Source: an uncultured Desulfobulbus sp. (lineage in GTDB: Bacteria; Desulfobacterota; Desulfobulbia; Desulfobulbales; Desulfobulbaceae). From it: DNA of 64,000 nucleotides. The stretch is from the NCBI RefSeq assembly GCF_963665445.1, contig NZ_OY762276.1, forward strand, positions 1,458,001 through 1,522,000. The letters are read 5' to 3'. Numbering within the stretch: position 1 is the stretch's first letter; the number at the start of each line of letters is the position of its first letter. This document shows, one piece after another, positions 1 through 64,000 of the stretch. The notes under the pieces were generated by a model. That model made no database searches and was not told the DNA's origin. It saw nothing but the letters and a program-made list of their open reading frames with translations. Both the position numbers and the translations under genes were made by a program.

Positions 1-106
1 GGTTATTCAGATTTACCTCAACCGATTATCCGACTATCTTTTTGTAGCGGCACGGTATCTGAACAAGGTACTGGGCACTCCTGACAACACCTGGCGGAAG
101 AAGTAA
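1..106 (+). CDS. C-terminal end of PduO-type ATP:cob(I)alamin adenosyltransferase (partial)
   Basis: The window opens inside a reading frame (codons from position 2, stop TAA at 104-106). Its last 34 residues include YLNRLSDYLFVAARYLN, the signature C-terminal helix of PduO-family ATP:cob(I)alamin adenosyltransferases, which transfer the adenosyl group of ATP to cobalamin. The 5' part lies outside the window. Five bases separate its stop from the next ATG, so the two genes are probably cotranscribed. Family assignment rests on this short C-terminal signature only. Confidence 0.7.
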   Translation, partial: VIQIYLNRLSDYLFVAARYLNKVLGTPDNTWRKK

Positions 107-111
107 GAACT

Positions 112-774
112 ATGGTTGTAGCAGAACATTCGGTTTCCATTTTGGGGCGGAAATGGCTGAATGAGGATACCTTCGAGTTAATCTGCAGTCGACCCGAGGG
201 ATTTGATTTCGTCGCTGGCCAGCATGTGACCATGCACCATGAAGACGATGAGCGTGAGTACACCATACTTTCGCCACCGTCTGTCAACACGCTTCACTTT
301 CTTATCAAAAAAATCGACCAAGGTCGGCTCAGCAGCGTTCTTGCCGGGCTCGATCCGGGTTCAGAGCTATCCATAAGCAGGGCCAAGGGATATTTGATTT
401 ATCGTCCAACTGATCGGCCGATATTTTTTGTCGGCACAGGGGTGGGGATTGCACCGTTTGTCTCCATAGCCGCATCCGGAGTGCGCAACTTCACCCTCCT
501 CCATGGTGCACGCGAGGTACACGGACTCTTTTTTCGTCAGGAGCTGGTTGTGGCGGCCCATCGTTATATTCCCTGTGTTTCCGGCCAGGTCAAGCCTGGG
601 ACGAATGTGGTCGACCTGCATCGTGGCTACGTAACCGACTATGTCGATCGGTATATCAAGCCCGGTGCCTATGATTTCTATCTTTGCGGCTCTCGCCCCA
701 TGATTCACGACATGACCCATTTGCTCGATCAGCATTTCCCAGAGACACGGATATACAGCGAGGCGTTCAATTAA
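112..774 (+). CDS. Ferredoxin-NADP reductase-like FAD/NAD(P)-binding oxidoreductase
   Basis: A 220-residue protein with the two-domain FNR fold. The FAD domain has the RxYT-type motif (REYTILSP, near residue 48), the pyridine-nucleotide domain has GTGVGIAPF (about residues 108-116), and the C-terminal LCGSRPMI segment is typical of the NAD(P) ribose-binding end. There is no [2Fe-2S] or globin domain, so it is a minimal flavin reductase that would pass electrons between NAD(P)H and a separate carrier. The physiological partner is not visible. ATG lies 5 nt after the cobalamin adenosyltransferase stop. A role in reducing cobalamin or flavodoxin is possible but only inferred from the neighbour. 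Confidence 0.75.
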   Translation: MVVAEHSVSILGRKWLNEDTFELICSRPEGFDFVAGQHVTMHHEDDEREYTILSPPSVNTLHFLIKKIDQGRLSSVLAGLDPGSELSISRAKGYLIYRPTDRPIFFVGTGVGIAPFVSIAASGVRNFTLLHGAREVHGLFFRQELVVAAHRYIPCVSGQVKPGTNVVDLHRGYVTDYVDRYIKPGAYDFYLCGSRPMIHDMTHLLDQHFPETRIYSEAFN

Positions 775-777
775 GTG

Positions 778-814
778 TGCAGGGCCTGATCAATCAGAAC
801 AGGCCCTGCATGTA
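778..814. terminator. Hairpin between convergent genes
   Basis: Long inverted repeat (arms TGCAGGGCCTG / CAGGCCCTGCA) right after the FNR-like stop and overlapping the 3' end of the converging glutamate-synthase-like gene, whose stop codon lies in the loop. No clear T-tract follows on either strand, so it may act as a bidirectional transcription stop or as mRNA 3'-end protection. Confidence 0.6.
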
Positions 815-2170
815 TCGATGCATCGACTCCGCCGCATCCAGACCCTGGCAGACGGCCTTGGCCACGGTCTGCGGTCCGAGAACCGTGTCGCCGCCGGCAA
901 AGATCCATTCAACGCTGGTCTGCAGGGTGACCGGGTCGACCACATAGGTGCCCCGGGGAGTGATCTCCACCGGAACGGTTGCATCATGCACCGGTATAAC
1001 CTTTTGGCCCACTGCGCCAATGAGGGCATCCGCCTCAAGAATGAATTCCGAGCCCGGCATGGGCGTGGGGACACGGCGGCCGGTACTATCCTGTTCGCCA
1101 AGTTCCATGCGGATACATTCCACCCCGGTCAAATGACCATCCTTAGACAGGATTCGGGTCGGCGCCACCAAAAATTGCAAGTTGACTCCCTCCTCCTCCA
1201 CATGATGTACCTCGACCCGTGAGGCTGGCATTTCCTCCCGCGTGCGGCGATAGAGGATGCTCACCTCCTTCCAGCCTGAGCGCAAGGCAACCCGGGCCAC
1301 GTCGATGGCCACATTGCCGCCGCCCACGACCAGGACCCTGTCGCCCAGGGCGATTTCCCGTCCGGTGAGCACCTGAACCAGATAGTCGACACCGGACATG
1401 ACCCCTTGAGTCTCTGTTTCCCCTGCAAGTTCCAGCCGCTTGCTCTCATAGGCGCCGATCCCGAGAAAGACTGAGGCGTAACCTTGTTCGCGCAGTTCCG
1501 ACAGGGTCAGGTCCTGGCCCACGGTGATGCCCGTCTTGACGTTCACTCCGCACTGCTGCAGGGCGTAGAGTTCGGCGCCGATGATGTTGCGCGGCAGACG
1601 GTAGTTGGGAATGCCCACGCTGAGCATGCCGCCGAACACCGGCAGGGATTCGAAGATGGTGCAGCTGTAGCCTTTGTGGGAGAGGGCATGCGCCACGGTG
1701 ATCCCGGCGGGTCCGGAACCGATCACCGCCACCTTGATCCCGTTTTTCGGCGCGCAACGGGGCGAGAGATTCTTGCCGTTGATGATCATCCAATCCGCCA
1801 AAAAACGCTCCAGCAGGCCGATGGCCACCGGCGCATCCTTTTTGCTGCGAATGCAGGCTCCCTCGCACTGGAATTCATGGGGACAGACACGGGAGCAGAT
1901 GGAGGGCATGGAACTGGTTTCGCGGATGGTCCAGTAGGCCTGTTCAAACTTGCGCTCCCGCATCAGGGCAATGAATCGGGGGATATCGTTGCCGATCGGG
2001 CAGCCCATTACGCAGGGCGGCTTGCGGCACTGCAAACAGCGTTGCGCCTCGATCAGGGCGGTGGCTTCGTCAAATCCCTTGGAGACCTCGTCGAAATTAT
2101 CGAGACGTTCCTCGGGGTTGAGTTCGCGCGGCTGTTGTCTGGGGATGGCCAGTTGTTCGCGGATTTGCAT
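794..2170 (-). CDS. Glutamate synthase small-subunit-like NADPH/FAD oxidoreductase with two Fe-S clusters
   Basis: A 458-residue member of the GltD/NfnB/DPD family. Two N-terminal cysteine clusters (C45, C48, C53, C57 and C92, C96, C102, C106) would hold [4Fe-4S] centres. A GSGPAG FAD motif lies at 151-156 and a VVGGGNVAID NAD(P) motif near 285. The family moves electrons between NAD(P)H and iron-sulfur partners, for example in glutamate synthase or electron-bifurcating NfnAB. No GltB large subunit and no canonical NfnA adjoin it: the nearby FNR-like gene is on the other strand and lacks the [2Fe-2S] domain. AGAGGA precedes the ATG. The exact partner remains open. Confidence 0.85.
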   Translation of the reverse strand: MQIREQLAIPRQQPRELNPEERLDNFDEVSKGFDEATALIEAQRCLQCRKPPCVMGCPIGNDIPRFIALMRERKFEQAYWTIRETSSMPSICSRVCPHEFQCEGACIRSKKDAPVAIGLLERFLADWMIINGKNLSPRCAPKNGIKVAVIGSGPAGITVAHALSHKGYSCTIFESLPVFGGMLSVGIPNYRLPRNIIGAELYALQQCGVNVKTGITVGQDLTLSELREQGYASVFLGIGAYESKRLELAGETETQGVMSGVDYLVQVLTGREIALGDRVLVVGGGNVAIDVARVALRSGWKEVSILYRRTREEMPASRVEVHHVEEEGVNLQFLVAPTRILSKDGHLTGVECIRMELGEQDSTGRRVPTPMPGSEFILEADALIGAVGQKVIPVHDATVPVEITPRGTYVVDPVTLQTSVEWIFAGGDTVLGPQTVAKAVCQGLDAAESMHRYMQGLF

Positions 2171-2370
2171 TGAAATATCCTCTTGTTAATGGGAAATGTT
2201 CCTGATATGTAGCAGGTCCGGGTCGGAGAGGCAACAGGCAAGTACTGAATTTCGCTTCTTTCGGATCTCCTTGCATTTTTCAAGTTGAACCGTTAAGTCC
2301 AATGCCTCAGGTAGAAGCGCGGCGGCATGTGCTCGGCGCGCAGGTAGATTTTTCGAGTATTGGGGGGGGC

Positions 2371-3402
2371 ATGGAACAGGTTGATGTTCTGGTTGTTGGC
2401 GGCGGTCCAGGCGGGTTGGCCTGTGCATCGCATCTGGCCCAAAGGGGGGTGAGGGTGATCCTGGCTGAGCGTAAACCAGCGATCGGTCCCAAGGTCTGCG
2501 CCGGCGGGATCACCTGGCACGGCCTGATCAAACTGGTTCCGGAAAACCTGATTGAACGCGCTTTTCCCGAGCAGCTCATCTGTTCCGACCGGCAACGGCT
2601 GGTCATTGCCGAAAAAAATCCGATCATTGCCACGGTTTCCCGGGATAAACTGGGGCAGTGGATGGCCGAGCAGGCGCAAAACGCAGGCGTCCGGATACGC
2701 ACCGATACCAGGCTGGTCGGTTGGAGTGGACACGAAGCTGTCCTGGAAACAAAGGGCAGGGGGCAGTCTTCCCTCAAATTTCGTTATCTGGTCGGTGCCG
2801 ACGGTTCCAACAGCCGGGTACGGCAGATGCTGTCAGTGCCCCGGACTTTGGTTGGTCTTGGTCTCAATGCAATGATTCCGGGCAGCAAACCAGCGATGGA
2901 GTGGCATCTTCGTCCAGGGCTTTTCGGTTCCGGTTATGCCTGGATTTTTCCCCATAAAGAGTTCTGCTCCGTGGGCGCCTATGCCGATCATCGCTCCTTA
3001 GCGGCGGCAGCGCTGAAACGACAGTTCCTCACCTGGTGCGCCACGCAGCATCTGGAGCTTGATCCGGCCATCATTCGGGCAGGCCTGGTGAATTACGATT
3101 ACCGAGGTGTTCGCTTCGACGACGCCTTCCTAGTCGGCGATGCCGCCGGACTTGCCTCCGGCCTGACCGGTGAGGGCATTTATCCGGCACTGGTTTCCGG
3201 GCAGGCGGTTGCCAAAATGATCCTGGATCCGCTGTATCGGGCCCCGGAACTTGCGCGGCTTATCCGCCGCCATGCGCAGCATTGCCGGGTGTTGCGGCTG
3301 GCCGGTCGTTTTCCCAGGCTAAGCGGCCTGTTGATGGAGACCTTGCTTGTCCTGCTCAGGCTCGGCGTGATCGACTTTCATCAACTGGAGATGGCCGATT
3401 AA
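2371..3402 (+). CDS. Geranylgeranyl reductase family FAD-dependent oxidoreductase
   Basis: A 343-residue flavoprotein with an N-terminal FAD-binding GGGPGG (residues 10-15), the CAGG segment around Cys43 typical of geranylgeranyl reductases, and the C-terminal GDAAG...GEGI motif (about 260-275) that contacts FAD. Members hydrogenate isoprenoid double bonds, for example of prenyl lipids or quinones; the substrate cannot be read from the sequence. The start was placed at 2371 because a G-rich Shine-Dalgarno stretch precedes it and the dinucleotide-binding strand begins four residues later; the frame is open further upstream to 2302. It is divergent from the glutamate-synthase-like gene. Confidence 0.8.
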   Translation: MEQVDVLVVGGGPGGLACASHLAQRGVRVILAERKPAIGPKVCAGGITWHGLIKLVPENLIERAFPEQLICSDRQRLVIAEKNPIIATVSRDKLGQWMAEQAQNAGVRIRTDTRLVGWSGHEAVLETKGRGQSSLKFRYLVGADGSNSRVRQMLSVPRTLVGLGLNAMIPGSKPAMEWHLRPGLFGSGYAWIFPHKEFCSVGAYADHRSLAAAALKRQFLTWCATQHLELDPAIIRAGLVNYDYRGVRFDDAFLVGDAAGLASGLTGEGIYPALVSGQAVAKMILDPLYRAPELARLIRRHAQHCRVLRLAGRFPRLSGLLMETLLVLLRLGVIDFHQLEMAD

Positions 3403-3447
3403 CAATGCTCCATTCCCCTGGGGCCACTATTTCAACCATAGATTTTT

Positions 3448-3708
3448 ATGACCAAAGCAACCAAACGTCTTCTTGCCAACCTGGTGTTTGTCGCTGTCTG
3501 CGGCTCTGTTCTCTATTTTCTCCTGGCCGCGCCTCCGGAAACGACTAAGCCTTTGCCCCACGACGAAAACCATCAACGATTTATGACCATGAAAAAAAAG
3601 GAGGCGGAGCAATTCTGCGAACGTTGTCACGCCGAAGGCAAGGAGGCACCGTTGCCAAAGACGCATCCGCCCAAATACCGCTGCCTGTTTTGCCATAAAC
3701 GCATGTAA
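3448..3708 (+). CDS. Small membrane-anchored dihaem c-type cytochrome
   Basis: An 86-residue protein with an N-terminal transmembrane segment (about residues 8-27) followed by a charged periplasmic stretch with two haem c attachment motifs, CERCH and CLFCH. It would be exported, anchored to the inner membrane, and carry one or two covalently bound haems for electron transfer. It lies 45 nt after the geranylgeranyl-reductase-family gene and 12 nt before the PEP synthase regulator, so it may be cotranscribed with both. No closer family was recognised. Confidence 0.65.
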   Translation: MTKATKRLLANLVFVAVCGSVLYFLLAAPPETTKPLPHDENHQRFMTMKKKEAEQFCERCHAEGKEAPLPKTHPPKYRCLFCHKRM

Positions 3709-3720
3709 GAGGAGGTTCCC

Positions 3721-4575
3721 GTGGCCGCTACTCCCCAAGATGTCTACTACGTTTCCGGATCCACCGCCATCCTTGCCGAAGACATGGGCAAGGCCCTGCT
3801 GGCCCAGTTCCAGGATATTCGTTTTCGTGAGGAAAAAATTCCCTTTATCCATACCCCGGAGGATGCCCGCAAAGCTTTGGATCATATCCTGCAACAGTCC
3901 GAAGGCAACCCGCCTCTGGTCTTCTGTACCATCATGGATCAGGAAACCCGTGATGTGTTCGACTGTCCCCAGGTGCGGTTTTTCGATATCTTTCTCAATA
4001 CCCTTGAACTGCTTGAGCAGGCTCTGGGGGCCCGCGCCCTTCGTGAACCCGGATATTCCCGTCATTTCACCCTTTCACGAATGAATAAGCGGGTCGATGC
4101 CATCCATTTCTCCCTGGAACACGACGATGGCACCCGGCCTGCCGAATACGATGAGGCCGAGATTATTCTTATCGGGGTGTCGCGTTCCGGAAAAACTCCG
4201 GCAAGTATCTATCTGGCGACCCACATGGAATTAAAGGCTGCCAACTTTCCCTTAACCGAGGATCACTTGCACCAGCACCAACTGCCCGAGGAAATTGTGC
4301 GCAATCGCAAGCGGGCCGTGGGGCTGACCTGCTCCCCTCAGTACCTGCACACCATACGTGAAAAGCGGTACGCTGGCTCCAGCTATGCAAGCCTCGCCAC
4401 CTGTACCCGCGAGTTGCAGCAGGCTAAACAGCTGTATATGCGGCACAACCTCAAGGTGATCAATGTTGAGGGGCGCTCGATCGAGGAGATTGCGGTCCAG
4501 GCCATTCAGGCCATCGGGCTGAACAAGAAAAATGGTCCCCGTCCCAGGTCCCGAGGCGTATCGCGCATCAGATAA
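3721..4575 (+). CDS. ppsR: Pyruvate,phosphate dikinase / PEP synthase regulatory protein
   Basis: A 284-residue DUF299-family bifunctional kinase/pyrophosphorylase. It inactivates PEP synthase or pyruvate,phosphate dikinase by ADP-dependent threonine phosphorylation and reactivates it by phosphorolysis, controlling PEP formation from pyruvate. The P-loop GVSRSGKTP is at residues 152-160, and the conserved C-terminal SIEEIA segment is present. The start is GTG, with AGAGGAGG a few bases upstream. The target enzyme is not in the window. A strong terminator follows. Confidence 0.85.
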   Translation: MAATPQDVYYVSGSTAILAEDMGKALLAQFQDIRFREEKIPFIHTPEDARKALDHILQQSEGNPPLVFCTIMDQETRDVFDCPQVRFFDIFLNTLELLEQALGARALREPGYSRHFTLSRMNKRVDAIHFSLEHDDGTRPAEYDEAEIILIGVSRSGKTPASIYLATHMELKAANFPLTEDHLHQHQLPEEIVRNRKRAVGLTCSPQYLHTIREKRYAGSSYASLATCTRELQQAKQLYMRHNLKVINVEGRSIEEIAVQAIQAIGLNKKNGPRPRSRGVSRIR

Positions 4576-4596
4576 CTCCCCTCCAGTCTGTTTCTC

Positions 4597-4639
4597 AGCC
4601 GGTTTTCTCGCAACATCCCTGCAGGAAACCGGCTTTTTT
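4597..4639 (+). terminator. Rho-independent terminator after ppsR
   Basis: Arms AGCCGGTTT and AAACCGGCT enclose a loop of about 21 nt and are followed by a T-tract. It ends the operon that precedes the repeat-rich intergenic region. Confidence 0.85.
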
Positions 4640-4754
4640 GTTCATACGGTGAATGTCGCGACCAGCAACCTCCCTCTGGTTCAATTTCTCCATGTGCTGA
4701 ATGGCGGGAATCGGTCAAGAGTCTTTGTTCTCTCGAGGCTGAAGGGGCAAAAAT

Positions 4755-4856
4755 ATTGTTCTCGTAAAAAAGCTCGAGGACGACGTTTCGAGCTTCGCAA
4801 ATTGCTAATTTCACGATGCGTGACATTCAGGCTTTTGACTTTTTACGAAACCATCA
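4755..4856. repeat. MITE-like repeat, copy A
   Basis: Copy of a roughly 100-bp intergenic repeat found three times in full in this window (4755, 5128, 15885). Inner termini are TCGTAAAAA at the left and CTTTTTACGA followed by a CCATCA tail at the right, with a conserved core that includes CGAGGACGACGTTTCGA. It contains no reading frame. Its right end matches the terminal inverted repeats of the IS1182-type element at 11836-13724. Confidence 0.75.
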
Positions 4857-4859
4857 ACA

Positions 4860-5122
4860 TTGACTTATCGGCACAATTTCAGTAAATTAATTATAGAGAA
4901 TTAATTCTCCTAAACAGGTTCGTTCATGTGCGCAAAATATGGCAAATCGGTATCCGTTTCCTTGTAAACGTCATGGGGAGGAAGTCTGAGCGAGATGCAG
5001 TAAAAGAGCACGCCGTCTCTTGCCAGTGCCGATTTTCAAGCCTACTCTTACATCCATGAGCGGCGAGCCGAACACCGCACATTTTGTGCACCGGCGGCAA
5101 CAAATCGCCGCTTTATTTTTTT
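4860..5122 (+). ncRNA. Candidate structured non-coding RNA with its own promoter and terminator
   Basis: A promoter-like pair TTGACT (4860-4865) and TAAATT (4883-4888) with 17-bp spacing precedes a tract with nested complementarity. An outer stem (4944-4952 with 5027-5035) encloses two hairpins (4955-4970 and 5005-5020), a three-way-junction-like arrangement. A compound terminator hairpin (5059-5112) with a T-tract follows. No reading frame fits. I compared it by eye with cyclic-di-GMP (GEMM), SRP, 6S and cobalamin consensus elements and found no match. It could be a trans-acting small RNA of about 230 nt or an orphan riboswitch-terminator. Pairing was judged by eye. Confidence 0.45.
5059..5122 (+). 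terminator. Compound Rho-independent terminator
   Basis: Outer stem AGCGGCGA / TCGCCGCT encloses inner stems GCCG/CGGC and GCAC/GTGC and is followed by a T-rich run to about 5122. It would end the candidate RNA transcript upstream of hydG. Confidence 0.75.
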
Positions 5123-5127
5123 TTATG

Positions 5128-5232
5128 ATTGTCGTTCCCGTAAAAAGCCTCGAGGACGACGTTTCGATCTTCGTAAGTTGCTGATTTCACGACGCGTGAC
5201 ATTCAGGCTTTTGACTTTTTACGAAGCCATCA
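5128..5232. repeat. MITE-like repeat, copy B
   Basis: Second full copy, in the same orientation as copy A and 270 bp downstream of it. It has the left inner end CCCGTAAAAAG, the same core, and the right end ACTTTTTACGAAGCCATCA, which differs at only one or two positions from the IS1182-type terminal repeat. Confidence 0.75.
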
Positions 5233-5262
5233 TGATTACCACTGAAGCTCAGCTTGACGAAA

Positions 5263-5362
5263 TGAGATCTCTCCCTGTGGTCGAGATGACATCCAGGTGT
5301 GTGTCATTGCTCGGAACGACCCGCGAGATCGATGTCAACCCGAACGAATGTGAGGGATCTCA
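5263..5362. repeat. Palindromic dispersed repeat (GAGATC...GATGACATC type)
   Basis: Two arms, 5263-5293 and the reverse complement of 5331-5362, both read TGAGATCyCTC...GATGACATC or close to it, so the segment can fold as one long hairpin. A further single arm lies at 9812-9843. This resembles the widely dispersed short palindromic repeats with a GAGATCCTTCG...GGATGACA core seen in many bacterial genomes. Confidence 0.6.
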
Positions 5363-5418
5363 AAATCAGAATCTTGAGCTAAGGTTTAATTGACATCAAT
5401 ATATTTTTATGTATACGT

Positions 5419-5460
5419 CCCCATCAGCTCGTACCGTTCGGGCTGGTGGGGGTTCTTTTT
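5419..5460 (+). terminator. Terminator-like hairpin in the hydG upstream region
   Basis: Arms CCCCATCAGC and GCTGGTGGGG (one G-T pair) are followed by TTCTTTTT. It lies about 90 bp before the hydG ATG. Either it ends a short upstream transcript or it attenuates transcription into hydG. No alternative antiterminator was worked out. Confidence 0.6.
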
Positions 5461-5549
5461 CGTCCAGCAGCAGTTATGTTGCCGGTGAGAGCGGCGGTGC
5501 ACGGGTCTCTGCAGAATCCATAGGCAGCCGCTGATCCTGAGGTCACTCA

Positions 5550-6983
5550 ATGAACATTGAAGGAATGCAGTTTGCTGAATTTATTCAGCCTGATGAGATT
5601 GAAACTCTTCTCAAACATGCGGAGCATACACCCGACAACCAGATTGAGGCCATCTTGGACAAGGCCTCCAGGTTTGCCGGATTGAGTCATTTGGAGGTCG
5701 CCAGTCTGCTCAAGATGGACGACAAGCATCTGCCACATCTTTTTCAGGTTGCCCGCCATATCAAAGAGGAGATCTATGGCAACCGCATCGTCATGTTTGC
5801 CCCGCTCTATGTGAGTGATTACTGCGTCAACCGCTGTGCCTACTGCGCCTATAACGACTGCCACTCCTTTGAGCGCCGCAAGCTTAGCCAGGAGCAGGTT
5901 CGTGACGAGATCATCGAGATCATCAGCATGGGCCACAAGCGTATAGCCTTGGAAGCCGGCGAAGACGACCTCAACTGTCCGATCGACTATATCCTCGACT
6001 GTCTGCGGACCATTTACCAAACCCAGGCCGACCTTTCCGGAGAAATTCGTCGGGTGAACGTCAATATTGCCGCTACCACGGTCGAACACTACAGCAAACT
6101 CAAGGAAGTCGGGATCGGCACCTACATTCTTTTCCAGGAAACCTATCACCAGCCCACCTATGAAAAATACCATCTGAACGGACCCAAAAAAGATTACTGG
6201 TATCATACCACCGCCTTTGATCGGGCTATGAAAGGCGGCATTGATGATGTCGGCGCCGGTGTGTTGTTTGGCCTCTTCGACCCGGATTTCGAGGCCCTGG
6301 CGCTGATGATCCATAACGAACACCTGGAGAACACCTATGGGGTCGGCTTTCATACCATCTCCGTGCCGCGTATTCGCCCGGCGGAAGGCGTGGATTTGAC
6401 CACGGTCTATCCCAATGTGCCCAGTGACGAAAAGTTCAAAAAAATCGTCGCAGTACTCCGACTTGCCGTTCCATATACCGGCATGATCATCTCCACCCGC
6501 GAAAGCGCCGCCATGCGCAAGGACCTGCTCGACTGCGGTATCACCCAGATGAGCGCCTGCAGTGCGGTCGGGGTAGGGGGGTATATGGCGGAAAAGCACC
6601 GTCGCGAAACCGGCGAAGTCGATCCAACCCTGACGGCCCAGTTTGCCAAGAATGACGAGCGCTCGGCAGATGAGATCATAGGGTGGCTGATCGAAGAGGG
6701 CTTGGTGCCCTCCTGGTGTACCGCCTGTTACCGTTCCGGACGTACCGGTGATCGATTCATGGCTCTGGCCAAGAGCGGCCAGATAAAAAATGTTTGTCAT
6801 CCCAACGCACTGATGACCCTTTCCGAATACCTGGAAGACTACGCCTCCCCCGAGGTCAAGAAGTTGGGCTATGCCCTGGTTGATAGGGAACTGGAAAAGG
6901 TGGTCAATCCCACGCACCAGGAAAAGGCGCGGGAGAATGTGGACAAAATTCGCGGCGGCAAGACCAGGGACCTTTATTTTTAG
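5550..6983 (+). CDS. hydG: [FeFe]-hydrogenase H-cluster maturase HydG (tyrosine lyase)
   Basis: A 477-residue radical SAM enzyme that cleaves tyrosine to p-cresol and builds the Fe(CO)(CN) synthons of the [FeFe]-hydrogenase H-cluster. The radical SAM cluster motif CX3CX2C is at C92, C96, C99, and the HydG-specific C-terminal CX2CX22C (CTAC...C) that binds the auxiliary [5Fe-5S] cluster is complete, which separates it from ThiH. Length is standard. GAGGT precedes the ATG. HydE, HydF and the hydrogenase itself are not in this window, so the maturation genes are dispersed. The neighbour downstream is a decayed regulator on the opposite strand. Confidence 0.95.
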   Translation: MNIEGMQFAEFIQPDEIETLLKHAEHTPDNQIEAILDKASRFAGLSHLEVASLLKMDDKHLPHLFQVARHIKEEIYGNRIVMFAPLYVSDYCVNRCAYCAYNDCHSFERRKLSQEQVRDEIIEIISMGHKRIALEAGEDDLNCPIDYILDCLRTIYQTQADLSGEIRRVNVNIAATTVEHYSKLKEVGIGTYILFQETYHQPTYEKYHLNGPKKDYWYHTTAFDRAMKGGIDDVGAGVLFGLFDPDFEALALMIHNEHLENTYGVGFHTISVPRIRPAEGVDLTTVYPNVPSDEKFKKIVAVLRLAVPYTGMIISTRESAAMRKDLLDCGITQMSACSAVGVGGYMAEKHRRETGEVDPTLTAQFAKNDERSADEIIGWLIEEGLVPSWCTACYRSGRTGDRFMALAKSGQIKNVCHPNALMTLSEYLEDYASPEVKKLGYALVDRELEKVVNPTHQEKARENVDKIRGGKTRDLYF

Positions 6984-6984
6984 T

Positions 6985-7918
6985 TTTGCATGGGATGAGG
7001 TCAGGCCGAAGGTGGGGGGTAGCGGGCAGGGTGAGGAAGAGTGCGGTGTTGGCCTCTATCTGGTCGACGATACAGTCGATGGTGGCCCGCACCCGCGCCA
7101 GCTGGCGTGAGTCGGGATTGACCTGGAGCCAGAATTCGCGCTCGATATACTCCTGCGGGAGTACGGAGACCAGGCCGGGCTCGGTATGGGCCATGAAGTG
7201 GGGGAGGACCCCGATCCCCGCGCCAGCCTTGAGAGCCTGCATCTGGGCGATGCTGGTCGAACTGCGAAAGGAAGTGGGCAGGTCCGGGGAAAATTCTTCC
7301 CAAAAACTCAATTGCTGGTCGTAGAGCAGGACGTCGATGGAGCCCACAAAGCGATGGCCGGCGAGGTCATTCATGGTGATGATCGGGGTAAATCGGGCGA
7401 GGTAGTCGGCCGAGGCAAAGAGACCGAATCGATAGGGGTGATTCTCCGGGCAATGCTCTTGCCCGCAGTCGGCTTTCTCAGGCCGATGAGGATGTCCACC
7501 TCCCATTTGGAGAGAATCTAATACATGGGCACGGCAATGAGCTCCACCTCCAGCTCAGGGTTTTGGCGTTGCAGTTCACCGAAACGGGGTGCCAGAAAAC
7601 AGTTACCCAGGCCGTCAGGGGTACCGATGCGGATGGTCCCGGAGAGTTGCTTGTCCTTGCCGCACATCTGAGCCTGAAGGCGCAGGGCCGACCTTTCCAA
7701 ATCCTCCGCCTAGGGCAGTAGCGACTCTCCCGCGGGAGTCAGGCGGCATCCCATTTCTCCGTGCGCACCACAAGCTTGGTTTGCAGGGCTGATTCCAGAG
7801 CGGAGATCCTCCGCGAGACCGTGGAGTGGGTGAGCTTGAGCTGAGCTGCCGCAGCAACAAAGGAATCTGTCCGGCTCAGGACAAGAAAATAGCGGATATC
7901 ATTCCGGTTCTGCTCCAT
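6985..7918 (-). pseudogene. LysR-family transcriptional regulator, disrupted
   Basis: Reading the minus strand from ATG at 7918 gives a normal LysR N-terminus (MEQNRNDIRYFLVLSRTD..., HTH with THSTVSRRISALE). Further pieces of a LysR effector domain follow in other frames: LTPAGESLL, then LSGTIRIGTPDG...LEVELIAVP, then YLARFTPIITMNDLAGHRF...GAGIGVLPHFMA. At least two frameshifts (near 7750 and 7440) and two in-frame TAG codons (near 7710 and 7520) separate them. It is divergent from the AEC transporter, the usual arrangement of a LysR regulator and its target. The number of lesions argues against a sequencing artefact. Confidence 0.85.
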
Positions 7919-7977
7919 CGCTTCTTGGTGGTCCCTTCTGTTTTCCCGTAAAAATCATGGGTGCTGTCGTCGTTAGC

Positions 7978-7993
7978 TGTGCATTATTGCACA
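7978..7993. promoter_or_regulatory. LysR-type operator dyad between lysR pseudogene and AEC transporter
   Basis: Perfect dyad TGTGCA-TTAT-TGCACA in the divergent intergenic region, fitting the T-N11-A box of LysR regulators. It is intact although the adjacent regulator is broken. Confidence 0.5.
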
Positions 7994-8084
7994 TCTCATG
8001 CGCTGTAATCAATGTTTAGAGTTCAATATCACACAGCTATTTTTGCAGGCAGGATTTGATGGTGGTTTTCAACGGTGAGCGTTG

Positions 8085-8981
8085 ATGGAAAATTTTGTCC
8101 TTATTCTCATTTTTGTCGGTCTTGGCGGACTGTTCCGCCGCATCAAGGCCTTTCCCGAGCAAACCGCGCAGGTGCTCAACATGTTTGCCCTCTATGTGGC
8201 CCTGCCGGCAGTGATTCTGTTGAAGGTGCCGCAGTTGCAGTTCACCTCTGCCATGGGTATTCCCGTGGCCGTGGCCTGGCTTATGCTGGTGGTTTCGGCT
8301 GCACTGGTCTATGTGATCGGGAAAAAGTTGCACTGGTCCCGGGAGACCATCGGGGTGCTCCTGCTCGTGGTGCCCATGGGCAACACTTCGTTTATGGGCG
8401 TCCCCATGGTCAACGCCTTTTTCGGCGAGGCAGGCATTCCCTACTTGATCGTCTATGATCAGTTGGGCACCATGCTCGGCTTTGCCACCTACGGTTCGGT
8501 CATTCTGGCCCTCTACGGTTCAGAAGGGCAGGTGAAGTTTTCCCGGGTGGTTCGCCAATCGCTGCTCTTTCCGCCGACGATTGCCCTTGTTGCTGGCTTG
8601 GTCCTTCGCTTCTGGGTGTATCCGGATGTAGTGGTCAAGCAGTTGCAAATTCTCGGCAGCATGCTCACGCCGCTAGTGATGACCGCCATCGGTTTTCAAC
8701 TCACCATCCGTCTCAGCAAACGCGTGCTTGCGCCGCTCGGTTACGGCTTGGCGGTCAAGATGGTCATTACACCGATACTGGCCCTTTTGGGTTGCCGTAT
8801 ACTGGGCTTGCACGGCCTGCCAACAGATATTGCCATCTTTGAGGCAGGGATGCCTCCCATGGTTACCTCCGCAGCCATCGCCATTGCCGCCGGCATGCAG
8901 CCGGAACTGGCAACAGCCCTGGTCAGTTTGGGGCTGGCCCTGGCTTTTGCAACCCTGCCGCTGTTGTCCTGGATTATGTAA
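8085..8981 (+). CDS. AEC family (auxin efflux carrier-type) transporter
   Basis: A 298-residue polytopic membrane protein with about ten hydrophobic segments and the AEC-family motif VPMGNTSFMGVP near residue 100, plus EAGMPPMVTSAAIA near residue 255. In bacteria such proteins include malonate and other organic-acid carriers; the substrate cannot be assigned here. ATG at 8085 was chosen over the TTG at 8082. It is divergent from the LysR pseudogene, which was probably its regulator, so expression may now be unregulated. Confidence 0.85.
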   Translation: MENFVLILIFVGLGGLFRRIKAFPEQTAQVLNMFALYVALPAVILLKVPQLQFTSAMGIPVAVAWLMLVVSAALVYVIGKKLHWSRETIGVLLLVVPMGNTSFMGVPMVNAFFGEAGIPYLIVYDQLGTMLGFATYGSVILALYGSEGQVKFSRVVRQSLLFPPTIALVAGLVLRFWVYPDVVVKQLQILGSMLTPLVMTAIGFQLTIRLSKRVLAPLGYGLAVKMVITPILALLGCRILGLHGLPTDIAIFEAGMPPMVTSAAIAIAAGMQPELATALVSLGLALAFATLPLLSWIM

Positions 8982-9042
8982 ATGGAGAAGGGGAAAAAGT
9001 AATCAGCCCCTCGGTCCATACGCAGACCACTGGGATAGACAA

Positions 9043-9216
9043 TCAGCAGGTCATTGAGAGGCTCCACCAATCCGAGGTACTCCCATTGACCACAGAGTGA
9101 GGATGGTCATTCCAAAGGACACGTGTACACTTCCCGGCCGGTGGTGCGAGCATCTCCATGGTTAGAAAAAACACCAGCAGTATCAAGCCGAACCAACAAA
9201 TAATGCGAAGATCCAT
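9043..9216 (-). CDS. Small exported or membrane protein of unknown function
   Basis: A 57-residue frame with a hydrophobic segment at residues 5-20 followed by a short hydrophilic tail. A strong Shine-Dalgarno (GAGAGGAGG) sits 3-4 nt before the ATG, the main reason to list it. It lies in the gap between the AEC gene and the next minus-strand gene. The C-terminal part resembles no family I recognise. The frame may be shortened, because a neighbouring frame continues with protein-like sequence (VEPLNDLLIVYPSGL). Confidence 0.4.
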   Translation of the reverse strand: MDLRIICWFGLILLVFFLTMEMLAPPAGKCTRVLWNDHPHSVVNGSTSDWWSLSMTC

Positions 9217-9275
9217 TGCCTCCTCTCCAACAGCCAACAGAGGTTTTATTGCGTTTTCCTCTACGCTGCCCCGGT

Positions 9276-9737
9276 TTATTTCCCCGCATGAGTGATCTCG
9301 CAGGGCCAAACTTTGTTCATGATATAGACATGCCCGGGATTGCGGATATGGGTATGAATGAAAACATAGTCTTCCGGTATATCGGTCTTTTCGTGCAGGG
9401 TTGCGGTTATCGACTTCATGATTTCCGAGATCTTGTCGTAATCGAATTTTGAGGTGAGGTAGAGATCAACAAAGAGGGGAAACTCCTCTTGTGTCGGATC
9501 AAAAGAGCGCAAGCATTGCTGCTGCTTGGTTGCCGCCCGGGTATGGGTGATGCAATTGAGGGTCTGCCAGATGATAGTCGTGCTCCCCAGAGGCAACACT
9601 GCTTTATTTACTGGAGGCTTGCTGGGATCAGCTGTTTTCCTCTCCTTCTCTATGTACAAGTCTGTCTCTACAGCTCTGGTCACCTCTTCAATATCAAAGT
9701 CGTTGCTTGGTAAAGCAGATATTTTCACGAACGGCAT
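9276..9737 (-). CDS. Hypothetical protein, possibly tautomerase-like
   Basis: A 153-residue soluble protein beginning MPFVKISALPS. An initial Met-Pro and a late segment with IPEDYVFI followed by a glycine turn are reminiscent of the 4-oxalocrotonate tautomerase superfamily, where Pro1 is the catalytic base, but the similarity is weak and the protein is about twice the length of a 4-OT monomer. AAAGAG precedes the chosen ATG at 9737. It lies between the small membrane protein and the IS1634-type insertion. Function is unassigned. Confidence 0.45.
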   Translation of the reverse strand: MPFVKISALPSNDFDIEEVTRAVETDLYIEKERKTADPSKPPVNKAVLPLGSTTIIWQTLNCITHTRAATKQQQCLRSFDPTQEEFPLFVDLYLTSKFDYDKISEIMKSITATLHEKTDIPEDYVFIHTHIRNPGHVYIMNKVWPCEITHAGK

Positions 9738-9811
9738 ACGAGCTCTTTCAATGTTTTTGTGATGACAATCAAAGTTCAGTTGCGATAGGTTTAGAGGCCG
9801 CAATGTTAGGC

Positions 9812-9843
9812 TTGAGATCCCTCACATTGTTCGGGATGACATC
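9812..9843. repeat. Single arm of the dispersed palindromic repeat
   Basis: Matches the reverse complement of 5331-5362 nearly base for base (TTGAGATCCCTCACATT..GTTCGGG.TGACATC). It ends about 45 bp before the IS1634-type terminal repeat, so the other arm may have been displaced by that insertion. Confidence 0.55.
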
Positions 9844-9886
9844 CGGGCTAGTTTTTCCGCATCAAACGGTGGCATCTCCCCCCTGG

Positions 9887-11822
9887 GTTTACGGGTTGTG
9901 GAACACGCCTAGCCGCAAAGCCTTGCCTGGTGGGCGTTGGCGGGTGGTGCCGATTTTGGCGTGTGCCCACAGGTATTGCACTTATTTTTCAAGGGGCTTA
10001 ATGCCAAAAATTTTGGTCGGTAGCGGAGTTACAAGTTTTTTCATCAGTTCACGACAGGCTTCCGGCGCTGAATTAATCTGAAAAAAACTGTGCTGGTCGT
10101 TTTGAAACTCAGTGGCTTGAAGTTTGGCTAAGTTGCGCCGTATCCGGGACCAGGGCTCCCCGCACTCACGTTCCGCAACGCGCTCTATGAGCAGCGCCAG
10201 AACACAGATTTTTACATGCGTTTCGATGCGCCGTGCGGCCCAATGATACATAGGCATCATTTTGATCTGGGTGCGCTTGAGGGATCGGAAACACCGTTCG
10301 ATAACCAAAAGCCCTTTGTAGCCAAGGGCCGCATCTTCAAGGCTGATGGTGTCATCGTTGGTTTCCAGCACCCACTTGCCGTCGTAGCGTTTGGCCTCGG
10401 TGATGGCTGCTCGGTCCAGGCGAATTTTACCGGCCTCGGTTGTTGTCAGGTACCGCTTGTATCGTTTTGAGGCCAGCAGTTCGACTGCCCATTGGGTAGA
10501 AGCATACGGTCCTTATGGTTGGCAAGCTCCTCTTCGAGCATGCCGACGATCTCTTCTCGATGTATTCGTTGCCGCTCTGCTTCCTTTGGGTTGAAGCAGA
10601 GGATGTATCGCCGCCGTCGCTCGCCATCGCCGATAACAACCTCCTTGGCTTGCAGGCTGTCGGTGAAGGTGGTGAAGCGACCTGGTTGCGAGAGGACCTC
10701 TTTCTTGATTTCGGCCACCGATGCCATGCGGGTGGCGAGCAGGTATTTGCCACAGGCCCGTGCAAGTTCTTCTCGGTTAGCGGAGGAGTTCATACCCGAG
10801 TCGGCCACGAACAGCGCTCGACCGAGGTTCCAGCCTCGCAGGTCCTTTCTGATACGCTCGATCGTGGATACATCCGCCGTGTTACCGGGAAAAACCCAAC
10901 TTTTTACCGGCAATCCCTCTCGGGTAACCGCCAGGGCGACCACGATTTGCGGCGTCCACGTGCCCTCTTTGGAATGACCGTACTGACGCAGACCGTCGTT
11001 TTCGTCTTCCTCGTCCTCGTAATCAATGGAGAATGAAGCCGTCGTCGTATCGTAAAAGATCAGATCAACCGAGAGGTTGAACAAGTTGGCGGTCTGGAAA
11101 AAGACAGCCTCCTCTACCGCGTCGATATGCTTGTGGAGGAAATCCATCGCCTCGTACATCTGCCGCAGTTTCAGGCCTTGGCATTTGGGCAGATGGACCT
11201 GCTCCAGCCACCGATCCCAAACACCGAGTTTGGATTCCGGTGCGCAGAGACGATTGGCGGTCATGGCCAGCAGGGCCTGGTCATAGGCAACGGCATACTT
11301 GCCTTTGTCCAGCAGAGTCCGCAGCGCTTTGCCGATACCCAACCGCTCCCAAAGGGTTTCGATGACCAGCACTGTGCCGAGTTCGACTGTGCGCAGGATC
11401 TCAAGATCGTCGGGCAGTCCACCACCTTGAGCCTCCTCGCTACCAGCGGGGTCAACAATGGTTACCCCGCAGACTCTGGCTATAGATCGGGCGAGCCGCA
11501 CCAAGGCCTCACGGTCGAGCTGATCGGCGCGTCCGAAGCTGTGGATGATGCGGGCAACGGTGGAGTTGGTCTCCGGATTCCGCTCGTTGTGGGCGAGCTG
11601 GAGATACTCGGTAACGGTGCCGTTCTTGTTTTTTCGTTTCGTGGTTCGCAGATACATGACTGCCCACCACGTTAGCGTGTTAATTCGCGTATTTCAACTG
11701 AAATATCGCTTCGCGTGTGCCCACAGATTTTGAGATTTTCACCACACGTAAAATTTTATCACATTGAAATTGCGTGATATTTTCTCCGGCACTGCACTAA
11801 AATGTGCCTACAACCCGCAAAC
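9887..11822. mobile_element. IS1634-type insertion sequence
   Basis: Bounded by imperfect inverted repeats GTTTACGGGTTGTGG (from 9887) and the complement of CTACAACCCGCAAAC (to 11822), giving an element of about 1.94 kb with one minus-strand transposase gene. Subterminal copies of GCGTGTGCCCACAG occur near both ends (9959 and 11713). No convincing target duplication was found next to the outer repeats. The right end lies 13 bp from the IS1182-type element. Confidence 0.65.
9982..11657 (-). pseudogene. IS1634 family transposase, frameshifted
   Basis: Translation from ATG 11657 gives an IS1634/IS4-superfamily transposase with the N-terminal MYLRTTKRKNKNG segment and DDE-type surroundings (YDTTTASFSI, FVADSGMNS, and the later YKGLLVIERCFRSLKR around the catalytic Glu). 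The frame leaves this sequence near 10500 and resumes one frame over (ASTQWAVELLASKRYKRY onward) to a stop at 9982. A single-base indel therefore separates the catalytic Asp residues from the Glu region. This copy is probably inactive unless the base is a sequencing error. Confidence 0.85.
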
Positions 11823-11835
11823 ATAAGTCAAGAAA

Positions 11836-13724
11836 TGATGACCTCGTAAAAAGTCAAACCGCCCAATCCGCTCGAAAAGAAGCGACTGGTTGAAAGTTTG
11901 TGCCTTCGTGAGTTCTTGTTGAGAAGTCTTCCCGAAAAAGTTCTTTGAAATATGTTTGGAAAGCCAAAAAGAAAAAAAATAGGCTGTAAAAGGACGTCAT
12001 TGGGCTGGTTTTCTCGCCCCAGTGCCTGCTGGCCCGCAATATGTTCAAGCCGATGGCCTTCATGAAGGCGGCAAACCGCACTGCTTTCATGCCACGAACC
12101 CGGAGATGTTTGACACCGGTGCGCCGGTCGAATTCCGACATGGTCGCCTCAACGCCGGCCCGGTACCGGTACTTCTCCCTGAACTCCGGGCTTTCTTCTT
12201 CCTGTCGCCGTCGGGCCAGGCGGATATCCTTGTCGGTGTAGCGGTAGTAATAGCCCTTTTTTCCGATGGAGACGGGGCACCGGTCAAACGAGGAGCAGTT
12301 CTGACAAACAGCGATGGGGAAGAGTGCGCTGTAGCCGGATTTTGATTTCTTCACCGTGTCGGGTGCCGTGACCTGGGGGCAGGTGAGAACCTTGCCCTGG
12401 TCATCAAGGGTGAATTCGGTCAGGTTGAACTTCTTCTGATTGCCCGGCATGACCGGGGAGATGACTGCCACCTGATGCTCCTGCAGGGCCGTTTCACAAT
12501 TGCTGTCGCTGCCGTAGAGGGAATCGGCCAGCATTTGCTGCGGCAGCATCGCCTTCTGCTCCAGTTGGGCCAAGGCGGGCAGGAGGGCATTGGCATCATG
12601 CTGATCCGCGGATTCCACCGCCACCTGCGTGATCAGGGATGGTCCACGCTCATCGGTGGTGGTGTAGTTTTCCACCAACTGCACCTGATACCCTTGGCCT
12701 TTATGACTGCTGTAGCCGGCATCCGCATCGGAGGGGTTTTGCAGTGAATCGGAGGGCACCTCCTTGTTCGGCCGGGCCACGGCTTTCTTGCCAGAATCGG
12801 CGGTGGTGTCTTCCTCGATGACACACTGTTCGGCGAACAACCGGCTCAGCAGTTTGAAGCTCTGCATGGTGCTGACCTCGTCCACGGCGGCAAAACGCTC
12901 GGTCAAGAGCAGCACATCCGCAGCCAACTGATCAAGGGTGCGGGTGGACTCGGTGGGTTTGACCATGGCGAACAAAGACGCCTGCGATTTGCTCAGATAC
13001 CGTTGGGTCAACTCCGTGTCGAGTTGATCAAAGTGTTCCCGGTGGTGTCGCTTCAGGTTGACGAGGAACTTCTTGATCGTTTTGGTGAACAACCCGATAC
13101 GACCCAGATTGCGCATGTTGGATTTGACATGCACCGAGTCCATGCGCTGCTTATTCATATCGGCCTTGAGCAACTTGGCCAGGATGCCCAGGGAGGCATC
13201 AAATATCTCGGCATAGCTCGCATCCGAGGCCAGGTGATCGCGCATGGTCCAGAGCGTTTTGTGGCTGAGGTATACAGCCGCGTCGGAGCACGAGGTGATG
13301 TTGAGGGCATAGTGCCACTGGATATTGAAACAGAACTGCTCAACCGCCTCCTGATCAGTACAATCATGCATTTGCTGGAGGATCATCACCCCCATCATGG
13401 CATACAGTTCCTTGGTGGGTCGGCCATTGTAGTCATGATAATGGTGGCGCAGGGACTCCACCGGGAGTTCAGGCAGGATATGCTTCTGAAAAAGACCTGC
13501 CCATGAGTTGTCCAGGAGGGCGCGTCGTTTGGGTCCCAAATGGGCCCATGGGTCGAGGATGTTGAGCTGTTTGTGGTTTTTCACGTGAAACATTATCTCG
13601 TCTCGCATTTAATTGATATTACGCAAATATATTAACAGAATGCGAGAAAAATGACAATGGTAATCCAGACGTTAATCCTGGAAAATTAACCAGTTAAATA
13701 GAAATACTTTTTACGACGCCATCA
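11836..13724. mobile_element. IS1182-type insertion sequence
   Basis: Terminal inverted repeats of 19 bp differ at two positions: TGATGACCTCGTAAAAAGT at 11836-11854, and the complement of ACTTTTTACGACGCCATCA at 13706-13724. Between them lies one intact minus-strand transposase whose stop codon overlaps the left repeat. Length is about 1.89 kb. No clear target duplication is visible. The termini match the right end of the short intergenic repeats at 4755, 5128 and 15885. Confidence 0.8.
11854..13608 (-). CDS. IS1182 family transposase
   Basis: A 584-residue intact transposase of the IS1182 group. The N-terminal region has WAGLFQKHILPELP and YAMMGVMILQQMHDCTDQEAVEQF. The central region has VDADAGYSSHKG-like sequence (DADAGYSSHKGQGYQVQLVE) marking the first catalytic Asp, followed by ADSLYGSDSNCE (second Asp). 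A C-terminal RYRAGVEATMSEFDRR holds the catalytic Glu. The reading frame fills the space between the inverted repeats, so the element looks capable of transposition. ATG at 13608; some methionines follow soon after, so the precise start is uncertain. Confidence 0.92.
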   Translation of the reverse strand: MRDEIMFHVKNHKQLNILDPWAHLGPKRRALLDNSWAGLFQKHILPELPVESLRHHYHDYNGRPTKELYAMMGVMILQQMHDCTDQEAVEQFCFNIQWHYALNITSCSDAAVYLSHKTLWTMRDHLASDASYAEIFDASLGILAKLLKADMNKQRMDSVHVKSNMRNLGRIGLFTKTIKKFLVNLKRHHREHFDQLDTELTQRYLSKSQASLFAMVKPTESTRTLDQLAADVLLLTERFAAVDEVSTMQSFKLLSRLFAEQCVIEEDTTADSGKKAVARPNKEVPSDSLQNPSDADAGYSSHKGQGYQVQLVENYTTTDERGPSLITQVAVESADQHDANALLPALAQLEQKAMLPQQMLADSLYGSDSNCETALQEHQVAVISPVMPGNQKKFNLTEFTLDDQGKVLTCPQVTAPDTVKKSKSGYSALFPIAVCQNCSSFDRCPVSIGKKGYYYRYTDKDIRLARRRQEEESPEFREKYRYRAGVEATMSEFDRRTGVKHLRVRGMKAVRFAAFMKAIGLNILRASRHWGEKTSPMTSFYSLFFFFLAFQTYFKELFREDFSTRTHEGTNFQPVASFRADWAV

Positions 13725-14224
13725 GATATAATGCATTGGAAACAAATCCAACGTCGAGCTTCATGGACCATTCAAGCGAGCACTTTAGGTGAGCTTGATT
13801 TTGTGCAACATGAATTGGTCACCTGTAGGTATTGTAATCGGAGTGCGTCGATGGATTGAGATTTTCTATGTAGGTAAAATTGAGCTAGTGGATGGCATGT
13901 TGAGCTCAAGGGATATCTTGGATAAATACGGAATAGCAGTAAAATCCGTTAAGCTGAATCTGTTTGCTCCTATCGAGCTTGAACGTTTTGAATTAATCCT
14001 TTTTGGAGAGACTGCTTTCTCTTGACCAAGAAAAACGAAAGCGCGAAAGAAGAGGGGAGTGGATATCTTGCGAATGACGGGTCTGACGTCGATTGTATGC
14101 AAAAAAAAGAGGCGGCGGCGGGCAGCCATAGGTATGGATAGGGCAAAAGTCCTAAAAAAAACCGCCGATCCCCAAAGGGAAGGGCGGGTGCATAGATAAG
14201 ATTTTGGAAAAAAGGAGATGAAAT
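13725..14224. other. Intergenic region, 500 bp
   Basis: Between the IS1182-type element and bacterioferritin. A 72-residue plus-strand frame from ATG 13810 to 14025 contains a segment (KIELVDGMLSSRDILDKYGI) that faintly resembles the helix-turn-helix of IS3-type OrfA proteins, so it may be a transposase remnant. It lacks a good ribosome-binding site and I do not call it a gene. The bacterioferritin terminator lies at 14149-14192. Confidence 0.4.
14149..14192 (-). terminator. Terminator downstream of bacterioferritin
   Basis: On the minus strand CCCGCC...GGCGG forms a stem followed by a run of seven T residues, about 35 nt after the bfr stop codon. Confidence 0.75.
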
Positions 14225-14725
14225 TTATTCGCCTGCAGGAACCCGTTGGGCGCGAGTTTTTGAGCGCTCGATCGATTGCAGTGCCAGGTAGTTGGCACCG
14301 AATTTCTTCATGTTCGCCATTTCATCGTCGTACTGGTTGTAATGATTCTCTTCATCCACAACCAGGTCTTCAAAGATCTTTTTGGAAACGCTGTCGGCAT
14401 TGGCGCCACACTCGTTGGCCCAAAGATTGTAATGCTCGGCACTCTCCAACTCCATCTGCCGGGCCATAACCAGCATCTCGTCGACATCCTGCACGGTCTT
14501 GACCGCATCCGACGCCTTCATGTCCACATCGCCACCGAGAAACAGGATGCGTTCGGCCAGCCGTTCAACATGGAGCATCTCGTCGATGGCGGTCCGCTTG
14601 AACAACCCGGCCAGCAGATCATATCCCTGATCATCGCAGTGGAAGTGGAAGTACATGTACTGGTGCAGGGCAGTGATTTCTTCGGCAACGGCCTGGTTGA
14701 GGAGGGTAATGCTTTTTTCATGCAT
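14225..14725 (-). CDS. bfr: Bacterioferritin
   Basis: A 166-residue four-helix ferritin-like protein that oxidises Fe(II) and stores iron in a 24-mer shell. All ferroxidase-centre ligands are recognisable: E16, E49, H52 (DEMLHVER), the Glu of MELESAEH, and the E..H of VVDEENH. Met50 matches the axial haem ligand of bacterioferritins, so it should bind haem, unlike FtnA. ATG at 14725 was chosen because AAAGG lies about 8 nt upstream; a GTG at 14734 is in frame. It is a single gene followed by a terminator. Confidence 0.92.
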   Translation of the reverse strand: MHEKSITLLNQAVAEEITALHQYMYFHFHCDDQGYDLLAGLFKRTAIDEMLHVERLAERILFLGGDVDMKASDAVKTVQDVDEMLVMARQMELESAEHYNLWANECGANADSVSKKIFEDLVVDEENHYNQYDDEMANMKKFGANYLALQSIERSKTRAQRVPAGE

Positions 14726-15073
14726 AATGGTCACCTTTCAAGGGGAAATGAATTGTTATGGCCTCGCAAGAAGCCCAAAAACTGAACGTCAAAAAAAGTG
14801 AAGTCAGCATCGACGCGCAAACATCGTCTTCATGGCTTTTTAGGAAAATGACGATGTGAAAAGTATCGTCCGCTGCATGGGTAGGTTGAACAACAACAAA
14901 GAAAAACACAATACGCTTTGTTTGCTTCGATCCCCCGAGGTACCGGGGCAGGAAGGCATGGCAAAACGCATTCAATCCATTGGCATTGTCTCATCTATTT
15001 TCCTTACCTGGCAAGTTGGCGGCTGTCAATGTAAAGAGGAATCCTTCTGAAAAACAGAGGAGGTTATCAAATT
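14726..15073. other. Intergenic region, about 350 bp
   Basis: Upstream region of bfr. It contains one dyad, ACATCGTC...GACGATGT (about 14822-14858), which could be an operator or a weak hairpin. No recognisable Fur box or gene was found. Confidence 0.4.
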
Positions 15074-15538
15074 TCACCACTGACTGAAAGGGATTGCGCA
15101 GAGAGCCGCATTGTAATAGCGTGCATCGCCGGTAACCTCTCTGCCGATCCATTCGGGTTGGTCAAATCTCTGGTCCTCGTGCTCCAACTCGATTTCCGCC
15201 ACCACCAGCCCCTGGTTGACGCCGAGGAATTCATCCACCTCCCACAAGAAACCGGCAAAGGGGATTGTGTAGCGAATTTTTTCGATCTGTGGCTGGGGGC
15301 AGAGACTGTCGAGCATGGCCTGGGCCTCATCCAGGGGGATGGCGTATTCATACTCGGTTCTGCCGATGCCGACCGTTGCGCCTTTGATGGTCAGATAGCC
15401 TTTTAGGCCGGCGATGCGAACCCGAACCGTGCAGGCGCTGTCGGCATGAAGGTATCCCTGCCGGTAATGGATCCCCGGGACCAAGCCTCTCCATTGGTCG
15501 TTGGCCAATAGGAATTTTCGTTCGATTTCGTGCGCCAT
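15074..15538 (-). CDS. CYTH domain (triphosphate tunnel metalloenzyme) protein
   Basis: A 154-residue protein starting MAHEIERKFLL. The ExExK signature (EIERK) and the alternating charged strands (RVRIAG, YLTIKG, EYEYAIP, EIELEHED) are those of the CYTH/TTM fold, which binds a triphosphate and divalent metal. Bacterial members are mostly short-chain polyphosphatases or tripolyphosphatases, a few are class IV adenylate cyclases; which applies here cannot be read. The frame is open upstream to 15649, but the CYTH domain begins at 15538 and AAGGAGG precedes it. It appears monocistronic. Confidence 0.88.
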   Translation of the reverse strand: MAHEIERKFLLANDQWRGLVPGIHYRQGYLHADSACTVRVRIAGLKGYLTIKGATVGIGRTEYEYAIPLDEAQAMLDSLCPQPQIEKIRYTIPFAGFLWEVDEFLGVNQGLVVAEIELEHEDQRFDQPEWIGREVTGDARYYNAALCAIPFSQW

Positions 15539-15702
15539 TGTGGTGTATGTCCTCCTTGGCTTGTAATGACTGGGGATACAGGGGAAAGCGCTGCTTCGTG
15601 ATTGTGACGCAATACTGGCAATAGTGCGATTAACCTTATAAAATTCCAATTAAAAAAACAAGATTGACGCCTGTTGTCCCTGGATTTCCTTCGCGGTTCT
15701 TT

Positions 15703-15731
15703 GCTTGACACACCCCCTGCCACTTGGTATC
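15703..15731 (+). promoter_or_regulatory. Sigma-70-type promoter candidate
   Basis: TTGACA and TATCAC spaced by 17 bp, reading toward the gene at 16037 but about 300 bp upstream of it, with two MITE-like repeats in between. Confidence 0.3.
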
Positions 15732-15810
15732 ACAAAGCAGCATTTTGCTCGTTGTTATTAACTCTTGTTTTCGCAACCATGGCGCCCCACGGTTTCATCG
15801 CGCCCATCAT

Positions 15811-15876
15811 GTTTGTCCTTCTCGTAAAAATGCCCTGAGAATGATGTTGCAAGCTTTGTAGAATACTGATTTTACT
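15811..15876. repeat. MITE-like repeat, degenerate partial copy D
   Basis: Retains TGTCCTTCTCGTAAAAA and a diverged version of the left two thirds of the repeat core, then runs directly into full copy C. It looks like an older or truncated copy in tandem with a newer one. Confidence 0.5.
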
Positions 15877-15884
15877 TGGTATAT

Positions 15885-15989
15885 ATTGTCGTTCTCGTAA
15901 AAAGTCTCGAGAACGACGTTTCGAGCTTCGTAAGTTGCTGATTTCACGACGTGTGATATCCTGGCTTTTGACTTTTTACGAAGCCATCA
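15885..15989. repeat. MITE-like repeat, copy C
   Basis: Third full copy, in the same orientation as A and B and 10.6 kb away from them, ending ACTTTTTACGAAGCCATCA. The spread between unrelated loci shows it is a dispersed, mobile-type repeat. Confidence 0.75.
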
Positions 15990-16036
15990 TATAGTCATTT
16001 ATGTGGCTTTTTTGAAGCCGTCAAAGTTTGGAGACT

Positions 16037-16633
16037 ATGTTCAAACTATCACAAAGATTACTTCTGCTCTTTACCGGTATTGCGCTGTGTGCACAACCTC
16101 TTTGGGCTGAGGATAATGTCCTTAGCACCATCCGCGAGGCGACCCGTCAATACGAGGCCGGCGATTATACCGGAGCTGCCTCCAATCTCGATTACGCCGC
16201 ACAACTGGTCCGCCAGCGGAAGAGCGAACGGATGAAATCCCTCTTGCCTGAACCCCTTGCCGGGTGGGTAGGCAGGGAGGCCAATGCCCAGGCCCTTGGG
16301 GCGGCTATCCTGGGAGGCGGTGTCACTGTCAGCCGTGACTACAGGCGGGACAGATCCAGCGTCAGTGTGGAGATCGTCTCTGATTCACCGGTGCTGCAGT
16401 CGGTGCTGATGATGATCAACAATCCCATGTTTGCCGGTGCCGGTGGGGGGAAGCTTGAAACCCTCAAAGGGCAGCGGGCTATTATCAAGTACGATAGCGG
16501 CAAACAGGGAGGCGAGATGTATGTGGTTGTGGATAGTCGCTTTGTCGTCACCATCAAGGGCAAACAGGTTTCCCGGGAAGACCTGATGGCTTACGGTGAG
16601 GCCATTGACTATGCCGCGCTCGAAAAAAATTGA
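16037..16633 (+). CDS. Periplasmic protein of unknown function
   Basis: A 198-residue protein with a signal peptide (residues 1-25; cleavage likely after LWA). A helical, Arg/Glu-rich segment about 30-75 (TIREATRQYEAGDYTGAASNLDYAAQ looks TPR-like) is followed by a glycine-rich part and alternating beta strands. I do not recognise the family. ATG at 16037 has GGAG five bases upstream; an in-frame TTG at 16028 is less likely. A terminator follows closely, so it is monocistronic. Confidence 0.7.
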   Translation: MFKLSQRLLLLFTGIALCAQPLWAEDNVLSTIREATRQYEAGDYTGAASNLDYAAQLVRQRKSERMKSLLPEPLAGWVGREANAQALGAAILGGGVTVSRDYRRDRSSVSVEIVSDSPVLQSVLMMINNPMFAGAGGGKLETLKGQRAIIKYDSGKQGGEMYVVVDSRFVVTIKGKQVSREDLMAYGEAIDYAALEKN

Positions 16634-16675
16634 GTTGCGAGGATCTACAGCAGGTTCGACATAAACGAAAAAAAC

Positions 16676-16711
16676 CACAACCTCCCGGAGAATGCTGGCG
16701 AGGTTTTTTCC
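16676..16711 (+). terminator. Rho-independent terminator
   Basis: AACCTC...GAGGTT stem followed by TTTTTT, about 40 bp after the stop of the periplasmic protein gene. Confidence 0.75.
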
Positions 16712-16727
16712 GCGTGAGCGTGGTTCT

Positions 16728-16783
16728 CCCCTGTTACGCCTGGTAAAGAATTGGCCTTCTTCCTTGTAACAGGGGTTTTTTTT
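16728..16783 (+). terminator. Second terminator, directly upstream of the mpl operon
   Basis: Perfect ten-base arms CCCCTGTTAC / GTAACAGGGG (counting the G-C pair at the base) enclose an inner AAGAA/TTCTT hairpin and are followed by eight T residues. It ends about 12 bp before the ribosome-binding site of the next gene, so it could attenuate read-through into the mpl operon. Confidence 0.7.
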
Positions 16784-16804
16784 GACGAAAGTTTGGAGGT
16801 AACG

Positions 16805-16984
16805 ATGGCTGCAGACGAGAAAAATCGACAACCGGCCCAAGGGGTCAGCGATGAGGCTATCTTCAAGGTGGCCAAGGAGATCGTGGTGAAATTTATAGAG
16901 GTAGGGCGTCTCACGCCTTCCGGCTTTGAGGAGACTTTTGAACGGGTGTATCGCTCCATCGAAAAAACGGTGCGCCACCAATGA
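16805..16984 (+). CDS. Small conserved-looking protein of unknown function, translationally coupled to mpl
   Basis: A 59-residue helical protein with GGAGG seven bases before ATG 16805. The segment SDEAIFKVAKEIVVKFIEVGRLTPSGFEETFERVY is amphipathic. Its stop overlaps the mpl start in an ATGA, indicating translational coupling and possibly a linked role in peptidoglycan recycling. No family function is known to me. Confidence 0.7.
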   Translation: MAADEKNRQPAQGVSDEAIFKVAKEIVVKFIEVGRLTPSGFEETFERVYRSIEKTVRHQ

Positions 16985-18429
16985 TATCCGCAGAACTCGA
17001 TTCGTCCCTCAATTGCGCTCCGGCCGAACCACACTGCATTCACCTGATCGGCATCTGTGGCACCGGTATGGCTGCCATGGCTGCCATGCTCCAGCAGCAG
17101 GGTTTTGTCGTCACCGGCTCTGATGAGAACGTCTATCCGCCAATGTCGGTATTTCTGGCAGAACTCGGAATCGAGGTCATGGCCGGGTACAAGGCCGAAA
17201 ACCTGGCGAGTCGTCCGGACCTGGTCATTGTCGGCAACGTAGTCAGGCGGACCAACCCCGAAGCCGTTGAGTTGGGCCGTCTGGCCATTCCTTACCTTTC
17301 CATGCCTCAGGCCTTGGGCCATTATTTTCTGAACGGCAAGAAGTCGCTGGTCGTTGCCGGAACCCACGGCAAGACCACCACTTCATCGCTCCTGGCCACC
17401 ACCCTCCATCGCATGGGACAAACCCCAGGATTTATGATCGGTGGGTTGGTCGAGGCCTTTGGACGTAACTCCAATGTCAGCGATGGACTCTATTTTGTGG
17501 TGGAAGGGGATGAATACGACACCGCATTTTTTAATAAAGTCTCAAAATTCCAACATTATCAACCCTATGCCGCTATTCTTACCTCGGTTGAGTTTGATCA
17601 CGCAGATATCTTTGCCGATCTCGGGGCGATTAAGGCCTCCTTTGCCGAATTCATCGGTCGCATTCCGACAGACGGGGCCCTTGTCGCTCATATCGAGGCC
17701 CCGGTGGTGGCCGAGTTGGCCGCTGGAAACGCCGCTTGCCCGGTGATCGGCTATGGCTGCTCCGAGCAGTGCGAATGGCGGCTGGACGATCTGCAGGTTC
17801 AGGGACTGAGTAGCGAGTTTACCGTTTACCATAAAGGGGAGCAACTCGGCCGTTGCCGTCTCCCCATGCCCGGACTGCACAACTGCCTCAACGCACTGGC
17901 GGTCATCGCCCTCTTGCACCGTTTGGGCTTTGCCTTTGCCGATATCTGCGCCGGGCTCGGTTCTTTTGAGGGGGTCAAGCGGCGGCAGCAGATCCGCGGC
18001 GTTGTAGGCGGCATCACCGTTGTCGACGATTTTGCCCATCATCCCACCGCGGTGCGAGAAACTCTGAATGCCCTACGCCTCGCCTGGCCCGACAATCGAC
18101 TGCTGGTGGTCTTTGAACCGCGGACCAATTCCAGCAGGCGTGCGGTTTTTCAGCAGGATTACGTCCGTGTGTTTGAAGCTGCGAATCAGATTCTCATACG
18201 CGAGCATGTACCGCTGGACAGCGTCCCCCTGGACGCCCAGTTTTCTTCCCCCAAACTCGCCGCCGATCTGCAGACCCTTGGCAAAGAGGCCGCCTCCTAC
18301 CCCGATACCGATGCCATCCTCGAACGTCTCTCCCGGATCTGTCAATCCGGGGACGTCGTGGTTATTCTTTCAAACGGCGGCTTCGATGGCATTCACGAAC
18401 GACTGTTAACTCTGCTGAAAACCCGCTAA
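16981..18429 (+). CDS. mpl: UDP-N-acetylmuramate:L-Ala-gamma-D-Glu-meso-DAP ligase
   Basis: A 482-residue Mur ligase that recycles murein tripeptide by joining it to UDP-MurNAc in the cytoplasm. It has the N-terminal IHLIGICGTGM UDP-binding loop, the ATP-binding GTHGKTTTSSL (about residues 126-136), EGDEYDTAFF, and the C-terminal domain with DDFAHHPTAV and FEPRTNSS. EGDEYDTAFFDK-like and RTNSSRR sequences are the features that separate Mpl from MurC. It overlaps the 59-aa gene by 4 nt and is followed by a terminator. Confidence 0.93.
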   Translation: MISAELDSSLNCAPAEPHCIHLIGICGTGMAAMAAMLQQQGFVVTGSDENVYPPMSVFLAELGIEVMAGYKAENLASRPDLVIVGNVVRRTNPEAVELGRLAIPYLSMPQALGHYFLNGKKSLVVAGTHGKTTTSSLLATTLHRMGQTPGFMIGGLVEAFGRNSNVSDGLYFVVEGDEYDTAFFNKVSKFQHYQPYAAILTSVEFDHADIFADLGAIKASFAEFIGRIPTDGALVAHIEAPVVAELAAGNAACPVIGYGCSEQCEWRLDDLQVQGLSSEFTVYHKGEQLGRCRLPMPGLHNCLNALAVIALLHRLGFAFADICAGLGSFEGVKRRQQIRGVVGGITVVDDFAHHPTAVRETLNALRLAWPDNRLLVVFEPRTNSSRRAVFQQDYVRVFEAANQILIREHVPLDSVPLDAQFSSPKLAADLQTLGKEAASYPDTDAILERLSRICQSGDVVVILSNGGFDGIHERLLTLLKTR

Positions 18430-18458
18430 GGTAAACGCTTTCATCTTCTTTGGTTCAA

Positions 18459-18485
18459 ACGGCCATTGGTGTGGCCGTATTTTTC
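18459..18485 (+). terminator. Terminator between mpl and pntAA
   Basis: ACGGCCA/TGGCCGT stem followed by ATTTTT, ending about 10 bp before the pntAA ribosome-binding site. Confidence 0.7.
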
Positions 18486-18507
18486 TATGCATACAAGGAG
18501 TCCATTG

Positions 18508-19644
18508 ATGAACATTGCCGTGATGAAGGAAATCCATCCCGGGGAAACCCGGGTGCCGATGATTCCGACCACCGTTGATCGGTTGGTCAAACTCGGCGCC
18601 GAGGTGGTGGTCGAGTCCGGGACCGGTCTGACCTGCCGTTTTGACGATGCCGCCTACGAGGCGGTAGGTGCGAAAATTGCCACGGATCGTGCCGAGATGT
18701 TGGCTAAAGCCGATATGGTGCTCCGGTTGCGCAAGCCGCCGCTGGAAGAGATTGCACACATGCGCCGTGGAACGATGCATGTCAGTTACCTCGATCCGTT
18801 TCGCGAACGCGAGCTGGTGGATGCCATGGTAACGGGTGGCATCAGCGGCGTCAGCCTGGAGATGATTCCCCGCACCACGCTGGCGCAGAAGATGGATGTG
18901 CTCAGCTCACAGGCCAACCTGGCTGGTTATGTCTCAGTGCTGCTCGGCTGTCAGCACCTGGACAAGATCCTGCCGATGATGACCACGCCGGCCGGGACGA
19001 TCAAACCGGCCAAGGTGTTTATCATCGGTGTCGGCGTTGCCGGTCTGCAGGCCATTGCTACGGCGCGAAGGCTCGGTGCCAGGGTCGAGGCCTTTGATAC
19101 CCGTCCGGTGGTGGAGGAGCAGGTCAAGTCGCTGGGCGCCAAGTTCGTCAAGGTCGACCTGGGCGAAACCGGCCAGACCAAGGATGGCTATGCCACCCAG
19201 TTGACCCCGGAACAGATGGAGATGCAGAAGCAGGGCATGGCCAAGGCCTGTGCCCAGGCGGACATCGTCATCACCACTGCCCAGCTCTTTGGACGGCCGG
19301 CCCCGCGCATTGTCGATGGCGCCATGATCAAACAGATGCAGCCCGGATCGGTGATTGTTGATATGGCGGTGGAAACCGGCGGCAATGTCGAGGGCTCAGT
19401 CCTCGATCAGGTGGTGGAGGTCGATGGGGTCAAGGTGGTCGGTCTGGGCAATCTGCCCGGACAGGTGGCCCAGACCGCCAGCCAGATGTACTCTGCCAAC
19501 CTGGGTAACTTTGTCGGTCATTTTTGGGACAAGGAAAATAACCGTTTTCACCTCAAACTGGACGACGAGATTATCAAGGGGGCCCTGGTCACCCACGATG
19601 GCGAGTTGTTTAGCGAAATGTACAAAAGTATCATCAACAAGTGA
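18508..19644 (+). CDS. pntAA: NAD(P) transhydrogenase alpha subunit, part 1 (domain I)
   Basis: A 378-residue NAD(H)-binding domain I of proton-translocating transhydrogenase, homologous to alanine dehydrogenase. The N-terminus is MNIAVMKEIHPGETRVPMIP, and the dinucleotide fold VFIIGVGVAGLQAIATARRLGARVEAFDTRP lies near residues 170-200. With PntAB and PntB it couples proton entry to NADPH formation from NADH. AAGGAG precedes ATG 18508; the frame is open upstream to 18466. The first gene of a three-gene operon with overlapping or nearly overlapping starts. Confidence 0.94.
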   Translation: MNIAVMKEIHPGETRVPMIPTTVDRLVKLGAEVVVESGTGLTCRFDDAAYEAVGAKIATDRAEMLAKADMVLRLRKPPLEEIAHMRRGTMHVSYLDPFRERELVDAMVTGGISGVSLEMIPRTTLAQKMDVLSSQANLAGYVSVLLGCQHLDKILPMMTTPAGTIKPAKVFIIGVGVAGLQAIATARRLGARVEAFDTRPVVEEQVKSLGAKFVKVDLGETGQTKDGYATQLTPEQMEMQKQGMAKACAQADIVITTAQLFGRPAPRIVDGAMIKQMQPGSVIVDMAVETGGNVEGSVLDQVVEVDGVKVVGLGNLPGQVAQTASQMYSANLGNFVGHFWDKENNRFHLKLDDEIIKGALVTHDGELFSEMYKSIINK

Positions 19645-19652
19645 GGGATGCG

Positions 19653-19946
19653 ATGACTGCCGTCTATTTGACCTTTATCTTTGTGCTGGCAATATTTCTC
19701 GGCTTTGAACTGATCTCCAAGGTGCCTTCCACTCTGCACACGCCGCTGATGTCAGGTTCCAATGCGATCTCCGGTATCACCCTGATTGGTGCGCTGGCCG
19801 CCATGCAGACCTCGCATCACGGTCTCACCGTTTTCCTCGGCACTCTGGCCGTGACCCTGGCCACCATCAACGTTGTTGGCGGCTACCTGGTGACCGATCG
19901 CATGCTCGCCATGTTCAAGAAGAAAGACCAGGGAGGCGCGCAATGA
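19653..19946 (+). CDS. pntAB: NAD(P) transhydrogenase alpha subunit, part 2 (membrane domain)
   Basis: A 97-residue inner-membrane protein with three hydrophobic helices (FIFVLAIFLGFELI, ISGITLIGALAAM, LAVTLATINVVGGYLVT). In this organism the alpha subunit is split into two polypeptides, as in Rhodospirillum and many anaerobes. ATG 19653 has GAGGG six bases upstream; a GTG at 19641 overlaps the pntAA stop. The stop overlaps the pntB start in ATGA. Confidence 0.92.
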   Translation: MTAVYLTFIFVLAIFLGFELISKVPSTLHTPLMSGSNAISGITLIGALAAMQTSHHGLTVFLGTLAVTLATINVVGGYLVTDRMLAMFKKKDQGGAQ

Positions 19947-21328
19947 GTCTGGTGGGGATCAATTTTGTCTATGTGGTTTCGGCCGCTCTTTTTATCTTTG
20001 GCCTGAAGATGCTCAGTTCGCCGGCCACAGCCCGCCGCGGTAACATGGTTTCCGCCCTGGGGATGCTGATTGCCGTGGTCGTCACGCTGCTTTCCCAGGG
20101 GATGGATTACCGCTGGATCTTGATCGGTGTGCTCATCGGTTCGGCCATTGGCTCAACCGGCGCCTATATGGTCAAGATGACCGCCATGCCGGAGATGGTT
20201 GCCCTGTTCAACGGTTTCGGCGGTCTTTCCAGTCTGCTCTTGGCCTGGAGCGAATACCACCAGCACCCGAACATGAGTCTGACCATCGCCATTATCGCCA
20301 CCCTTTCGGTCTTTATCGGTGGCGTCACCTTCACCGGATCCATGGTGGCCTTTGGCAAGCTTTCGGGACGAATTTCCCAGAAGGCGATCATCTTTAACGG
20401 CCAACACCTGATCAATGCCGCCATACTCGGTGCAGTGGTGCTCGGTGGAGCTCTGTTCTGCCTCACCCCGGGTACGATCAGCGGCTACTTGCTTTTTGTG
20501 GTGATCGTGCTGGTGGCCCTCGGCTTTGGTGTGACCTCCACCATTCCCATCGGCGGGGCGGACATGCCGGTGGTCATCTCCCTTTTGAACAGCTACTCCG
20601 GGTTGGCAGCCTGCGCCGCCGGTTTCGTGGTTTCCAACAACATCCTCATCGTGGCCGGTGCCCTGGTCGGCGCCAGCGGCATCATTCTCACCAAGATCAT
20701 GTGCAAGGCCATGAACCGCAGCCTGGCCAACGTGCTCTTCTCCGGGTTTGGCACAACCACCGCCAAGGGAGCAGGGACAGACGGGCCCAAGGGTGAGGTC
20801 AAGCCGGCCAGCGCCGAGGATGTCTACTACATTCTTGAATCCGCCGATTCGGTTGCCTTTGTTCCCGGCTACGGTTTGGCCGTTGCCCAGGCACAGCATG
20901 TGGTCAAGGAGTTGGGCGATCTGCTCGAGGCCAACGGCACCGAGGTGGTCTATGCGATCCATCCCGTTGCCGGACGCATGCCCGGTCATATGAACGTGCT
21001 GCTGGCCGAAGCGAACGTCCCCTACGATCAGCTGGTGGAAATGGACGAGATCAATCCGCGGATGGAGACCATCGATGTCTGTGTGGTCATCGGTGCCAAC
21101 GACGTGGTCAATCCGGCGGCGGTTCATGAGGAGTCGAGCCCGATTTACGGCATGCCGATCATTGAAACCTTCCGCGCGCGCACGGTTATCGTGCTCAAAC
21201 GGTCGATGAACACCGGTTTTGCCGGTATTGAAAACGAGCTCTTTTATGGGGAGAACACCCGTATGTACTTCGGCGATGCCAAGGCCTCGATTCAGGCGCT
21301 GGTTTCGGAGTTCAAGGGCGGCAACTAA
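19943..21328 (+). CDS. pntB: NAD(P) transhydrogenase beta subunit
   Basis: A 461-residue subunit with eight or nine N-terminal membrane helices forming most of the proton channel and a C-terminal NADP(H)-binding domain III. The domain III motifs are GYGLAVAQAQH (about 310), DEINPRMETIDVCVVIGANDVVNPAA (about 375-400) and the KRSMNTGFAGIENELF segment near the end. Length matches the family. A bidirectional terminator follows. Confidence 0.95.
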   Translation: MSLVGINFVYVVSAALFIFGLKMLSSPATARRGNMVSALGMLIAVVVTLLSQGMDYRWILIGVLIGSAIGSTGAYMVKMTAMPEMVALFNGFGGLSSLLLAWSEYHQHPNMSLTIAIIATLSVFIGGVTFTGSMVAFGKLSGRISQKAIIFNGQHLINAAILGAVVLGGALFCLTPGTISGYLLFVVIVLVALGFGVTSTIPIGGADMPVVISLLNSYSGLAACAAGFVVSNNILIVAGALVGASGIILTKIMCKAMNRSLANVLFSGFGTTTAKGAGTDGPKGEVKPASAEDVYYILESADSVAFVPGYGLAVAQAQHVVKELGDLLEANGTEVVYAIHPVAGRMPGHMNVLLAEANVPYDQLVEMDEINPRMETIDVCVVIGANDVVNPAAVHEESSPIYGMPIIETFRARTVIVLKRSMNTGFAGIENELFYGENTRMYFGDAKASIQALVSEFKGGN

Positions 21329-21371
21329 GAGCTGGCCGTATTGTGAGGGAAACGCCCCTTTGGCACTTGAA

Positions 21372-21418
21372 CGATAAAAAAAATCCCCGAAGCAGGTGTT
21401 GCTTTGGGGATTTTTTTT
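21372..21418. terminator. Bidirectional terminator between pntB and ribB
   Basis: AAAAAAAATCCCCGAAGCA...TGCTTTGGGGATTTTTTTT forms a long stem with A- and T-tracts on both sides, serving the convergent pntB and ribB genes. Confidence 0.88.
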
Positions 21419-21445
21419 GAGAGACTGGTGCGGTGTTTAGTCGAC

Positions 21446-22108
21446 TTACGCCGCTGCCAGCGAGATTTGCCGATAGGCGACCAGGTCTTCGATGGAAAGA
21501 ACCACCATCTCCTGCGATTCGGCAAAAGCAACCACCTCGGGCAGACGGGCCATGGTGCCGTCGACATTGGTCAGTTCGCACAGCACCCCTGCCGGCTGCA
21601 GACCGGCCAGGCGCATCAGGTCGACCGTTCCCTCGGTGTGACCGCGACGGGTGAGGACGCCGTCGGGCTGGGCCCGGAGGGGAAAAACATGGCCGGGGTG
21701 GGAGAGATCGGATGGTTTGGCCCCTGCGGCCACTGCGGTGCGAATGGTGGTGACCCTATCCTGGGCCGAGACGCCGGTGGTGACGCCCTCCCGGGCCTCG
21801 ATGGTCACGGTGAAGGCCGTGCGGTTCTTGCTGGTGTTGTTCTCCACCATCATCGGCAATTCCAGCTGACGGATCTTTTCGTCCGTGAGGCAGAGGCAGA
21901 CAATACCGCTGCATTCGCGGATCATCAGGGCCATCTGTTTGACGGTCAGAAGTTCGGCGGAGTAGATGAGATCACCCTCGTTTTCGCGATCTTCATCGTC
22001 AACCAGAAGAACGCCGTTGCCTTGCCGAAGAGCGTCCAAGGCGCGTTCGACACGCTGGGTGGAGTTGCCAAAACGGGATAAGAGGGAAACATCAAGGGTC
22101 TGATTCAT
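21446..22108 (-). CDS. ribB: 3,4-dihydroxy-2-butanone-4-phosphate synthase
   Basis: A 220-residue single-domain RibB that makes the four-carbon unit of riboflavin from ribulose 5-phosphate. Key motifs: [12 protein letters not shown] (metal and substrate site, about residues 36-47), and the [15 protein letters not shown] segment near residue 150. It lacks the fused GTP cyclohydrolase II domain found in RibBA. The frame is open upstream to 22375, but that extension runs through the riboswitch; ATG 22108 with AGGAGG just upstream is the real start. Expression should be controlled by the FMN riboswitch in its leader. Confidence 0.95.
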
Positions 22109-22278
22109 GGTTGCCTCCTGAAAATCAGTGACCAGAATCAGGGCGTGCGGGAACAACCGGCCCCATGCCGGTTTTGTGGCGGAAAGGAAAAAGCCGCAGG
22201 GGCATATCACTGTTGTTGCCGCAGCGTGGCGGAAAACACAGCTGGTCGCCTGCGACGGATTTCCATCGTCAACCGAAT

Positions 22279-22434
22279 TCTCTCCCATCCGGACTGTAAC
22301 CGTCGGCTCCGGTCTTTCACCGGATCTGCTGGACCCTGCTCCCGAAAGGGTGCAGGCGCTCGCGGGCTTATCCATGGGGGGAACGTCATCCCATGGAAAT
22401 ACCGCCGGTAGGGAATTTCACCCTGCCCTGAGAA
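22279..22434 (-). promoter_or_regulatory. FMN riboswitch (RFN element)
   Basis: On the minus strand the aptamer reads in order: TCAGGGCAGGGTGAAATTCC, CTACCGGCGGT, AGCCCGCGAGCG, CAGCAGATCCGGTG, and GCCGACGGTTACAGTCCGGA TGGGAGA, all hallmark RFN segments. A leader of about 170 nt separates it from the ribB start. FMN binding would lower ribB expression. In the leader, an AACCGGC/GCCGGTT stem (about 22158-22178) may be part of the expression platform, but it has no proper T-tract. Confidence 0.96.
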
Positions 22435-22751
22435 GTGGCGCCACCTTAGCGCAAAGCCGGCAACAGTACAAGGAGGAAGCGACGGTGAAGTGAGACAGGG
22501 AGCCGGTTTAAACGTTATTCCAGGTGATTACGCCACAGGGAAAAAACTCTTGAAGAAGTGTTTGACAGGGGTATGTTTTGTCGGTAATTGTTTGTGATAG
22601 TTGATTTTATCTCCCGAAATACGGATGGCAATCTATTTCAGCATGCTGTCCATAGGGTTGTGCAGGATCAATCTTCGTGTTCCCGCGCCCTTTCCGCACC
22701 CCTTATTTCGGGTACGCACCCATCTTGTTTGTCCCTTTGGAGCCCACACCC
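22435..22751. other. Divergent promoter region of ribB and the D,D-carboxypeptidase gene
   Basis: About 300 bp with no gene. A TTGACA at 22561 may be the -35 element of the plus-strand gene. The ribB promoter must lie upstream of the riboswitch, beyond 22434. Confidence 0.35.
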
Positions 22752-23876
22752 ATGAAACGTTTGCTCTGCCCTCTGCTTTTTCTTTCTTTACTGATGACGC
22801 CGATATGGGCCAGCGGAAAACAGCTCAGCGTCATTTCTCAAGATCCTTATATTTCCGCGCTGGTCCTTGATGCCGATAACGGAAAGGTTTTATTCGAGGA
22901 AAACGCCGATGCCCGGGTGTATCCGGCCAGTGTTCTCAAGTTGATGGATCTCTACGTCATCCTCAACCGAATCGAGCAAGGGATGCTTAAACTCGATGAA
23001 ATGGTCCCGGTCACCGTGGAGGCTGCAAAGACAGGGGGCTCTCAGGTCTATCTCGATCCCAAAGAACAGTTTACCGTGGACGAGATGCTCTTTGCCTTGA
23101 TGGTGCAATCGGCCAACGATGCAGCCGTTGCCCTGGCCACCCACATTGCCGGTTCAAAAGAGGGCTTTGTGGCGCTGATGAATCAAAAGGCCAAAGAGTT
23201 GGGGATGAAGAATACCGTGTTTCATTCCGTGCACGGTCTTCCCCCTGGTGAAGGGCAAGAGCCCGATATCACCACGGCCCGCGATCTGGCCATCCTCTGC
23301 CGTGAACTGACCAAGAGGCCCGAGGCGCTCAAATACACCAGCACCAGGCTGAAGGGATTTCGCGAAGACAAGTTCCAGATGTCGAATCATAATAAGTTGT
23401 TGAGCGCCTACTCGGGTTGCGATGGACTGAAAACCGGCTATTTCACCGCAGCTGGTTTTTCCATAGCCTCCACCGCCAAAAAGGGTGGAGTGCGGATTAT
23501 CTCCCTGGTCATGGGGAGCAAGGATCGCAAGGTTCGTGATAAAAAGGCCATGGAACTGCTTTCCAAGGGATTTACCCTCGTCCCACCCAGACCAGAACAG
23601 GTGGCAGCGGTACAAGCGCCTGTGGCCACACCCGCACCTTCACAACCGGTTCAAGCCTCCTTTGCCAGCCCGCCTGCAGAGGGGGAGCAGGCGCCTCCCA
23701 CGGCTGACAGTGGTGCACCAGGCGACCAGCAGCAGACTCGTCCTGTGAGCGGTTGGAGTATCTTTTTTATCGGTCTGGGTTCGGGCTGCGTGTTGGTGAT
23801 CGCCTTTTTCGTCGTGGCCGGAATGCTGTCAAGGCGACGATCCACAACCATAAAGTCCAGATACAATATCCGCTGA
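22752..23876 (+). CDS. D-alanyl-D-alanine carboxypeptidase (PBP5/DacA family)
   Basis: A 374-residue low-molecular-weight penicillin-binding protein that removes the terminal D-Ala from peptidoglycan stem peptides in the periplasm. It has a signal peptide (1-20), the SxxK nucleophile motif S60-VLK63, SxN at S120-A-N122 and KTG at 227-229. In place of the usual PBP5 C-terminal beta domain and amphipathic helix there is a Pro/Ala/Gln-rich linker (about 290-340) and one true transmembrane helix (about 345-365) with a basic tail. ATG 22752 begins the signal peptide; an upstream in-frame start at 22677 is not supported. Confidence 0.9.
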   Translation: MKRLLCPLLFLSLLMTPIWASGKQLSVISQDPYISALVLDADNGKVLFEENADARVYPASVLKLMDLYVILNRIEQGMLKLDEMVPVTVEAAKTGGSQVYLDPKEQFTVDEMLFALMVQSANDAAVALATHIAGSKEGFVALMNQKAKELGMKNTVFHSVHGLPPGEGQEPDITTARDLAILCRELTKRPEALKYTSTRLKGFREDKFQMSNHNKLLSAYSGCDGLKTGYFTAAGFSIASTAKKGGVRIISLVMGSKDRKVRDKKAMELLSKGFTLVPPRPEQVAAVQAPVATPAPSQPVQASFASPPAEGEQAPPTADSGAPGDQQQTRPVSGWSIFFIGLGSGCVLVIAFFVVAGMLSRRRSTTIKSRYNIR

Positions 23877-23897
23877 TTTTTTTATTGTACTCCCCCG

Positions 23898-23925
23898 GCC
23901 CGTCTCCTTGAGACGGGCTTTTTTT
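23898..23925 (+). terminator. Terminator after the carboxypeptidase gene
   Basis: GCCCGTCTC-CTT-GAGACGGGC followed by TTTTTTT. Confidence 0.9.
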
Positions 23926-24084
23926 ATTGGCTGAAATTTATAGGAAAATATGACGGCTGCCCTGATCTATTTAATCGCTGCTGCATTCTTTTTTAGCTTC
24001 ACGCTGAATGTTGGCTTGACCGAGTAAGGATATGGTTTATTATAAAGAGAATGAATCCTAAAACTACCTCAGTGAGGTACTGCA

Positions 24085-24285
24085 ATGCAAATCGCAGCCA
24101 CGGCATCGACAACCAATATGTTTCATTCCGGTCTCAAAGGGGCAAACGAGCAATCGCACCTGGCGGCCGAACTGATCAGCAAGACAGTTGAAGGTCTTGT
24201 TCAGAGTCAATCCATGCAGACAGTAACGCAGGCAGTTGATCCGGTGCAAGCCGCAGCAGCGACATCGATCAACGTCAGAGCATAG
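24085..24285 (+). CDS. Tiny protein of unknown function (66 aa)
   Basis: A 66-residue soluble protein rich in Ala, Gln, Thr and Ser, beginning MQIAATASTTNMFHS and with a central helix ISKTVEGLVQSQSMQ. GAGGT precedes the ATG. The N-terminus faintly recalls small YjfB-type putative motility proteins, too weak to name it. It lies 58 bp before a second tiny gene and both end before a strong terminator, suggesting a two-gene unit. Confidence 0.5.
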   Translation: MQIAATASTTNMFHSGLKGANEQSHLAAELISKTVEGLVQSQSMQTVTQAVDPVQAAAATSINVRA

Positions 24286-24343
24286 AATGAGATTTTTAGC
24301 GGGAGCAGCGATTGAACCCGCAACCTAACTGGGGGTAAAGGCC

Positions 24344-24562
24344 ATGATCGGAACCACAGGAGCAGTCGGAACAGGGTACAGTACCTACAACACGTTGCAG
24401 ACCACCACGCAAAAAACGGGAGGTCAAACCATTCAGCAACAGCCCCAGCAAGTGCAACAGGGCCCTGCGGAGGACCAGAAGGAAGGCATGGTGAGCCAAA
24501 GCGTGGAGAATGTCACCCAGACGGAAACAACCCCGCAAGGAGGTTTTAGCACATACGCCTGA
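24344..24562 (+). CDS. Tiny Gln/Thr-rich protein of unknown function (72 aa)
   Basis: A 72-residue low-complexity protein (QTTTQKTGGQTIQQQPQQ) with no hydrophobic segment, probably disordered. GGGGGTAAAGG precedes its ATG. It is followed by a very strong terminator, which supports a real transcript. No family recognised. Confidence 0.5.
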   Translation: MIGTTGAVGTGYSTYNTLQTTTQKTGGQTIQQQPQQVQQGPAEDQKEGMVSQSVENVTQTETTPQGGFSTYA

Positions 24563-24603
24563 GTCATCGTCTCGGCATCATTGAGATAAAAATCAGCTGT
24601 TTA

Positions 24604-24644
24604 AAAATGGGGTGCTGCATCCGTGTGATGCAGCACCCCATTTT
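24604..24644. terminator. Strong bidirectional terminator
   Basis: A perfect 17-bp stem (AAAATGGGGTGCTGCAT and its complement) with a 7-nt loop between the plus-strand tiny genes and the converging secreted-protein gene. Confidence 0.88.
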
Positions 24645-24663
24645 CGTTGCAAATTTCCTCTGA

Positions 24664-26535
24664 TCAGAGATTGGTCAGGGGCTGAAAGGGATTGAACCGA
24701 AGCAGGACCATAATTCGCCAGGCCGTGGCGCAGGTGCTGGGCAGGGGATTGGCATACCATCCGAAGGGTATGAAAAAACGGCGGCTCGCATAGAGCGTCG
24801 GGTTGGTGGATAAAGAGATCAGCTGAGCAAAGTTGTGAGGCTGTCCGGGGAAGCCGGCTTGCATATAGGTGTGCAGTTGCAACCTGTCCATGGCGGCCAG
24901 CATGGATTCTTCGTCCTTCTGGAGAATCCGGCATATTTCTAATGCTCGTTGCTTCAGTTCGCCCTGAACATGAACGGATTGATAGTGATTGCGCATGTCC
25001 CGCACCATGGTGAGTGCTCCGAAGCTCCATTCGGCTGAGAGAATAGCTGCACGGTAATTGCCTTGCGCGTCGCGGCCGTTGCCATCCTGGTTGGAAAAAC
25101 CGACTCCCCAGAGTGTTGCTCCCTGACCATATCCGCCCCAGGCCTTGACGTTTTGCCACAGCGCAAAGGCCGCACCAAATCCATGCCAGGCATCAATGGT
25201 GGCCGTACCGATGGCAGCCACGCCCCAGGTATTGACGTCAACCGCCTTCATGCCGGTAAACGGCTGCCAGGAAGTGGACAAGCTCGGCTTGTCGGCCCAG
25301 CCCCCCTGCACAAACTCCCCATCGTTCCAGGCATTCAAGCGTAAAAAGGCGACAATGCCCCTGGTCGACCTGCCCTCGATCATGCCGCCATTGAGCATGG
25401 TGGTACAGGTGTGCAGTCCTCGGTTGATGCGGCTGCGCTCCTCGGTTGTGAGTCCCGGTTGGTTGGTCAAGGTCGTCTGCAAAACGCCCTTGAGAATTTG
25501 CAGACCTGCATAAAGGCTGAGATTGTTTTCCACCGATACAAAATAGGGATCAACCGGTGTTGTTCCCTGGTTGGCGATGGTTCCGGCAGGGGCATAGTAG
25601 ACGCCGCCTTGCTTGGATTGCATGGCTGCAAAGGTCGGCAGAATGTGGAGGGCGTTGTCCATGGCCGGATCGTTGAGCGGTATATATCGCCCTTGCTCAT
25701 CAATATGATACTGGATTGCAGCGGACTGCAGCGGTCCAATGAGAAAGGCCCAAGCGTTTTCCCCGGTGATCGGCTTCCAGTCGGTCCAGCTGAGCCGACC
25801 AAGGGTATAGTCGGTTGGTCCGGCGGGCAGACCGACTCCACGTAAATACCGTGCATAGGTGGTTCCCATGAACGGGTCCGCGGCCAACCATTGCCGGGGC
25901 AGCATACGAAAGTTGTAGGCCATGCGCGGCTCGTTCACCTGGTGCTGATTGTAGACAAACACCGGGCCGGAGGTCAGGGCGCGGTTCTGGCGTTCTGAGG
26001 GATACGGACTGTCGCCGAAGTGGCCATATTGCAACAGCAGATTTTGGTTACTGATCAGGTCGTAGGTGTCTTGATGGTGGGGAAGCGGCAAATGACTCCG
26101 GCTCTGCCCGAGCATGAGGGCGATCTGCCAGGTTGCGGCATCGTAGATGTTGGCGCCGTTGTGGGTATTAACCCGTTCCGTCTGCAGCTCTCCGGCCGGG
26201 GATGGCTGAGGCAAGAGGGTGTAGGTCTGCATATTATACTCGTCGACCACATGGCAGTCGCTGACTTTGCAGACATGCTCCCCCCAATAGGCGGGAGTAT
26301 CGTAAAAACTCAACGGCAGTTGCCTGCCGGCGAGTTTTCCGGCCGTGGCCATATAGAGTATGCCGCCCTGATCGCGATCTCTGGTGAGAAATTGCCAGGC
26401 GGATGCAAGCCGGTCCGGTGGCGGCGATTGCGCAGCGCTGGCAGGTGCGGCAAAAACGGCCAGGAGGCTCGCAGCAGAGAGCACGAGCCCCCCTAAGAGT
26501 CGATTGACGACTGGAAATGTTTTCAAATTGAACAA
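24664..26535 (-). CDS. Large secreted protein of unknown function
   Basis: A 623-residue exported protein with a signal peptide (about 1-35, ...APASAAQ). The mature part is rich in aromatic residues and helices, with recurrent W-containing motifs (AAIGTATIDAWHGFGAAF, YGQGATLWGVGFSNQDGNG) and an end NPLPSTCATAWRIMVLLRFNPF. These are suggestive of an (alpha/alpha) barrel like that of some glycoside hydrolases or lyases, but I cannot assign a family. The only cysteines are scattered. It is probably monocistronic, ending at a strong terminator. Confidence 0.7.
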   Translation of the reverse strand: MFNLKTFPVVNRLLGGLVLSAASLLAVFAAPASAAQSPPPDRLASAWQFLTRDRDQGGILYMATAGKLAGRQLPLSFYDTPAYWGEHVCKVSDCHVVDEYNMQTYTLLPQPSPAGELQTERVNTHNGANIYDAATWQIALMLGQSRSHLPLPHHQDTYDLISNQNLLLQYGHFGDSPYPSERQNRALTSGPVFVYNQHQVNEPRMAYNFRMLPRQWLAADPFMGTTYARYLRGVGLPAGPTDYTLGRLSWTDWKPITGENAWAFLIGPLQSAAIQYHIDEQGRYIPLNDPAMDNALHILPTFAAMQSKQGGVYYAPAGTIANQGTTPVDPYFVSVENNLSLYAGLQILKGVLQTTLTNQPGLTTEERSRINRGLHTCTTMLNGGMIEGRSTRGIVAFLRLNAWNDGEFVQGGWADKPSLSTSWQPFTGMKAVDVNTWGVAAIGTATIDAWHGFGAAFALWQNVKAWGGYGQGATLWGVGFSNQDGNGRDAQGNYRAAILSAEWSFGALTMVRDMRNHYQSVHVQGELKQRALEICRILQKDEESMLAAMDRLQLHTYMQAGFPGQPHNFAQLISLSTNPTLYASRRFFIPFGWYANPLPSTCATAWRIMVLLRFNPFQPLTNL

Positions 26536-26598
26536 CCTCTCGCTACGGTACGCCTGTTGACAATCGGTTGAGCCTGGAAAGGCCCTCGTCGATCCAGG

Positions 26599-27168
26599 CT
26601 ATTTTTTACAGATATCCATTCCCAGTTGCTGGGCCTGCATAAGACAGCCGGTCTTTTCAATAATGGCGCCTTTGGCATCAACACCCTTGGCCAGCAGCTC
26701 TCCGCTGTAATTGAATTCCATGGCATCGAAGGCGTAACGAACCGTCAGGCGGGCGCCGTCAAAAATCTTGCCGCCGTCGGTGGCCGCCACGCTGACCATG
26801 TAGCCCCGACGGGCATCACGGTCGAGTTTAATCTGGCCAAGGAGGTATTTACGGCTCCACAAAACCTGACAGCGATCAATGAAGGCCTTGGTCTGGGCCG
26901 TCACACCATAAAAATAGATCGGTGAGCCGATAACGATCCGGTCGGCCTGGTCAATTTTTTCATAGAGGGGCACCATATCGTCATTGTAGATACATTGGCC
27001 TTGGGTCTCGCAGTGGCCGCAACCGGAGCAGGGGTGTATCCGCAAATGAGCCAGGTTGATATGATCCGCCTTGAATCCGGCTCGGTGAATGGTTTGCTCG
27101 ATGCGTTCGAGCAGCAGGTCGGTGTTCCCTCGCTTTCTGGGGCTGCCGTTAAAGAGGAGGATGTTCAT
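26599..27168 (-). CDS. Flavodoxin-fold NAD(P)H-dependent FMN reductase / iron-sulfur flavoprotein
   Basis: A 189-residue protein with the N-terminal FMN phosphate loop NGSPRKRGNTD (residues 7-17) and a compact cysteine motif CSGCGHCETQGQC (about 47-59), the pattern of archaeal-type iron-sulfur flavoproteins that bind FMN and a [4Fe-4S] cluster. GSPIYFYGVTAQTKAFIDR is the conserved second flavin-binding stretch. It is likely a cytoplasmic electron-transfer flavoprotein. AAGGAAAG precedes the ATG. It follows the sensor-like gene by 39 bp and may share its transcript. Confidence 0.8.
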   Translation of the reverse strand: MNILLFNGSPRKRGNTDLLLERIEQTIHRAGFKADHINLAHLRIHPCSGCGHCETQGQCIYNDDMVPLYEKIDQADRIVIGSPIYFYGVTAQTKAFIDRCQVLWSRKYLLGQIKLDRDARRGYMVSVAATDGGKIFDGARLTVRYAFDAMEFNYSGELLAKGVDAKGAIIEKTGCLMQAQQLGMDICKK

Positions 27169-27207
27169 GGGACTTTCCTTGGAGTGTCAATAGATTGAGG
27201 GGACGGA

Positions 27208-27963
27208 TTATGTCGGCTCTTGATCAGCGGTTTCGGACTCTTCCTCCAGCATCTGAAAAGACTCAACTCGTGGCGGTATGACCTGGTCGCCGGAGGCAAA
27301 CGGGCTCAGGGAGGTATGCTGGTCGAGGATTTCGTTGATCCCAGTGAAGACCGCGGTCACATCCGGGGCCAGATTGACCCCATTGCAGCGGCGCATGGTA
27401 TCTCCATTCCGGTTTGCATTGATGACGGTGTGAATCTCCTCAAGCGGAGTGACAACCCGTCGTGTCAGGCTACGGATGAACACCACCCCGGCAAGAAAGG
27501 CGGAAATCGCCATGAAGGCCACCCCCCAGGCGCCGGTTCTTCCCAGATGCTGCGCATGCTGGTCGGCCAGGGTCATGGCATTGCGGTTGATCTGGGCGAC
27601 GTTTTTAATGGCATCGATGCTCTGACGGCGAATTTGCCGGTTGCCGGCAAAGAGCGGCGGTAGATTCTTTTCGATCTGGGCCAAAACCAGGGGTTCCATC
27701 TCTTCGGTAATATTGTCCTTGGCCCGGGAAAAGGCATGATGGAACTGCTGCTCTTCCCTGGTTGAGAAACGGCTGCCGTCCCCGACCAGGGCTAAAACCG
27801 TGAGCATGTCTTCGCAGGACTGCAGGGTCCTTTCGTTGCGATCCAAAATGACTTCGATGGCCGGGGCCATGCGGGAAAACACGGCAATGGTGCCGACGGC
27901 CATCAACAGGTTGAGACCGACCAACACCCAAGCCCCGACCCGCACCGCGTGTGCCAGGCGCAT
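27208..27963 (-). CDS. Membrane sensor-like protein with helical periplasmic domain
   Basis: A 251-residue protein with two transmembrane helices (about 12-31 and 148-168) flanking a mostly helical periplasmic region of about 115 residues, reminiscent of four-helix-bundle MCP sensor domains. A short HAMP-like cytoplasmic segment (RRVVTPLEEIHTVINANRNGD) follows, but there is no kinase, methyl-accepting or cyclase domain; the rest is an acidic tail. Its ATG is 1 bp from the trkA stop, so it belongs to the trk operon and may sense ionic or osmotic state. That role is inference. Confidence 0.6.
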   Translation of the reverse strand: MRLAHAVRVGAWVLVGLNLLMAVGTIAVFSRMAPAIEVILDRNERTLQSCEDMLTVLALVGDGSRFSTREEQQFHHAFSRAKDNITEEMEPLVLAQIEKNLPPLFAGNRQIRRQSIDAIKNVAQINRNAMTLADQHAQHLGRTGAWGVAFMAISAFLAGVVFIRSLTRRVVTPLEEIHTVINANRNGDTMRRCNGVNLAPDVTAVFTGINEILDQHTSLSPFASGDQVIPPRVESFQMLEEESETADQEPT

Positions 27964-27964
27964 A

Positions 27965-28624
27965 TCAGATCCCCTTGGTCAATTTTGGAATGGCGGATTC
28001 GCTGGAAACGATGATCAGCCGGTCATTGACCGCAAGCGGTTCTGAGGGGTCGGGCTGGAGGACCTTGCTCGGCGTTCCCCGGCGGATGGCGACCACCATC
28101 ACCCCGAACCGTTTGGGGAGGGCCAGTTCGATCAGCGATTTGCCGACCATGGACGGATGGATGGAGAGTTCGGTGAGATGCAGGTCTTCCCCCAGCGGCA
28201 TATCGGAGATGACATGGCGGTTGATGAGCCGGTTGGCAAATCGGCGACCGAATTCCTCCTCCGGATTGACCACCAAATGCGCCCCGACCAGGAGCAGAAT
28301 CCGGCGGTGCATGGCGTTGTTGGCCCGGCCGATGACCCAAGGCGCTCCCATCTGCCGTAAAAGGGCGGTACAGATGATGGACGCTTCCTTGGAATCGTCG
28401 CCGATGGCGCAGATACAGCAGTCGCGTTTAGCCGGTTCCAGTCGGGCCAGCTCGCTCTCATCGGTTGCATCCACCAGCACCACTTCGGTGACAAAGGCGG
28501 CGGCTTCTTCCACCAGTGCTTTTCGTCGATCGACGGCCAGAACCTCGGCCCCTTTTTCCGAAAGGGTACGCGCAAGCGACATGCCGAACTGGCCAAGACC
28601 TATGATCAATATTTGTTGGGCCAT
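27965..28624 (-). CDS. trkA: Potassium uptake regulatory subunit TrkA/KtrA
   Basis: A 219-residue protein with one RCK_N domain (IIGLGQFGMSLARTLSEKGAEVLAVD, nucleotide-binding) and one RCK_C domain. The single RCK module makes it KtrA-like rather than the double-module E. coli TrkA. It sits on the cytoplasmic side of the TrkH/KtrB channel and gates it in response to nucleotides. It is 8 bp downstream of trkH. Confidence 0.9.
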   Translation of the reverse strand: MAQQILIIGLGQFGMSLARTLSEKGAEVLAVDRRKALVEEAAAFVTEVVLVDATDESELARLEPAKRDCCICAIGDDSKEASIICTALLRQMGAPWVIGRANNAMHRRILLLVGAHLVVNPEEEFGRRFANRLINRHVISDMPLGEDLHLTELSIHPSMVGKSLIELALPKRFGVMVVAIRRGTPSKVLQPDPSEPLAVNDRLIIVSSESAIPKLTKGI

Positions 28625-28632
28625 ATGCGGTC

Positions 28633-30654
28633 TCAGGACAGGGAAATTCGAGCATCAGGATATCGGGAATGACTTCCCTGGTGCTCGGCGCTTAAGAGGG
28701 TAAACAGGGTCATCGGGCCGATGCGGCCGATGAACATGGTCAACATGATGATAATCTTGCCGATGACATCGAGATGCGACGTGGCCCCCAGGGTAAGGCC
28801 GACCGTGCCAAGAGCCGAGGTGGCCTCGAAGATCAGTTGGCGGGTCGGGATTTCCTGGGTGAGGGCCAGTGCCAGAACCACGGTCAGCCAGACGATTCCT
28901 CCGGCAAAAAATACAGTAATGGTCCGGTTGATAATGGTTTGCGGAATACGTCTGTTCTGGGCGATCACCGAATTCTGGCCGGTGATGGTTGCCCAAAAGG
29001 TCAGAACGAGGATACCCAGGGTGGTCGTCTTGATGCCGCCGGCCGTGCCCCCCGGACTGCCGCCGATGAACATGGAAAACAGCATAACCAGAAGCGTCGG
29101 GCTCAATACCCCGGAAAGATCAACCGAGTTGAATCCGGCGGTCCGCAGGGTAACCGACTGAAACCAGGCATTGGTGAGTTTATCGGCAAAACTCAGGCCG
29201 TCAAGGGCGTGATCCCATTCAAAGACGAGAAAGGAGCAGGCCCCGATACCCAGCAACGTCGCGGTGGTGACCAGGGCGACCCGTGGAGCCAGGTCGATGC
29301 GCCTACCGCGGATCCACCTGGGGACGAGTATGCAGGTGGATGGAGCCAGCCCGCCGAAAATGATGAGAACAGACACCGGGTAGAGAATCAGCGGCTGATG
29401 CTGGTAAGGGAGAAGATTGCTTGCGTCCAGGGCAAAGCCGGCATTACAGAAGGCGGAGACCGAGGTGAACACCCCTTTCCACAGCGCATTTGACCAGCTG
29501 CTGCCGGAAAGAAAGAAGCCACAGGCAAGCAGCAGGGCGCCAATGGTCTCGATCATCAGGGTGAATTTGACGATGGTGACCAGGGAGTGGATCAACTCCT
29601 GATGACTGGTTTCGGTGAGGGTGGTCAGCAGTCGTTCCTGGCGGAGGCTCAGTCGTTTGCCCAGGGCATGGAGGGCGACTGTGGTGATGGTCATGATCCC
29701 CAGGCCACCCAACTGAATGAGGAGGAGCAGGCACAGCTGGCCAAAGACGGTGAAATCCAGCTGGGTGTCGACCACGGTGAGGCCGGTGACACAGACCGCG
29801 CTGACCGAGGTAAAGGCCGCATTGATAAAACTGAGTTGCTGGCCGGTGGCGGACCAGGGCAGTTGCAGCAACAGGGTGCCCAAAAGGCAGAGAGCAAAAA
29901 AGGTGGTGATCAGCGCGCGGGCCGGATGATTGAGAAAGGGTTCCCACCATTTTTCACGATGTTCGACAAGCCCCTTTTGGCTGGCGGGTAAAATCAACAG
30001 GGTCAAAAGGCTGCTGATAACCGCGGCAAGGGCGGTGAGTTGGGCCCTGATTGCCAGAAATGTCCCTCCACTGAGGATTGCCGGGAGAATCCACCACCAT
30101 GGGGACTTCTTGCTTGTTGCAGTGTTTTTCAGGTGGAGGCCAATAAAGAATTGTGCAAACAAAACGGCAACTGCAACCGCTTGCTCCCCCAGGACCAGGT
30201 GGTTTGGGTTGAGAAAAAAGGAGAGGGGGGCCAGGCCGAGCAGGGCATAGAGGCCGTTGCGAACAACAGCGAGCGTGTATTGGTTGTCCTCCAGCTCTTT
30301 TCCTTGAGCGGGGCAAGGCGGCATATCCACCAGAAAATATCCGGCCTGGATCAGGGCAACTCCTCCAGCCAGGGCCAGAATGGGTTCTGTGGAGAAATAG
30401 TGCAGCCCGGCGATGGCGCAGCCGATGAGGGCGAGAAAGCCAAGAATTCGGGCGCGGTTGCAGTGGTGTTCGTACAGCACTGCCATGCCGACCAGGGCAA
30501 GACTGGCGCAGAGCGCGGCCGTGAGGCTTGCATAGGGCACCGTGTCGGTCTGTGCCGCACGGCAGGCTAACAGCAGCGGCCCTGGGATGAGCACATACCA
30601 TACAGCCTTGAGCGACGATGAACTCCTGTTCTGGGGAAGACGATCCAGTTTCAT
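28633..30654 (-). CDS. trkH: Potassium uptake transmembrane subunit TrkH/KtrB with N-terminal membrane extension
   Basis: A 673-residue polytopic protein. The C-terminal about 430 residues carry the four pore repeats of the Trk/Ktr/HKT superfamily (SAVCVTGLTVV, SAFCNAGFAL, RTAGFNSVDL, SALGTVGLTLG). The N-terminal about 230 residues add roughly six further hydrophobic helices, making it much longer than KtrB (about 450) or TrkH (about 480). It is the first gene of trkH-trkA-sensor. Confidence 0.9.
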   Translation of the reverse strand: MKLDRLPQNRSSSSLKAVWYVLIPGPLLLACRAAQTDTVPYASLTAALCASLALVGMAVLYEHHCNRARILGFLALIGCAIAGLHYFSTEPILALAGGVALIQAGYFLVDMPPCPAQGKELEDNQYTLAVVRNGLYALLGLAPLSFFLNPNHLVLGEQAVAVAVLFAQFFIGLHLKNTATSKKSPWWWILPAILSGGTFLAIRAQLTALAAVISSLLTLLILPASQKGLVEHREKWWEPFLNHPARALITTFFALCLLGTLLLQLPWSATGQQLSFINAAFTSVSAVCVTGLTVVDTQLDFTVFGQLCLLLLIQLGGLGIMTITTVALHALGKRLSLRQERLLTTLTETSHQELIHSLVTIVKFTLMIETIGALLLACGFFLSGSSWSNALWKGVFTSVSAFCNAGFALDASNLLPYQHQPLILYPVSVLIIFGGLAPSTCILVPRWIRGRRIDLAPRVALVTTATLLGIGACSFLVFEWDHALDGLSFADKLTNAWFQSVTLRTAGFNSVDLSGVLSPTLLVMLFSMFIGGSPGGTAGGIKTTTLGILVLTFWATITGQNSVIAQNRRIPQTIINRTITVFFAGGIVWLTVVLALALTQEIPTRQLIFEATSALGTVGLTLGATSHLDVIGKIIIMLTMFIGRIGPMTLFTLLSAEHQGSHSRYPDARISLS

Positions 30655-30717
30655 GCGTCCCTGGATGCGGTTGGTGCGATCGCTAGATGTTGGGGTAAAA
30701 AGATGGGCACAGGCGGC

Positions 30718-31260
30718 CTACTGATTGTTTTCAGTATTCTCGATATATCGAGCCAGATACACCGATTGCAGGATGACGAAGGCAAGGGTGAGGCCAAGCA
30801 TGCCAAAGAGTTTGAAATTGACCCAGGTGTTGCTGTCAAAGGCATGCATGACATAGAGGTTGGCGCCGCCGAGGAGGAAAAAAAACACGGTCCAGCCACC
30901 GTTCAGTCGGCGCCAGATCGGTTGCGGTAGAACGATGGTACCGGAGAGCATCCGTTCGATGGCGGTGCGCTGACCGAAAAAATGGCTTCCAAGAAAAGCG
31001 AGGCCGAAGAGCCAGTTGATCACCGTGGGCTTCCACTTGATGAACTGCTCGTCCCGCAGGTACAAGGTGAGTCCTCCGAAGACGACGATCACCGCCAAGG
31101 TGATGAGTTGCATCGGAACCAGTTTTTTCGTTTTGAACCAGGTGAGGGCAATTTGCACAAAGGTCGCGACAATGGCAACTGCTGTGGCCACATAGATATC
31201 ACATATCTTGTAGGCCAGGAAAAAGAGCAGCACCGGGAAAAAATCAAATAAGAATTTCAT
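30718..31260 (-). CDS. yciB: YciB family inner-membrane protein
   Basis: A 180-residue protein with five hydrophobic segments, starting MKFLFDFFPVLLFFLAYKICDIY, with FKTKKLVPMQLITLAVI, KPTVINWLFG and the conserved WRRLNGGW. Family members (formerly septation protein A/IspZ) affect cell-envelope synthesis and membrane potential. Length is typical. Confidence 0.92.
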   Translation of the reverse strand: MKFLFDFFPVLLFFLAYKICDIYVATAVAIVATFVQIALTWFKTKKLVPMQLITLAVIVVFGGLTLYLRDEQFIKWKPTVINWLFGLAFLGSHFFGQRTAIERMLSGTIVLPQPIWRRLNGGWTVFFFLLGGANLYVMHAFDSNTWVNFKLFGMLGLTLAFVILQSVYLARYIENTENNQ

Positions 31261-31328
31261 AAAAGGATCCTGTAGCTGATGGCAAGGGCAAAGCCTGTGG
31301 GTACGTCGTTGCCCGGATGGTAACCGAA

Positions 31329-32459
31329 TCAGGGCTTGGGTGCAAACCTCGGTTGATCGATCCAGTACGGAGTGGCGACTCCGCGGCGGTAGGCTTCCAG
31401 CGACTCCGGAGAGGAGTGGACGCGAAGATTGCTGTAGCTTCCGTCCGCATTTTCCCAGCGTTCATGCCAGAAAACCGCCAGGCGCACCCGTGGATAGGCT
31501 GTGGGGATAAGGGAAAAGGCCTCGGCGATAAAGCCGGCCTTATCACCCGGAGGAAATTCCCCCACGCCCCATTCCGCGAGAAAGATCGGTTTTTGGGGAT
31601 CAAGTTTGGCTATATCGAGGTAGGGCGTATCCATCATATCAACGAAATCGGCCCACCCCTCGGTTCGCTGCAGTTTACCATAGACACTCAAGCCCAACCA
31701 ATCGACGTACTTTGCGCCCGGGTAGTAGTGGGCCATTTTGTTCCATTCCTTTTGCGGATCGGAAAAGTTGTTGACGTGAAATCCCCACAGGATATTGGTC
31801 ACGCCCCGGGCCCGGACCCGGTCTATCACGTAGCGGTAGGCCTTTTTGAAGGTTTCCGGCCCGGCATAGACGGGGTGACCGTTTTCATGGCCGATGATTT
31901 TTCCGCCACCATAGTATTTGCCGGACCAGGGAAACCAGGAGCCGTTCATCTCCAGGCCCCAGGTGACCAAGAGTGGTTTGCCGTATGCACGGGCACCGTC
32001 AGCCCAGGTATCGATATAGCTGTCCCATTGTCCGGAGAGAATATGCTGCAGGTTGAAGCGATCCTTTCCCTTACGCTCCTCATACGGTTTATCCCAGGGG
32101 GACCAGTAGAGCATGGGAACCGCACCGTAACCGGCGACAATGCGCACCGCCTTTTCAGGAAAAACCTGATCACCCCAGAAGTTGCCAAAGGCGACCACGG
32201 CCAGGTGTTTGCCGGTCATCTGTTCAAAGTTGACCAGGGCATCATAAGTGACGTTGGATTCTCCTTCACCGAAATCCACATAGGCCCCGGTATAAGCGCT
32301 CTTCTGCGGCATGAGCAGTGTGAGTGATTCCTGGTTGGTCGGGGACTTGGTTGGAAGGGAATTTTCCGCCTGGGCATTGCCCGTAGTAGTGCAAAGGCTG
32401 GGCAGGACAACGCACAGCAGAACAACCAGTTGAAGGAAACGACATGCAGCGTTGATCAT
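31329..32459 (-). CDS. Secreted glycoside hydrolase family 26-type enzyme
   Basis: A 376-residue exported protein (signal peptide about 1-31) with a (beta/alpha)8 hydrolase of clan GH-A. The acid/base motif is WGLEMNGSWFPWSG (about 168-181) and the likely nucleophile lies in FLAEWGVGE near residue 295, in the GH26 arrangement. GH26 enzymes are mostly beta-mannanases, with some beta-1,3-xylanases and lichenases. Its neighbour is a polysaccharide synthase/deacetylase fusion, so a role in trimming or releasing a self-made exopolysaccharide is plausible. Confidence 0.8.
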   Translation of the reverse strand: MINAACRFLQLVVLLCVVLPSLCTTTGNAQAENSLPTKSPTNQESLTLLMPQKSAYTGAYVDFGEGESNVTYDALVNFEQMTGKHLAVVAFGNFWGDQVFPEKAVRIVAGYGAVPMLYWSPWDKPYEERKGKDRFNLQHILSGQWDSYIDTWADGARAYGKPLLVTWGLEMNGSWFPWSGKYYGGGKIIGHENGHPVYAGPETFKKAYRYVIDRVRARGVTNILWGFHVNNFSDPQKEWNKMAHYYPGAKYVDWLGLSVYGKLQRTEGWADFVDMMDTPYLDIAKLDPQKPIFLAEWGVGEFPPGDKAGFIAEAFSLIPTAYPRVRLAVFWHERWENADGSYSNLRVHSSPESLEAYRRGVATPYWIDQPRFAPKP

Positions 32460-32557
32460 GGATTCAAGAAGGGTGATTTGGATAAAATCTATTCAATAAG
32501 AAGTCTCTGGGAACCTCGATTACGGATTGTGTGCGTAGAAACACGTTTCACCACACA

Positions 32558-35500
32558 TTACCCCTGCGTCGAATGCACCGGAGCGGAGACTGAGGCGGTT
32601 CGATCGAGCTTACCCCATCCGACCCAGACGCCTTTGAGGGCGCGAAGGATAGCCTTGACCACCACATAGTTCAATACCGGGCGATAGACAAACCGCATCG
32701 GCAGAACCAGCCATATCTGGGAGAGGGGCTCACGCTCCACCCGGCAGGCAACCGCAGCCAGCAGCAGATCCGCAGCCAGGAAAATGAAAAAATATCCGTA
32801 AAGAATGAGGTTGGCCGGACTGAGGAACAAACTGATAAGCAGAATGCCATCGATCACCGAGCCGAGTGCCACCAGGAAAATATTGAAAAACCATGCACTG
32901 GGCAGGCTGAACCAGCCAAGGGCCCTATGGCGGCTGTTGAACACCATCTCCCGGTGTTTCCATAAACACTGCAATGTACCGAAGGCCCAGCGAAAACGCT
33001 GTTTGGCAAAGGTGCGCAGGGTTTCCGGAGCCTCGGTCCAGGCGACTGCCCGGGCAGTGTAGGCGATACGGTAGCCGATGCGGTGCAGGGCCAGGGTGAG
33101 GTCCGTATCCTCGGCCAGGGTATCGTTGCTGATTCCGCCGGCTTCGAGGACCGCGCTCAACCGCAGGGCGGAGATCGCGCCGGGAACGACGGTAATGCAG
33201 TTGAGCTGGTGGTAGGCCCGACGATCAAGATTGAATCCGCAGCTGTACTCCAGGGACTGGAAGCGGGCGAACAGGGTCTTGGGATTGCCGACCCGGGCCC
33301 GTCCGCTGACCGCCGCAACCTGTGGATCGACCAGCGGCTGCACCAGGGCGCCTATGGTTGATGGGGTGAACTGAGTGTCGGCATCAAGGGTGACGACAAT
33401 GGCATGGCTCACGGCCTGCAGTCCGTTTCGCAATGCAATGGCCTTCCCCTGATTCTTCTGCCGGATCAGATGGATACGGTTGTCGGTTTCGGCCATGGCG
33501 GCGATGATGGATGCAGTATCGTCACTTGAGCCGTCATCCATCACCACGATTTCAATTGGGCCCGCATAGGTGGTGTTAAGGACGCTGCGCAGTGTTTCCG
33601 CAATCACTTTGCCTTCGTTGTAGGCGGCAATGAGGACGCTCACCGCCGGTGTAAAGGACTCCTCCACATCACCCTGCCTTGAGCGGTTGCGGATGGCCAG
33701 CCAGGAAACAAGCAGGGTCTTGACCACGGTAAGTGCCGTGGCCACGATCATGAAGGCCCAGAAGAAGTTGGTTATCTGGTGAATGGCAGTGAAACCGCTG
33801 CTGCTGATCATTCGGGTCCAGGATTGTTGGTTGACCGGAACCTCGGGCATGAGCTGTGTTTCAGGAACGTCGACGATTTGCGAGAGGGGAAGCAGGCGGT
33901 CGCCCCGGGCTGCGAGGTAATCGAGAACTTTCGGCAACGCGGCAATAGTCTGACTGCGATCGCCACCGGCATCGTGCATTAGGATGACATTGCCGCCCTG
34001 CTGCCGCCCCTCCTTGATACGTGACACGATCACATCGACACCGGGTTTGTCCCAATCCTCGGTGTCGATATCTTCAGTCACGGTCACGTAGCCCATGGAC
34101 TGGGCCAGTTTGATCGGGATCAATTCATCCGGATCATGCGGGTTGGTATCGGCATTGTAGGGCGGGCGAAAGAGGATGGTGTGATGACCGGTGATGGACT
34201 CGATCAGCCGCTGGGTTGCATTGAGCTCCAGATGTGCCCGTTCGTTGGAGACAAGGGCAAGGTTGGGATGGCTGTAGGTGTGCACCCCGATCATGTGCCC
34301 CTCGTTGACCACGCGTCGGACGAGGTCAGGATTTTTTTCCATGTTGGCGCCGATCATGAAGAAGGTCGCCTTCAGACCCCGTTGATGGAGAATATCGAGA
34401 ATCTGCGGTGTCCACTCGTCACTTGGACCATCGTCAAAGCTCAGGGCAACTCCGTCCTTGGGGCCGCGGCCCTGGTGGAGAACGGTGAGATAGCCCGGAA
34501 ACCGTTGGTATGTTTCACTGTAGCGTAGTCCCAATTCAGCTGCACCATTGAAGACAATCTGCCGTTTGCCCTTTTCGGGTTGATCAACGATGGAGATCAG
34601 ATTGCCGTCGCCGATATGTCCTATTTCATCTCCCAGGTCAATGTCATCAAGGGCCTGCAGATGCTCCTTGGACAGAGACGTCTCGGTGGGCATGGCCAGG
34701 ACCTGCCAGATTGCGGAATCTTCATTGCCCAATCGGTTGATGGCGATGCCTCCCGCGTGATGGGCACGGACCAGGCTGAGTTGGTTGAGGAAGGTCACCG
34801 CATCGAGAAACCAGACCGTATGCACGGATTTACCGTCATCGTAAACAAAATGGGGATTGGCCTCTGGCGGATGAAAGGCGCAATCGCTCTGGGCGGAATG
34901 CCCGGCCCGGCTCATGGCATCCTGAAAGCTGATGTGCTCTCCTTCTGCAGCGCCTTGCGCCCAATCGTAGCCATAGGCCCCCTGGGAGATAATCCACTGC
35001 TGCGGTCGGCCATATCCTTCAACCAGGGTGGTGAGCCATCCTTTGAAAAAAGGTTGTGAGGCGATGGGGCCGGGAGAATCGCCCTCGGCATTCTCATCGT
35101 GCAGCAGGGCGACGAAGCGATCGACGTGCAGGGATAAGCGGTCCAGGTCAAAAACCTTGAGTTCCCTGCCCACCGGGGTACAGATCCACAACTCCATCTG
35201 TTCCCGATGCAGGGCAAGCGCCAGACGGGTGAGAAAGTTGGTCATGGCCTCGCGATAGGTCGGGTCCACCTGCTGCCAGTCAAGAACGACCCCGTCCGCA
35301 TCCATATCGCCCAGTACGGTGATCAGGCTGTTGATAAAGGCCTGCTGCTTTTGCTCGCTGCCGTTGATGATCCACTCGACGGCCTCGGCATGCCAGGTGT
35401 CGTCATTGCCAAGATTGCGAAGTTGCGGCATGAGTTGCAAGTCAAATTTATCAGTAAGGTCGAGCACCTGCGGATCGGTCATCTGCTTGAGCGTCCCCAG

Positions 35501-36124
35501 GCCGTCACTGAGATGCAGCCAGTCCGGACAGATGTGGGTCAGCTGATCGGCATGTGCCTTGAGTGAATCGAGGCTATCCGGATCCCAACCCTCATAAAAC
35601 CCAAGGCGAATTTCCCGGGTGTGGGCCGGTGCACCAGCTCTGGAAAACGCACTGTGGTGGACCGGGGCGACCTTGCGCAGATGGTGGTGGTGAGTGCCTT
35701 TTCCCGGGGCTGACTGTTCTCTGTTTTTGGCAAAATCAAGCCAGAGAGGTTTGGTGGGCTTCACACCTTTTTTCTGTTGCTGCAGGGCTTTGAGCTGAGA
35801 TTTCAACTGCTGCACCGAGGGCGGCAGTTTCAGGTCCGAAGGGAGGACCAGAGTCTGGACGAACAGGACAACGGCAATGAACAGCAGCAATGAAGAAAAA
35901 AAGGAAATTCGTTTGAAACGCGGCCACCGTTTTCCCCGCTGGTCGAGAAAAACGAAATTTTCCCGCAAATCCTGATTTGAAGCATCGGGAGATTGAGGCC
36001 GTAGGGAAGACGGCAAGGTACTCTTCATGGATGGGATAAACCTGGAAAAAGGCACCCGTAGGGATCTACGGTGCGGGGCAAAGAACGGTCTGGTGGAATG
36101 GCTACCTTGCGAGATACTCGTCAA
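32558..36124 (-). CDS. GH18-like / polysaccharide deacetylase (CE4) / GT2 glycosyltransferase fusion
   Basis: A 1188-residue membrane protein. Order: cytoplasmic N-terminus, TM helix (about 74-94), coiled and His-rich linker (HHHH at 145-148), GH18-like domain (about 170-545), NodB deacetylase (about 555-755; FDDGP at 563-567, HTYSH at 615-619, RPPYN, LMHDAGG), TM (about 783-810), family-2 glycosyltransferase (about 825-1060; DDGSSDD, DADTQF, EDTDL, QRFRW) and C-terminal TM helices. It would make and deacetylate a beta-linked amino-sugar polymer across the inner membrane. In the GH18 motif the sequence is DGVVLDWQ, so the catalytic Glu is Gln and a conserved Asp is Val. The start is uncertain (weak ribosome-binding site). 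Confidence 0.88.
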   Translation of the reverse strand: MTSISQGSHSTRPFFAPHRRSLRVPFSRFIPSMKSTLPSSLRPQSPDASNQDLRENFVFLDQRGKRWPRFKRISFFSSLLLFIAVVLFVQTLVLPSDLKLPPSVQQLKSQLKALQQQKKGVKPTKPLWLDFAKNREQSAPGKGTHHHHLRKVAPVHHSAFSRAGAPAHTREIRLGFYEGWDPDSLDSLKAHADQLTHICPDWLHLSDGLGTLKQMTDPQVLDLTDKFDLQLMPQLRNLGNDDTWHAEAVEWIINGSEQKQQAFINSLITVLGDMDADGVVLDWQQVDPTYREAMTNFLTRLALALHREQMELWICTPVGRELKVFDLDRLSLHVDRFVALLHDENAEGDSPGPIASQPFFKGWLTTLVEGYGRPQQWIISQGAYGYDWAQGAAEGEHISFQDAMSRAGHSAQSDCAFHPPEANPHFVYDDGKSVHTVWFLDAVTFLNQLSLVRAHHAGGIAINRLGNEDSAIWQVLAMPTETSLSKEHLQALDDIDLGDEIGHIGDGNLISIVDQPEKGKRQIVFNGAAELGLRYSETYQRFPGYLTVLHQGRGPKDGVALSFDDGPSDEWTPQILDILHQRGLKATFFMIGANMEKNPDLVRRVVNEGHMIGVHTYSHPNLALVSNERAHLELNATQRLIESITGHHTILFRPPYNADTNPHDPDELIPIKLAQSMGYVTVTEDIDTEDWDKPGVDVIVSRIKEGRQQGGNVILMHDAGGDRSQTIAALPKVLDYLAARGDRLLPLSQIVDVPETQLMPEVPVNQQSWTRMISSSGFTAIHQITNFFWAFMIVATALTVVKTLLVSWLAIRNRSRQGDVEESFTPAVSVLIAAYNEGKVIAETLRSVLNTTYAGPIEIVVMDDGSSDDTASIIAAMAETDNRIHLIRQKNQGKAIALRNGLQAVSHAIVVTLDADTQFTPSTIGALVQPLVDPQVAAVSGRARVGNPKTLFARFQSLEYSCGFNLDRRAYHQLNCITVVPGAISALRLSAVLEAGGISNDTLAEDTDLTLALHRIGYRIAYTARAVAWTEAPETLRTFAKQRFRWAFGTLQCLWKHREMVFNSRHRALGWFSLPSAWFFNIFLVALGSVIDGILLISLFLSPANLILYGYFFIFLAADLLLAAVACRVEREPLSQIWLVLPMRFVYRPVLNYVVVKAILRALKGVWVGWGKLDRTASVSAPVHSTQG

Positions 36125-36287
36125 AAGAGGTCATCAAAAAGAAGTGAAAATATACCTCTGTCAGTGAATTATTTCAAGCGCTCATTCAGGGAAATTCAAG
36201 GGTTGTCGAGACGTATATCAAGGATGACTATACGTCACGATGTGGCTTGAGTCAATCGATGCTCGCTGCAGAGTGAGGGAGAATGAC

Positions 36288-36755
36288 TTAGGAGGAAAAT
36301 CGATCCGCCAAGGCGACGATTTCTTCTTTTTTCGGGAAATAGAGCAGCATCGCACCAGCAGATAGCAGGGTCAGGAGATAGAGGTCCTGGTTGTTTTTGC
36401 CAAGAACGTACAAGACCAGTCCATAGACGCCAATCGACTCGGACATGCCCATGGCAACCATCGTCACCGACATGTATCGGGCAACGGCGGGATGGATATT
36501 GGAGTTTGTTCCCCGTTTGCCCTGCGGAGCGGCGAGAAGGTATTTGCGGAGAAACCAGGTGAGCAGCAGGGTCACGGCTGCACATGCAAACAGCGCAAGG
36601 CGCAGGGTGTGGTAACTCTCCTGGGACCAGGAGACACGGGCAGTCCCAAAAACCAGAGGAGCTATGGCTACATAGAGAATGAGCGAAAGAAACAGCGCTA
36701 ACCAGATAGCTTTGGTCGTGGTCATACCCCGTTGCAGATCTCGTTCACTGATCAT
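36288..36755 (-). CDS. Four-helix integral membrane protein of unknown function
   Basis: A 155-residue protein with four predicted membrane helices (about 16-36, 51-70, 95-115 and 118-135) and a charged C-terminus (PKKEEIVALADRF). A perfect AGGAGG precedes ATG 36755; the frame is open upstream to 36812. The helix layout recalls small uncharacterised inner-membrane families, but I cannot name one. Confidence 0.65.
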   Translation of the reverse strand: MISERDLQRGMTTTKAIWLALFLSLILYVAIAPLVFGTARVSWSQESYHTLRLALFACAAVTLLLTWFLRKYLLAAPQGKRGTNSNIHPAVARYMSVTMVAMGMSESIGVYGLVLYVLGKNNQDLYLLTLLSAGAMLLYFPKKEEIVALADRFSS

Positions 36756-36970
36756 TTTGTTCCTCCTGTTCGCCCGATGTATGGATCTGTCCGTGTCAGT
36801 GGCCGAGTTCACTTTTCAGAGCATGCAGCAAAAATCGGCAACAGCGTACTGCCAATCCGCTGTCAAGGGTGACAGTAGCATTTTTGGAGGCCGTTGACAA
36901 ACTTCTCCTGCTCATTGCTGGTTCAAGCGATGTGTTCGTTTTGCTTTTGGATCAGCCCCCCTGGCCAGGT

Positions 36971-38113
36971 TCAGGGGGCAACGTTGCCCGGCTGTTGATC
37001 TGCAGGAGGGGTGCGATAGATAAATGCACTGATCAGCACCGTACAGGGGGCAACAGCAATAACGCCGAAACTGCCAACCAGAATGTTGAGCACCTCCGCT
37101 GCGACAAAAGGTGCGTTGAGCAGGTTGGCTGGAGCCAGCCCTTTGGCGAGAAAAACCATGAACATGGTGATATGGCTGCCTGAATAGGCGAGCAGCAAGG
37201 TCGTGGTCATGGTGCCGGTGACAGCCCGCCCCACACGAAGGCCGGCGCGCATGTGCTCAATCAGGCCCATGGTCGGATGCTGGAGTTTGAGTTCATCCAT
37301 GGTTGCGGCGATATCCATGGACAGGTCCATCACCGCGCCTGAACAGGCGATAAAGACACTTGCAATAAAGATATCGGTCAGGTTGAGCTGGTAGTAGCCG
37401 GAATAGAGCAGCATCTCTGCAAAGGGACGAACCGCCCCATGCATGCGGAAGGCATGGGTGAAGAGGGTACCGAGGCCGCAGGTGAGCAGCAGGCCCAATA
37501 GAGAGCCGGAAAAGGTGGCCAGACCGCGTCGGGTCACCCCCCCCACGGAAAAACAGATCACGGCGGTGAGCAGGGCAACGATGGCCAACCCGGTGGGAAT
37601 GGGAGGATAGCCGATGAGCAGGAGGGGGAAAAAGAGCTTCCACAGGACCAGGGCTGCAAATACGAAGGAGAGTCCGGCCTTGAGCCCGGTTACCCCCGCA
37701 ACGGCAAAAAGCAGGCCCGCAAACAGGAGAACAAGATAGAGTTGGAGATCAAGCCGGTAGGCTCCTCGAGCGACGGCATTAATAGGTTTACCATTGGGGG
37801 CGGCATACTCGATGAGGATTTTCTCACCTTTTTGGTAAAATTCGTCCAACTCCATCTTGCCGGTGAGCAAATTGACCACATCCGTTTCCTGCCCTTTATG
37901 AGGGCCGGAAAGTAAGCGGACCTGAAGCATCTGGATATTGGTTTTAACGATCAGATTTGTCCGTACATTGGAGTTGTCGACCTCGGTCACCAGTGCCCGG
38001 CAGCGGATGCCGCTTGGGGCTTTGGGAATTTTGCCGATATCGAGAAAAATAAGAATGGAGCAGAGAAGGGCGATGATGAGGGAGAAAACGAGCTCGCGAC
38101 GTAATTGGTTCAT
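36971..38113 (-). CDS. YibE/F family membrane protein
   Basis: A 380-residue protein: one N-terminal TM helix, an extracytoplasmic beta-rich region of about 100 residues (including GPHKGQETDVVNLLTG), then seven or eight TM helices. The conserved segments SGAVMDLSMDIAATMDEL and AYSGSHITMFMVF are diagnostic of YibE/F. Function is unknown in the family, with suspected transport. It lies downstream of the alkaline phosphatase terminator on the same strand. Confidence 0.85.
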   Translation of the reverse strand: MNQLRRELVFSLIIALLCSILIFLDIGKIPKAPSGIRCRALVTEVDNSNVRTNLIVKTNIQMLQVRLLSGPHKGQETDVVNLLTGKMELDEFYQKGEKILIEYAAPNGKPINAVARGAYRLDLQLYLVLLFAGLLFAVAGVTGLKAGLSFVFAALVLWKLFFPLLLIGYPPIPTGLAIVALLTAVICFSVGGVTRRGLATFSGSLLGLLLTCGLGTLFTHAFRMHGAVRPFAEMLLYSGYYQLNLTDIFIASVFIACSGAVMDLSMDIAATMDELKLQHPTMGLIEHMRAGLRVGRAVTGTMTTTLLLAYSGSHITMFMVFLAKGLAPANLLNAPFVAAEVLNILVGSFGVIAVAPCTVLISAFIYRTPPADQQPGNVAP

Positions 38114-38181
38114 ATATTGATCAAAATTGCTTTCGAGTGGAAGGCGGTCTGAAGAGAGTGGACCAAGTATTGTTTAACATT

Positions 38182-38233
38182 TAAAAAAACGAAAAAAACC
38201 CGTGACACCGCCATGGGGCTCGGCGTCACGGGT
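38182..38233 (-). terminator. Terminator after the alkaline phosphatase gene
   Basis: On the minus strand CCCGTGAC...GTCACGGG with an extra inner stem is followed by a T-rich stretch. Confidence 0.85.
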
Positions 38234-38264
38234 AAGAGGGAGAAAGAGAGTCGCCTCTTTCCTA

Positions 38265-39824
38265 TCAATCTCTCTCGATCGGCAAGGTGCCTTTTATGCC
38301 CATGGCAGAGGCAAATTTTTTGGCAATATCGGTATTGTCGTAAAACCCAGCGAAATCATCGGATTTCGCTCCAATGGCGAATACCGGTACCGGCACACCG
38401 GTATGGGAGTAAGAAGTCCAACCGATGCTGGAACGTTCATTCAAGATATGGGTGATGGTGACGATAATCGGTTCATAGGAACCGTACAGCAAGGTATTCT
38501 CGGAATCACTGTTGTCATTGGAGCCGCACATGGATTTATCAAAGGCATCTTCCAGTTTTTCTTTCTGATAGTCATTGAGATCATCGTAATCGAGCCCAAA
38601 AACACTGCTCATGAGGCTCAACATCTCCGAGCTGCTGGAAAGGTTATTGCTGGAGGTGTAATCATACCCGTCGCTATGCGCACTTTTATAGGCAGCCCAT
38701 TCATTCTGAGCGAACGCGGTGAAACTCTCCTTCTGGTTGAGCAAGCGATCATAGTAGGCAGTATAACCGGTTGTGGCATGGCCTATGGTCATGCCGCCTG
38801 TCTCATGATCACCGGTGACAACAATCAGGGTGTCCTTGGGGTGTTCTTTATAGAACGCAAGGGCCACGCCTACTGCATCGTCAAAAGCCAGGGTGTCTCC
38901 GATAGCGGCCATGGCATCGTTCGCATGACACGCCCAGTCAATCTTGCCACCTTCGACCATCAAAAAAAATCCAGCGTTACGCTTCTTGTCCGAATGAAAG
39001 CCTTCTTTTTTCTTGCCAACATTTTTGGCAGTCAAAACTGAAATTGCAACTTCCGTCATCTCTGCCAGGGAAACGTTGGAGTCTGGGCGATCAATGGCGT
39101 ACGGCATAGCTTCGGCGTCTTGCAAATAGGGATTGATACACACCACTTTGCTTGTAGGATTGGATTTAAGATCCATGATGGCATCCTGAGTTTTGAGAAC
39201 GGTATAATCGTTATCTGTGAGGAGCTCCCAAGCATTGTTGTTCGTATCGCCACTTCTATTTTCAGCGGTAGGGGCAACGAGACCGCCGCCGCCAAAAAAC
39301 TCATACCCGGATTCGGCCATCTGGGTGGCAATGCTATTCATATAGCCACGGCTGGCCACACTCGCGTAAAAGGCAGCCGGTGTTGCATGATCCAGGGACA
39401 CACTGGAGATGACGCCAACGCGTTTACCTTTTTCATCTGCCAACTGAGCAATGCTTTTATAACTTGTGGTCTGGGTGTCATCCATGCCGATAACACCGCT
39501 TTTGGTTTTCAGTCCGCAGGAAAAGGCTGTGCCCGCAGAGGCACTGTCGGTCATGAGTGCATGGGCATCATAGGTGGTCTGCATACCGAGCACGGGGAAC
39601 TGACTCATGTTCAGCCGATTCGCAGTTTTGAGCAGATCTGTCGCTTCAGTGGCTGAACCTCCGTTTTTGGTGGTTAAATACGCTTCAGCAGCCTGAATCT
39701 GTGAACTTGACATGCCGTCCCCCACAAAAAAGAAGACGTACTTCGGTGTTTTCGCAAGAACCGAGCTTGTTGACAGTGTGAGTATGGCAAATGCAGCCAC
39801 ACAGCAAATTTTCTTTGAATTCAT
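38265..39824 (-). CDS. phoA: Periplasmic alkaline phosphatase
   Basis: A 519-residue exported enzyme (signal peptide 1-24) that hydrolyses phosphomonoesters. FFFVGDGMS holds the first metal Asp, MTDSASAGTAF the phosphorylated Ser, and VTGDHETGG and SHTGVPVPVFAIG further Zn ligands. It is longer than E. coli PhoA (471), with a Ser/Asp-rich insert near residues 385-430 replacing the crown region. AGGAGAG precedes the ATG. No clear Pho box was seen upstream. Confidence 0.9.
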   Translation of the reverse strand: MNSKKICCVAAFAILTLSTSSVLAKTPKYVFFFVGDGMSSSQIQAAEAYLTTKNGGSATEATDLLKTANRLNMSQFPVLGMQTTYDAHALMTDSASAGTAFSCGLKTKSGVIGMDDTQTTSYKSIAQLADEKGKRVGVISSVSLDHATPAAFYASVASRGYMNSIATQMAESGYEFFGGGGLVAPTAENRSGDTNNNAWELLTDNDYTVLKTQDAIMDLKSNPTSKVVCINPYLQDAEAMPYAIDRPDSNVSLAEMTEVAISVLTAKNVGKKKEGFHSDKKRNAGFFLMVEGGKIDWACHANDAMAAIGDTLAFDDAVGVALAFYKEHPKDTLIVVTGDHETGGMTIGHATTGYTAYYDRLLNQKESFTAFAQNEWAAYKSAHSDGYDYTSSNNLSSSSEMLSLMSSVFGLDYDDLNDYQKEKLEDAFDKSMCGSNDNSDSENTLLYGSYEPIIVTITHILNERSSIGWTSYSHTGVPVPVFAIGAKSDDFAGFYDNTDIAKKFASAMGIKGTLPIERD

Positions 39825-40067
39825 TTGTCTCTCCTTTTGACGGTGAATTGCCCTGTTGAGGCGTAACAGCCCCTTGAACTTCTCTTGTTGTCATGATGAA
39901 ATGTGTTTTTTCTACCCAAAGGCTACGTAATATTGCCTAGGTTTTGTTAGCTCTGTGTTTGTCTACTAACATGATGTTATAAGTATTTTGCTAAGAAGAC
40001 ATCGGGTTAGGCAAAGATAGCTTGACTTGGCCATGCGATACAGGTAACGTTAAGAGAATTATTGAGC

Positions 40068-40079
40068 ATATGTTCATAT
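40068..40079. promoter_or_regulatory. Candidate ArsR/SmtB-type operator
   Basis: Dyad ATATG-TT-CATAT just upstream of the metal-sensor ATG and downstream of a TTGACT (40022) that could be a -35 element. It resembles the TATGA/TCATA half sites used by CzrA- and SmtB-type repressors and suggests autoregulation. Confidence 0.45.
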
Positions 40080-40096
40080 ATAAAGAGAAGCGCATA

Positions 40097-40459
40097 ATGA
40101 CATTTGAAGAGCAGGATGATCTCTGCGGTGTACGTTGTATTCATAAACAGCAGGTTGCCCAAGCCCGTGAACAGGCATTGCCTGACAAAGAGTACGAGGC
40201 AATGGCCGGTCTGTTTAAAGCGATGGGGGATCCCAACAGGCTACGCATCTTGTATGCCCTTGGCAATGATGAGATGTGTGTGTGTGATCTGGCGGCCCTT
40301 CTGGGCATCACCGAATCCGCGGTGAGTCACCAGTTGCGCATGTTGCGTCAGATGGCCCTGGTGAAAAACAGGCGCCAGGGCCAGGTGTTGTACTACCGGC
40401 TTGATGATGACCATGTGCACACCCTGATTCATGTCGCCTTGGAGCATACTCGTGAGTGA
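40097..40459 (+). CDS. ArsR/SmtB family metal-sensing repressor
   Basis: A 120-residue winged-helix repressor with two metal sites. The helix alpha3 region has CVC (C61, C63) as in ArsR/CadC, with C10 and C14 near the N-terminus as possible additional alpha3N ligands. The C-terminal helix carries D104-x-H106...H117-x2-E120, identical in spacing to the alpha5 zinc site of SmtB. It should release DNA when Zn, Cd or a similar ion binds and so derepress the permease 42 bp downstream. ATG 40097 was chosen over an upstream in-frame start at 40022 that lies in the promoter region. Confidence 0.88.
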   Translation: MTFEEQDDLCGVRCIHKQQVAQAREQALPDKEYEAMAGLFKAMGDPNRLRILYALGNDEMCVCDLAALLGITESAVSHQLRMLRQMALVKNRRQGQVLYYRLDDDHVHTLIHVALEHTRE

Positions 40460-40501
40460 GGGGCATGTTGCCATTTTTTCATAGGTTTTTAAGAGTTTTT
40501 T

Positions 40502-41581
40502 ATGAAGTTCGTCATTGATTGTTTTTCCGCCGGTTGGCAACTGCTGGAACAATCATCTCTGTATATCCTGCTCGGTTTGATGGTCGCAGGTTTGTTGAAC
40601 GTCTTTCTCTCCCCTGATTTTGTGGTCAGGCATCTGGGCAAGGGGAGGATACGTTCCGTGTTCAAGGCGGCACTTCTCGGCATACCGATTCCACTGTGTT
40701 CCTGCGGCGTGCTCCCGGCTGCGGCGCAGCTCAAGCGTCAGGGAGCCAACAATGGTGCCACCACCGCCTTTCTCATCTCCACTCCCGAGTCCGGGGCGGA
40801 TTCCATTGCTTTGTCCTGGGCCCTGCTCGACCCCCTGATGACCGTGGCCAGGCCGGTGGCTGCCTTTATCTCTGCCTTTGTTGCCGGAGTGCTGGAGAAT
40901 TTGATTGGTGAACGGGAGAAACCAGTCTCGCCACCTCCATTGCAGATGGCCCCGCAAGAGTCAGCTGGTTGCTGCGATGCCCATTGTGGATGCCATCATG
41001 GGCCGCATCAACCGCAGGCCAGTAATTTCCTTGCCGGGGTGCAGTTTGCAATCAAGGAGATTTGGGGCGATTTGGCGGGATGGTTCTTTGTCGGCATTGC
41101 CATTGCCGCGGTCATCACCACCCTGATTCCCGATGATTTTGTCGGCCAACACCTCGGCGGCGGCCTTGGTTCCATGTTGTTGATGCTTGTCGTCGGTGTA
41201 CCGATGTACATCTGTGCCACCGCCTCCACACCAATCGCCGCGGCCTTGATTCTCAAAGGCGTCAGTCCGGGGGCAGCCCTGGTTTTTTTACTGAGCGGCC
41301 CGGCAACCAACGTCACAGCATTGGCGGTTCTGTTGAAATTGTTGGGGAAAAAAGGCTTGGCCATTTACCTGGCCTCAATTGCGGTGGTCAGTGTGCTCTG
41401 CGGTCTGCTCCTTGATGCGGTCTATGTCAGCCTGGGCCTTTCTGCCGTGGCCACCATTGGCCGGGGCAGCGAGTCCCTGCCCCATTGGTTGACCAACGGG
41501 GCGACCATCCTGCTTCTCCTGCTCTCGCTTCGGCCGTTGCAACGTGTGTATACCCATAAGTTCGCTTCTTGCCACTCATAG
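40502..41581 (+). CDS. SO_0444-family Cu/Zn efflux permease
   Basis: A 359-residue integral membrane protein of the permease (DUF318) superfamily with two related halves. The first has PLCSCGVLPAAAQLKRQGANNGAT and TPESGADSI, the second has ICATASTPIAAALILKG and LLSGPATN. The central loop is Cys/His rich (CCDAHCGCHHGPH, about 158-172), a likely metal-sensing or shuttling site. Together with the upstream SmtB-like repressor it forms a zinc/copper-type efflux operon. Confidence 0.88.
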   Translation: MKFVIDCFSAGWQLLEQSSLYILLGLMVAGLLNVFLSPDFVVRHLGKGRIRSVFKAALLGIPIPLCSCGVLPAAAQLKRQGANNGATTAFLISTPESGADSIALSWALLDPLMTVARPVAAFISAFVAGVLENLIGEREKPVSPPPLQMAPQESAGCCDAHCGCHHGPHQPQASNFLAGVQFAIKEIWGDLAGWFFVGIAIAAVITTLIPDDFVGQHLGGGLGSMLLMLVVGVPMYICATASTPIAAALILKGVSPGAALVFLLSGPATNVTALAVLLKLLGKKGLAIYLASIAVVSVLCGLLLDAVYVSLGLSAVATIGRGSESLPHWLTNGATILLLLLSLRPLQRVYTHKFASCHS

Positions 41582-41618
41582 CGGTTTGCAATAGTATTCG
41601 TTAACTCAATGACAATAC

Positions 41619-42281
41619 ATGAAATTTTTTGATGAAAATCTGGTGGAATGGCTCCCGCGCCCAGAGTTGAGTGAACTTCGCGCCTCCTTCAGCGTCCAGT
41701 CGGTTGAAAAAAACGGATATATCTGTCAGCCTGACAGCACCGAGAACGCCATTTTCATCGTGACCCGTGGCAGGGCCCGCGTCTACCTGGGCTATGAAGA
41801 TAAAGAATTTAATCTGGCCATCCTCTCACCCGGTGATATCTACTCGACCCATACCGGTGCCTATGCTCAGGCCATGGAGAAGATGGAACTCCTGGTCATG
41901 GACGCGCCGAACTTCCTGCGTCACATGGCGCTCAACGTCGAGGTCAACCGGGCCATGATCAGGGTGCTCGGCAGTGTGCTCAAATCATCATTTGGTATCA
42001 TTGACGGGCTGGTATTCAAGGATGCCTCCTGCCGGTTGCTCTCGTTGCTGTTGACGGAAGCCAAACGGCAGCAACCGCTGCAGAATGGTACGATTGTCCT
42101 CCATATAAACCTTTCCGTGGAGCAGATCGCACGTATGGTTGGCTCGAGCAGGCAGACCGTCTCCACCCAACTCAATCGTCTTATCCGTCAAAATCTTATT
42201 CAAAAACAAGGAAGGGGCGCCTTCGTCATTCCCGATATCACGGCATTGGAAGACCACTATTCAAAAGCCGATTGCCTTTGA
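41619..42281 (+). CDS. Crp/Fnr family transcriptional regulator
   Basis: A 220-residue protein with an N-terminal cyclic-nucleotide-binding-type beta barrel (about 20-115, GDIYSTHTGAYAQA) and a C-terminal winged helix with SVEQIARMVGSSRQTVSTQLNRL (about 168-190). The four Cys of FNR are absent, so it does not carry an FNR-type oxygen-sensing cluster; THTGAYAQAME resembles CooA/HcpR-like sensors in anaerobes. Ligand and targets unknown. It is 37 bp after the permease. Confidence 0.82.
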   Translation: MKFFDENLVEWLPRPELSELRASFSVQSVEKNGYICQPDSTENAIFIVTRGRARVYLGYEDKEFNLAILSPGDIYSTHTGAYAQAMEKMELLVMDAPNFLRHMALNVEVNRAMIRVLGSVLKSSFGIIDGLVFKDASCRLLSLLLTEAKRQQPLQNGTIVLHINLSVEQIARMVGSSRQTVSTQLNRLIRQNLIQKQGRGAFVIPDITALEDHYSKADCL

Positions 42282-42696
42282 ATCTCCCCTTGAACAGAAA
42301 ACAATCATTTATGTTGACCTTTGGATTGCAGAATCCTCGATTGCCCATCTGCCGGAGCAACCACTGATCGAGGAGATGAGAACGTCCATGGTGGCCCGGA
42401 TTGAAGAAAACCGTCTGGAACGACTTATCTGTAACATCAAAAAACAGTTCATCTCCCCAATCATTGCCTTGACGGCAGAGGCTCGGGGAAAAGGTGGAAT
42501 GACACTGAAGCAGAGAGAAAAAAGGCGAACATAATCTCTTGTAACCATTGCAAAATATTTATGAGCCAGGTATGAATGATCAGTGGTACTCCTCTGTTGG
42601 AGATACTGTACAGCGGGGCCAGGCTTGGCTCATTCCCTTTGAGCTAGAGACGAGGCTGCCCCCATGAGGGACTGAGCAAACAAGGGGAGGTGGTCG
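42282..42696. other. Region between Crp/Fnr and PilZ genes
   Basis: Contains a possible 48-residue basic protein (ATG 42388 to stop 42534, ending MTLKQREKRRT) behind GAGGAG at 12-nt spacing. Upstream of the ATG the same frame stays open and reads protein-like (IYVDLWIAESSIAHLPEQPLIEEM), so it could also be a remnant of a larger gene. From 42561 to 42630 a GAGCCA/TGGCTC outer stem and an inner CTCC/GGAG hairpin suggest a folded 5' leader for the PilZ gene. Confidence 0.3.
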
Positions 42697-43371
42697 ATGA
42701 GTTTGCACGTCAAGGCGGATATTCTCGAAAACAGGCTCTACCTGAAACTCTCAGGACAGATGAGTTCCGAAGAATTGGATAAACTCTACACCGATGTACG
42801 CTTTCTCGTTGCCGATTTGTCTCCAGGTTTTGGCGTCATATCCGATCTGGCGGAGTATGATTTCAGCCTTCCCGAAGTAGCCCCGTATAAAAAGATTACC
42901 AACTATCTGCTCACCAATGGACTTGGCGAGGTGGTCCAAGTCATTCGAGGGGACAGCCTGCTCTATGACCAGGCTGAGAGACATTCGTTGCAGGAATTCG
43001 GCCTGAGGCCGATTTTTGCCAAGACGAACAGAGAGGCTGATGAAAAGCTGACGGCCAATGCTCAACGAAAACGTATTCGTTTTTATACCAACAATGTTGC
43101 CATTAGGTATGCATCACAGGATAAAGTCGGCACAGGCAGCCTGAGAGATATTTCGACAGGGGGATGCTCTGTCGAAATGGCCACGCTCCCTGTTGCCGTG
43201 GGGGACACTTTTCATCTCGAGATAGCTCCAAATCGTACCGATTCGACATTTTCCGCAAAAGCCCTGATCATACGCGTCCAAAACGATTCCTTTTCAGCAA
43301 AGTTTGATGAGTTGGATCAGTCTCAGAAAAGCGAAATGTGGAAACTCCTCATTGCCCACCACCAAAGCTGA
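42697..43371 (+). CDS. PilZ domain protein with STAS-like N-terminal domain
   Basis: A 224-residue protein. Residues 1-100 look like a STAS/SpoIIAA-like fold (LYLKLSGQMSSEELDKLYTDVRFLVADLSPGFGVISDL). The C-terminal part is a PilZ domain: RKRIRF (RxxxR-type c-di-GMP arm, about 124-129) and DISTGGCSVE (D/NxSxxG, about 150-155). It probably binds cyclic di-GMP and signals to a partner. GGGAGG precedes the ATG. It converges on pbpC. Confidence 0.82.
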   Translation: MSLHVKADILENRLYLKLSGQMSSEELDKLYTDVRFLVADLSPGFGVISDLAEYDFSLPEVAPYKKITNYLLTNGLGEVVQVIRGDSLLYDQAERHSLQEFGLRPIFAKTNREADEKLTANAQRKRIRFYTNNVAIRYASQDKVGTGSLRDISTGGCSVEMATLPVAVGDTFHLEIAPNRTDSTFSAKALIIRVQNDSFSAKFDELDQSQKSEMWKLLIAHHQS

Positions 43372-43419
43372 GGGCTTGGCCCCTCATTTTTCTACACCTC
43401 TTGACGGAAGAGAATCCCC

Positions 43420-45771
43420 TCAGGGCAAAAATTCAACGGCAACCGTCCTGCCGGAGCTTCGGCCCTGGTCATCGATAACGCTGATCTCAAAGGTCCCTGC
43501 ATGGTCCGGTCGCCAGGAGCGGCTCGATTTTCGTTTGTTGCTGCCCAGATAACGGTCGTTGACAAACCAGTACATGTGTGCACTGTCACCATCGATCGCA
43601 GCTGCGAGTTCTATGTTTTCCTCGGGTTTGGACAAACGCAGGGAATAGATCACATTGGAGAGCGGCGAGTTCAGTTGCGGCGGATCTCCTGTAAGGAGAG
43701 ATCCCTGTCCGCTGCATTGCTCCGGCAGGGGCGGGGGCATTTTTCGTGGGAGACCAGCTGCCTGAAAGAGCCGTTCCAGGTCCGAGGGCCAGAATGCAAA
43801 AACTTCGAGTTTGGTTCGCGCTCGATCATAGGGGGGGCAAACCGCTTTGCCGCTTTCCCGATCCACTATCAGCGGCCGGTGCAGGGTGGAAACGCGAATG
43901 GGTGATTTTCCTGGAATAAACCAGGTCTTCACCGTTTGCGGACACCAGCGGTTGGGGAGTTCGCCCGAGGCCCGGCAGACCTCGACCTGAATCAACCCTT
44001 TTGGTGGCTGTGGTGGGGAGGGGTGCTCTTCAGGTAGGCTCAACTCCAGAGCGTCGGCTACCTGGAAAAAGAGCGGGGTGGCTGCCTTGAGGCCGATAAA
44101 GGCCGGATTGGCCTTGCCGTCGAAGTTACCGACCCAGACCGCCAATACATAGTCGCCCACCACACCCACGGTCCAGGCATCGTGAAAGCCCCAGGAGGTC
44201 CCGGTCTTCCAGGCAATGGGCCAGTGGCTCTGCCCCCCGTTTTGAACACCTCCCCCATCCGGACGGGGATTGGCAGCCAGCATGTCGAGCACCATGAAGG
44301 CTGCCTGGGGAGAAAGCAGAAAACGGCCGTCTTCAACGGCAACCTGCCGGAGAAAGCGCAGGGACCGCTGTTTACCTTTATTGGCCAGCAGTCCGTAGAG
44401 CCTTACCAACTCCTCCATGCTCAGTTCCCCGCCTCCCAGGACCAGGGACAATCCGTAATGCTGCTCGGAACGCAGGCCGGTGATGCCGGCATGGCGCAGA
44501 AACCCGTGAAGAGTGGGGTTTGCCAGTTGATTGGCAAGCCAGATCGCGGGTACGTTGCGGCTGCGGATGAGTGCCTCGCCAGCATTTACCGGCCCGATAT
44601 AGCGACCGTCAAAATTTTCCGGCTGATAGGCGCCAAAGGCTGAGGGGGCATCACGCAGGATGGAGTGCGGGTGAATCAACCCCTGATCGATGGCCAAACC
44701 ATAGAGAAAGGGTTTAAGGGTCGAACCGGGGGAACGTTTGGCCATAACTCCATTGACCTGGCCGTGGATGCGCGCATCGAAAAAATCGGCCGAACCCACC
44801 AGGGCCCGAACCGCCATGTCCCGCCGATCCACAAGCATCAGGGCGCCGTTGACGATTCCCTGATGACGCCGTGTTGCCACATATTGGTTGAGCAACCGTT
44901 CAAGGAGACGTTGCAGTCGATAATGCAGGGTGGTGTCGATTACTTGCGGCTCATGCGGGGCTACCGAAAGAACATGGTCGCAGAAATGGGGGGCAAGAAA
45001 GGGCAGGGATGTGCGGGAATATCCGGCCAGCGTATGGTTGCTGACAATGTTCAGCGCCTCCTGGTCTTCAGGGTGTCTCTCCAGCCAGTCCCTGGTCAGG
45101 CGAATTCGGGCCTGCTGCTGCTCCTGGTCAAAATCGAATCGCCCTGCTGGATCCTGAGGCATGACCGCCAGCGCGAGTGCCTCGGCCAGGCTGAGGTCGG
45201 CAGCTGGTTTGTGAAAATATATCCGGGCCGCTGCCTCAAAGCCTTCGATATTCGCTCCCATGGGCGCGAGGTTACAGTAGGCCGCGAGGATGTCCTTCTT
45301 GGAGTAACGGGCCTCCAGCCAGAGGGCAAGTCCGATTTGTTTGCATTTGCCGCCGATGCTACGGGTGTCGAGCCGGTACAGTTTGCGTGCCAGCTGCATG
45401 GTCAGGGTGGAGCCGCCCTGGCGTTGATGACGTAGATAGGTGGAACAGGCAGCCCGCACAAGGGAGCTTGGGTTGACTCCGGGGTGGAGGAAGAAATAGC
45501 GGTCCTCCTTGAGTAAAATTGCCTCCACCGCCGTAGGGGCGATTTTAGAGAGCGGAATGCGAAGACGATACTGGCCGTCCCAGGCAAGGGTCAGACGAAG
45601 GATAACGCCATCTGCGGAGCGAATCAGGCGGGAGCAGGGGATGTCGTCGCCAATGGGGCTATGTGCGCTCAGCCGTAAACCGCAGGCCACCAGAAAAAAG
45701 AGTAGGGCAGTGGCCAACAGGGTACTTCCTGTTGGCCTGAATATCCCTTTTTTCTGCGGTCCATTGATCAT
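43420..45771 (-). CDS. pbpC: Penicillin-binding protein 1C
   Basis: A 783-residue bifunctional murein enzyme with a TM anchor (about 17-34). The GT51 transglycosylase has EDRYFFLHPGVNP and RQGGSTLTMQLARKLYRL. The transpeptidase has SPGSTLKPF (nucleophile S of STLK), SRN and KTGTSWGF. A C-terminal BiPBP_C domain (about 690-783) is typical of PBP1C. Its start overlaps the yfhM stop by 4 nt, so the two are coupled, the standard pairing of PBP1C with bacterial alpha-2-macroglobulin. Confidence 0.95.
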   Translation of the reverse strand: MINGPQKKGIFRPTGSTLLATALLFFLVACGLRLSAHSPIGDDIPCSRLIRSADGVILRLTLAWDGQYRLRIPLSKIAPTAVEAILLKEDRYFFLHPGVNPSSLVRAACSTYLRHQRQGGSTLTMQLARKLYRLDTRSIGGKCKQIGLALWLEARYSKKDILAAYCNLAPMGANIEGFEAAARIYFHKPAADLSLAEALALAVMPQDPAGRFDFDQEQQQARIRLTRDWLERHPEDQEALNIVSNHTLAGYSRTSLPFLAPHFCDHVLSVAPHEPQVIDTTLHYRLQRLLERLLNQYVATRRHQGIVNGALMLVDRRDMAVRALVGSADFFDARIHGQVNGVMAKRSPGSTLKPFLYGLAIDQGLIHPHSILRDAPSAFGAYQPENFDGRYIGPVNAGEALIRSRNVPAIWLANQLANPTLHGFLRHAGITGLRSEQHYGLSLVLGGGELSMEELVRLYGLLANKGKQRSLRFLRQVAVEDGRFLLSPQAAFMVLDMLAANPRPDGGGVQNGGQSHWPIAWKTGTSWGFHDAWTVGVVGDYVLAVWVGNFDGKANPAFIGLKAATPLFFQVADALELSLPEEHPSPPQPPKGLIQVEVCRASGELPNRWCPQTVKTWFIPGKSPIRVSTLHRPLIVDRESGKAVCPPYDRARTKLEVFAFWPSDLERLFQAAGLPRKMPPPLPEQCSGQGSLLTGDPPQLNSPLSNVIYSLRLSKPEENIELAAAIDGDSAHMYWFVNDRYLGSNKRKSSRSWRPDHAGTFEISVIDDQGRSSGRTVAVEFLP

Positions 45772-48700
45772 GGGCTGAGGATGGTCAAACTGCCCGCCTT
45801 GCCGCGTCCCTGGAGCCTGCGATCATACATCCCTTCGGCATAGGGCGCAGGAAGGGTAAAGGTTCCTTCGTTGATCGCCCGTACCCGGTATTCGTAGGTT
45901 GCCACGTCCCGGCTCAGCGTACCATAGACAATGACGCGATCATCGCGCATATTGACAAAGCTTGGTTCCCAGGCAGTCGCACCGACAGGTTCCCGACCGG
46001 ATTCCTGCTCGGCCGCTCCCTCATCCGTCTCATCAGTCGGTATAAACGGAATGGGTTCCAGGCCACCGGGGAGAAGGTCGACCATCGCGATTTCATCGAT
46101 ACGATCTCGCTCGGTGGCCCGCATTCGCAGCCGCACGGTATATTCCTGGCCCAGCTCGAGCCGATCACGGAGTTCCCCCTTGTCGTTGACCAGTTCGCGA
46201 GTGATCTCGACTCCCTGAGTCAGCTGCTCGTTGGATGGGATGCGATCGAATCCGGCCTCGGAGAGCTGGTAGAAGGCCGCAGTTCCCGCCTTCTCCTGGC
46301 GGAGGACGACCTTGTCCCAGTCAAGGGGCAGGGGTGTTTCGGGGTGGAGGGGAAGCGGTTGGAGATCGTTATCGCCAAGGCCGAGTTCTGCGGAAAGCCC
46401 ATTGTCCGCATGCCGGGGCGCCCTTTCGTAGGCGGCAAAGGCACGCATGAGCAGGCTGGCCGAGAGCGAGTGGTACTGATTGGCGGAGATCCGCCTGCCC
46501 AGTTCAGCCAGGAGCGTTTGCGGCAGCTGTTGCTCAGGAAAGTGGCGACTGAGCAGAGTCAGCAGTTCCGCATCATGACTGAGTGCATCCTCATACAGCC
46601 CGGGAGTGACCACCCCTTGTTCCGGAGTGAGGGTTGTCCAGGACACCCCGGCCAGTAGGGCTTTACCGGAGCTGTCCTGCTTCATCAGGATCTGACTCGC
46701 CCCCACATAGGCCGCACAGAGATCTGTTTTCCAGGTCTTTTGGTAATATTTTTCCAGCTGCTCGATTGTGGCCGCCAGGGGAGCGGTGGTCACCTGTCCC
46801 AGGCGGGTGAGCAGGTAGATTGCCCTTGTCCTGGTACGAAGCTCGGAAAGACCCTCAGCGCGACCGCCGGCAAGCTGTGCAAGATAGCCAAAAGCGTGGG
46901 TTTGCAGATCGTGGGGCACGGCAACACCACGTTCCTGGGCCTCGATGAGAAAATCAGCCGCATAGACGGATATATCGGGCTGAACCACCAGATTGTTTGC
47001 CCACTGACCAAAACCGCCCGAGGAATTCTGCCGTTGCCTGAGCAGGGTGAAGGCACCATTGATCGGTGCAAAATCGGCTTGCCGGAACTGGTCCGGACTG
47101 GCGGTAACAAGGGCGGGCATTGCCCGAGAGAGCAGTTGCTCGGTGCATTCATAGGGGTAGTGCTCAAGATAGGTTTTCAAGCCCTGCATCCAGACAAGCG
47201 GCGATCGTCCATACCCGAGCAGCACCTGGCCGTATTCCTTGATCAGGTCTCGTTCGCGGGCAAGACTGAATCCCGCCTCAATAAACGAGCCTGCGCGGAG
47301 ATCGACCCGGTACGGTGTGGCCGGGCGCACCGAAAGAGATTCGCGTATCCGGGATGTCCCCTGTGCACTTTCGGCCAAAAAGGTAAATTGGTTGGAACCA
47401 GGCCTCTCCGATGCCCTCACTGCAAATTCTGCCACCGCTTCCCTGCCGGGGGCGACCTCGAGGATTTGGCTCTTTTCCCCATCCACAATACAGCCGTCGT
47501 CACTGTGCAGGCTGATCTGTACCCGGCTGTTTTCGGACAGATTGCTGAAGGTGCCGACACTGAGGGTGAAACGGTCGCCGGGGGCAACAAAGGCCGGTAC
47601 ATTTGGGGTCAATACCCACGGTCCGCGGACCTCGGTGCCCTGGGTGGTCACGCCGATGCGCTGTGGGGTCACAGCCACCGCCATGATCCGCAAACGGCCG
47701 TTGAACCCCTCCGGAACCTGGTAGGAAAAACTGCGCCCTCCTGCCGGCAGATCCACCACCCCGGACCAGTAAGCCACTGGCCCCTGGCGTTTGCGTTTAA
47801 ATGGGTTGAGGTGCGCCCCTATTGCCTCGTCATCGCCTCCTCCCGGCGCGGCTGCGTTGAGCAGTCGGCTGAATTCGGGCAAAATCAAGTTGAGGATCTG
47901 CAGGGTTTCCACCTCCAGACTGCGTTTGGCAAAGAACTCGCCCAGGGGGTTGGGTGTTGTGTAGCGAGCCACCTGGAGGATGCCCTCATCAACGGCAAAG
48001 ACAACCGCCTTGGCCGGTTCGGGGGTAGTAAGCTTGATCGTCAGTTCCTGCCCCGGTTCGATGGTCTTTGCGCTTGCAAGCGTAACCGGCAGTGTGCGAC
48101 GTGCAAGCGAGACCGCAAACGGGGCCACTCCGGAGGAGAGCGGGCTCATGAAAATTTCCGGGGAGTTGGGGTCGCGGAGAAACTGGACGTTGACATAGCC
48201 ATTGCCCTCCAACCCCTGCGGCACGGTGATGGTCTGCACGCTGCTGGTGGTATTGGTGGTAAACCAGGCATGGGCATAGACCTTGTCGCGTTCGATGGTG
48301 ATCAGGCCGGAACCGGTGTAGGGCGCGCGCAGGTTGATGTGAATGATGTCGCCGGGAGCGTAGGATTTTTTATCGAGCTTGATCTGCAACTCGGCGTTGC
48401 GTTCTAGCGAGCGGCTGACATTGCCCATGCCCGCCACGCTCCAGCTGATGGTATTGAGCAGCGTCCCCTGACCATCGCGTAACTCATAGGCGAAATCCCC
48501 GGGTTCTTCGGTTGGTACATTCGTTGTCGTTCCTTCTGGGGAGATGTTCAGGCCCTGTGTCGTGCGGATGATTTGCTTGCGCCTGGATTCGTAGGCATAG
48601 GCGCCGCTGTCCTGCTTCACCAGGACTGAGACGTAGCGGTATTCGATCAGGGTCAGTTGCAGCCCATCAACCGCCGTCGGCGCCAGGTCGGGCCGGAGAG

Positions 48701-51485
48701 CGAGCCAGGTGCAACTGCGTTGCGCCCCCTTGGTTATGTACTCAAGGGAATCGGGAGTACGCACCCCAACCAGGTAGGGGTGCGAGGCCACCAGGACTTC
48801 ATCGGCGGCAACCACGTTGCGTCCACCCTTGGCCTCATAGACCCGCGTGGTCAGGCGCAGGCGGTAGGCGGCAGCGGTGAAGCGTTGCAGATCAGGCCGC
48901 AGTTGGGCGGTGCCGTCTGCTCCGGTCCGCGTTTCTTCCAGTTGTTCATCAACCCCTTCCTTGAGTCGGTTTGGCAGCTGAAAGCGGTAGTCCGCGTACT
49001 GGGGGAAGGCGGCAAAGGCGGGTGACAGTTCCATACTGGCGGTGACACGACGATCGGCTGCGTCAGCCCCGAAAAGATGGCGTGCGGTGACCACAGGTTT
49101 GACCTCATTAGGCTGAAGCCACCCCATGACCGGGGTGTTTGCCAGGCGCAGGTCGACCTTCATCCGGTCGGGTTCGAATTCACGCACCGAAAAATCGACG
49201 CTGTCGACAAAGGTGGCACGGCGGTTGTTTTTCACCAGGTAGATCGTGGCCGTGTACGAACCGGCGGCCGCATTGCCGTTTGTGATAAAATCGATGGCAT
49301 CAAAGCCGTCTTCGGTCGTGGCCCTGCGTTCGCGGAAGGCGACGAGGCCACGTGGATCAGTGATTTCAATCTCAATTGGCATGCCAGCCAAGGACAGCTG
49401 CCAGTCGTTGGCCCGGAGAATATAACCGATGTGGGCCGTCTCCCCCGGACGATAGAGGCCGCGATCGGTGAACAGGGAGGCGGAAACCTGGTTGGGGCTC
49501 CGTTGATTGGATCTGCCGCCGATGTCAAAGCGGGAAAAATCGATCTGATGTTCATCATGGCCCAGCGGCAGGAAGGAGAGATCCCTCTCCAGGGAGGCCA
49601 TCACCATGATCGGTGATTTTTCTCGTCTGAGATCGTTGAGCTGGGCAAAACGCACATGCCCCTGATCATCGGTGTGCCCCGTGGCCACCGGCAATCCGTT
49701 GCGTCCGACCACGGTAACAGCCACTGCGGGTACCGGCCTGCCGCTGCTCAGTGACTGGACAAAGACCTCCTGGCCACCGTCCAGGGTCTGTTTGCAGAGA
49801 ATACCGAGATCGGTGACGAGAATGAAGCGACGGTCGCCGGAAGAGTCGCCCTGGAGGGAATCACTGTAGCTGCGATAGGGATATTTAGGGTCAAAGGGCG
49901 TAAGCCGCAGGACAAAGACACCGGATACTCCACCGTCTCTTTTGAGATAGGGGCCCAGGTCAACGGCATCATAAATTGGTTTGCTCGGATCAACGGCACT
50001 CAAGATCCGGATGAAGGATTGCCGTTCCACCAGACGATCAAAATCGTTGTCGTACACCGACGGTTGAGCAAACCGGCCGTAGTTTTGGTCAACCAGATGA
50101 TGCAGCTGGCCGGGCAGCATGCGGGCGATCTCCACCTTGACCCCGGGAACGCCCTGAGCCATGAAGCCGACCCTGTGCTCCCCGTTCAGGCTGAGCAATG
50201 CCCCTTCCCCCAGGAGCTTGACCACCTTGGGGTACTCGCCGCTGTCGAGCAGGGCAACAGAGGGTTGCTTCATAAGATAGCCGCCAATGGCTTGGATCCG
50301 CTCGTCGATTTTGACCACCAGCTGTCGTTTGACCGGCACGTCAAGACGAAAACTGTGCAGGCTGTTGAGCGGTTCCGCGCTTGGGATCAGAGTCAGGTGG
50401 ATGGATTGATTCAGATCGGCTTCATTTATGTTCTGGAGGTGCCATGGCTGCTTTTTCTGTGGTAATAACCAGGCTTGGATATGCTTGCCAATCTCTTCGT
50501 CCGCTACTGGGAAGGAGCTTGCCAGGGTGAGCACTTGCTGGGGTTCTCCCTGGGGGTTGTTGACGTACCTGGTTCGGATATCGGAAAAACTGAGTTGGTA
50601 ACGGCCTGGAACCTTGACGGTTTGTTCGACTGGGCCGGCGAGCTGAACATGATCTTTCTGGGAGGCGATGGCCTTCCCCAGTCGCAGGGTGATGGGGACC
50701 GATTCCAAGGGCATGGCCAGGGGCGCAGAGAACAGGTGCGCATGGAGGCTATCTTTATCAACCTTCAGGGAGAATCGAGTAGCGGATGGATCGCGGTAGC
50801 TGAGCCCCTTGCCCGGGAGCAGTTGGATGTTGGCCGCAAGTGTTGCGGGATCGACCATATGGGAAAAGTCGATGGAGGCCAACAGTTTCTTGACGCCCGG
50901 ATCATGGGGATCCTGATACAGTTCAGCCTTTTTGATGGTCGCTGAAAAGGGAGCGGTGGAAAAACGGCGCTCATAGGTCTGCAACAGTACACCTGGTGCA
51001 AAAAAATCTTTTTTGGCAAAACCAAGCCGAAAGGAGGTGCCGATGGGCCAATCTTCATCCGGCTTGAACTCCAGGGTCCGGTCATCCACCCATTTCCACA
51101 ACCCCTTGCAGGCCGGGTCAAGACGCACGCCTCCTTGCAGCGGTTTATTGATCAGCTGCAGCGGGGCCGCGGACTCGGCAAAATGGACATGCAGGGGGAA
51201 AACCTCGATCGGTGTTTTGCTGTAATCGGTGAGCGCGGGTGGTCCAAGGCGGTAATCGACCGTATGCGGCTTGGGCAGATGACTGTACCACTGCCAGCCG
51301 TACCAACCGGACACGGTCGACAAACAGATGAAGGCAAGGAGAACGAGTGAGAGCAGAGGGCGGGCACGCAGCCAGGTGCACCACGGAGGCGGTTGCCAGG
51401 AAAACCGTCCCAGCAGCAGGTGCATCATTTGAGAAAGACCACGAGAGACAGACTTCCAGCGTTGTGAGAAGAGATGTGTATCCAT
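45768..51485 (-). CDS. yfhM: Bacterial alpha-2-macroglobulin (protease trap)
   Basis: A 1905-residue periplasmic protein that traps host or competitor proteases by covalent capture, thought to guard the cell when PBP1C repairs breached murein. An N-terminal membrane anchor (LLSLVLLAFICLSTVSGW, about 45-62) is followed by macroglobulin domains, the bait-region neighbourhood, and a thioester domain with C1447-T-E-Q1450. The intact CxEQ motif indicates a thioester-active member of the YfhM type rather than the thioester-less MagD type. Length is a little above E. coli YfhM (1653). ATG at 51485. Confidence 0.93.
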   Translation of the reverse strand: MDTHLFSQRWKSVSRGLSQMMHLLLGRFSWQPPPWCTWLRARPLLSLVLLAFICLSTVSGWYGWQWYSHLPKPHTVDYRLGPPALTDYSKTPIEVFPLHVHFAESAAPLQLINKPLQGGVRLDPACKGLWKWVDDRTLEFKPDEDWPIGTSFRLGFAKKDFFAPGVLLQTYERRFSTAPFSATIKKAELYQDPHDPGVKKLLASIDFSHMVDPATLAANIQLLPGKGLSYRDPSATRFSLKVDKDSLHAHLFSAPLAMPLESVPITLRLGKAIASQKDHVQLAGPVEQTVKVPGRYQLSFSDIRTRYVNNPQGEPQQVLTLASSFPVADEEIGKHIQAWLLPQKKQPWHLQNINEADLNQSIHLTLIPSAEPLNSLHSFRLDVPVKRQLVVKIDERIQAIGGYLMKQPSVALLDSGEYPKVVKLLGEGALLSLNGEHRVGFMAQGVPGVKVEIARMLPGQLHHLVDQNYGRFAQPSVYDNDFDRLVERQSFIRILSAVDPSKPIYDAVDLGPYLKRDGGVSGVFVLRLTPFDPKYPYRSYSDSLQGDSSGDRRFILVTDLGILCKQTLDGGQEVFVQSLSSGRPVPAVAVTVVGRNGLPVATGHTDDQGHVRFAQLNDLRREKSPIMVMASLERDLSFLPLGHDEHQIDFSRFDIGGRSNQRSPNQVSASLFTDRGLYRPGETAHIGYILRANDWQLSLAGMPIEIEITDPRGLVAFRERRATTEDGFDAIDFITNGNAAAGSYTATIYLVKNNRRATFVDSVDFSVREFEPDRMKVDLRLANTPVMGWLQPNEVKPVVTARHLFGADAADRRVTASMELSPAFAAFPQYADYRFQLPNRLKEGVDEQLEETRTGADGTAQLRPDLQRFTAAAYRLRLTTRVYEAKGGRNVVAADEVLVASHPYLVGVRTPDSLEYITKGAQRSCTWLALRPDLAPTAVDGLQLTLIEYRYVSVLVKQDSGAYAYESRRKQIIRTTQGLNISPEGTTTNVPTEEPGDFAYELRDGQGTLLNTISWSVAGMGNVSRSLERNAELQIKLDKKSYAPGDIIHINLRAPYTGSGLITIERDKVYAHAWFTTNTTSSVQTITVPQGLEGNGYVNVQFLRDPNSPEIFMSPLSSGVAPFAVSLARRTLPVTLASAKTIEPGQELTIKLTTPEPAKAVVFAVDEGILQVARYTTPNPLGEFFAKRSLEVETLQILNLILPEFSRLLNAAAPGGGDDEAIGAHLNPFKRKRQGPVAYWSGVVDLPAGGRSFSYQVPEGFNGRLRIMAVAVTPQRIGVTTQGTEVRGPWVLTPNVPAFVAPGDRFTLSVGTFSNLSENSRVQISLHSDDGCIVDGEKSQILEVAPGREAVAEFAVRASERPGSNQFTFLAESAQGTSRIRESLSVRPATPYRVDLRAGSFIEAGFSLARERDLIKEYGQVLLGYGRSPLVWMQGLKTYLEHYPYECTEQLLSRAMPALVTASPDQFRQADFAPINGAFTLLRQRQNSSGGFGQWANNLVVQPDISVYAADFLIEAQERGVAVPHDLQTHAFGYLAQLAGGRAEGLSELRTRTRAIYLLTRLGQVTTAPLAATIEQLEKYYQKTWKTDLCAAYVGASQILMKQDSSGKALLAGVSWTTLTPEQGVVTPGLYEDALSHDAELLTLLSRHFPEQQLPQTLLAELGRRISANQYHSLSASLLMRAFAAYERAPRHADNGLSAELGLGDNDLQPLPLHPETPLPLDWDKVVLRQEKAGTAAFYQLSEAGFDRIPSNEQLTQGVEITRELVNDKGELRDRLELGQEYTVRLRMRATERDRIDEIAMVDLLPGGLEPIPFIPTDETDEGAAEQESGREPVGATAWEPSFVNMRDDRVIVYGTLSRDVATYEYRVRAINEGTFTLPAPYAEGMYDRRLQGRGKAGSLTILSP

Positions 51486-51592
51486 GGCGTCACCTGGTCG
51501 TGATGGAGCGCCTGCTCCTGAGAGAAAATGTGCTAACGCATTGTGCTCATGATTTTTTTTGAGATTTTTTTGCCTGCTCGGGCGTTTGAACT

Positions 51593-52870
51593 TTACAGTG
51601 CGCCGTCAGCCACTCTCTGGGGCAGGGCATGCTTGACATCATAGATCACCGCGTTGGATTTACACACGGCCCTGAGCTCAGTTTCGGAAAGCCGGGTAAA
51701 TTCCTCATGGGCCACCGCCAGGATCACTGCATCGTAGCGCTGTTGCGGAAGGCTTGCGATCATGTTCACCTTGTAGAGGGATCTGGCCTCTTCCTGATCG
51801 ACCCAGGGGTCGTAAACATCGATTCTGGCGCCGAAGGTGAGCAGTTCCTCGATGATATCAATGACCCGGGTGTTGCGCAGATCCGGGCAGTTCTCCTTAA
51901 AGGTCAGGCCAAGGACGAGGATATGGGCATCGGCCACATGGATGCGGCGTTTGAGCATCAGTTTGACCGTCTCGGAGGCAATGTAGCGGCCCATATCATC
52001 GTTGAGGCGGCGGCCGGCAAGGATCATCTCCGGGTGGTAGCCGACCTCCTGGGCCTTGTGGGTGAGGTAATAGGGATCGACGCCGATACAGTGGCCGCCG
52101 ACCAGACCGGGACGAAAGGGCAGGAAGTTCCACTTGGTTCCGGCTGCCTTGAGCACTTCGAGGGTATCGATGCCTAACCGGTTGAAGATCAGGGCGAGTT
52201 CGTTGATCAGGGCAATGTTGACGTCGCGCTGGGTGTTCTCTATTACCTTGGCGGCCTCGGCCACCCGCATGGAACTGGCCTTGAAGGTCCCGGCGGTGAT
52301 CACCATGCCGTAGAGTTTATCGACAAACTCCGCCACCTCGGGAGTGGAGCCGGAGGTGACCTTGACAATGGTCGGCAGCCGGTGCTGATGATCGCCGGGG
52401 TTGATTCGCTCCGGGCTGTACCCGGCGAAAAAGTCCTGGTTGAAGGTCAAACCGGAATCCCGCTCCAGGATCGGCACGCAGACCTCCTCGGTTGCTCCAG
52501 GGTAAACGGTGGATTCGTAGATGACCACGTCTTCTTTTTTCAAGACCTGGGCCACTGTTTCCGAGGCCTTGACCAAGGGAGTGAAGTCCGGGCGCTTGTT
52601 GCGGTCGATGGGCGTGGGCACGGCAACGATAAAGACGTTGCATCTCCTGAGGTCGTTGATCTCGCAGCTATACTCCAGGTTGCCCGCCTGCTGCAACTCC
52701 TCGCGGGTGACTTCCCGGGTCACGTCAAGATGACGGCGCAGTTCATCGATACGCCTGGCCTTGAGATCAAAACCAATGGTGGGCCGCTTTTTGCTGAATT
52801 CAACGGCCAGGGGCAGGCCGACATAGCCAAGACCGATGATGGCGATACAAACGTTGTCTAGATTGAACAT
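51593..52870 (-). CDS. tviB: UDP-N-acetylhexosamine 6-dehydrogenase (TviB/WbpO type)
   Basis: A 425-residue NAD-dependent nucleotide-sugar dehydrogenase that oxidises C6 of a UDP-HexNAc to the uronic acid for surface polysaccharides. Motifs: [12 protein letters not shown] (NAD fold, residues 11-22), [40 protein letters not shown] (catalytic Cys near residue 265) and [16 protein letters not shown]. The overall pattern is that of the TviB/VipA group acting on UDP-GlcNAc/GalNAc. The frame is open upstream to 53068 but ATG 52870 has AAGG and starts the Rossmann strand. No partner epimerase adjoins. Confidence 0.85.
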
Positions 52871-52985
52871 GGAAATACCTTGGAGGGGAAAAGAAGAGAC
52901 AGCAGATTGATTTACTTGAAAGAAGTATAAAGCGAAGTGACGCGGGAGCAAAGCACTAAACGCGCAGGATATAAAAATGGGCGCG

Positions 52986-53663
52986 TCACACTCCCCGGTT
53001 TTGATGTGGCCAGAGCAGGGTATGCAGTTGGAGTTGAAGGCGAACGTTGACGTTGAGGCGATGTTCAAGGAGCAGGTTTGCCAGTTCTAGCGGTGCAAGC
53101 CGATCCGTGACCGGGGAGAACAGAACCGGCAGCAGCCGGTCCAACCGATGTTGTTCGACCATATTTTTTGCCCAGTGAAAATCGCCGGGTGAACTCAGGA
53201 CAAACTTGATTTCATCACGGCACCCACGCTGCCGTCGCTCACCAAGGACCTGGAGGTTTTCGCCCAGATTATGTTCGCTCATACCCGAATCCGGACATTT
53301 GATGTCCATGATGATATGCACCCCGTCAGGGACCGCGCAGATCGGCAGGCTGCCGTTGGTTTCCAACAGCACGACCCGTTCTTGGAGGAGAAGCTCCTGC
53401 ATCAGAGGGTAGACGCCAATTTGACACAGCGGCTCTCCTCCGGTTATCTCGACCATGGTCCCCGGATCCTGGTTGATCCTGTCCATGATGGACGCATATT
53501 CCATGGGTTGTCCGAGTTCTTCATAGGTATAGCGGGCATCGCAGTAGCTGCAGCGCAGGTTGCAACCGGCAAGACGGACAAAGAGGCAGGGCAGGCCGGC
53601 CCAGGTCGATTCCCCCTGAATGGAGGTGAACAGTTCGGAAACAAGCAGGGGCTCAGTCGCCAT
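52986..53663 (-). CDS. queE: 7-carboxy-7-deazaguanine synthase
   Basis: A 225-residue radical SAM enzyme that converts 6-carboxytetrahydropterin to CDG in queuosine biosynthesis. CX3CX2C at C34, C38, C41, with [12 protein letters not shown] before it (QGEG-like QueE N-terminus) and ITGGEPL as the SAM-binding GGEP motif. The start overlaps queD by 11 nt. QueC is not in this window. Confidence 0.93.
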
Positions 53664-54021
53664 AGTAGATCACGCCGCTGGAATCGGTTTCCCGGATCTC
53701 AACACTGTAGAGGCGATAGCGGTCGGTTTTCAGCCGTGGTTGCAGGGTTTTAAAAAGATAGATGGCAATATGCTCGGAGGAAGGATTGATCTCAACAAAG
53801 GCTGGATGCTGGTTGAGGTCGCGATGGTCAAGCTCGTCGACCACGGTGTTGACGGTGTTTTTCAACTCCTTGAAATCAATTCCCATTCCAAGTTTATCGA
53901 GTTTGTCGGCACGAACCGTCACCTTGACTTTCCAGTTGTGCCCGTGCGGATTTTCACAGTTGCCCGGATAGGCGCGGAGATGATGGCCACCGGAAAAATG
54001 GGTCTTGATAAATACATCCAT
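53653..54021 (-). CDS. queD: 6-carboxy-5,6,7,8-tetrahydropterin synthase
   Basis: A 122-residue PTPS-family enzyme that makes 6-carboxytetrahydropterin from dihydroneopterin triphosphate. It has the zinc-binding His of SGGHHL (residues 13/14), catalytic Cys22 and H26/H28 (CENPHGHNW), and the catalytic Asp/His in ELDHRDLN. First gene of queD-queE. No preQ1 riboswitch was recognised upstream. Confidence 0.94.
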   Translation of the reverse strand: MDVFIKTHFSGGHHLRAYPGNCENPHGHNWKVKVTVRADKLDKLGMGIDFKELKNTVNTVVDELDHRDLNQHPAFVEINPSSEHIAIYLFKTLQPRLKTDRYRLYSVEIRETDSSGVIYYGD

Positions 54022-54200
54022 GGTGTACTCCCGGGAAAAAATATGAGAAAAGAGGAAGAGCCCCTCAAACTAAAGCGGCTTGCGTTGCCGAGTAGTCAAA
54101 TGGTAAACAGAAACTGAGTCTTGTAAAGCGTCAACCGTACAACAGTGGATGTGCAGTTGACATCAATGACCAGCCCTCCATCGATCCACTTTCAGGGAGT

Positions 54201-54974
54201 TTGCCATTGCCGCACGTTGTTCCCCGCCCCGCCATTACCCGTGACACGCTTTTTGCCGGTTCGCTGGTCTGCAATCAGCCGACACAGGGGTACCGATTTT
54301 CCATCGATGCAGTGCTTGTAGCCCAGTTTGTGCAGCCCAAAGCACACCACAATGTCCTGGATCTCGGTTGCGGCAGCGGCATTGTCGGACTTATCCTGGC
54401 CTACCGCTCTGCCGAACTGACGGTGCATGGACTGGAAATCCAACCGGAGTTGGCATGCCTTGCCCGGGAAAATATCTGCGCCAACGGCTGGAGTGGGCGC
54501 ATGCAGATCATCGAAGGCGATGCATGTGCCATCGAAGGTTCCATCCAGGCGGAAACTTACGATCTGGTGGTCTGCAATCCTCCCTACGGTACAGCCAATG
54601 GCGGGCGCATCAACCCGAATCCCCAGGCTGCCAACGCCCGCCATGAACTGTGCGGTTCCCTGGAAGATTTTGTTCATGCCGCGGCCTTTACGGTGCGCAA
54701 CCGCGGCACGGTGGTTTTCGTCTATCCCGCCAGGCGGGGGGCGGCCCTGCTGCATATCCTGAGCTGCAATCGCCTCACGCCCAAGCGGATGCAGCCGGTG
54801 TACTCCTACCCGGAAGCGCAGACCGCCCGCCTGCTCCTGATCGAGGCAGTGAAAAACGGGGGCGAACAGTTCGAGATCATGGCACCGTTTTATGTTTACC
54901 ACCACAAAAATGGTCCGTACAGCCAGGCCATGCAGGCGCTTTACCTGGAGAATCCGTCATGCTCGCCAAGGTAA
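54201..54974 (+). CDS. tRNA1(Val) (adenine(37)-N6)-methyltransferase TrmN6-like
   Basis: A 257-residue SAM-dependent methyltransferase: [15 protein letters not shown] near residue 29, SAM loop [10 protein letters not shown] (52-61) and the N6-adenine motif NPPYG (126-130). The domain structure matches TrmN6/YfiC. TTG 54201 is used as start because AGGGAG lies four bases upstream and the frame has no earlier ATG. Its end overlaps the comM start by 16 nt. Confidence 0.85.
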
Positions 54975-56038
54975 ACAGCTGTGCGGTCAGCGGGGTCGAT
55001 GGTCTGCCTATCCAGGTCGAGGTTGATCTGTCCCTGGGGCTGCCTTCTTTTTCCACGGTCGGCCTGGCCGAGGGGGCGGTGCGTGAGGCCAAGGACCGGG
55101 TGCGGGCTGCCATAAAAAATGGCGGTTATGACTTTCCCCAGCGGCGAATAACCGTCAACCTGGCACCGGCCTCGGTCAAAAAAGAGGGCACCGGCTATGA
55201 CCTGCCGATCGCGCTTGGTATTCTTGCCGCCGGTGGCCTGATTTCCGCTGAGCAACTTGAACCGATGGCTATGGTCGGCGAACTGAGCCTGGATGGCAGT
55301 GTCAAGCCGGTGTCCGGTGTCCTGCCCATGGCATTGGCCGCCCGCGACCAGGGATTCAGCCGTTTTCTCGTGCCCCTTGCAAATGTGGCCGAAGCAGCCA
55401 TTGTTCGGGGATTGGAGGTGTACGGTATTGAGCGGCTTGACCAGGCGGTTGAATTCTGCGCCGGTCGTACCCTGCTTGCGCCGCTTGCCCTTGACCCGGC
55501 CGAACTTTTCGCGGCCCAAGAAGGGTATGGTATCGATTTCGCTGATGTCAAGGGGCAGGAGGCGGTCAAACGGGCCATGGAGATCGCTGCCGCCGGCGGG
55601 CATAATCTTCTGTTGAGCGGCATCCCGGGGACGGGGAAGACCATGATGGCCAGACGCCTGCCGACCATCATGCCCGATCTCAGTCTGGAGGAGGCCATCG
55701 AAACCACCAAAGTGTTTTCCACCGCCGGCTTGCTTCCGGAAAAGACACCGCTTCTGGTGACCCGCCCCTTTCGCGCGCCGCACCATACCGTGTCCGATGC
55801 CGGCCTGATCGGCGGCGGCCAGGTTCCGCGTCCCGGCGAGGTTTCCCTGGCCCACAACGGTGTCCTTTTTCTCGATGAGTTGCCCGAATTTAAAAAACAC
55901 GTCCTGGAGGTGCTGCGCCAGCCTCTCGAGGACGGCACGGTCACCATTGCCCGCGCCTCCACCAGCCTCAGCTTTCCGGCCCGGTTCACCCTGGTGGGGG
56001 CCATGAATCCCTGCCCAACGGGACAAGCAATTCATTGA
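54959..56038 (+). pseudogene. comM: YifB/ComM Mg-chelatase-like AAA+ ATPase, truncated by mobile element
   Basis: ComM is a branch-migration helicase that promotes integration of DNA taken up by transformation. The N-terminal Lon-like domain ([15 protein letters not shown]...) and the AAA+ domain with Walker A GIPGTGKT (about 221-228) and Walker [13 protein letters not shown] are complete. At residue about 353 the family motif NPCPCG should follow (...LVGAMNPCP), but the frame reads TGQAIH and stops. About 150 C-terminal residues are missing from a family length near 510. The rest should lie beyond the window, after the inserted element. An in-frame extension to 54650 is not used. Confidence 0.9.
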
Positions 56039-56333
56039 CCAATGTAACCAAGTTCACATCCTTGAGATTTCCCTACCCGTTCCATATCTTCATGAATCGC
56101 CCATTGCATACAATGACCTTGGACTACCCACTTATAAAAATGTTTATTCCAGCGCTGACATCTGTCAAATCCTGAAAATCAGGCAGGATACTTTCAGGGC
56201 AAGAGTACGCGCTGGCATGTATCCCAAGCCTACCCATTTCATCAGTGGATACTGGCGTTTTACTTTAGAAGAGATAAGGAACATCCTTCGACTGACGGAT
56301 CAGTTAAAAGCCCAAGGTAAAGTCAACCGATGA
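56007..56333 (+). CDS. AlpA/MerR-like HTH (excisionase-type) reading frame without a start codon
   Basis: The frame is open from 56007 to the TGA at 56331-56333 and ends in a clear helix-turn-helix protein: [20 protein letters not shown], then a wing-like [21 protein letters not shown], as in excisionases and AlpA-like factors. No ATG, GTG or TTG occurs in frame upstream of the HTH; the only ATG is inside it. The 5' end would therefore have to come from the other element end when the element is circular, or the gene is truncated. It sits exactly at the comM junction. Confidence 0.5.
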
Positions 56334-57417
56334 CCAATATTTGGTTCTCAACAGGATCTGCAATAAATATAACGTATAATCAACAGGTTAGTTCATACAA
56401 TTCCCCAGTTGTGTACATCATTGTGTATCAACCAGAGATAGTATTTAATAATAATTATCATTAATATCCATGTTCAATCTAGCTTCATACATCACCCTAC
56501 CCAATCAAGCAACACACATCCCCTGCTTGCCAGCATTCCATCCACCGAGAAGTACCATTCAAAACTGTTCCACGCATACCTGAGTCAACCATTCCAAAAA
56601 AGTTGAGATCTTATATCCTGAGCCCCATCTGAGATGAATGTATTCCGATAAGAATCAGCTTAATAATTATGATGGTTGTGACCAAATTTAATTATTATTG
56701 TTTTTCTATATACAGAATTCAATTTTTTTAAAAATTGAGTTTAATTGAAATTTAAAATTCAATTGATTTGGAGATTGTGAGATTGGGAGATGGAAAGATA
56801 GACCACTGGTGGATATCGGCCACAGAATGGACAAACGAGAACAATAAACACATATGATTCATGTTCATTGTGTTTGAGATATTAATTTTTAAAATTTAAT
56901 TTTTAGTAAAAGAAAAAAATAATTTAAAATAAAAATATGAACTAAATTTCATTCAAAAAACTGCTTTTTTATGAAATTTGAATGCAAGTATTCGTTGAAA
57001 ATAGAAATTTTATTTATTTTTCTAAAATTAAATTCAAAAATAAAATGATTATTTACTCTAAGAAATAGTTAAAATTTACAATTGTTAAGAACAGAACATA
57101 GAAACAATAAAAATACTAAATGTTCGGCAATCAATAACAACCTATCTCAAAGAAATAAGCATATAGCCACCTACAGCCATGGAACCTTGAACATGTATAA
57201 TCTATTTAAAACATTATTTTCTATTTTCATTTTGTTACTCATTGTTTGAATATATTCCTTATAAAATTATCAGTTTTTTATATTTAGTTAATATGTATGT
57301 ATCAAGGCTTGCCCAGGGAGTATCCGGACACAACTCGCGCTGCCACATACGATTTAAAGACTTCTCAATTATGTATATAATAACATATTTTGAAAAGAAA
57401 TGCAAATTTATCTCCAA

Positions 57418-57594
57418 TTATGGCCTGAGCTCTTGTTTCCAGGTATCGCTTAGAGCAATTTGGAGAAGTTCTCTTTTATAGTGCTGAGCTGGAAAGTCAC
57501 TCAACCATAATCGGTAACCAGGTAATCCATAGGGTCGGTCAAGTTCACCAGGAAACCAAGAATCCCTTGGAATGGTTCTGCTACCAAAACCAAA
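57418..57594 (-). pseudogene. C-terminal gene remnant interrupted by hairpin repeat
   Basis: On the minus strand a protein-like frame (SRTIPRDSWFPGELDRPYG, LPGYRLWLSDFPAQHYKREL, LQIALSDTWKQELRP) ends at a TAA at 57418-57420. Upstream it runs straight into repeat R1, where a TGA closes the frame at 57595. It looks like the end of a real gene whose 5' part was removed or displaced. Family not recognised. Confidence 0.45.
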
Positions 57595-57670
57595 TCAGTT
57601 TTTTCAAATAAATCTTGGTTTGATTTCAAAATCAAATCAGTTTTTCAAAAAATTATTTGATTTGATTTCA
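57589..57670. repeat. Tandem hairpin repeat R1
   Basis: Two tandem units of about 41 bp, each ACCAAATCAG-TTTTTT-C...TTTGATTT or close to it, able to fold as hairpins. It also contains the perfect dyad TTTGATTT-CA-AAATCAAA. It is nearly the same as R2. Confidence 0.75.
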
Positions 57671-57969
57671 CTCCTGAATGGGTCCAAATCAGCACATTTT
57701 CCCATGTATACATCAGGGAAATTGGCAGTTTTGGACCATTTTCTCAAGCAGATCTCAGGCTTTACAAAACGTAGATGTTATTGATTTTATTGATATACCA
57801 CCTCAATCTCTTACTTGGGCACTTCCCCTGAAGCAATGGCCTGTTGGCATGCTTATTCAATAATATCATCATCTTAGTTTAAAAAGGCAGATTTTCATTA
57901 TTTCCTGGATTTGTGCCAATCGGCAGATAGGGAAGCAGATGACAGGTTGGTGATCACAAGAGGAGTAAA

Positions 57970-58050
57970 ACCAAATCAGTTTTTTCAAATTATTCTTGGT
58001 TTGATTTCAAAACCAAATCAGTTTTTTCAAAAAATATCTGATTTGATTTT
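57970..58050. repeat. Tandem hairpin repeat R2
   Basis: Second copy of the two-unit repeat, 380 bp from R1 and in the same orientation, over 85% identical by eye. With R1 it gives four hairpin units, a spacing compatible with iterons, recombinase subsites or a small mobile repeat. Confidence 0.75.
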
Positions 58051-58444
58051 GGTCACCACTGGGAGAGGCTCGGATGAATCCCACTACTCCGGAACAGTTC
58101 CGATCCATCTTGGATCAGGTCAAAGTTTATAAAATCTGATTTCTCTATATAGTAAAAGAATAATATTCAATTTCATTTGGTCGTTGTAGGAATCGGACTA
58201 GACCAGATCGGATACCTCCCTTTGCCATGATGTCGCCCTTCAAGCTACCTGAGGGGCATCTTACATTCCTAGACCTTCTGAACTCTCATATCTTTTCCCA
58301 TTTTAAATTTTATTTTTATGAAAATGAATTTAATTGAGACCTATTTGTATATCTGTTTCTGTAGAATTTAAATGCATTTATCTATATTTTTATGTATAAT
58401 TAATTATATAAAACAAAATAAATTTAATTCGGGACTTAAATTCT

Positions 58445-59146
58445 ATGGTAAAAGCCTATGGATATTGCCGGGTTTCCGGTGTTGGCCAGATTGATGGCAA
58501 TGGGTTTGAGCGGCAGGAAGCAGCAATCTCAGAATTTGGAAAGTTGGCCAACATTGAGATAACCAAGATTTACCGGGAACAGGTATCAGGGACCAAGGAT
58601 GAAGAGTTCCGGGAAGTGTTTCAGGAGATGATAGCTGAGATACTTAAAAATGGAGTTCGGACAATAGTGGTTGAGGGGTTGGATCGGTTAGCTCGGGAAT
58701 ACCGGGTCCAGGAACAGCTCTTGATTTATCTGGTATCCAAAGAGATCACATTGATTGATTGCCGGACTGGGGAAAATGTGACAGAGGCCATCAGTTCTGA
58801 CCCAATGAAGAAAGCTATGGTTCAGATCCAGGGAATCTTCGCTGAACTGGAAAAGAATCTTCTTGTTAAAAAGCTGAGGATTGCTCGGGAGGCCAAACGA
58901 AAGACGGAGGGGAAGTGTGAGGGAAGGAAAGGATGGACCGAACAGGCTGAGAAGAGAGATCTGATCCTTGGGGAAATCAGGAGACTTCGGAGAAAACCCA
59001 AGAAACAGGACCGAATGACCTATGTTGAAGTAGCTAAGAGATTGAATGAGAGAGCATTAGAGGATGACCAGTACACCACTATTACCGGGAAACCATGGTC
59101 GGGACCAATGGTTCAGAACTTCATCCAAAGATATGAGAAGAAGTGA
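58445..59146 (+). CDS. Serine recombinase (resolvase/invertase family)
   Basis: A 233-residue small serine recombinase. The catalytic Ser11 lies in YGYCRVSG, followed by the conserved Q..AI, the VVEGLDRLAREYRVQEQLL helix with active-site Arg residues, and the dimer helix E (MKKAMVQIQGIFAELEKNLLVKKLRIAREAKR). The C-terminal DNA-binding part (about 150-233) is somewhat long and Arg/Lys rich (LRRKPKKQDRMTYVEVAKRLNER). It could resolve multimers of the circular element or invert or integrate DNA. Base composition is less AT-rich than the surroundings. No good ribosome-binding site precedes the ATG. Confidence 0.9.
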   Translation: MVKAYGYCRVSGVGQIDGNGFERQEAAISEFGKLANIEITKIYREQVSGTKDEEFREVFQEMIAEILKNGVRTIVVEGLDRLAREYRVQEQLLIYLVSKEITLIDCRTGENVTEAISSDPMKKAMVQIQGIFAELEKNLLVKKLRIAREAKRKTEGKCEGRKGWTEQAEKRDLILGEIRRLRRKPKKQDRMTYVEVAKRLNERALEDDQYTTITGKPWSGPMVQNFIQRYEKK

Positions 59147-59298
59147 TAACTGTGGACTACTCAGGTTTTAAGACAAGGAACGAAATCGGTTAAGTCACCT
59201 TCTTGGGGGAAACAGATTGATGCTATGGGATTCAGCTAGATAGAATTCGGACGGATCTAATCATTAAAATCTTCAGTTTTCTTTTTCCCCAATAAAAA

Positions 59299-59352
59299 GT
59301 AGGTAAATCTGACAATGCTAATATATATATTAGTATTGACTGAAATACCTAC
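59299..59352. repeat. 54-bp near-palindrome between recombinase and replication genes
   Basis: Two 27-bp arms match at 22 positions, from GTAGGTA at the outside to CTAATATA at the centre. It lies between the convergent serine recombinase and primase-helicase genes. The AT-rich centre and lack of a GC stem argue against a plain terminator; a recombinase crossover (res-type) site or an origin are the likelier readings. Confidence 0.6.
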
Positions 59353-59390
59353 ATTTTTAGATCCGTTCAATAGTTAGATTCGTAAAAAAA

Positions 59391-61814
59391 TCAGAATGTA
59401 GTAACCTTAGAAAACTTCTTTGTTTTTTTGTCAAAACTCATGATATAAACATTTAAACTAATATAATTAAAAATGAGCCATCTAGACATTCTCTTGAAAC
59501 TCCTAGGATGAAGAACTGGTATGATGACAATGCACTTTTTACCATTGTCCCTGAATCCTGAGTTTCTTCCAATTGATTGACTAACTTGTGTTTCAATCAA
59601 GATCTTTTGTATTAAAGGCTCAGATTCTTTTATTACTTCCTCTTCAGTTAGATTTTTCTTTCCGAGGTTATACTCAACCCATTTTGTTAAGTACTCTTTA
59701 TTATTCAGATAAAATTCAAGAATAACTATTTCAGTCTTCATTGTCCCGAAAACAACAGTATTCTCATCTGAAAGGTTATTCATACCCTTAACACCGAGAT
59801 GAGTTAAAGTTTCGTAATTTGAACATTTCAAACCGTCAGAAATGATCTTCAGATTATATTTAGCAAATAAACTAGCTTGATCTTCAAGAATTTCCTTTGA
59901 TGTGGAATGAACCAATAAATAACAAACATTATCAGCAGACAACTTCCATTCCAGGAAGCTGTCATCTTTTCTTCTCATATTAAATTCTTTATCTAATTCA
60001 AAAAGTTCATCCAACTCAAGAGTCATTTCAGAGAAATCAGAACCCCAAAAATAGATTTCAACTAAAGATCGTTCAGTAGTTAGAACTAAAATATCTTTAG
60101 TTTTGATAGTTTTATCCTTTTCTTTATGGCTAAAAACATCAAAAAATGATTTTTGTTTATAAATATAAAAATATTCAGTTTCATTACCCCAAGTGCTTGG
60201 GATCGTTAGACTTGGTTTTGACAATTTTTGACTATTATCGCTCGCCAATCTCTTCCACTCAGAATCAACAAATTCATCAAATATAATTGGTTTGTCGTCA
60301 CTCCATATATCTCCATGATTACACATCAACATTATCTTTAACTTTGCAGTCGTCATCAAGATAACAGAATCATATTTAATCTGATCGTTATTCTTTTTAT
60401 ATTCATAAAGTAATTTATATCTATCTGAATACGACAAAGAAGTAGTTTCTAAATATTTACTGAATGAAGGTTTTTTCTCATTTGAAAGATATTCATTGTA
60501 ATCTGAAATTAATGAATTGAATCCTTTATCTTTAAGTATTGTTTCAACGGAGAGTATTTTTCTATATTTCACACCGATACTATCAAGATACGCTGCCTTT
60601 TCATTCATATTCTCGTTTGTATATGTAGCGTAGATAAAATTATATTGTCTCCCAAGACTTAAAACAGTTGTTGATTTTCCTAGTCCCTCATTCGTGATTA
60701 GATAGTTATGCCATTTCTCTCTGTTTATACTTGGATCTAAAAATCTTTTTATTAACTTTGATATTTTGGCTTGAGTATCAGCTCTTACATCCTTCGGATT
60801 TTTTCGTTTTGCGAAATCATCCAGGGAAAAAATCGTTTCAAACTCCTTCCTCCGATTATTCTCGTTAACTCGATTATCAAATATATAATTAGGATTGTAC
60901 TCTTCAGAGTATGGGACATTGAAAACTCCAGGACCTTTATCATTTTCATCACGCCTAAACCTTAACGATTTTGAGCTAGAGCCAGGATCAAGTATCATTC
61001 CATACATATTCCTGACCTGCTTCCCGTATCCGTTTAATACCTCGCTCGGAATATCAGAGATTTTTTTTGCTGTCCTAGCTTTTGATATTTTTTTCAGCGT
61101 CTTTTGTGCTTTTAAATCAACATTATCAAGATGAAAATCATTTTTACCAAATTCAACATCAACAAGAATCGTGCTTATATTGCCGCCATTTTTATTATTA
61201 GCAATTGAACTGGCTGCAGGATCAACGGCATACCCATCAAAAAATTTTATAATTTCACTGTAATAAATTTTATATAGCTCTGCGCTATCAATTGGTTTCA
61301 AAGTTGGAATTAAGATATGCAACTTATTATGGTCTACTGTATGACTATGCGAAGTTGATAGAATATAATTATAATTTGAATTTTTAAGTATATCATGTGC
61401 TACGTCATAACTTATATATCTATTTGTAAGTTTATTTCCATCTTTGTCTTTATTATCAAAATCCAAGAATATAAAATCAGCCTGTATGCCATATATCTTT
61501 GAAGTGAGTTTGTTATAAGTCTTTGACGGAAGATATCCTACATTCTGAAGATTACCAGACATGAATACTTTCCAGGTATCTTCGTTCTTTAATTTTTGTT
61601 TTAAATTGACTCTTAACCAAGTTAACTTGCCGCTTTGAGCCTGAATTATCACCTGCTTTTTATCATCTTTATTCTTGACCCACTCAGGGTATTCTACCAC
61701 TGAAATTCTATATTGCTTATCCTGTGAATTCATAAATTCATTTCTATTTTTATATGTTTTGCTATTACTTGTATAAATATTATTATTACTTGTTGAGATT
61801 TCCTTTTCTGACAT
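59391..61814 (-). CDS. Replication initiator: AEP-like primase fused to a superfamily 1/2-type helicase
   Basis: An 807-residue protein with codon use as AT-rich as its surroundings. The N-terminal third has primase/polymerase-like motifs: FIFLDFDN (about 113-120) for the metal-binding acids, and STSHSHTVDHNKLHILIPT (about 145-165), the sxH..H.LHI pattern of archaeo-eukaryotic-type primases. The C-terminal part has Walker A NEGLGKST (about 372-380), Walker B KPIIFDEF (about 510) and a late QSIGRNSGFRDNGK (about 745-758) resembling helicase motif VI. ATG 61814 has AAAGGA upstream; an in-frame ATG at 61880 does not. It likely replicates the excised element. Confidence 0.65.
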   Translation of the reverse strand: MSEKEISTSNNNIYTSNSKTYKNRNEFMNSQDKQYRISVVEYPEWVKNKDDKKQVIIQAQSGKLTWLRVNLKQKLKNEDTWKVFMSGNLQNVGYLPSKTYNKLTSKIYGIQADFIFLDFDNKDKDGNKLTNRYISYDVAHDILKNSNYNYILSTSHSHTVDHNKLHILIPTLKPIDSAELYKIYYSEIIKFFDGYAVDPAASSIANNKNGGNISTILVDVEFGKNDFHLDNVDLKAQKTLKKISKARTAKKISDIPSEVLNGYGKQVRNMYGMILDPGSSSKSLRFRRDENDKGPGVFNVPYSEEYNPNYIFDNRVNENNRRKEFETIFSLDDFAKRKNPKDVRADTQAKISKLIKRFLDPSINREKWHNYLITNEGLGKSTTVLSLGRQYNFIYATYTNENMNEKAAYLDSIGVKYRKILSVETILKDKGFNSLISDYNEYLSNEKKPSFSKYLETTSLSYSDRYKLLYEYKKNNDQIKYDSVILMTTAKLKIMLMCNHGDIWSDDKPIIFDEFVDSEWKRLASDNSQKLSKPSLTIPSTWGNETEYFYIYKQKSFFDVFSHKEKDKTIKTKDILVLTTERSLVEIYFWGSDFSEMTLELDELFELDKEFNMRRKDDSFLEWKLSADNVCYLLVHSTSKEILEDQASLFAKYNLKIISDGLKCSNYETLTHLGVKGMNNLSDENTVVFGTMKTEIVILEFYLNNKEYLTKWVEYNLGKKNLTEEEVIKESEPLIQKILIETQVSQSIGRNSGFRDNGKKCIVIIPVLHPRSFKRMSRWLIFNYISLNVYIMSFDKKTKKFSKVTTF

Positions 61815-62044
61815 TTTAATTTTTTCCTTTCGTAATGGGGTATTTTTTCTATCTAAAGTTAATGCCCTTTTTAATTTCATTAATTATTTGTTTTCTACTT
61901 TATATTTTTGATTTAATTTTAAACTATATAATTATATCGTATTGATACAATGCATAATTAACACATAAACATATCATGTAACATATGTTCATAGTATTCG
62001 TCACAATCATTAAACGGATATATACAATCATTCGTTAATTCACA

Positions 62045-62191
62045 TTAAATGTTGTTGAGGTATTGTTTATCCTCTTCAGATGCCTCTTGCATAAAAACCT
62101 CTATCAATTCAATAAATGCTTCTGGTCCATTTCCATCAAAATCTTCTTCAATACATTGTTTTATAATTGAAATTTTCATCATTGCTTCCAT
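62045..62191 (-). CDS. Small acidic protein (48 aa) in the replication operon
   Basis: A 48-residue acidic protein (MEAMMKISIIKQCIEEDFDG, then NGPEAFIELIEVFMQEASEE, ending DKQYLNNI) with AGGAG six bases before the ATG. It follows the RHH gene by 14 bp and precedes the primase-helicase by about 230 bp. Function unknown; small acidic partners of copy-control or antitoxin systems are possible analogues. Confidence 0.6.
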   Translation of the reverse strand: MEAMMKISIIKQCIEEDFDGNGPEAFIELIEVFMQEASEEDKQYLNNI

Positions 62192-62205
62192 TGTTATCTC
62201 CTATT

Positions 62206-62370
62206 TTATAGTCCATATCGTTTTGGGTATTTTCTGTGCGTTTCTAAGAGCAAGTCTATTGCCATCCTAATTAGTTTTGACTTGCTCCATCTCAGATCCT
62301 TTTCAAGCTCTTCAAGTTGCTCAAGCTGATCCTGGGTAGCAGAGATTGAAAATGTTGTTGTTTTTCTCAT
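62206..62370 (-). CDS. CopG-like ribbon-helix-helix protein
   Basis: A 54-residue protein, MRKTTTFSIS followed by two helices (LEQLEELEKDLRWSKSKLIRMAIDLLL), the standard RHH/CopG layout of a beta strand for DNA contacts and a dimerising helix pair. GGAGGAG precedes the ATG. First gene of a minus-strand operon leading to the replication protein, as CopG precedes RepB in pMV158-type plasmids, so it probably represses its own promoter and controls copy number. Confidence 0.72.
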   Translation of the reverse strand: MRKTTTFSISATQDQLEQLEELEKDLRWSKSKLIRMAIDLLLETHRKYPKRYGL

Positions 62371-62398
62371 TATGGCTCCTCCATAGTATAATTTTTAA

Positions 62399-62423
62399 CA
62401 ACACAGCGTTGTTGATTGTGTTG
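62399..62423. promoter_or_regulatory. Operator dyad upstream of the CopG-like gene
   Basis: CAACACA...TGTGTTG dyad with an internal AACAAC repeat, just upstream of a TATACT -10-like element (complement of 62383-62388) and the CopG-like start. It is the natural binding site for an autoregulating RHH protein. Confidence 0.5.
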
Positions 62424-62531
62424 CTGTTATTATTATTTATATTTCTGGAATGCCCGAATCAGAAGAATCCGCCATTTTTTTCATTTTTTTACTAAATCTT
62501 AATATTTCTTAACAAACTAACATGCAACTAT

Positions 62532-62765
62532 GGCCGATGTAATGTGTTTTGGCGATTTCCCCAAGTACAGCAACTTGAACCTTTTCTCTGGAGTGTCGCC
62601 GATCTGCTCAGGGGGAATATGGATGCGTCCGAGTACAAGGACTATATTTTTGGAATGTTCTTCCTTAAACCTCTGTCGGATGCATTTGAGGAAGAATAAG
62701 AGAGGGTTATCTAGTCTTACCTAGACAAGGGAAAAACTCGCCCAGAGGATGCGCACTCTGAGTAA
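62532..62765 (+). pseudogene. hsdM: HsdM (type I restriction-modification methyltransferase) N-terminal remnant
   Basis: The frame reads [40 protein letters not shown], and EE followed by TAA. This is the hallmark start of HsdM ([25 protein letters not shown] in the family). It continues past that stop at 62697 as ERVI, a TAG, SYLDKGKTRPEDAHSE and a TAA. The M-subunit body, HsdS and HsdR are missing here. It marks a lost type I system, either cargo of the element or the scar of an older insertion. Confidence 0.8.
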
Positions 62766-62911
62766 GTTACTCTTAAACTTGAACACTCAGGACCAATGCT
62801 GCCAGGTGATCAGTGCGTAGTAATTTTTTGATTAAGATTCAGTCTGTTATAATTGCCATATTCAATTCATTGCGGTAAACATGCAAATACCACATTTTCA
62901 AGGAGACTTGC

Positions 62912-63580
62912 ATGCGTCCCTCCTGCTGTATTCTACTCTTCCTTCTCTCTGCCCCTGCCACCTGCCTCTCCTGGCCTGCTAAGGTCATTTCCATATCCGA
63001 TGGTGACACAATCACTGTTCTCCACTCAGGAGCTGAGGAAAGAATCCGCCTCTACGGGATAGATTGCCCTGAAAAAAACCAAGATTATGGCCAACAGGCA
63101 AAGTCCATCACCAGTTCATTAATCACCGGCAGACAAGTTGATGTCCAAACCGTAACAGCTGATCAGTATGGCAGAACAGTTGCCCTGGTCTCAGTAGATG
63201 GCCAGAGCCTGAATGAGTTGATTATCAGAAATGGGTATGCCTGGGTCTATCCCCAATATTGCAAAAAATCATACTGTTCCGAGTGGCTCAGATTGGAAGC
63301 AAATGCTCGCCAGTTGAAGAAAGGTTTATGGGATGGTTCAAATATTGTGAAACCTTGGGATTTTCGAAAGTACGCACAAGCATCCAGGAAGGAAACACCA
63401 GCCACTCCTCGCACTTTGCCCAAAGAGGGAAACAGTTCAGGATTCAGGTGTGATGGCAGAACCTATTGTTCCCAGATGACTTCTTGCGCTGAAGCAACAT
63501 GGTTCATCCAAAACTGTCCTGGTACCAAGATGGATGGCGATAATGATAGGGTTCCTTGCGAAAAACAGTGGTGCAGGTGA
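62912..63580 (+). CDS. Secreted thermonuclease-like nuclease with Excalibur domain
   Basis: A 222-residue exported protein (signal peptide about 1-20). The SNase domain (about 21-155) keeps ISDGDTITV, RIRLYGIDCPE and QYGRTVALV, matching the Ca- and phosphate-binding acids and catalytic Arg/Glu residues of staphylococcal nuclease. A C-terminal Excalibur-type Ca-binding module (about 178-222) has FRCDGRTYCSQM, then CAEATWFIQNCPG and DGDNDRVPCE. AAGGAG precedes the ATG. It degrades DNA or RNA outside the cytoplasm. Its place in a mobile element suggests a cargo or entry-related gene. Confidence 0.88.
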   Translation: MRPSCCILLFLLSAPATCLSWPAKVISISDGDTITVLHSGAEERIRLYGIDCPEKNQDYGQQAKSITSSLITGRQVDVQTVTADQYGRTVALVSVDGQSLNELIIRNGYAWVYPQYCKKSYCSEWLRLEANARQLKKGLWDGSNIVKPWDFRKYAQASRKETPATPRTLPKEGNSSGFRCDGRTYCSQMTSCAEATWFIQNCPGTKMDGDNDRVPCEKQWCR

Positions 63581-63719
63581 TTCGCGGCAGGGTAGTTGAG
63601 TGGTCAACTGTTATTGGAAGTATACGTAACAAAACCTGTTTTCTCTATTTATATTAGGCAATTGCCTGATATTAGTTTCTCTTTTGGCTCCCGAGAAGTC
63701 AAGCATTTTCCGAGAGGGG

Positions 63720-64000
63720 TTAATTCTCCGCATTCTCTGCGGGTGTGCTTTTGCTTTTTTCTATTATTCTGTCAACGGCCCTATAATAATCACGCTGTGC
63801 TTTCATATTGGAAAGATGACAATACCTCATGGTCGTTTTGATTCTTGTATGGCCGAGCAAATATTGAATGGTGACCAAATCTGCATCAGCATTGAGGAGT
63901 TGGGTTGCCATGGTATGCCGCAATTGGTGGCAGGAAACGGCTATCCCACTTTTCTTTGAATAGTACTCAATTCGTTTTTGGATGCCTCGAACCGATATGG
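63720..64000 (-). CDS. Tyrosine recombinase/integrase, C-terminal part (5' end outside window)
   Basis: The last 92 or so residues of a phage-integrase-family protein. The catalytic HxxR is in HQLRHTMATQLLN, followed by YLLGHTRIKTTMRYCHL with the second His and the Tyr nucleophile. The N-terminal domains lie beyond 64000. The tail KAQRDYYRAVDRIIEKS resembles integrases of Tn554-like or RIT-type recombinase clusters. It is the best candidate for the enzyme that inserted the element into comM. Confidence 0.9.
   Translation of the reverse strand, partial: ISVRGIQKRIEYYSKKSGIAVSCHQLRHTMATQLLNADADLVTIQYLLGHTRIKTTMRYCHLSNMKAQRDYYRAVDRIIEKSKSTPAENAEN

What the first reader, a model, noticed from the sequence alone, without database searches (positions are those of the whole stretch)
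56000..64000. Replicative integrative element interrupting comM at its NPCPCG motif
comM reads normally to ...GAMNPCP and then switches to AT-rich foreign DNA carrying recombinases of both chemistries, a primase-helicase replication module and a nuclease. comM is a known insertion hotspot for AbaR/Tn7-like islands in Acinetobacter (established knowledge), but no Tn7-type transposition genes are in view here. This looks like a different class of element converging on the same gene. Disruption should also remove ComM function in transformation.
Basis: partly seen in the sequence, partly recalled or inferred. Interest (0 to 1): 0.8.

Follow-up and report, generated by a model that had tools for sequence, protein, structure and literature searches.

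The report
Integrase gene split by its insertion
A 29-kb mobile element sits inside the bacterial gene comM, and it led to a wide family of DNA-inserting enzymes whose own gene appears to be cut in two, losing a DNA-binding tail, each time the element inserts itself.

Summary
Confirmed and extended. comM is interrupted at its NPCPCG codons by a 28,892-bp island; the comM 3' part lies at the far end and the joined flanks restore an open 509-codon comM. The integrase, outside the window, is a large serine recombinase (LSR) at the right end; the junctions share only a CC core.

The new point: attP lies inside the LSR reading frame. The LSR has no stop codon inside the island. In the attP arrangement, which the genome also holds because the island carries a 7.56-kb inverted duplication ending at attP, the frame runs on into an excisionase-like helix-turn-helix. 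A separate LSR family at the same comM motif, in many phyla, has the same design: 57 of the 80 best-matching loci have the LSR ending inside comM, and joining element ends extends the LSR in frame by at least 400 nt in 36 of 40 evaluable genomes (other frames: 1 of 98), usually into a double XRE helix-turn-helix. Four natural unsplit fusions exist. Integration thus trims the integrase's own C-terminal domain. What this does is inferred.

The parts
54959..56016 (+). comM 5' part (ComM residues 1-352 and two bases of codon 353), ending at the att core in the second Pro codon of NPCPCG; the 3' part follows the core at G000:C1:1542907-1542908
56015..56016 (+). CC core dinucleotide of the left junction (attL); the right-junction core is at G000:C1:1542907-1542908
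56016..56333 (+). 105-codon excisionase-like helix-turn-helix frame; in the attP arrangement it is the in-frame C-terminal continuation of the LSR. In the integrated state its frame has no ATG/GTG/TTG before the helix-turn-helix
   Evidence: phrog_66 E=4.9e-4; HTH_17 E=0.032, below cut-off; Pfam at 0.01 none; frame read; fusion frame
56015..63576 (+). left arm of a 7,562-bp inverted duplication; right arm at G000:C1:1533565-1541126 in reverse, one mismatch, ending at a complete attP
57586..58049 (+). AT-rich stretch with two 83-bp direct repeats (92% alike), also present in the second island near 5.07 Mb; possible replication origin (inference)
58445..59146 (+). small serine recombinase (resolvase/invertase type, 233 aa)
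   Evidence: PF00239 E=3.8e-26; phrog_125 DNA invertase
59391..61880 (-). 829-aa protein with no relative found in the collections searched; primase/helicase-like motifs by eye only
62912..63580 (+). nuclease (SNase + Excalibur)
63611..64000 (-). start of a nested multi-copy element of about 2.2 kb with two tyrosine recombinases (continues past the window to about G000:C1:1523834; 6 copies in the genome)

Best explanation
SHOWN: a 28,892-bp integrative element lies in comM, with a CC core in the second Pro codon of NPCPCG. Its LSR sits at the right end and has no stop codon inside the element: integrated, the frame runs 86 codons into comM out of frame (587 aa); across the attP present in the inverted copy it runs 105 codons into an excisionase-like helix-turn-helix (606 aa). 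A separate LSR family that also inserts at comM has the same layout, usually with a double XRE helix-turn-helix. INFERRED: the LSR recombines attP with the comM attB. Because attP lies between the recombinase and its C-terminal helix-turn-helix, integration removes that domain, leaving a shorter enzyme with all catalytic parts, and excision rebuilds the fusion together with comM. The most likely purpose is state control: the long form exists only in the free circle and the short form only when integrated, so the DNA state fixes the form of its own recombinase. A helix-turn-helix acting as a tethered directionality factor or autorepressor is the favoured but untested role.
For: Both ends, core and restored comM. 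LSR domains Resolvase, Recombinase and Zn ribbon. Fusion frame; chance of that stretch (106 codons) being open in the frame after mononucleotide shuffling 0.002. Relatives: 8 of 8 comM 5' junctions fetched from other genomes carry an antisense LSR that ends inside comM. Of 80 genome loci (best of 308 relatives), 57 do so, and 3 more whose comM match is cut by a contig end. Joining element ends: LSR frame open at least 400 nt past the core in 36 of 40 evaluable genomes, at least 200 nt in 38 of 40; a helix-turn-helix-like pattern in 37 of 40; over 49 pairs the +1 frame reaches 400 nt once and the +2 frame never. Natural unsplit fusions L090, L100, L111, L114 (594-693 aa) align colinearly with the joined tails. 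Inverted arms at the predicted point exceed the shuffle maximum in L100 (19 of 26) and L111 (17 of 26). comM is unsplit in the three of these four genomes where a whole comM was found. AlphaFold2 of L114: LSR, low-confidence linker 482-508 that holds the core (about residue 502, my count), then two confident helix-turn-helix domains. Of 77 distant viral LSRs, 74 have complete ORFs and none reaches 560 aa (maximum 498).
Against: No excision, expression or directionality data. G684 (83 nt) and G710 (62 nt) fail the fusion test; 3 of 57 genomes were contig-limited and 14 of 57 not evaluable. Where a genome has several 3' parts the best pair was taken (for G725 another pair gives 40 nt), so some pairs may mix elements. 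Arm symmetry of L114 (14 of 26) and L090 (13 of 26) is within the shuffle range. 29 of 30 orphan tails have some in-frame ATG/GTG/TTG before the first helix-turn-helix (ATG in 4), so it may also be translated alone. In L068 the LSR stops about 25 nt before the core. G740 (L100) has a comM 3' part as well as an unsplit fusion. The own helix-turn-helix is a weak match, its single-sequence fold is useless (pLDDT 38), and no close relative of the own LSR was found, so its fusion rests on one element.
Confidence: 0.78

Rival explanations
1. Passive overlap: attP happens to lie in the 3' part of the LSR gene because compact modules keep enzyme and site together; the helix-turn-helix is an ordinary regulator that is fused in one state and translated alone from a TTG/GTG in the other, with no regulatory meaning.
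For: 29 of 30 tails have an in-frame ATG/GTG/TTG before the first helix-turn-helix, often a GTG/TTG within the first three codons after the core. The short LSR keeps the usual LSR domains.
Against: The frame is kept over about 150 codons in 36 of 40 genomes, with colinear natural fusions and the core in a linker; a stop after the core would be easy to gain if the fusion were neutral (inference).
Confidence: 0.3
2. Suicidal integration: as described for archaeal SSV-type tyrosine integrases, the split makes integration irreversible unless a relative supplies the enzyme in trans; the islands are mostly trapped.
For: Split gene in the integrated state; an array with several comM 3' parts (G673) suggests accretion without loss.
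Against: Unlike SSV-type integrases the catalytic part is untouched and only a C-terminal domain is lost; unsplit fusions occur in genomes with unsplit comM (3 of 4), though those contigs are not shown to be free circles.
Confidence: 0.2
3. For the own island only: an assembly or rearrangement artefact. The inverted duplication and internal attP could come from mis-assembly of two element copies.
For: The arms differ at 1 of 7,562 positions; no reads could be inspected.
Against: Single contig of 5.08 Mb; exact comM restoration; different sequence beyond each arm. The family-wide result does not depend on it.
Confidence: 0.1

Closest known systems
LSR elements inserted in the magnesium-chelatase (comM/yifB) gene (Durrant et al. 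2022, PMC10083194; passages seen)
   Same: LSR, same target gene, site-specific insertion
   Different: In its main text a term search found no 'helix-turn-helix' or 'within the LSR' and one 'fusion', about protein engineering; attP inside the LSR frame is not described in the passages seen. Its supplements could not be read here.
Archaeal suicidal tyrosine integrases (SSV1, pTN3, pT26-2; review PMC8371274, passages seen)
   Same: att site inside the integrase gene; integration splits the gene
   Different: Other recombinase class; there the part with the catalytic domain is separated, here only a C-terminal helix-turn-helix. The review calls self-disrupting recombinases exclusively archaeal.
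Integration-dependent immunity of mycobacteriophages (PMC8092301, passages seen)
   Same: attP inside a gene, so free and integrated forms differ at the C terminus
   Different: The altered gene is a phage repressor beside a tyrosine integrase; here it is the serine integrase itself
Engineered integrase-RDF fusions (Olorunniji 2017, PMC5737554, abstract seen)
   Same: A serine integrase fused to a small partner protein; the fusion catalyses attL x attR efficiently and attP x attB less well
   Different: Man-made; whether the natural helix-turn-helix acts as a directionality factor is unknown
AbaR/Tn7-like islands in Acinetobacter comM (recalled)
   Same: Same host gene
   Different: DDE transposition (recalled); here an LSR with a 2-bp core

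Membership tests
LSR integrative element at comM | Resolvase, Recombinase and zinc-ribbon domains in the integrase | tested here: met
   PF00239 6.6e-13, PF07508 3.5e-5, PF13408 3.3e-7
LSR integrative element at comM | Short (about 2 bp) shared core, no long direct repeat | tested here: met
   CC only; attL, attR and an attP present
LSR integrative element at comM | Joined flanks restore the target gene | tested here: met
   509-codon comM
comM LSR family A2 (nine LSRs from other genomes) | Same LSR clade, att position and orientation | tested here: not met
   own LSR 24% identical; its core CC lies 3 bp beyond the inferred TG core of A2; LSR on the opposite side. It works like A2 but is not a member
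Suicidal integrase (archaeal) | att site inside the integrase gene | tested here: met
Suicidal integrase (archaeal) | Tyrosine recombinase whose catalytic domain is separated on integration | tested here: not met
   serine recombinase; N-terminal catalytic domain intact
Integration-dependent immunity | attP inside a repressor gene beside a tyrosine integrase | tested here: not met
   attP is inside the LSR frame
AbaR/Tn7-like island | Tn7-type transposase genes and multi-bp target duplication | tested here: inconclusive
   only 2 bp shared at the ends; Tn7-type models were not searched one by one
ICE/IME | Relaxase and transfer genes | not tested
   only the larger ORFs were scanned; no relaxase or transfer hit among them
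Recombination directionality factor | Changes LSR from attP x attB to attL x attR | not testable with these tools
   needs recombination assays

The most novel reading that the evidence does not exclude
Integration-gated serine integrases: in at least two LSR lineages that converged on the comM NPCPCG motif, attP is built into the linker of an LSR-helix-turn-helix fusion, so each recombination event rewrites the integrase. The long form (free circle) and short form (integrated) each favour keeping the state that encodes them, making a self-encoded two-state DNA memory without a separate directionality gene.
Probability: 0.3. Interest if true: 0.88.

Novelty: new variant of a known kind. Interest (0 to 1): 0.76.

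Why it matters
A 2021 review states that recombinases disrupting their own gene occur only in archaea (PMC8371274, passage seen). Here a bacterial serine-integrase family, spread over many phyla by record title, appears to do so, in a way that spares catalysis and removes only a C-terminal DNA-binding domain. That makes the control of LSR directionality, and the unknown directionality factors of LSRs that are wanted as genome-writing tools, directly testable: a candidate partner is encoded in frame behind attP.

Tried and rejected
Close relatives of the own LSR: no other genome among 257 of the class at E<=1e-20; none by the pattern scans of viral contigs and genome contigs or in plasmids at 1e-10; only distant matches (23-25% identity) in 2 other genomes of 395 of the phylum and in 3 phage records. 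Relatives of the 829-aa protein: none found. A longer direct repeat at the own junctions: not found. A first regular-expression screen for recombinases at the other genomes' junctions missed the LSRs and was replaced by profile searches. Circularity of the contigs of L114 and L090: no terminal overlap, so they are not shown to be free circles. Class B (LSR reading into comM 3') shrank: L071 has Ns at the junction and is dropped, L068 stops before the core and its 579-aa length is wrong, L126 remains. L127 (653 aa) is long but its tail is not a helix-turn-helix by eye. The structure of the own 212-aa fragment failed. Of the split or odd genomes, G630, G337 and G548 were not fetched and G424 was not followed. 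The first fusion tally (27 of 32 pairs) was superseded after the motif window was widened. Some tail rows were partly misaligned in the alignment used for the L114 model. The helix-turn-helix tail in plasmids and phages gave 1 record each, neither followed.
Full report
WHAT IS THERE. The window is G000:C1:1458001-1522000 of a single-contig 5.08-Mb genome. comM starts at 54959 and leaves host sequence after 56016, in the second Pro codon of NPCPCG. The one Mg_chelatase_C match in the genome is the missing 3' part, at 1543066. Joining the flanks at a shared CC restores a 509-codon comM. The island is 28,892 bp (junction positions). All five same-genus genomes have unsplit comM, and the own genome shows no second complete copy, so ComM function should be lost; that is inference from the sequence.

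ANATOMY. The first 7,562 bp of the island (56015-63576) occur again, inverted, at 1533565-1541126 with one mismatch. The inverted copy ends at an intact attP followed by 257 bp of the 3' end of the integrase gene. Between the arms lie a nested element with two tyrosine recombinases (6 near-identical copies in the genome), another SNase gene, a His-Xaa-Ser radical-SAM cassette (HxsD, HxsB and HxsC above cut-off, HxsA below it), a ROS/MUCR regulator and unknown proteins. Each arm carries the excisionase-like frame, an AT-rich stretch with 83-bp repeats, a small serine recombinase, the 829-aa protein and an SNase-Excalibur nuclease. The integrase, a 501-codon LSR, is at 1541405-1542907, reading out through attR. 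A second island near 5.06-5.07 Mb shares modules at 93-96% but has a different protein in place of the 829-aa one.

THE INTEGRASE FRAME. The LSR has no stop inside the island. Through attR it reads 86 codons of comM in the wrong frame (587 aa); through attP it reads 105 codons of an excisionase-like helix-turn-helix (606 aa; phrog_66 E=4.9e-4). At the left end that frame has no ATG, GTG or TTG before the helix-turn-helix (read).

THE SAME DESIGN ELSEWHERE. ComM was searched in 394 phylum genomes (371 matched). 33 were chosen for several or weak matches and searched again. For eight of these (G282, G588, G451, G510, G285, G473, G673, G423) the 5' junction was fetched, and each has an antisense LSR ending inside comM. 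These LSRs and one more (L028) are 45-77% identical to the first of them; the own LSR is 24% identical, sits on the opposite side, and has its core 3 bp beyond their inferred TG core. In the six for which both ends were joined, the LSR frame continues 439-505 nt past the core into a helix-turn-helix. A profile of the nine LSRs found 308 relatives in genome contigs; the best 80 were kept. Of these 80, 57 have the LSR ending inside the comM 5' part, 3 more do so at a contig end, 3 touch comM 3' (one clean, L126), 4 are unsplit LSR-helix-turn-helix genes without comM beside them, 1 is long with another tail, and 12 are other cases. The 80 were selected by likeness to comM-inserted LSRs, so 57 of 80 is not a rate for LSRs in general. 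The spread over phyla rests on record titles, mostly MAGs, which can be misbinned.

FUSION TEST. 57 genomes entered: 52 reached through 53 of the 57 class-A genome loci, plus 5 of the first survey. 40 were evaluable, 3 contig-limited, 14 not evaluable. The LSR frame stayed open at least 400 nt past the core in 36 of 40 and at least 200 nt in 38 of 40; G684 and G710 failed. Over 49 pairs the other two frames reached 400 nt once in 98 readings. The tails align with the natural fusions from the first residues after the core. Pfam on L114: Resolvase 3.9e-31, Recombinase 8.7e-18, HTH_3 5.9e-15 with two stretches. AlphaFold2 on L114 with 39 rows: mean pLDDT 86, segment 482-508 below 50, two confident helix-turn-helix domains behind it; Foldseek's best PDB matches are serine integrase complexes, with and without RDF. 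In three of the four genomes with an unsplit fusion (G737, G738, G739) comM is unsplit; G740 (L100) has a comM 3' part and was not resolved.

HOW IT PROBABLY WORKS. Shown: geometry, frames and their conservation. Inferred: integration trims the integrase and excision rebuilds the fusion; the helix-turn-helix is a tethered directionality factor or an autorepressor. Engineered integrase-RDF fusions (abstract) show that tethering can set direction, which makes the idea testable but does not prove it. If the helix-turn-helix acts like an RDF, the long form in the circle would oppose reintegration and the short form could not excise; each state would then hold itself until the balance is changed, for example by the helix-turn-helix made in trans.

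THE INVERTED DUPLICATION. The right arm plus 257 bp of LSR tail is a segment contiguous only across attP, so it was probably copied from a circular or replicating form and joined back in reverse (inference). The island therefore carries attL, attR and an inverted attP.

PRIOR WORK. LSR insertion into this gene is known (PMC10083194, passages). A self-splitting serine integrase was not met in the searches made (listings of an open-licence PMC library only). Nearest: archaeal suicidal integrases (PMC8371274, passages) and attP-in-repressor phages (PMC8092301, passages). Also opened: PMC6511857 (one passage), PMC3556126 (one passage) and PMC9345347 (term search, no match).

Noticed in passing
window 63611 onward (G000:C1:1521611-1523834): Nested element of about 2.2 kb with two overlapping tyrosine recombinase genes, six near-identical copies in the genome; the island copy lacks about 75 bp near one end relative to the others.
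   Followed up: partly
L010:11812-15305, and L283:5351-7155: A His-Xaa-Ser radical-SAM cassette (HxsD/B/C, HxsA below cut-off) is cargo of the island; HxsB-like and HxsD-like genes (by eye) lie near the unsplit LSR-helix-turn-helix gene L111, suggesting recurrent cargo.
   Followed up: no
G673:C1:3770336-4006573 (L042-L048): One comM 5' part followed by eight comM 3' parts (one decayed) over about 235 kb: an array of successive comM-targeting elements.
   Followed up: partly
L017 (G000:C1:5057001-5076000): Second island with 93-96% identical modules (resolvase region, nuclease, ROS/MUCR-like and MatP-like genes) but another protein in place of the 829-aa one, and a 669-aa tyrosine-recombinase-like gene nearby (by eye).
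   Followed up: partly
window 59391-61880: 829-aa protein without a relative in the collections searched; primase-like and Walker motifs by eye only.
   Followed up: partly
G424:C66 and L049: A genome with a nearly full-length comM plus an extra comM 3' fragment on another contig.
   Followed up: no
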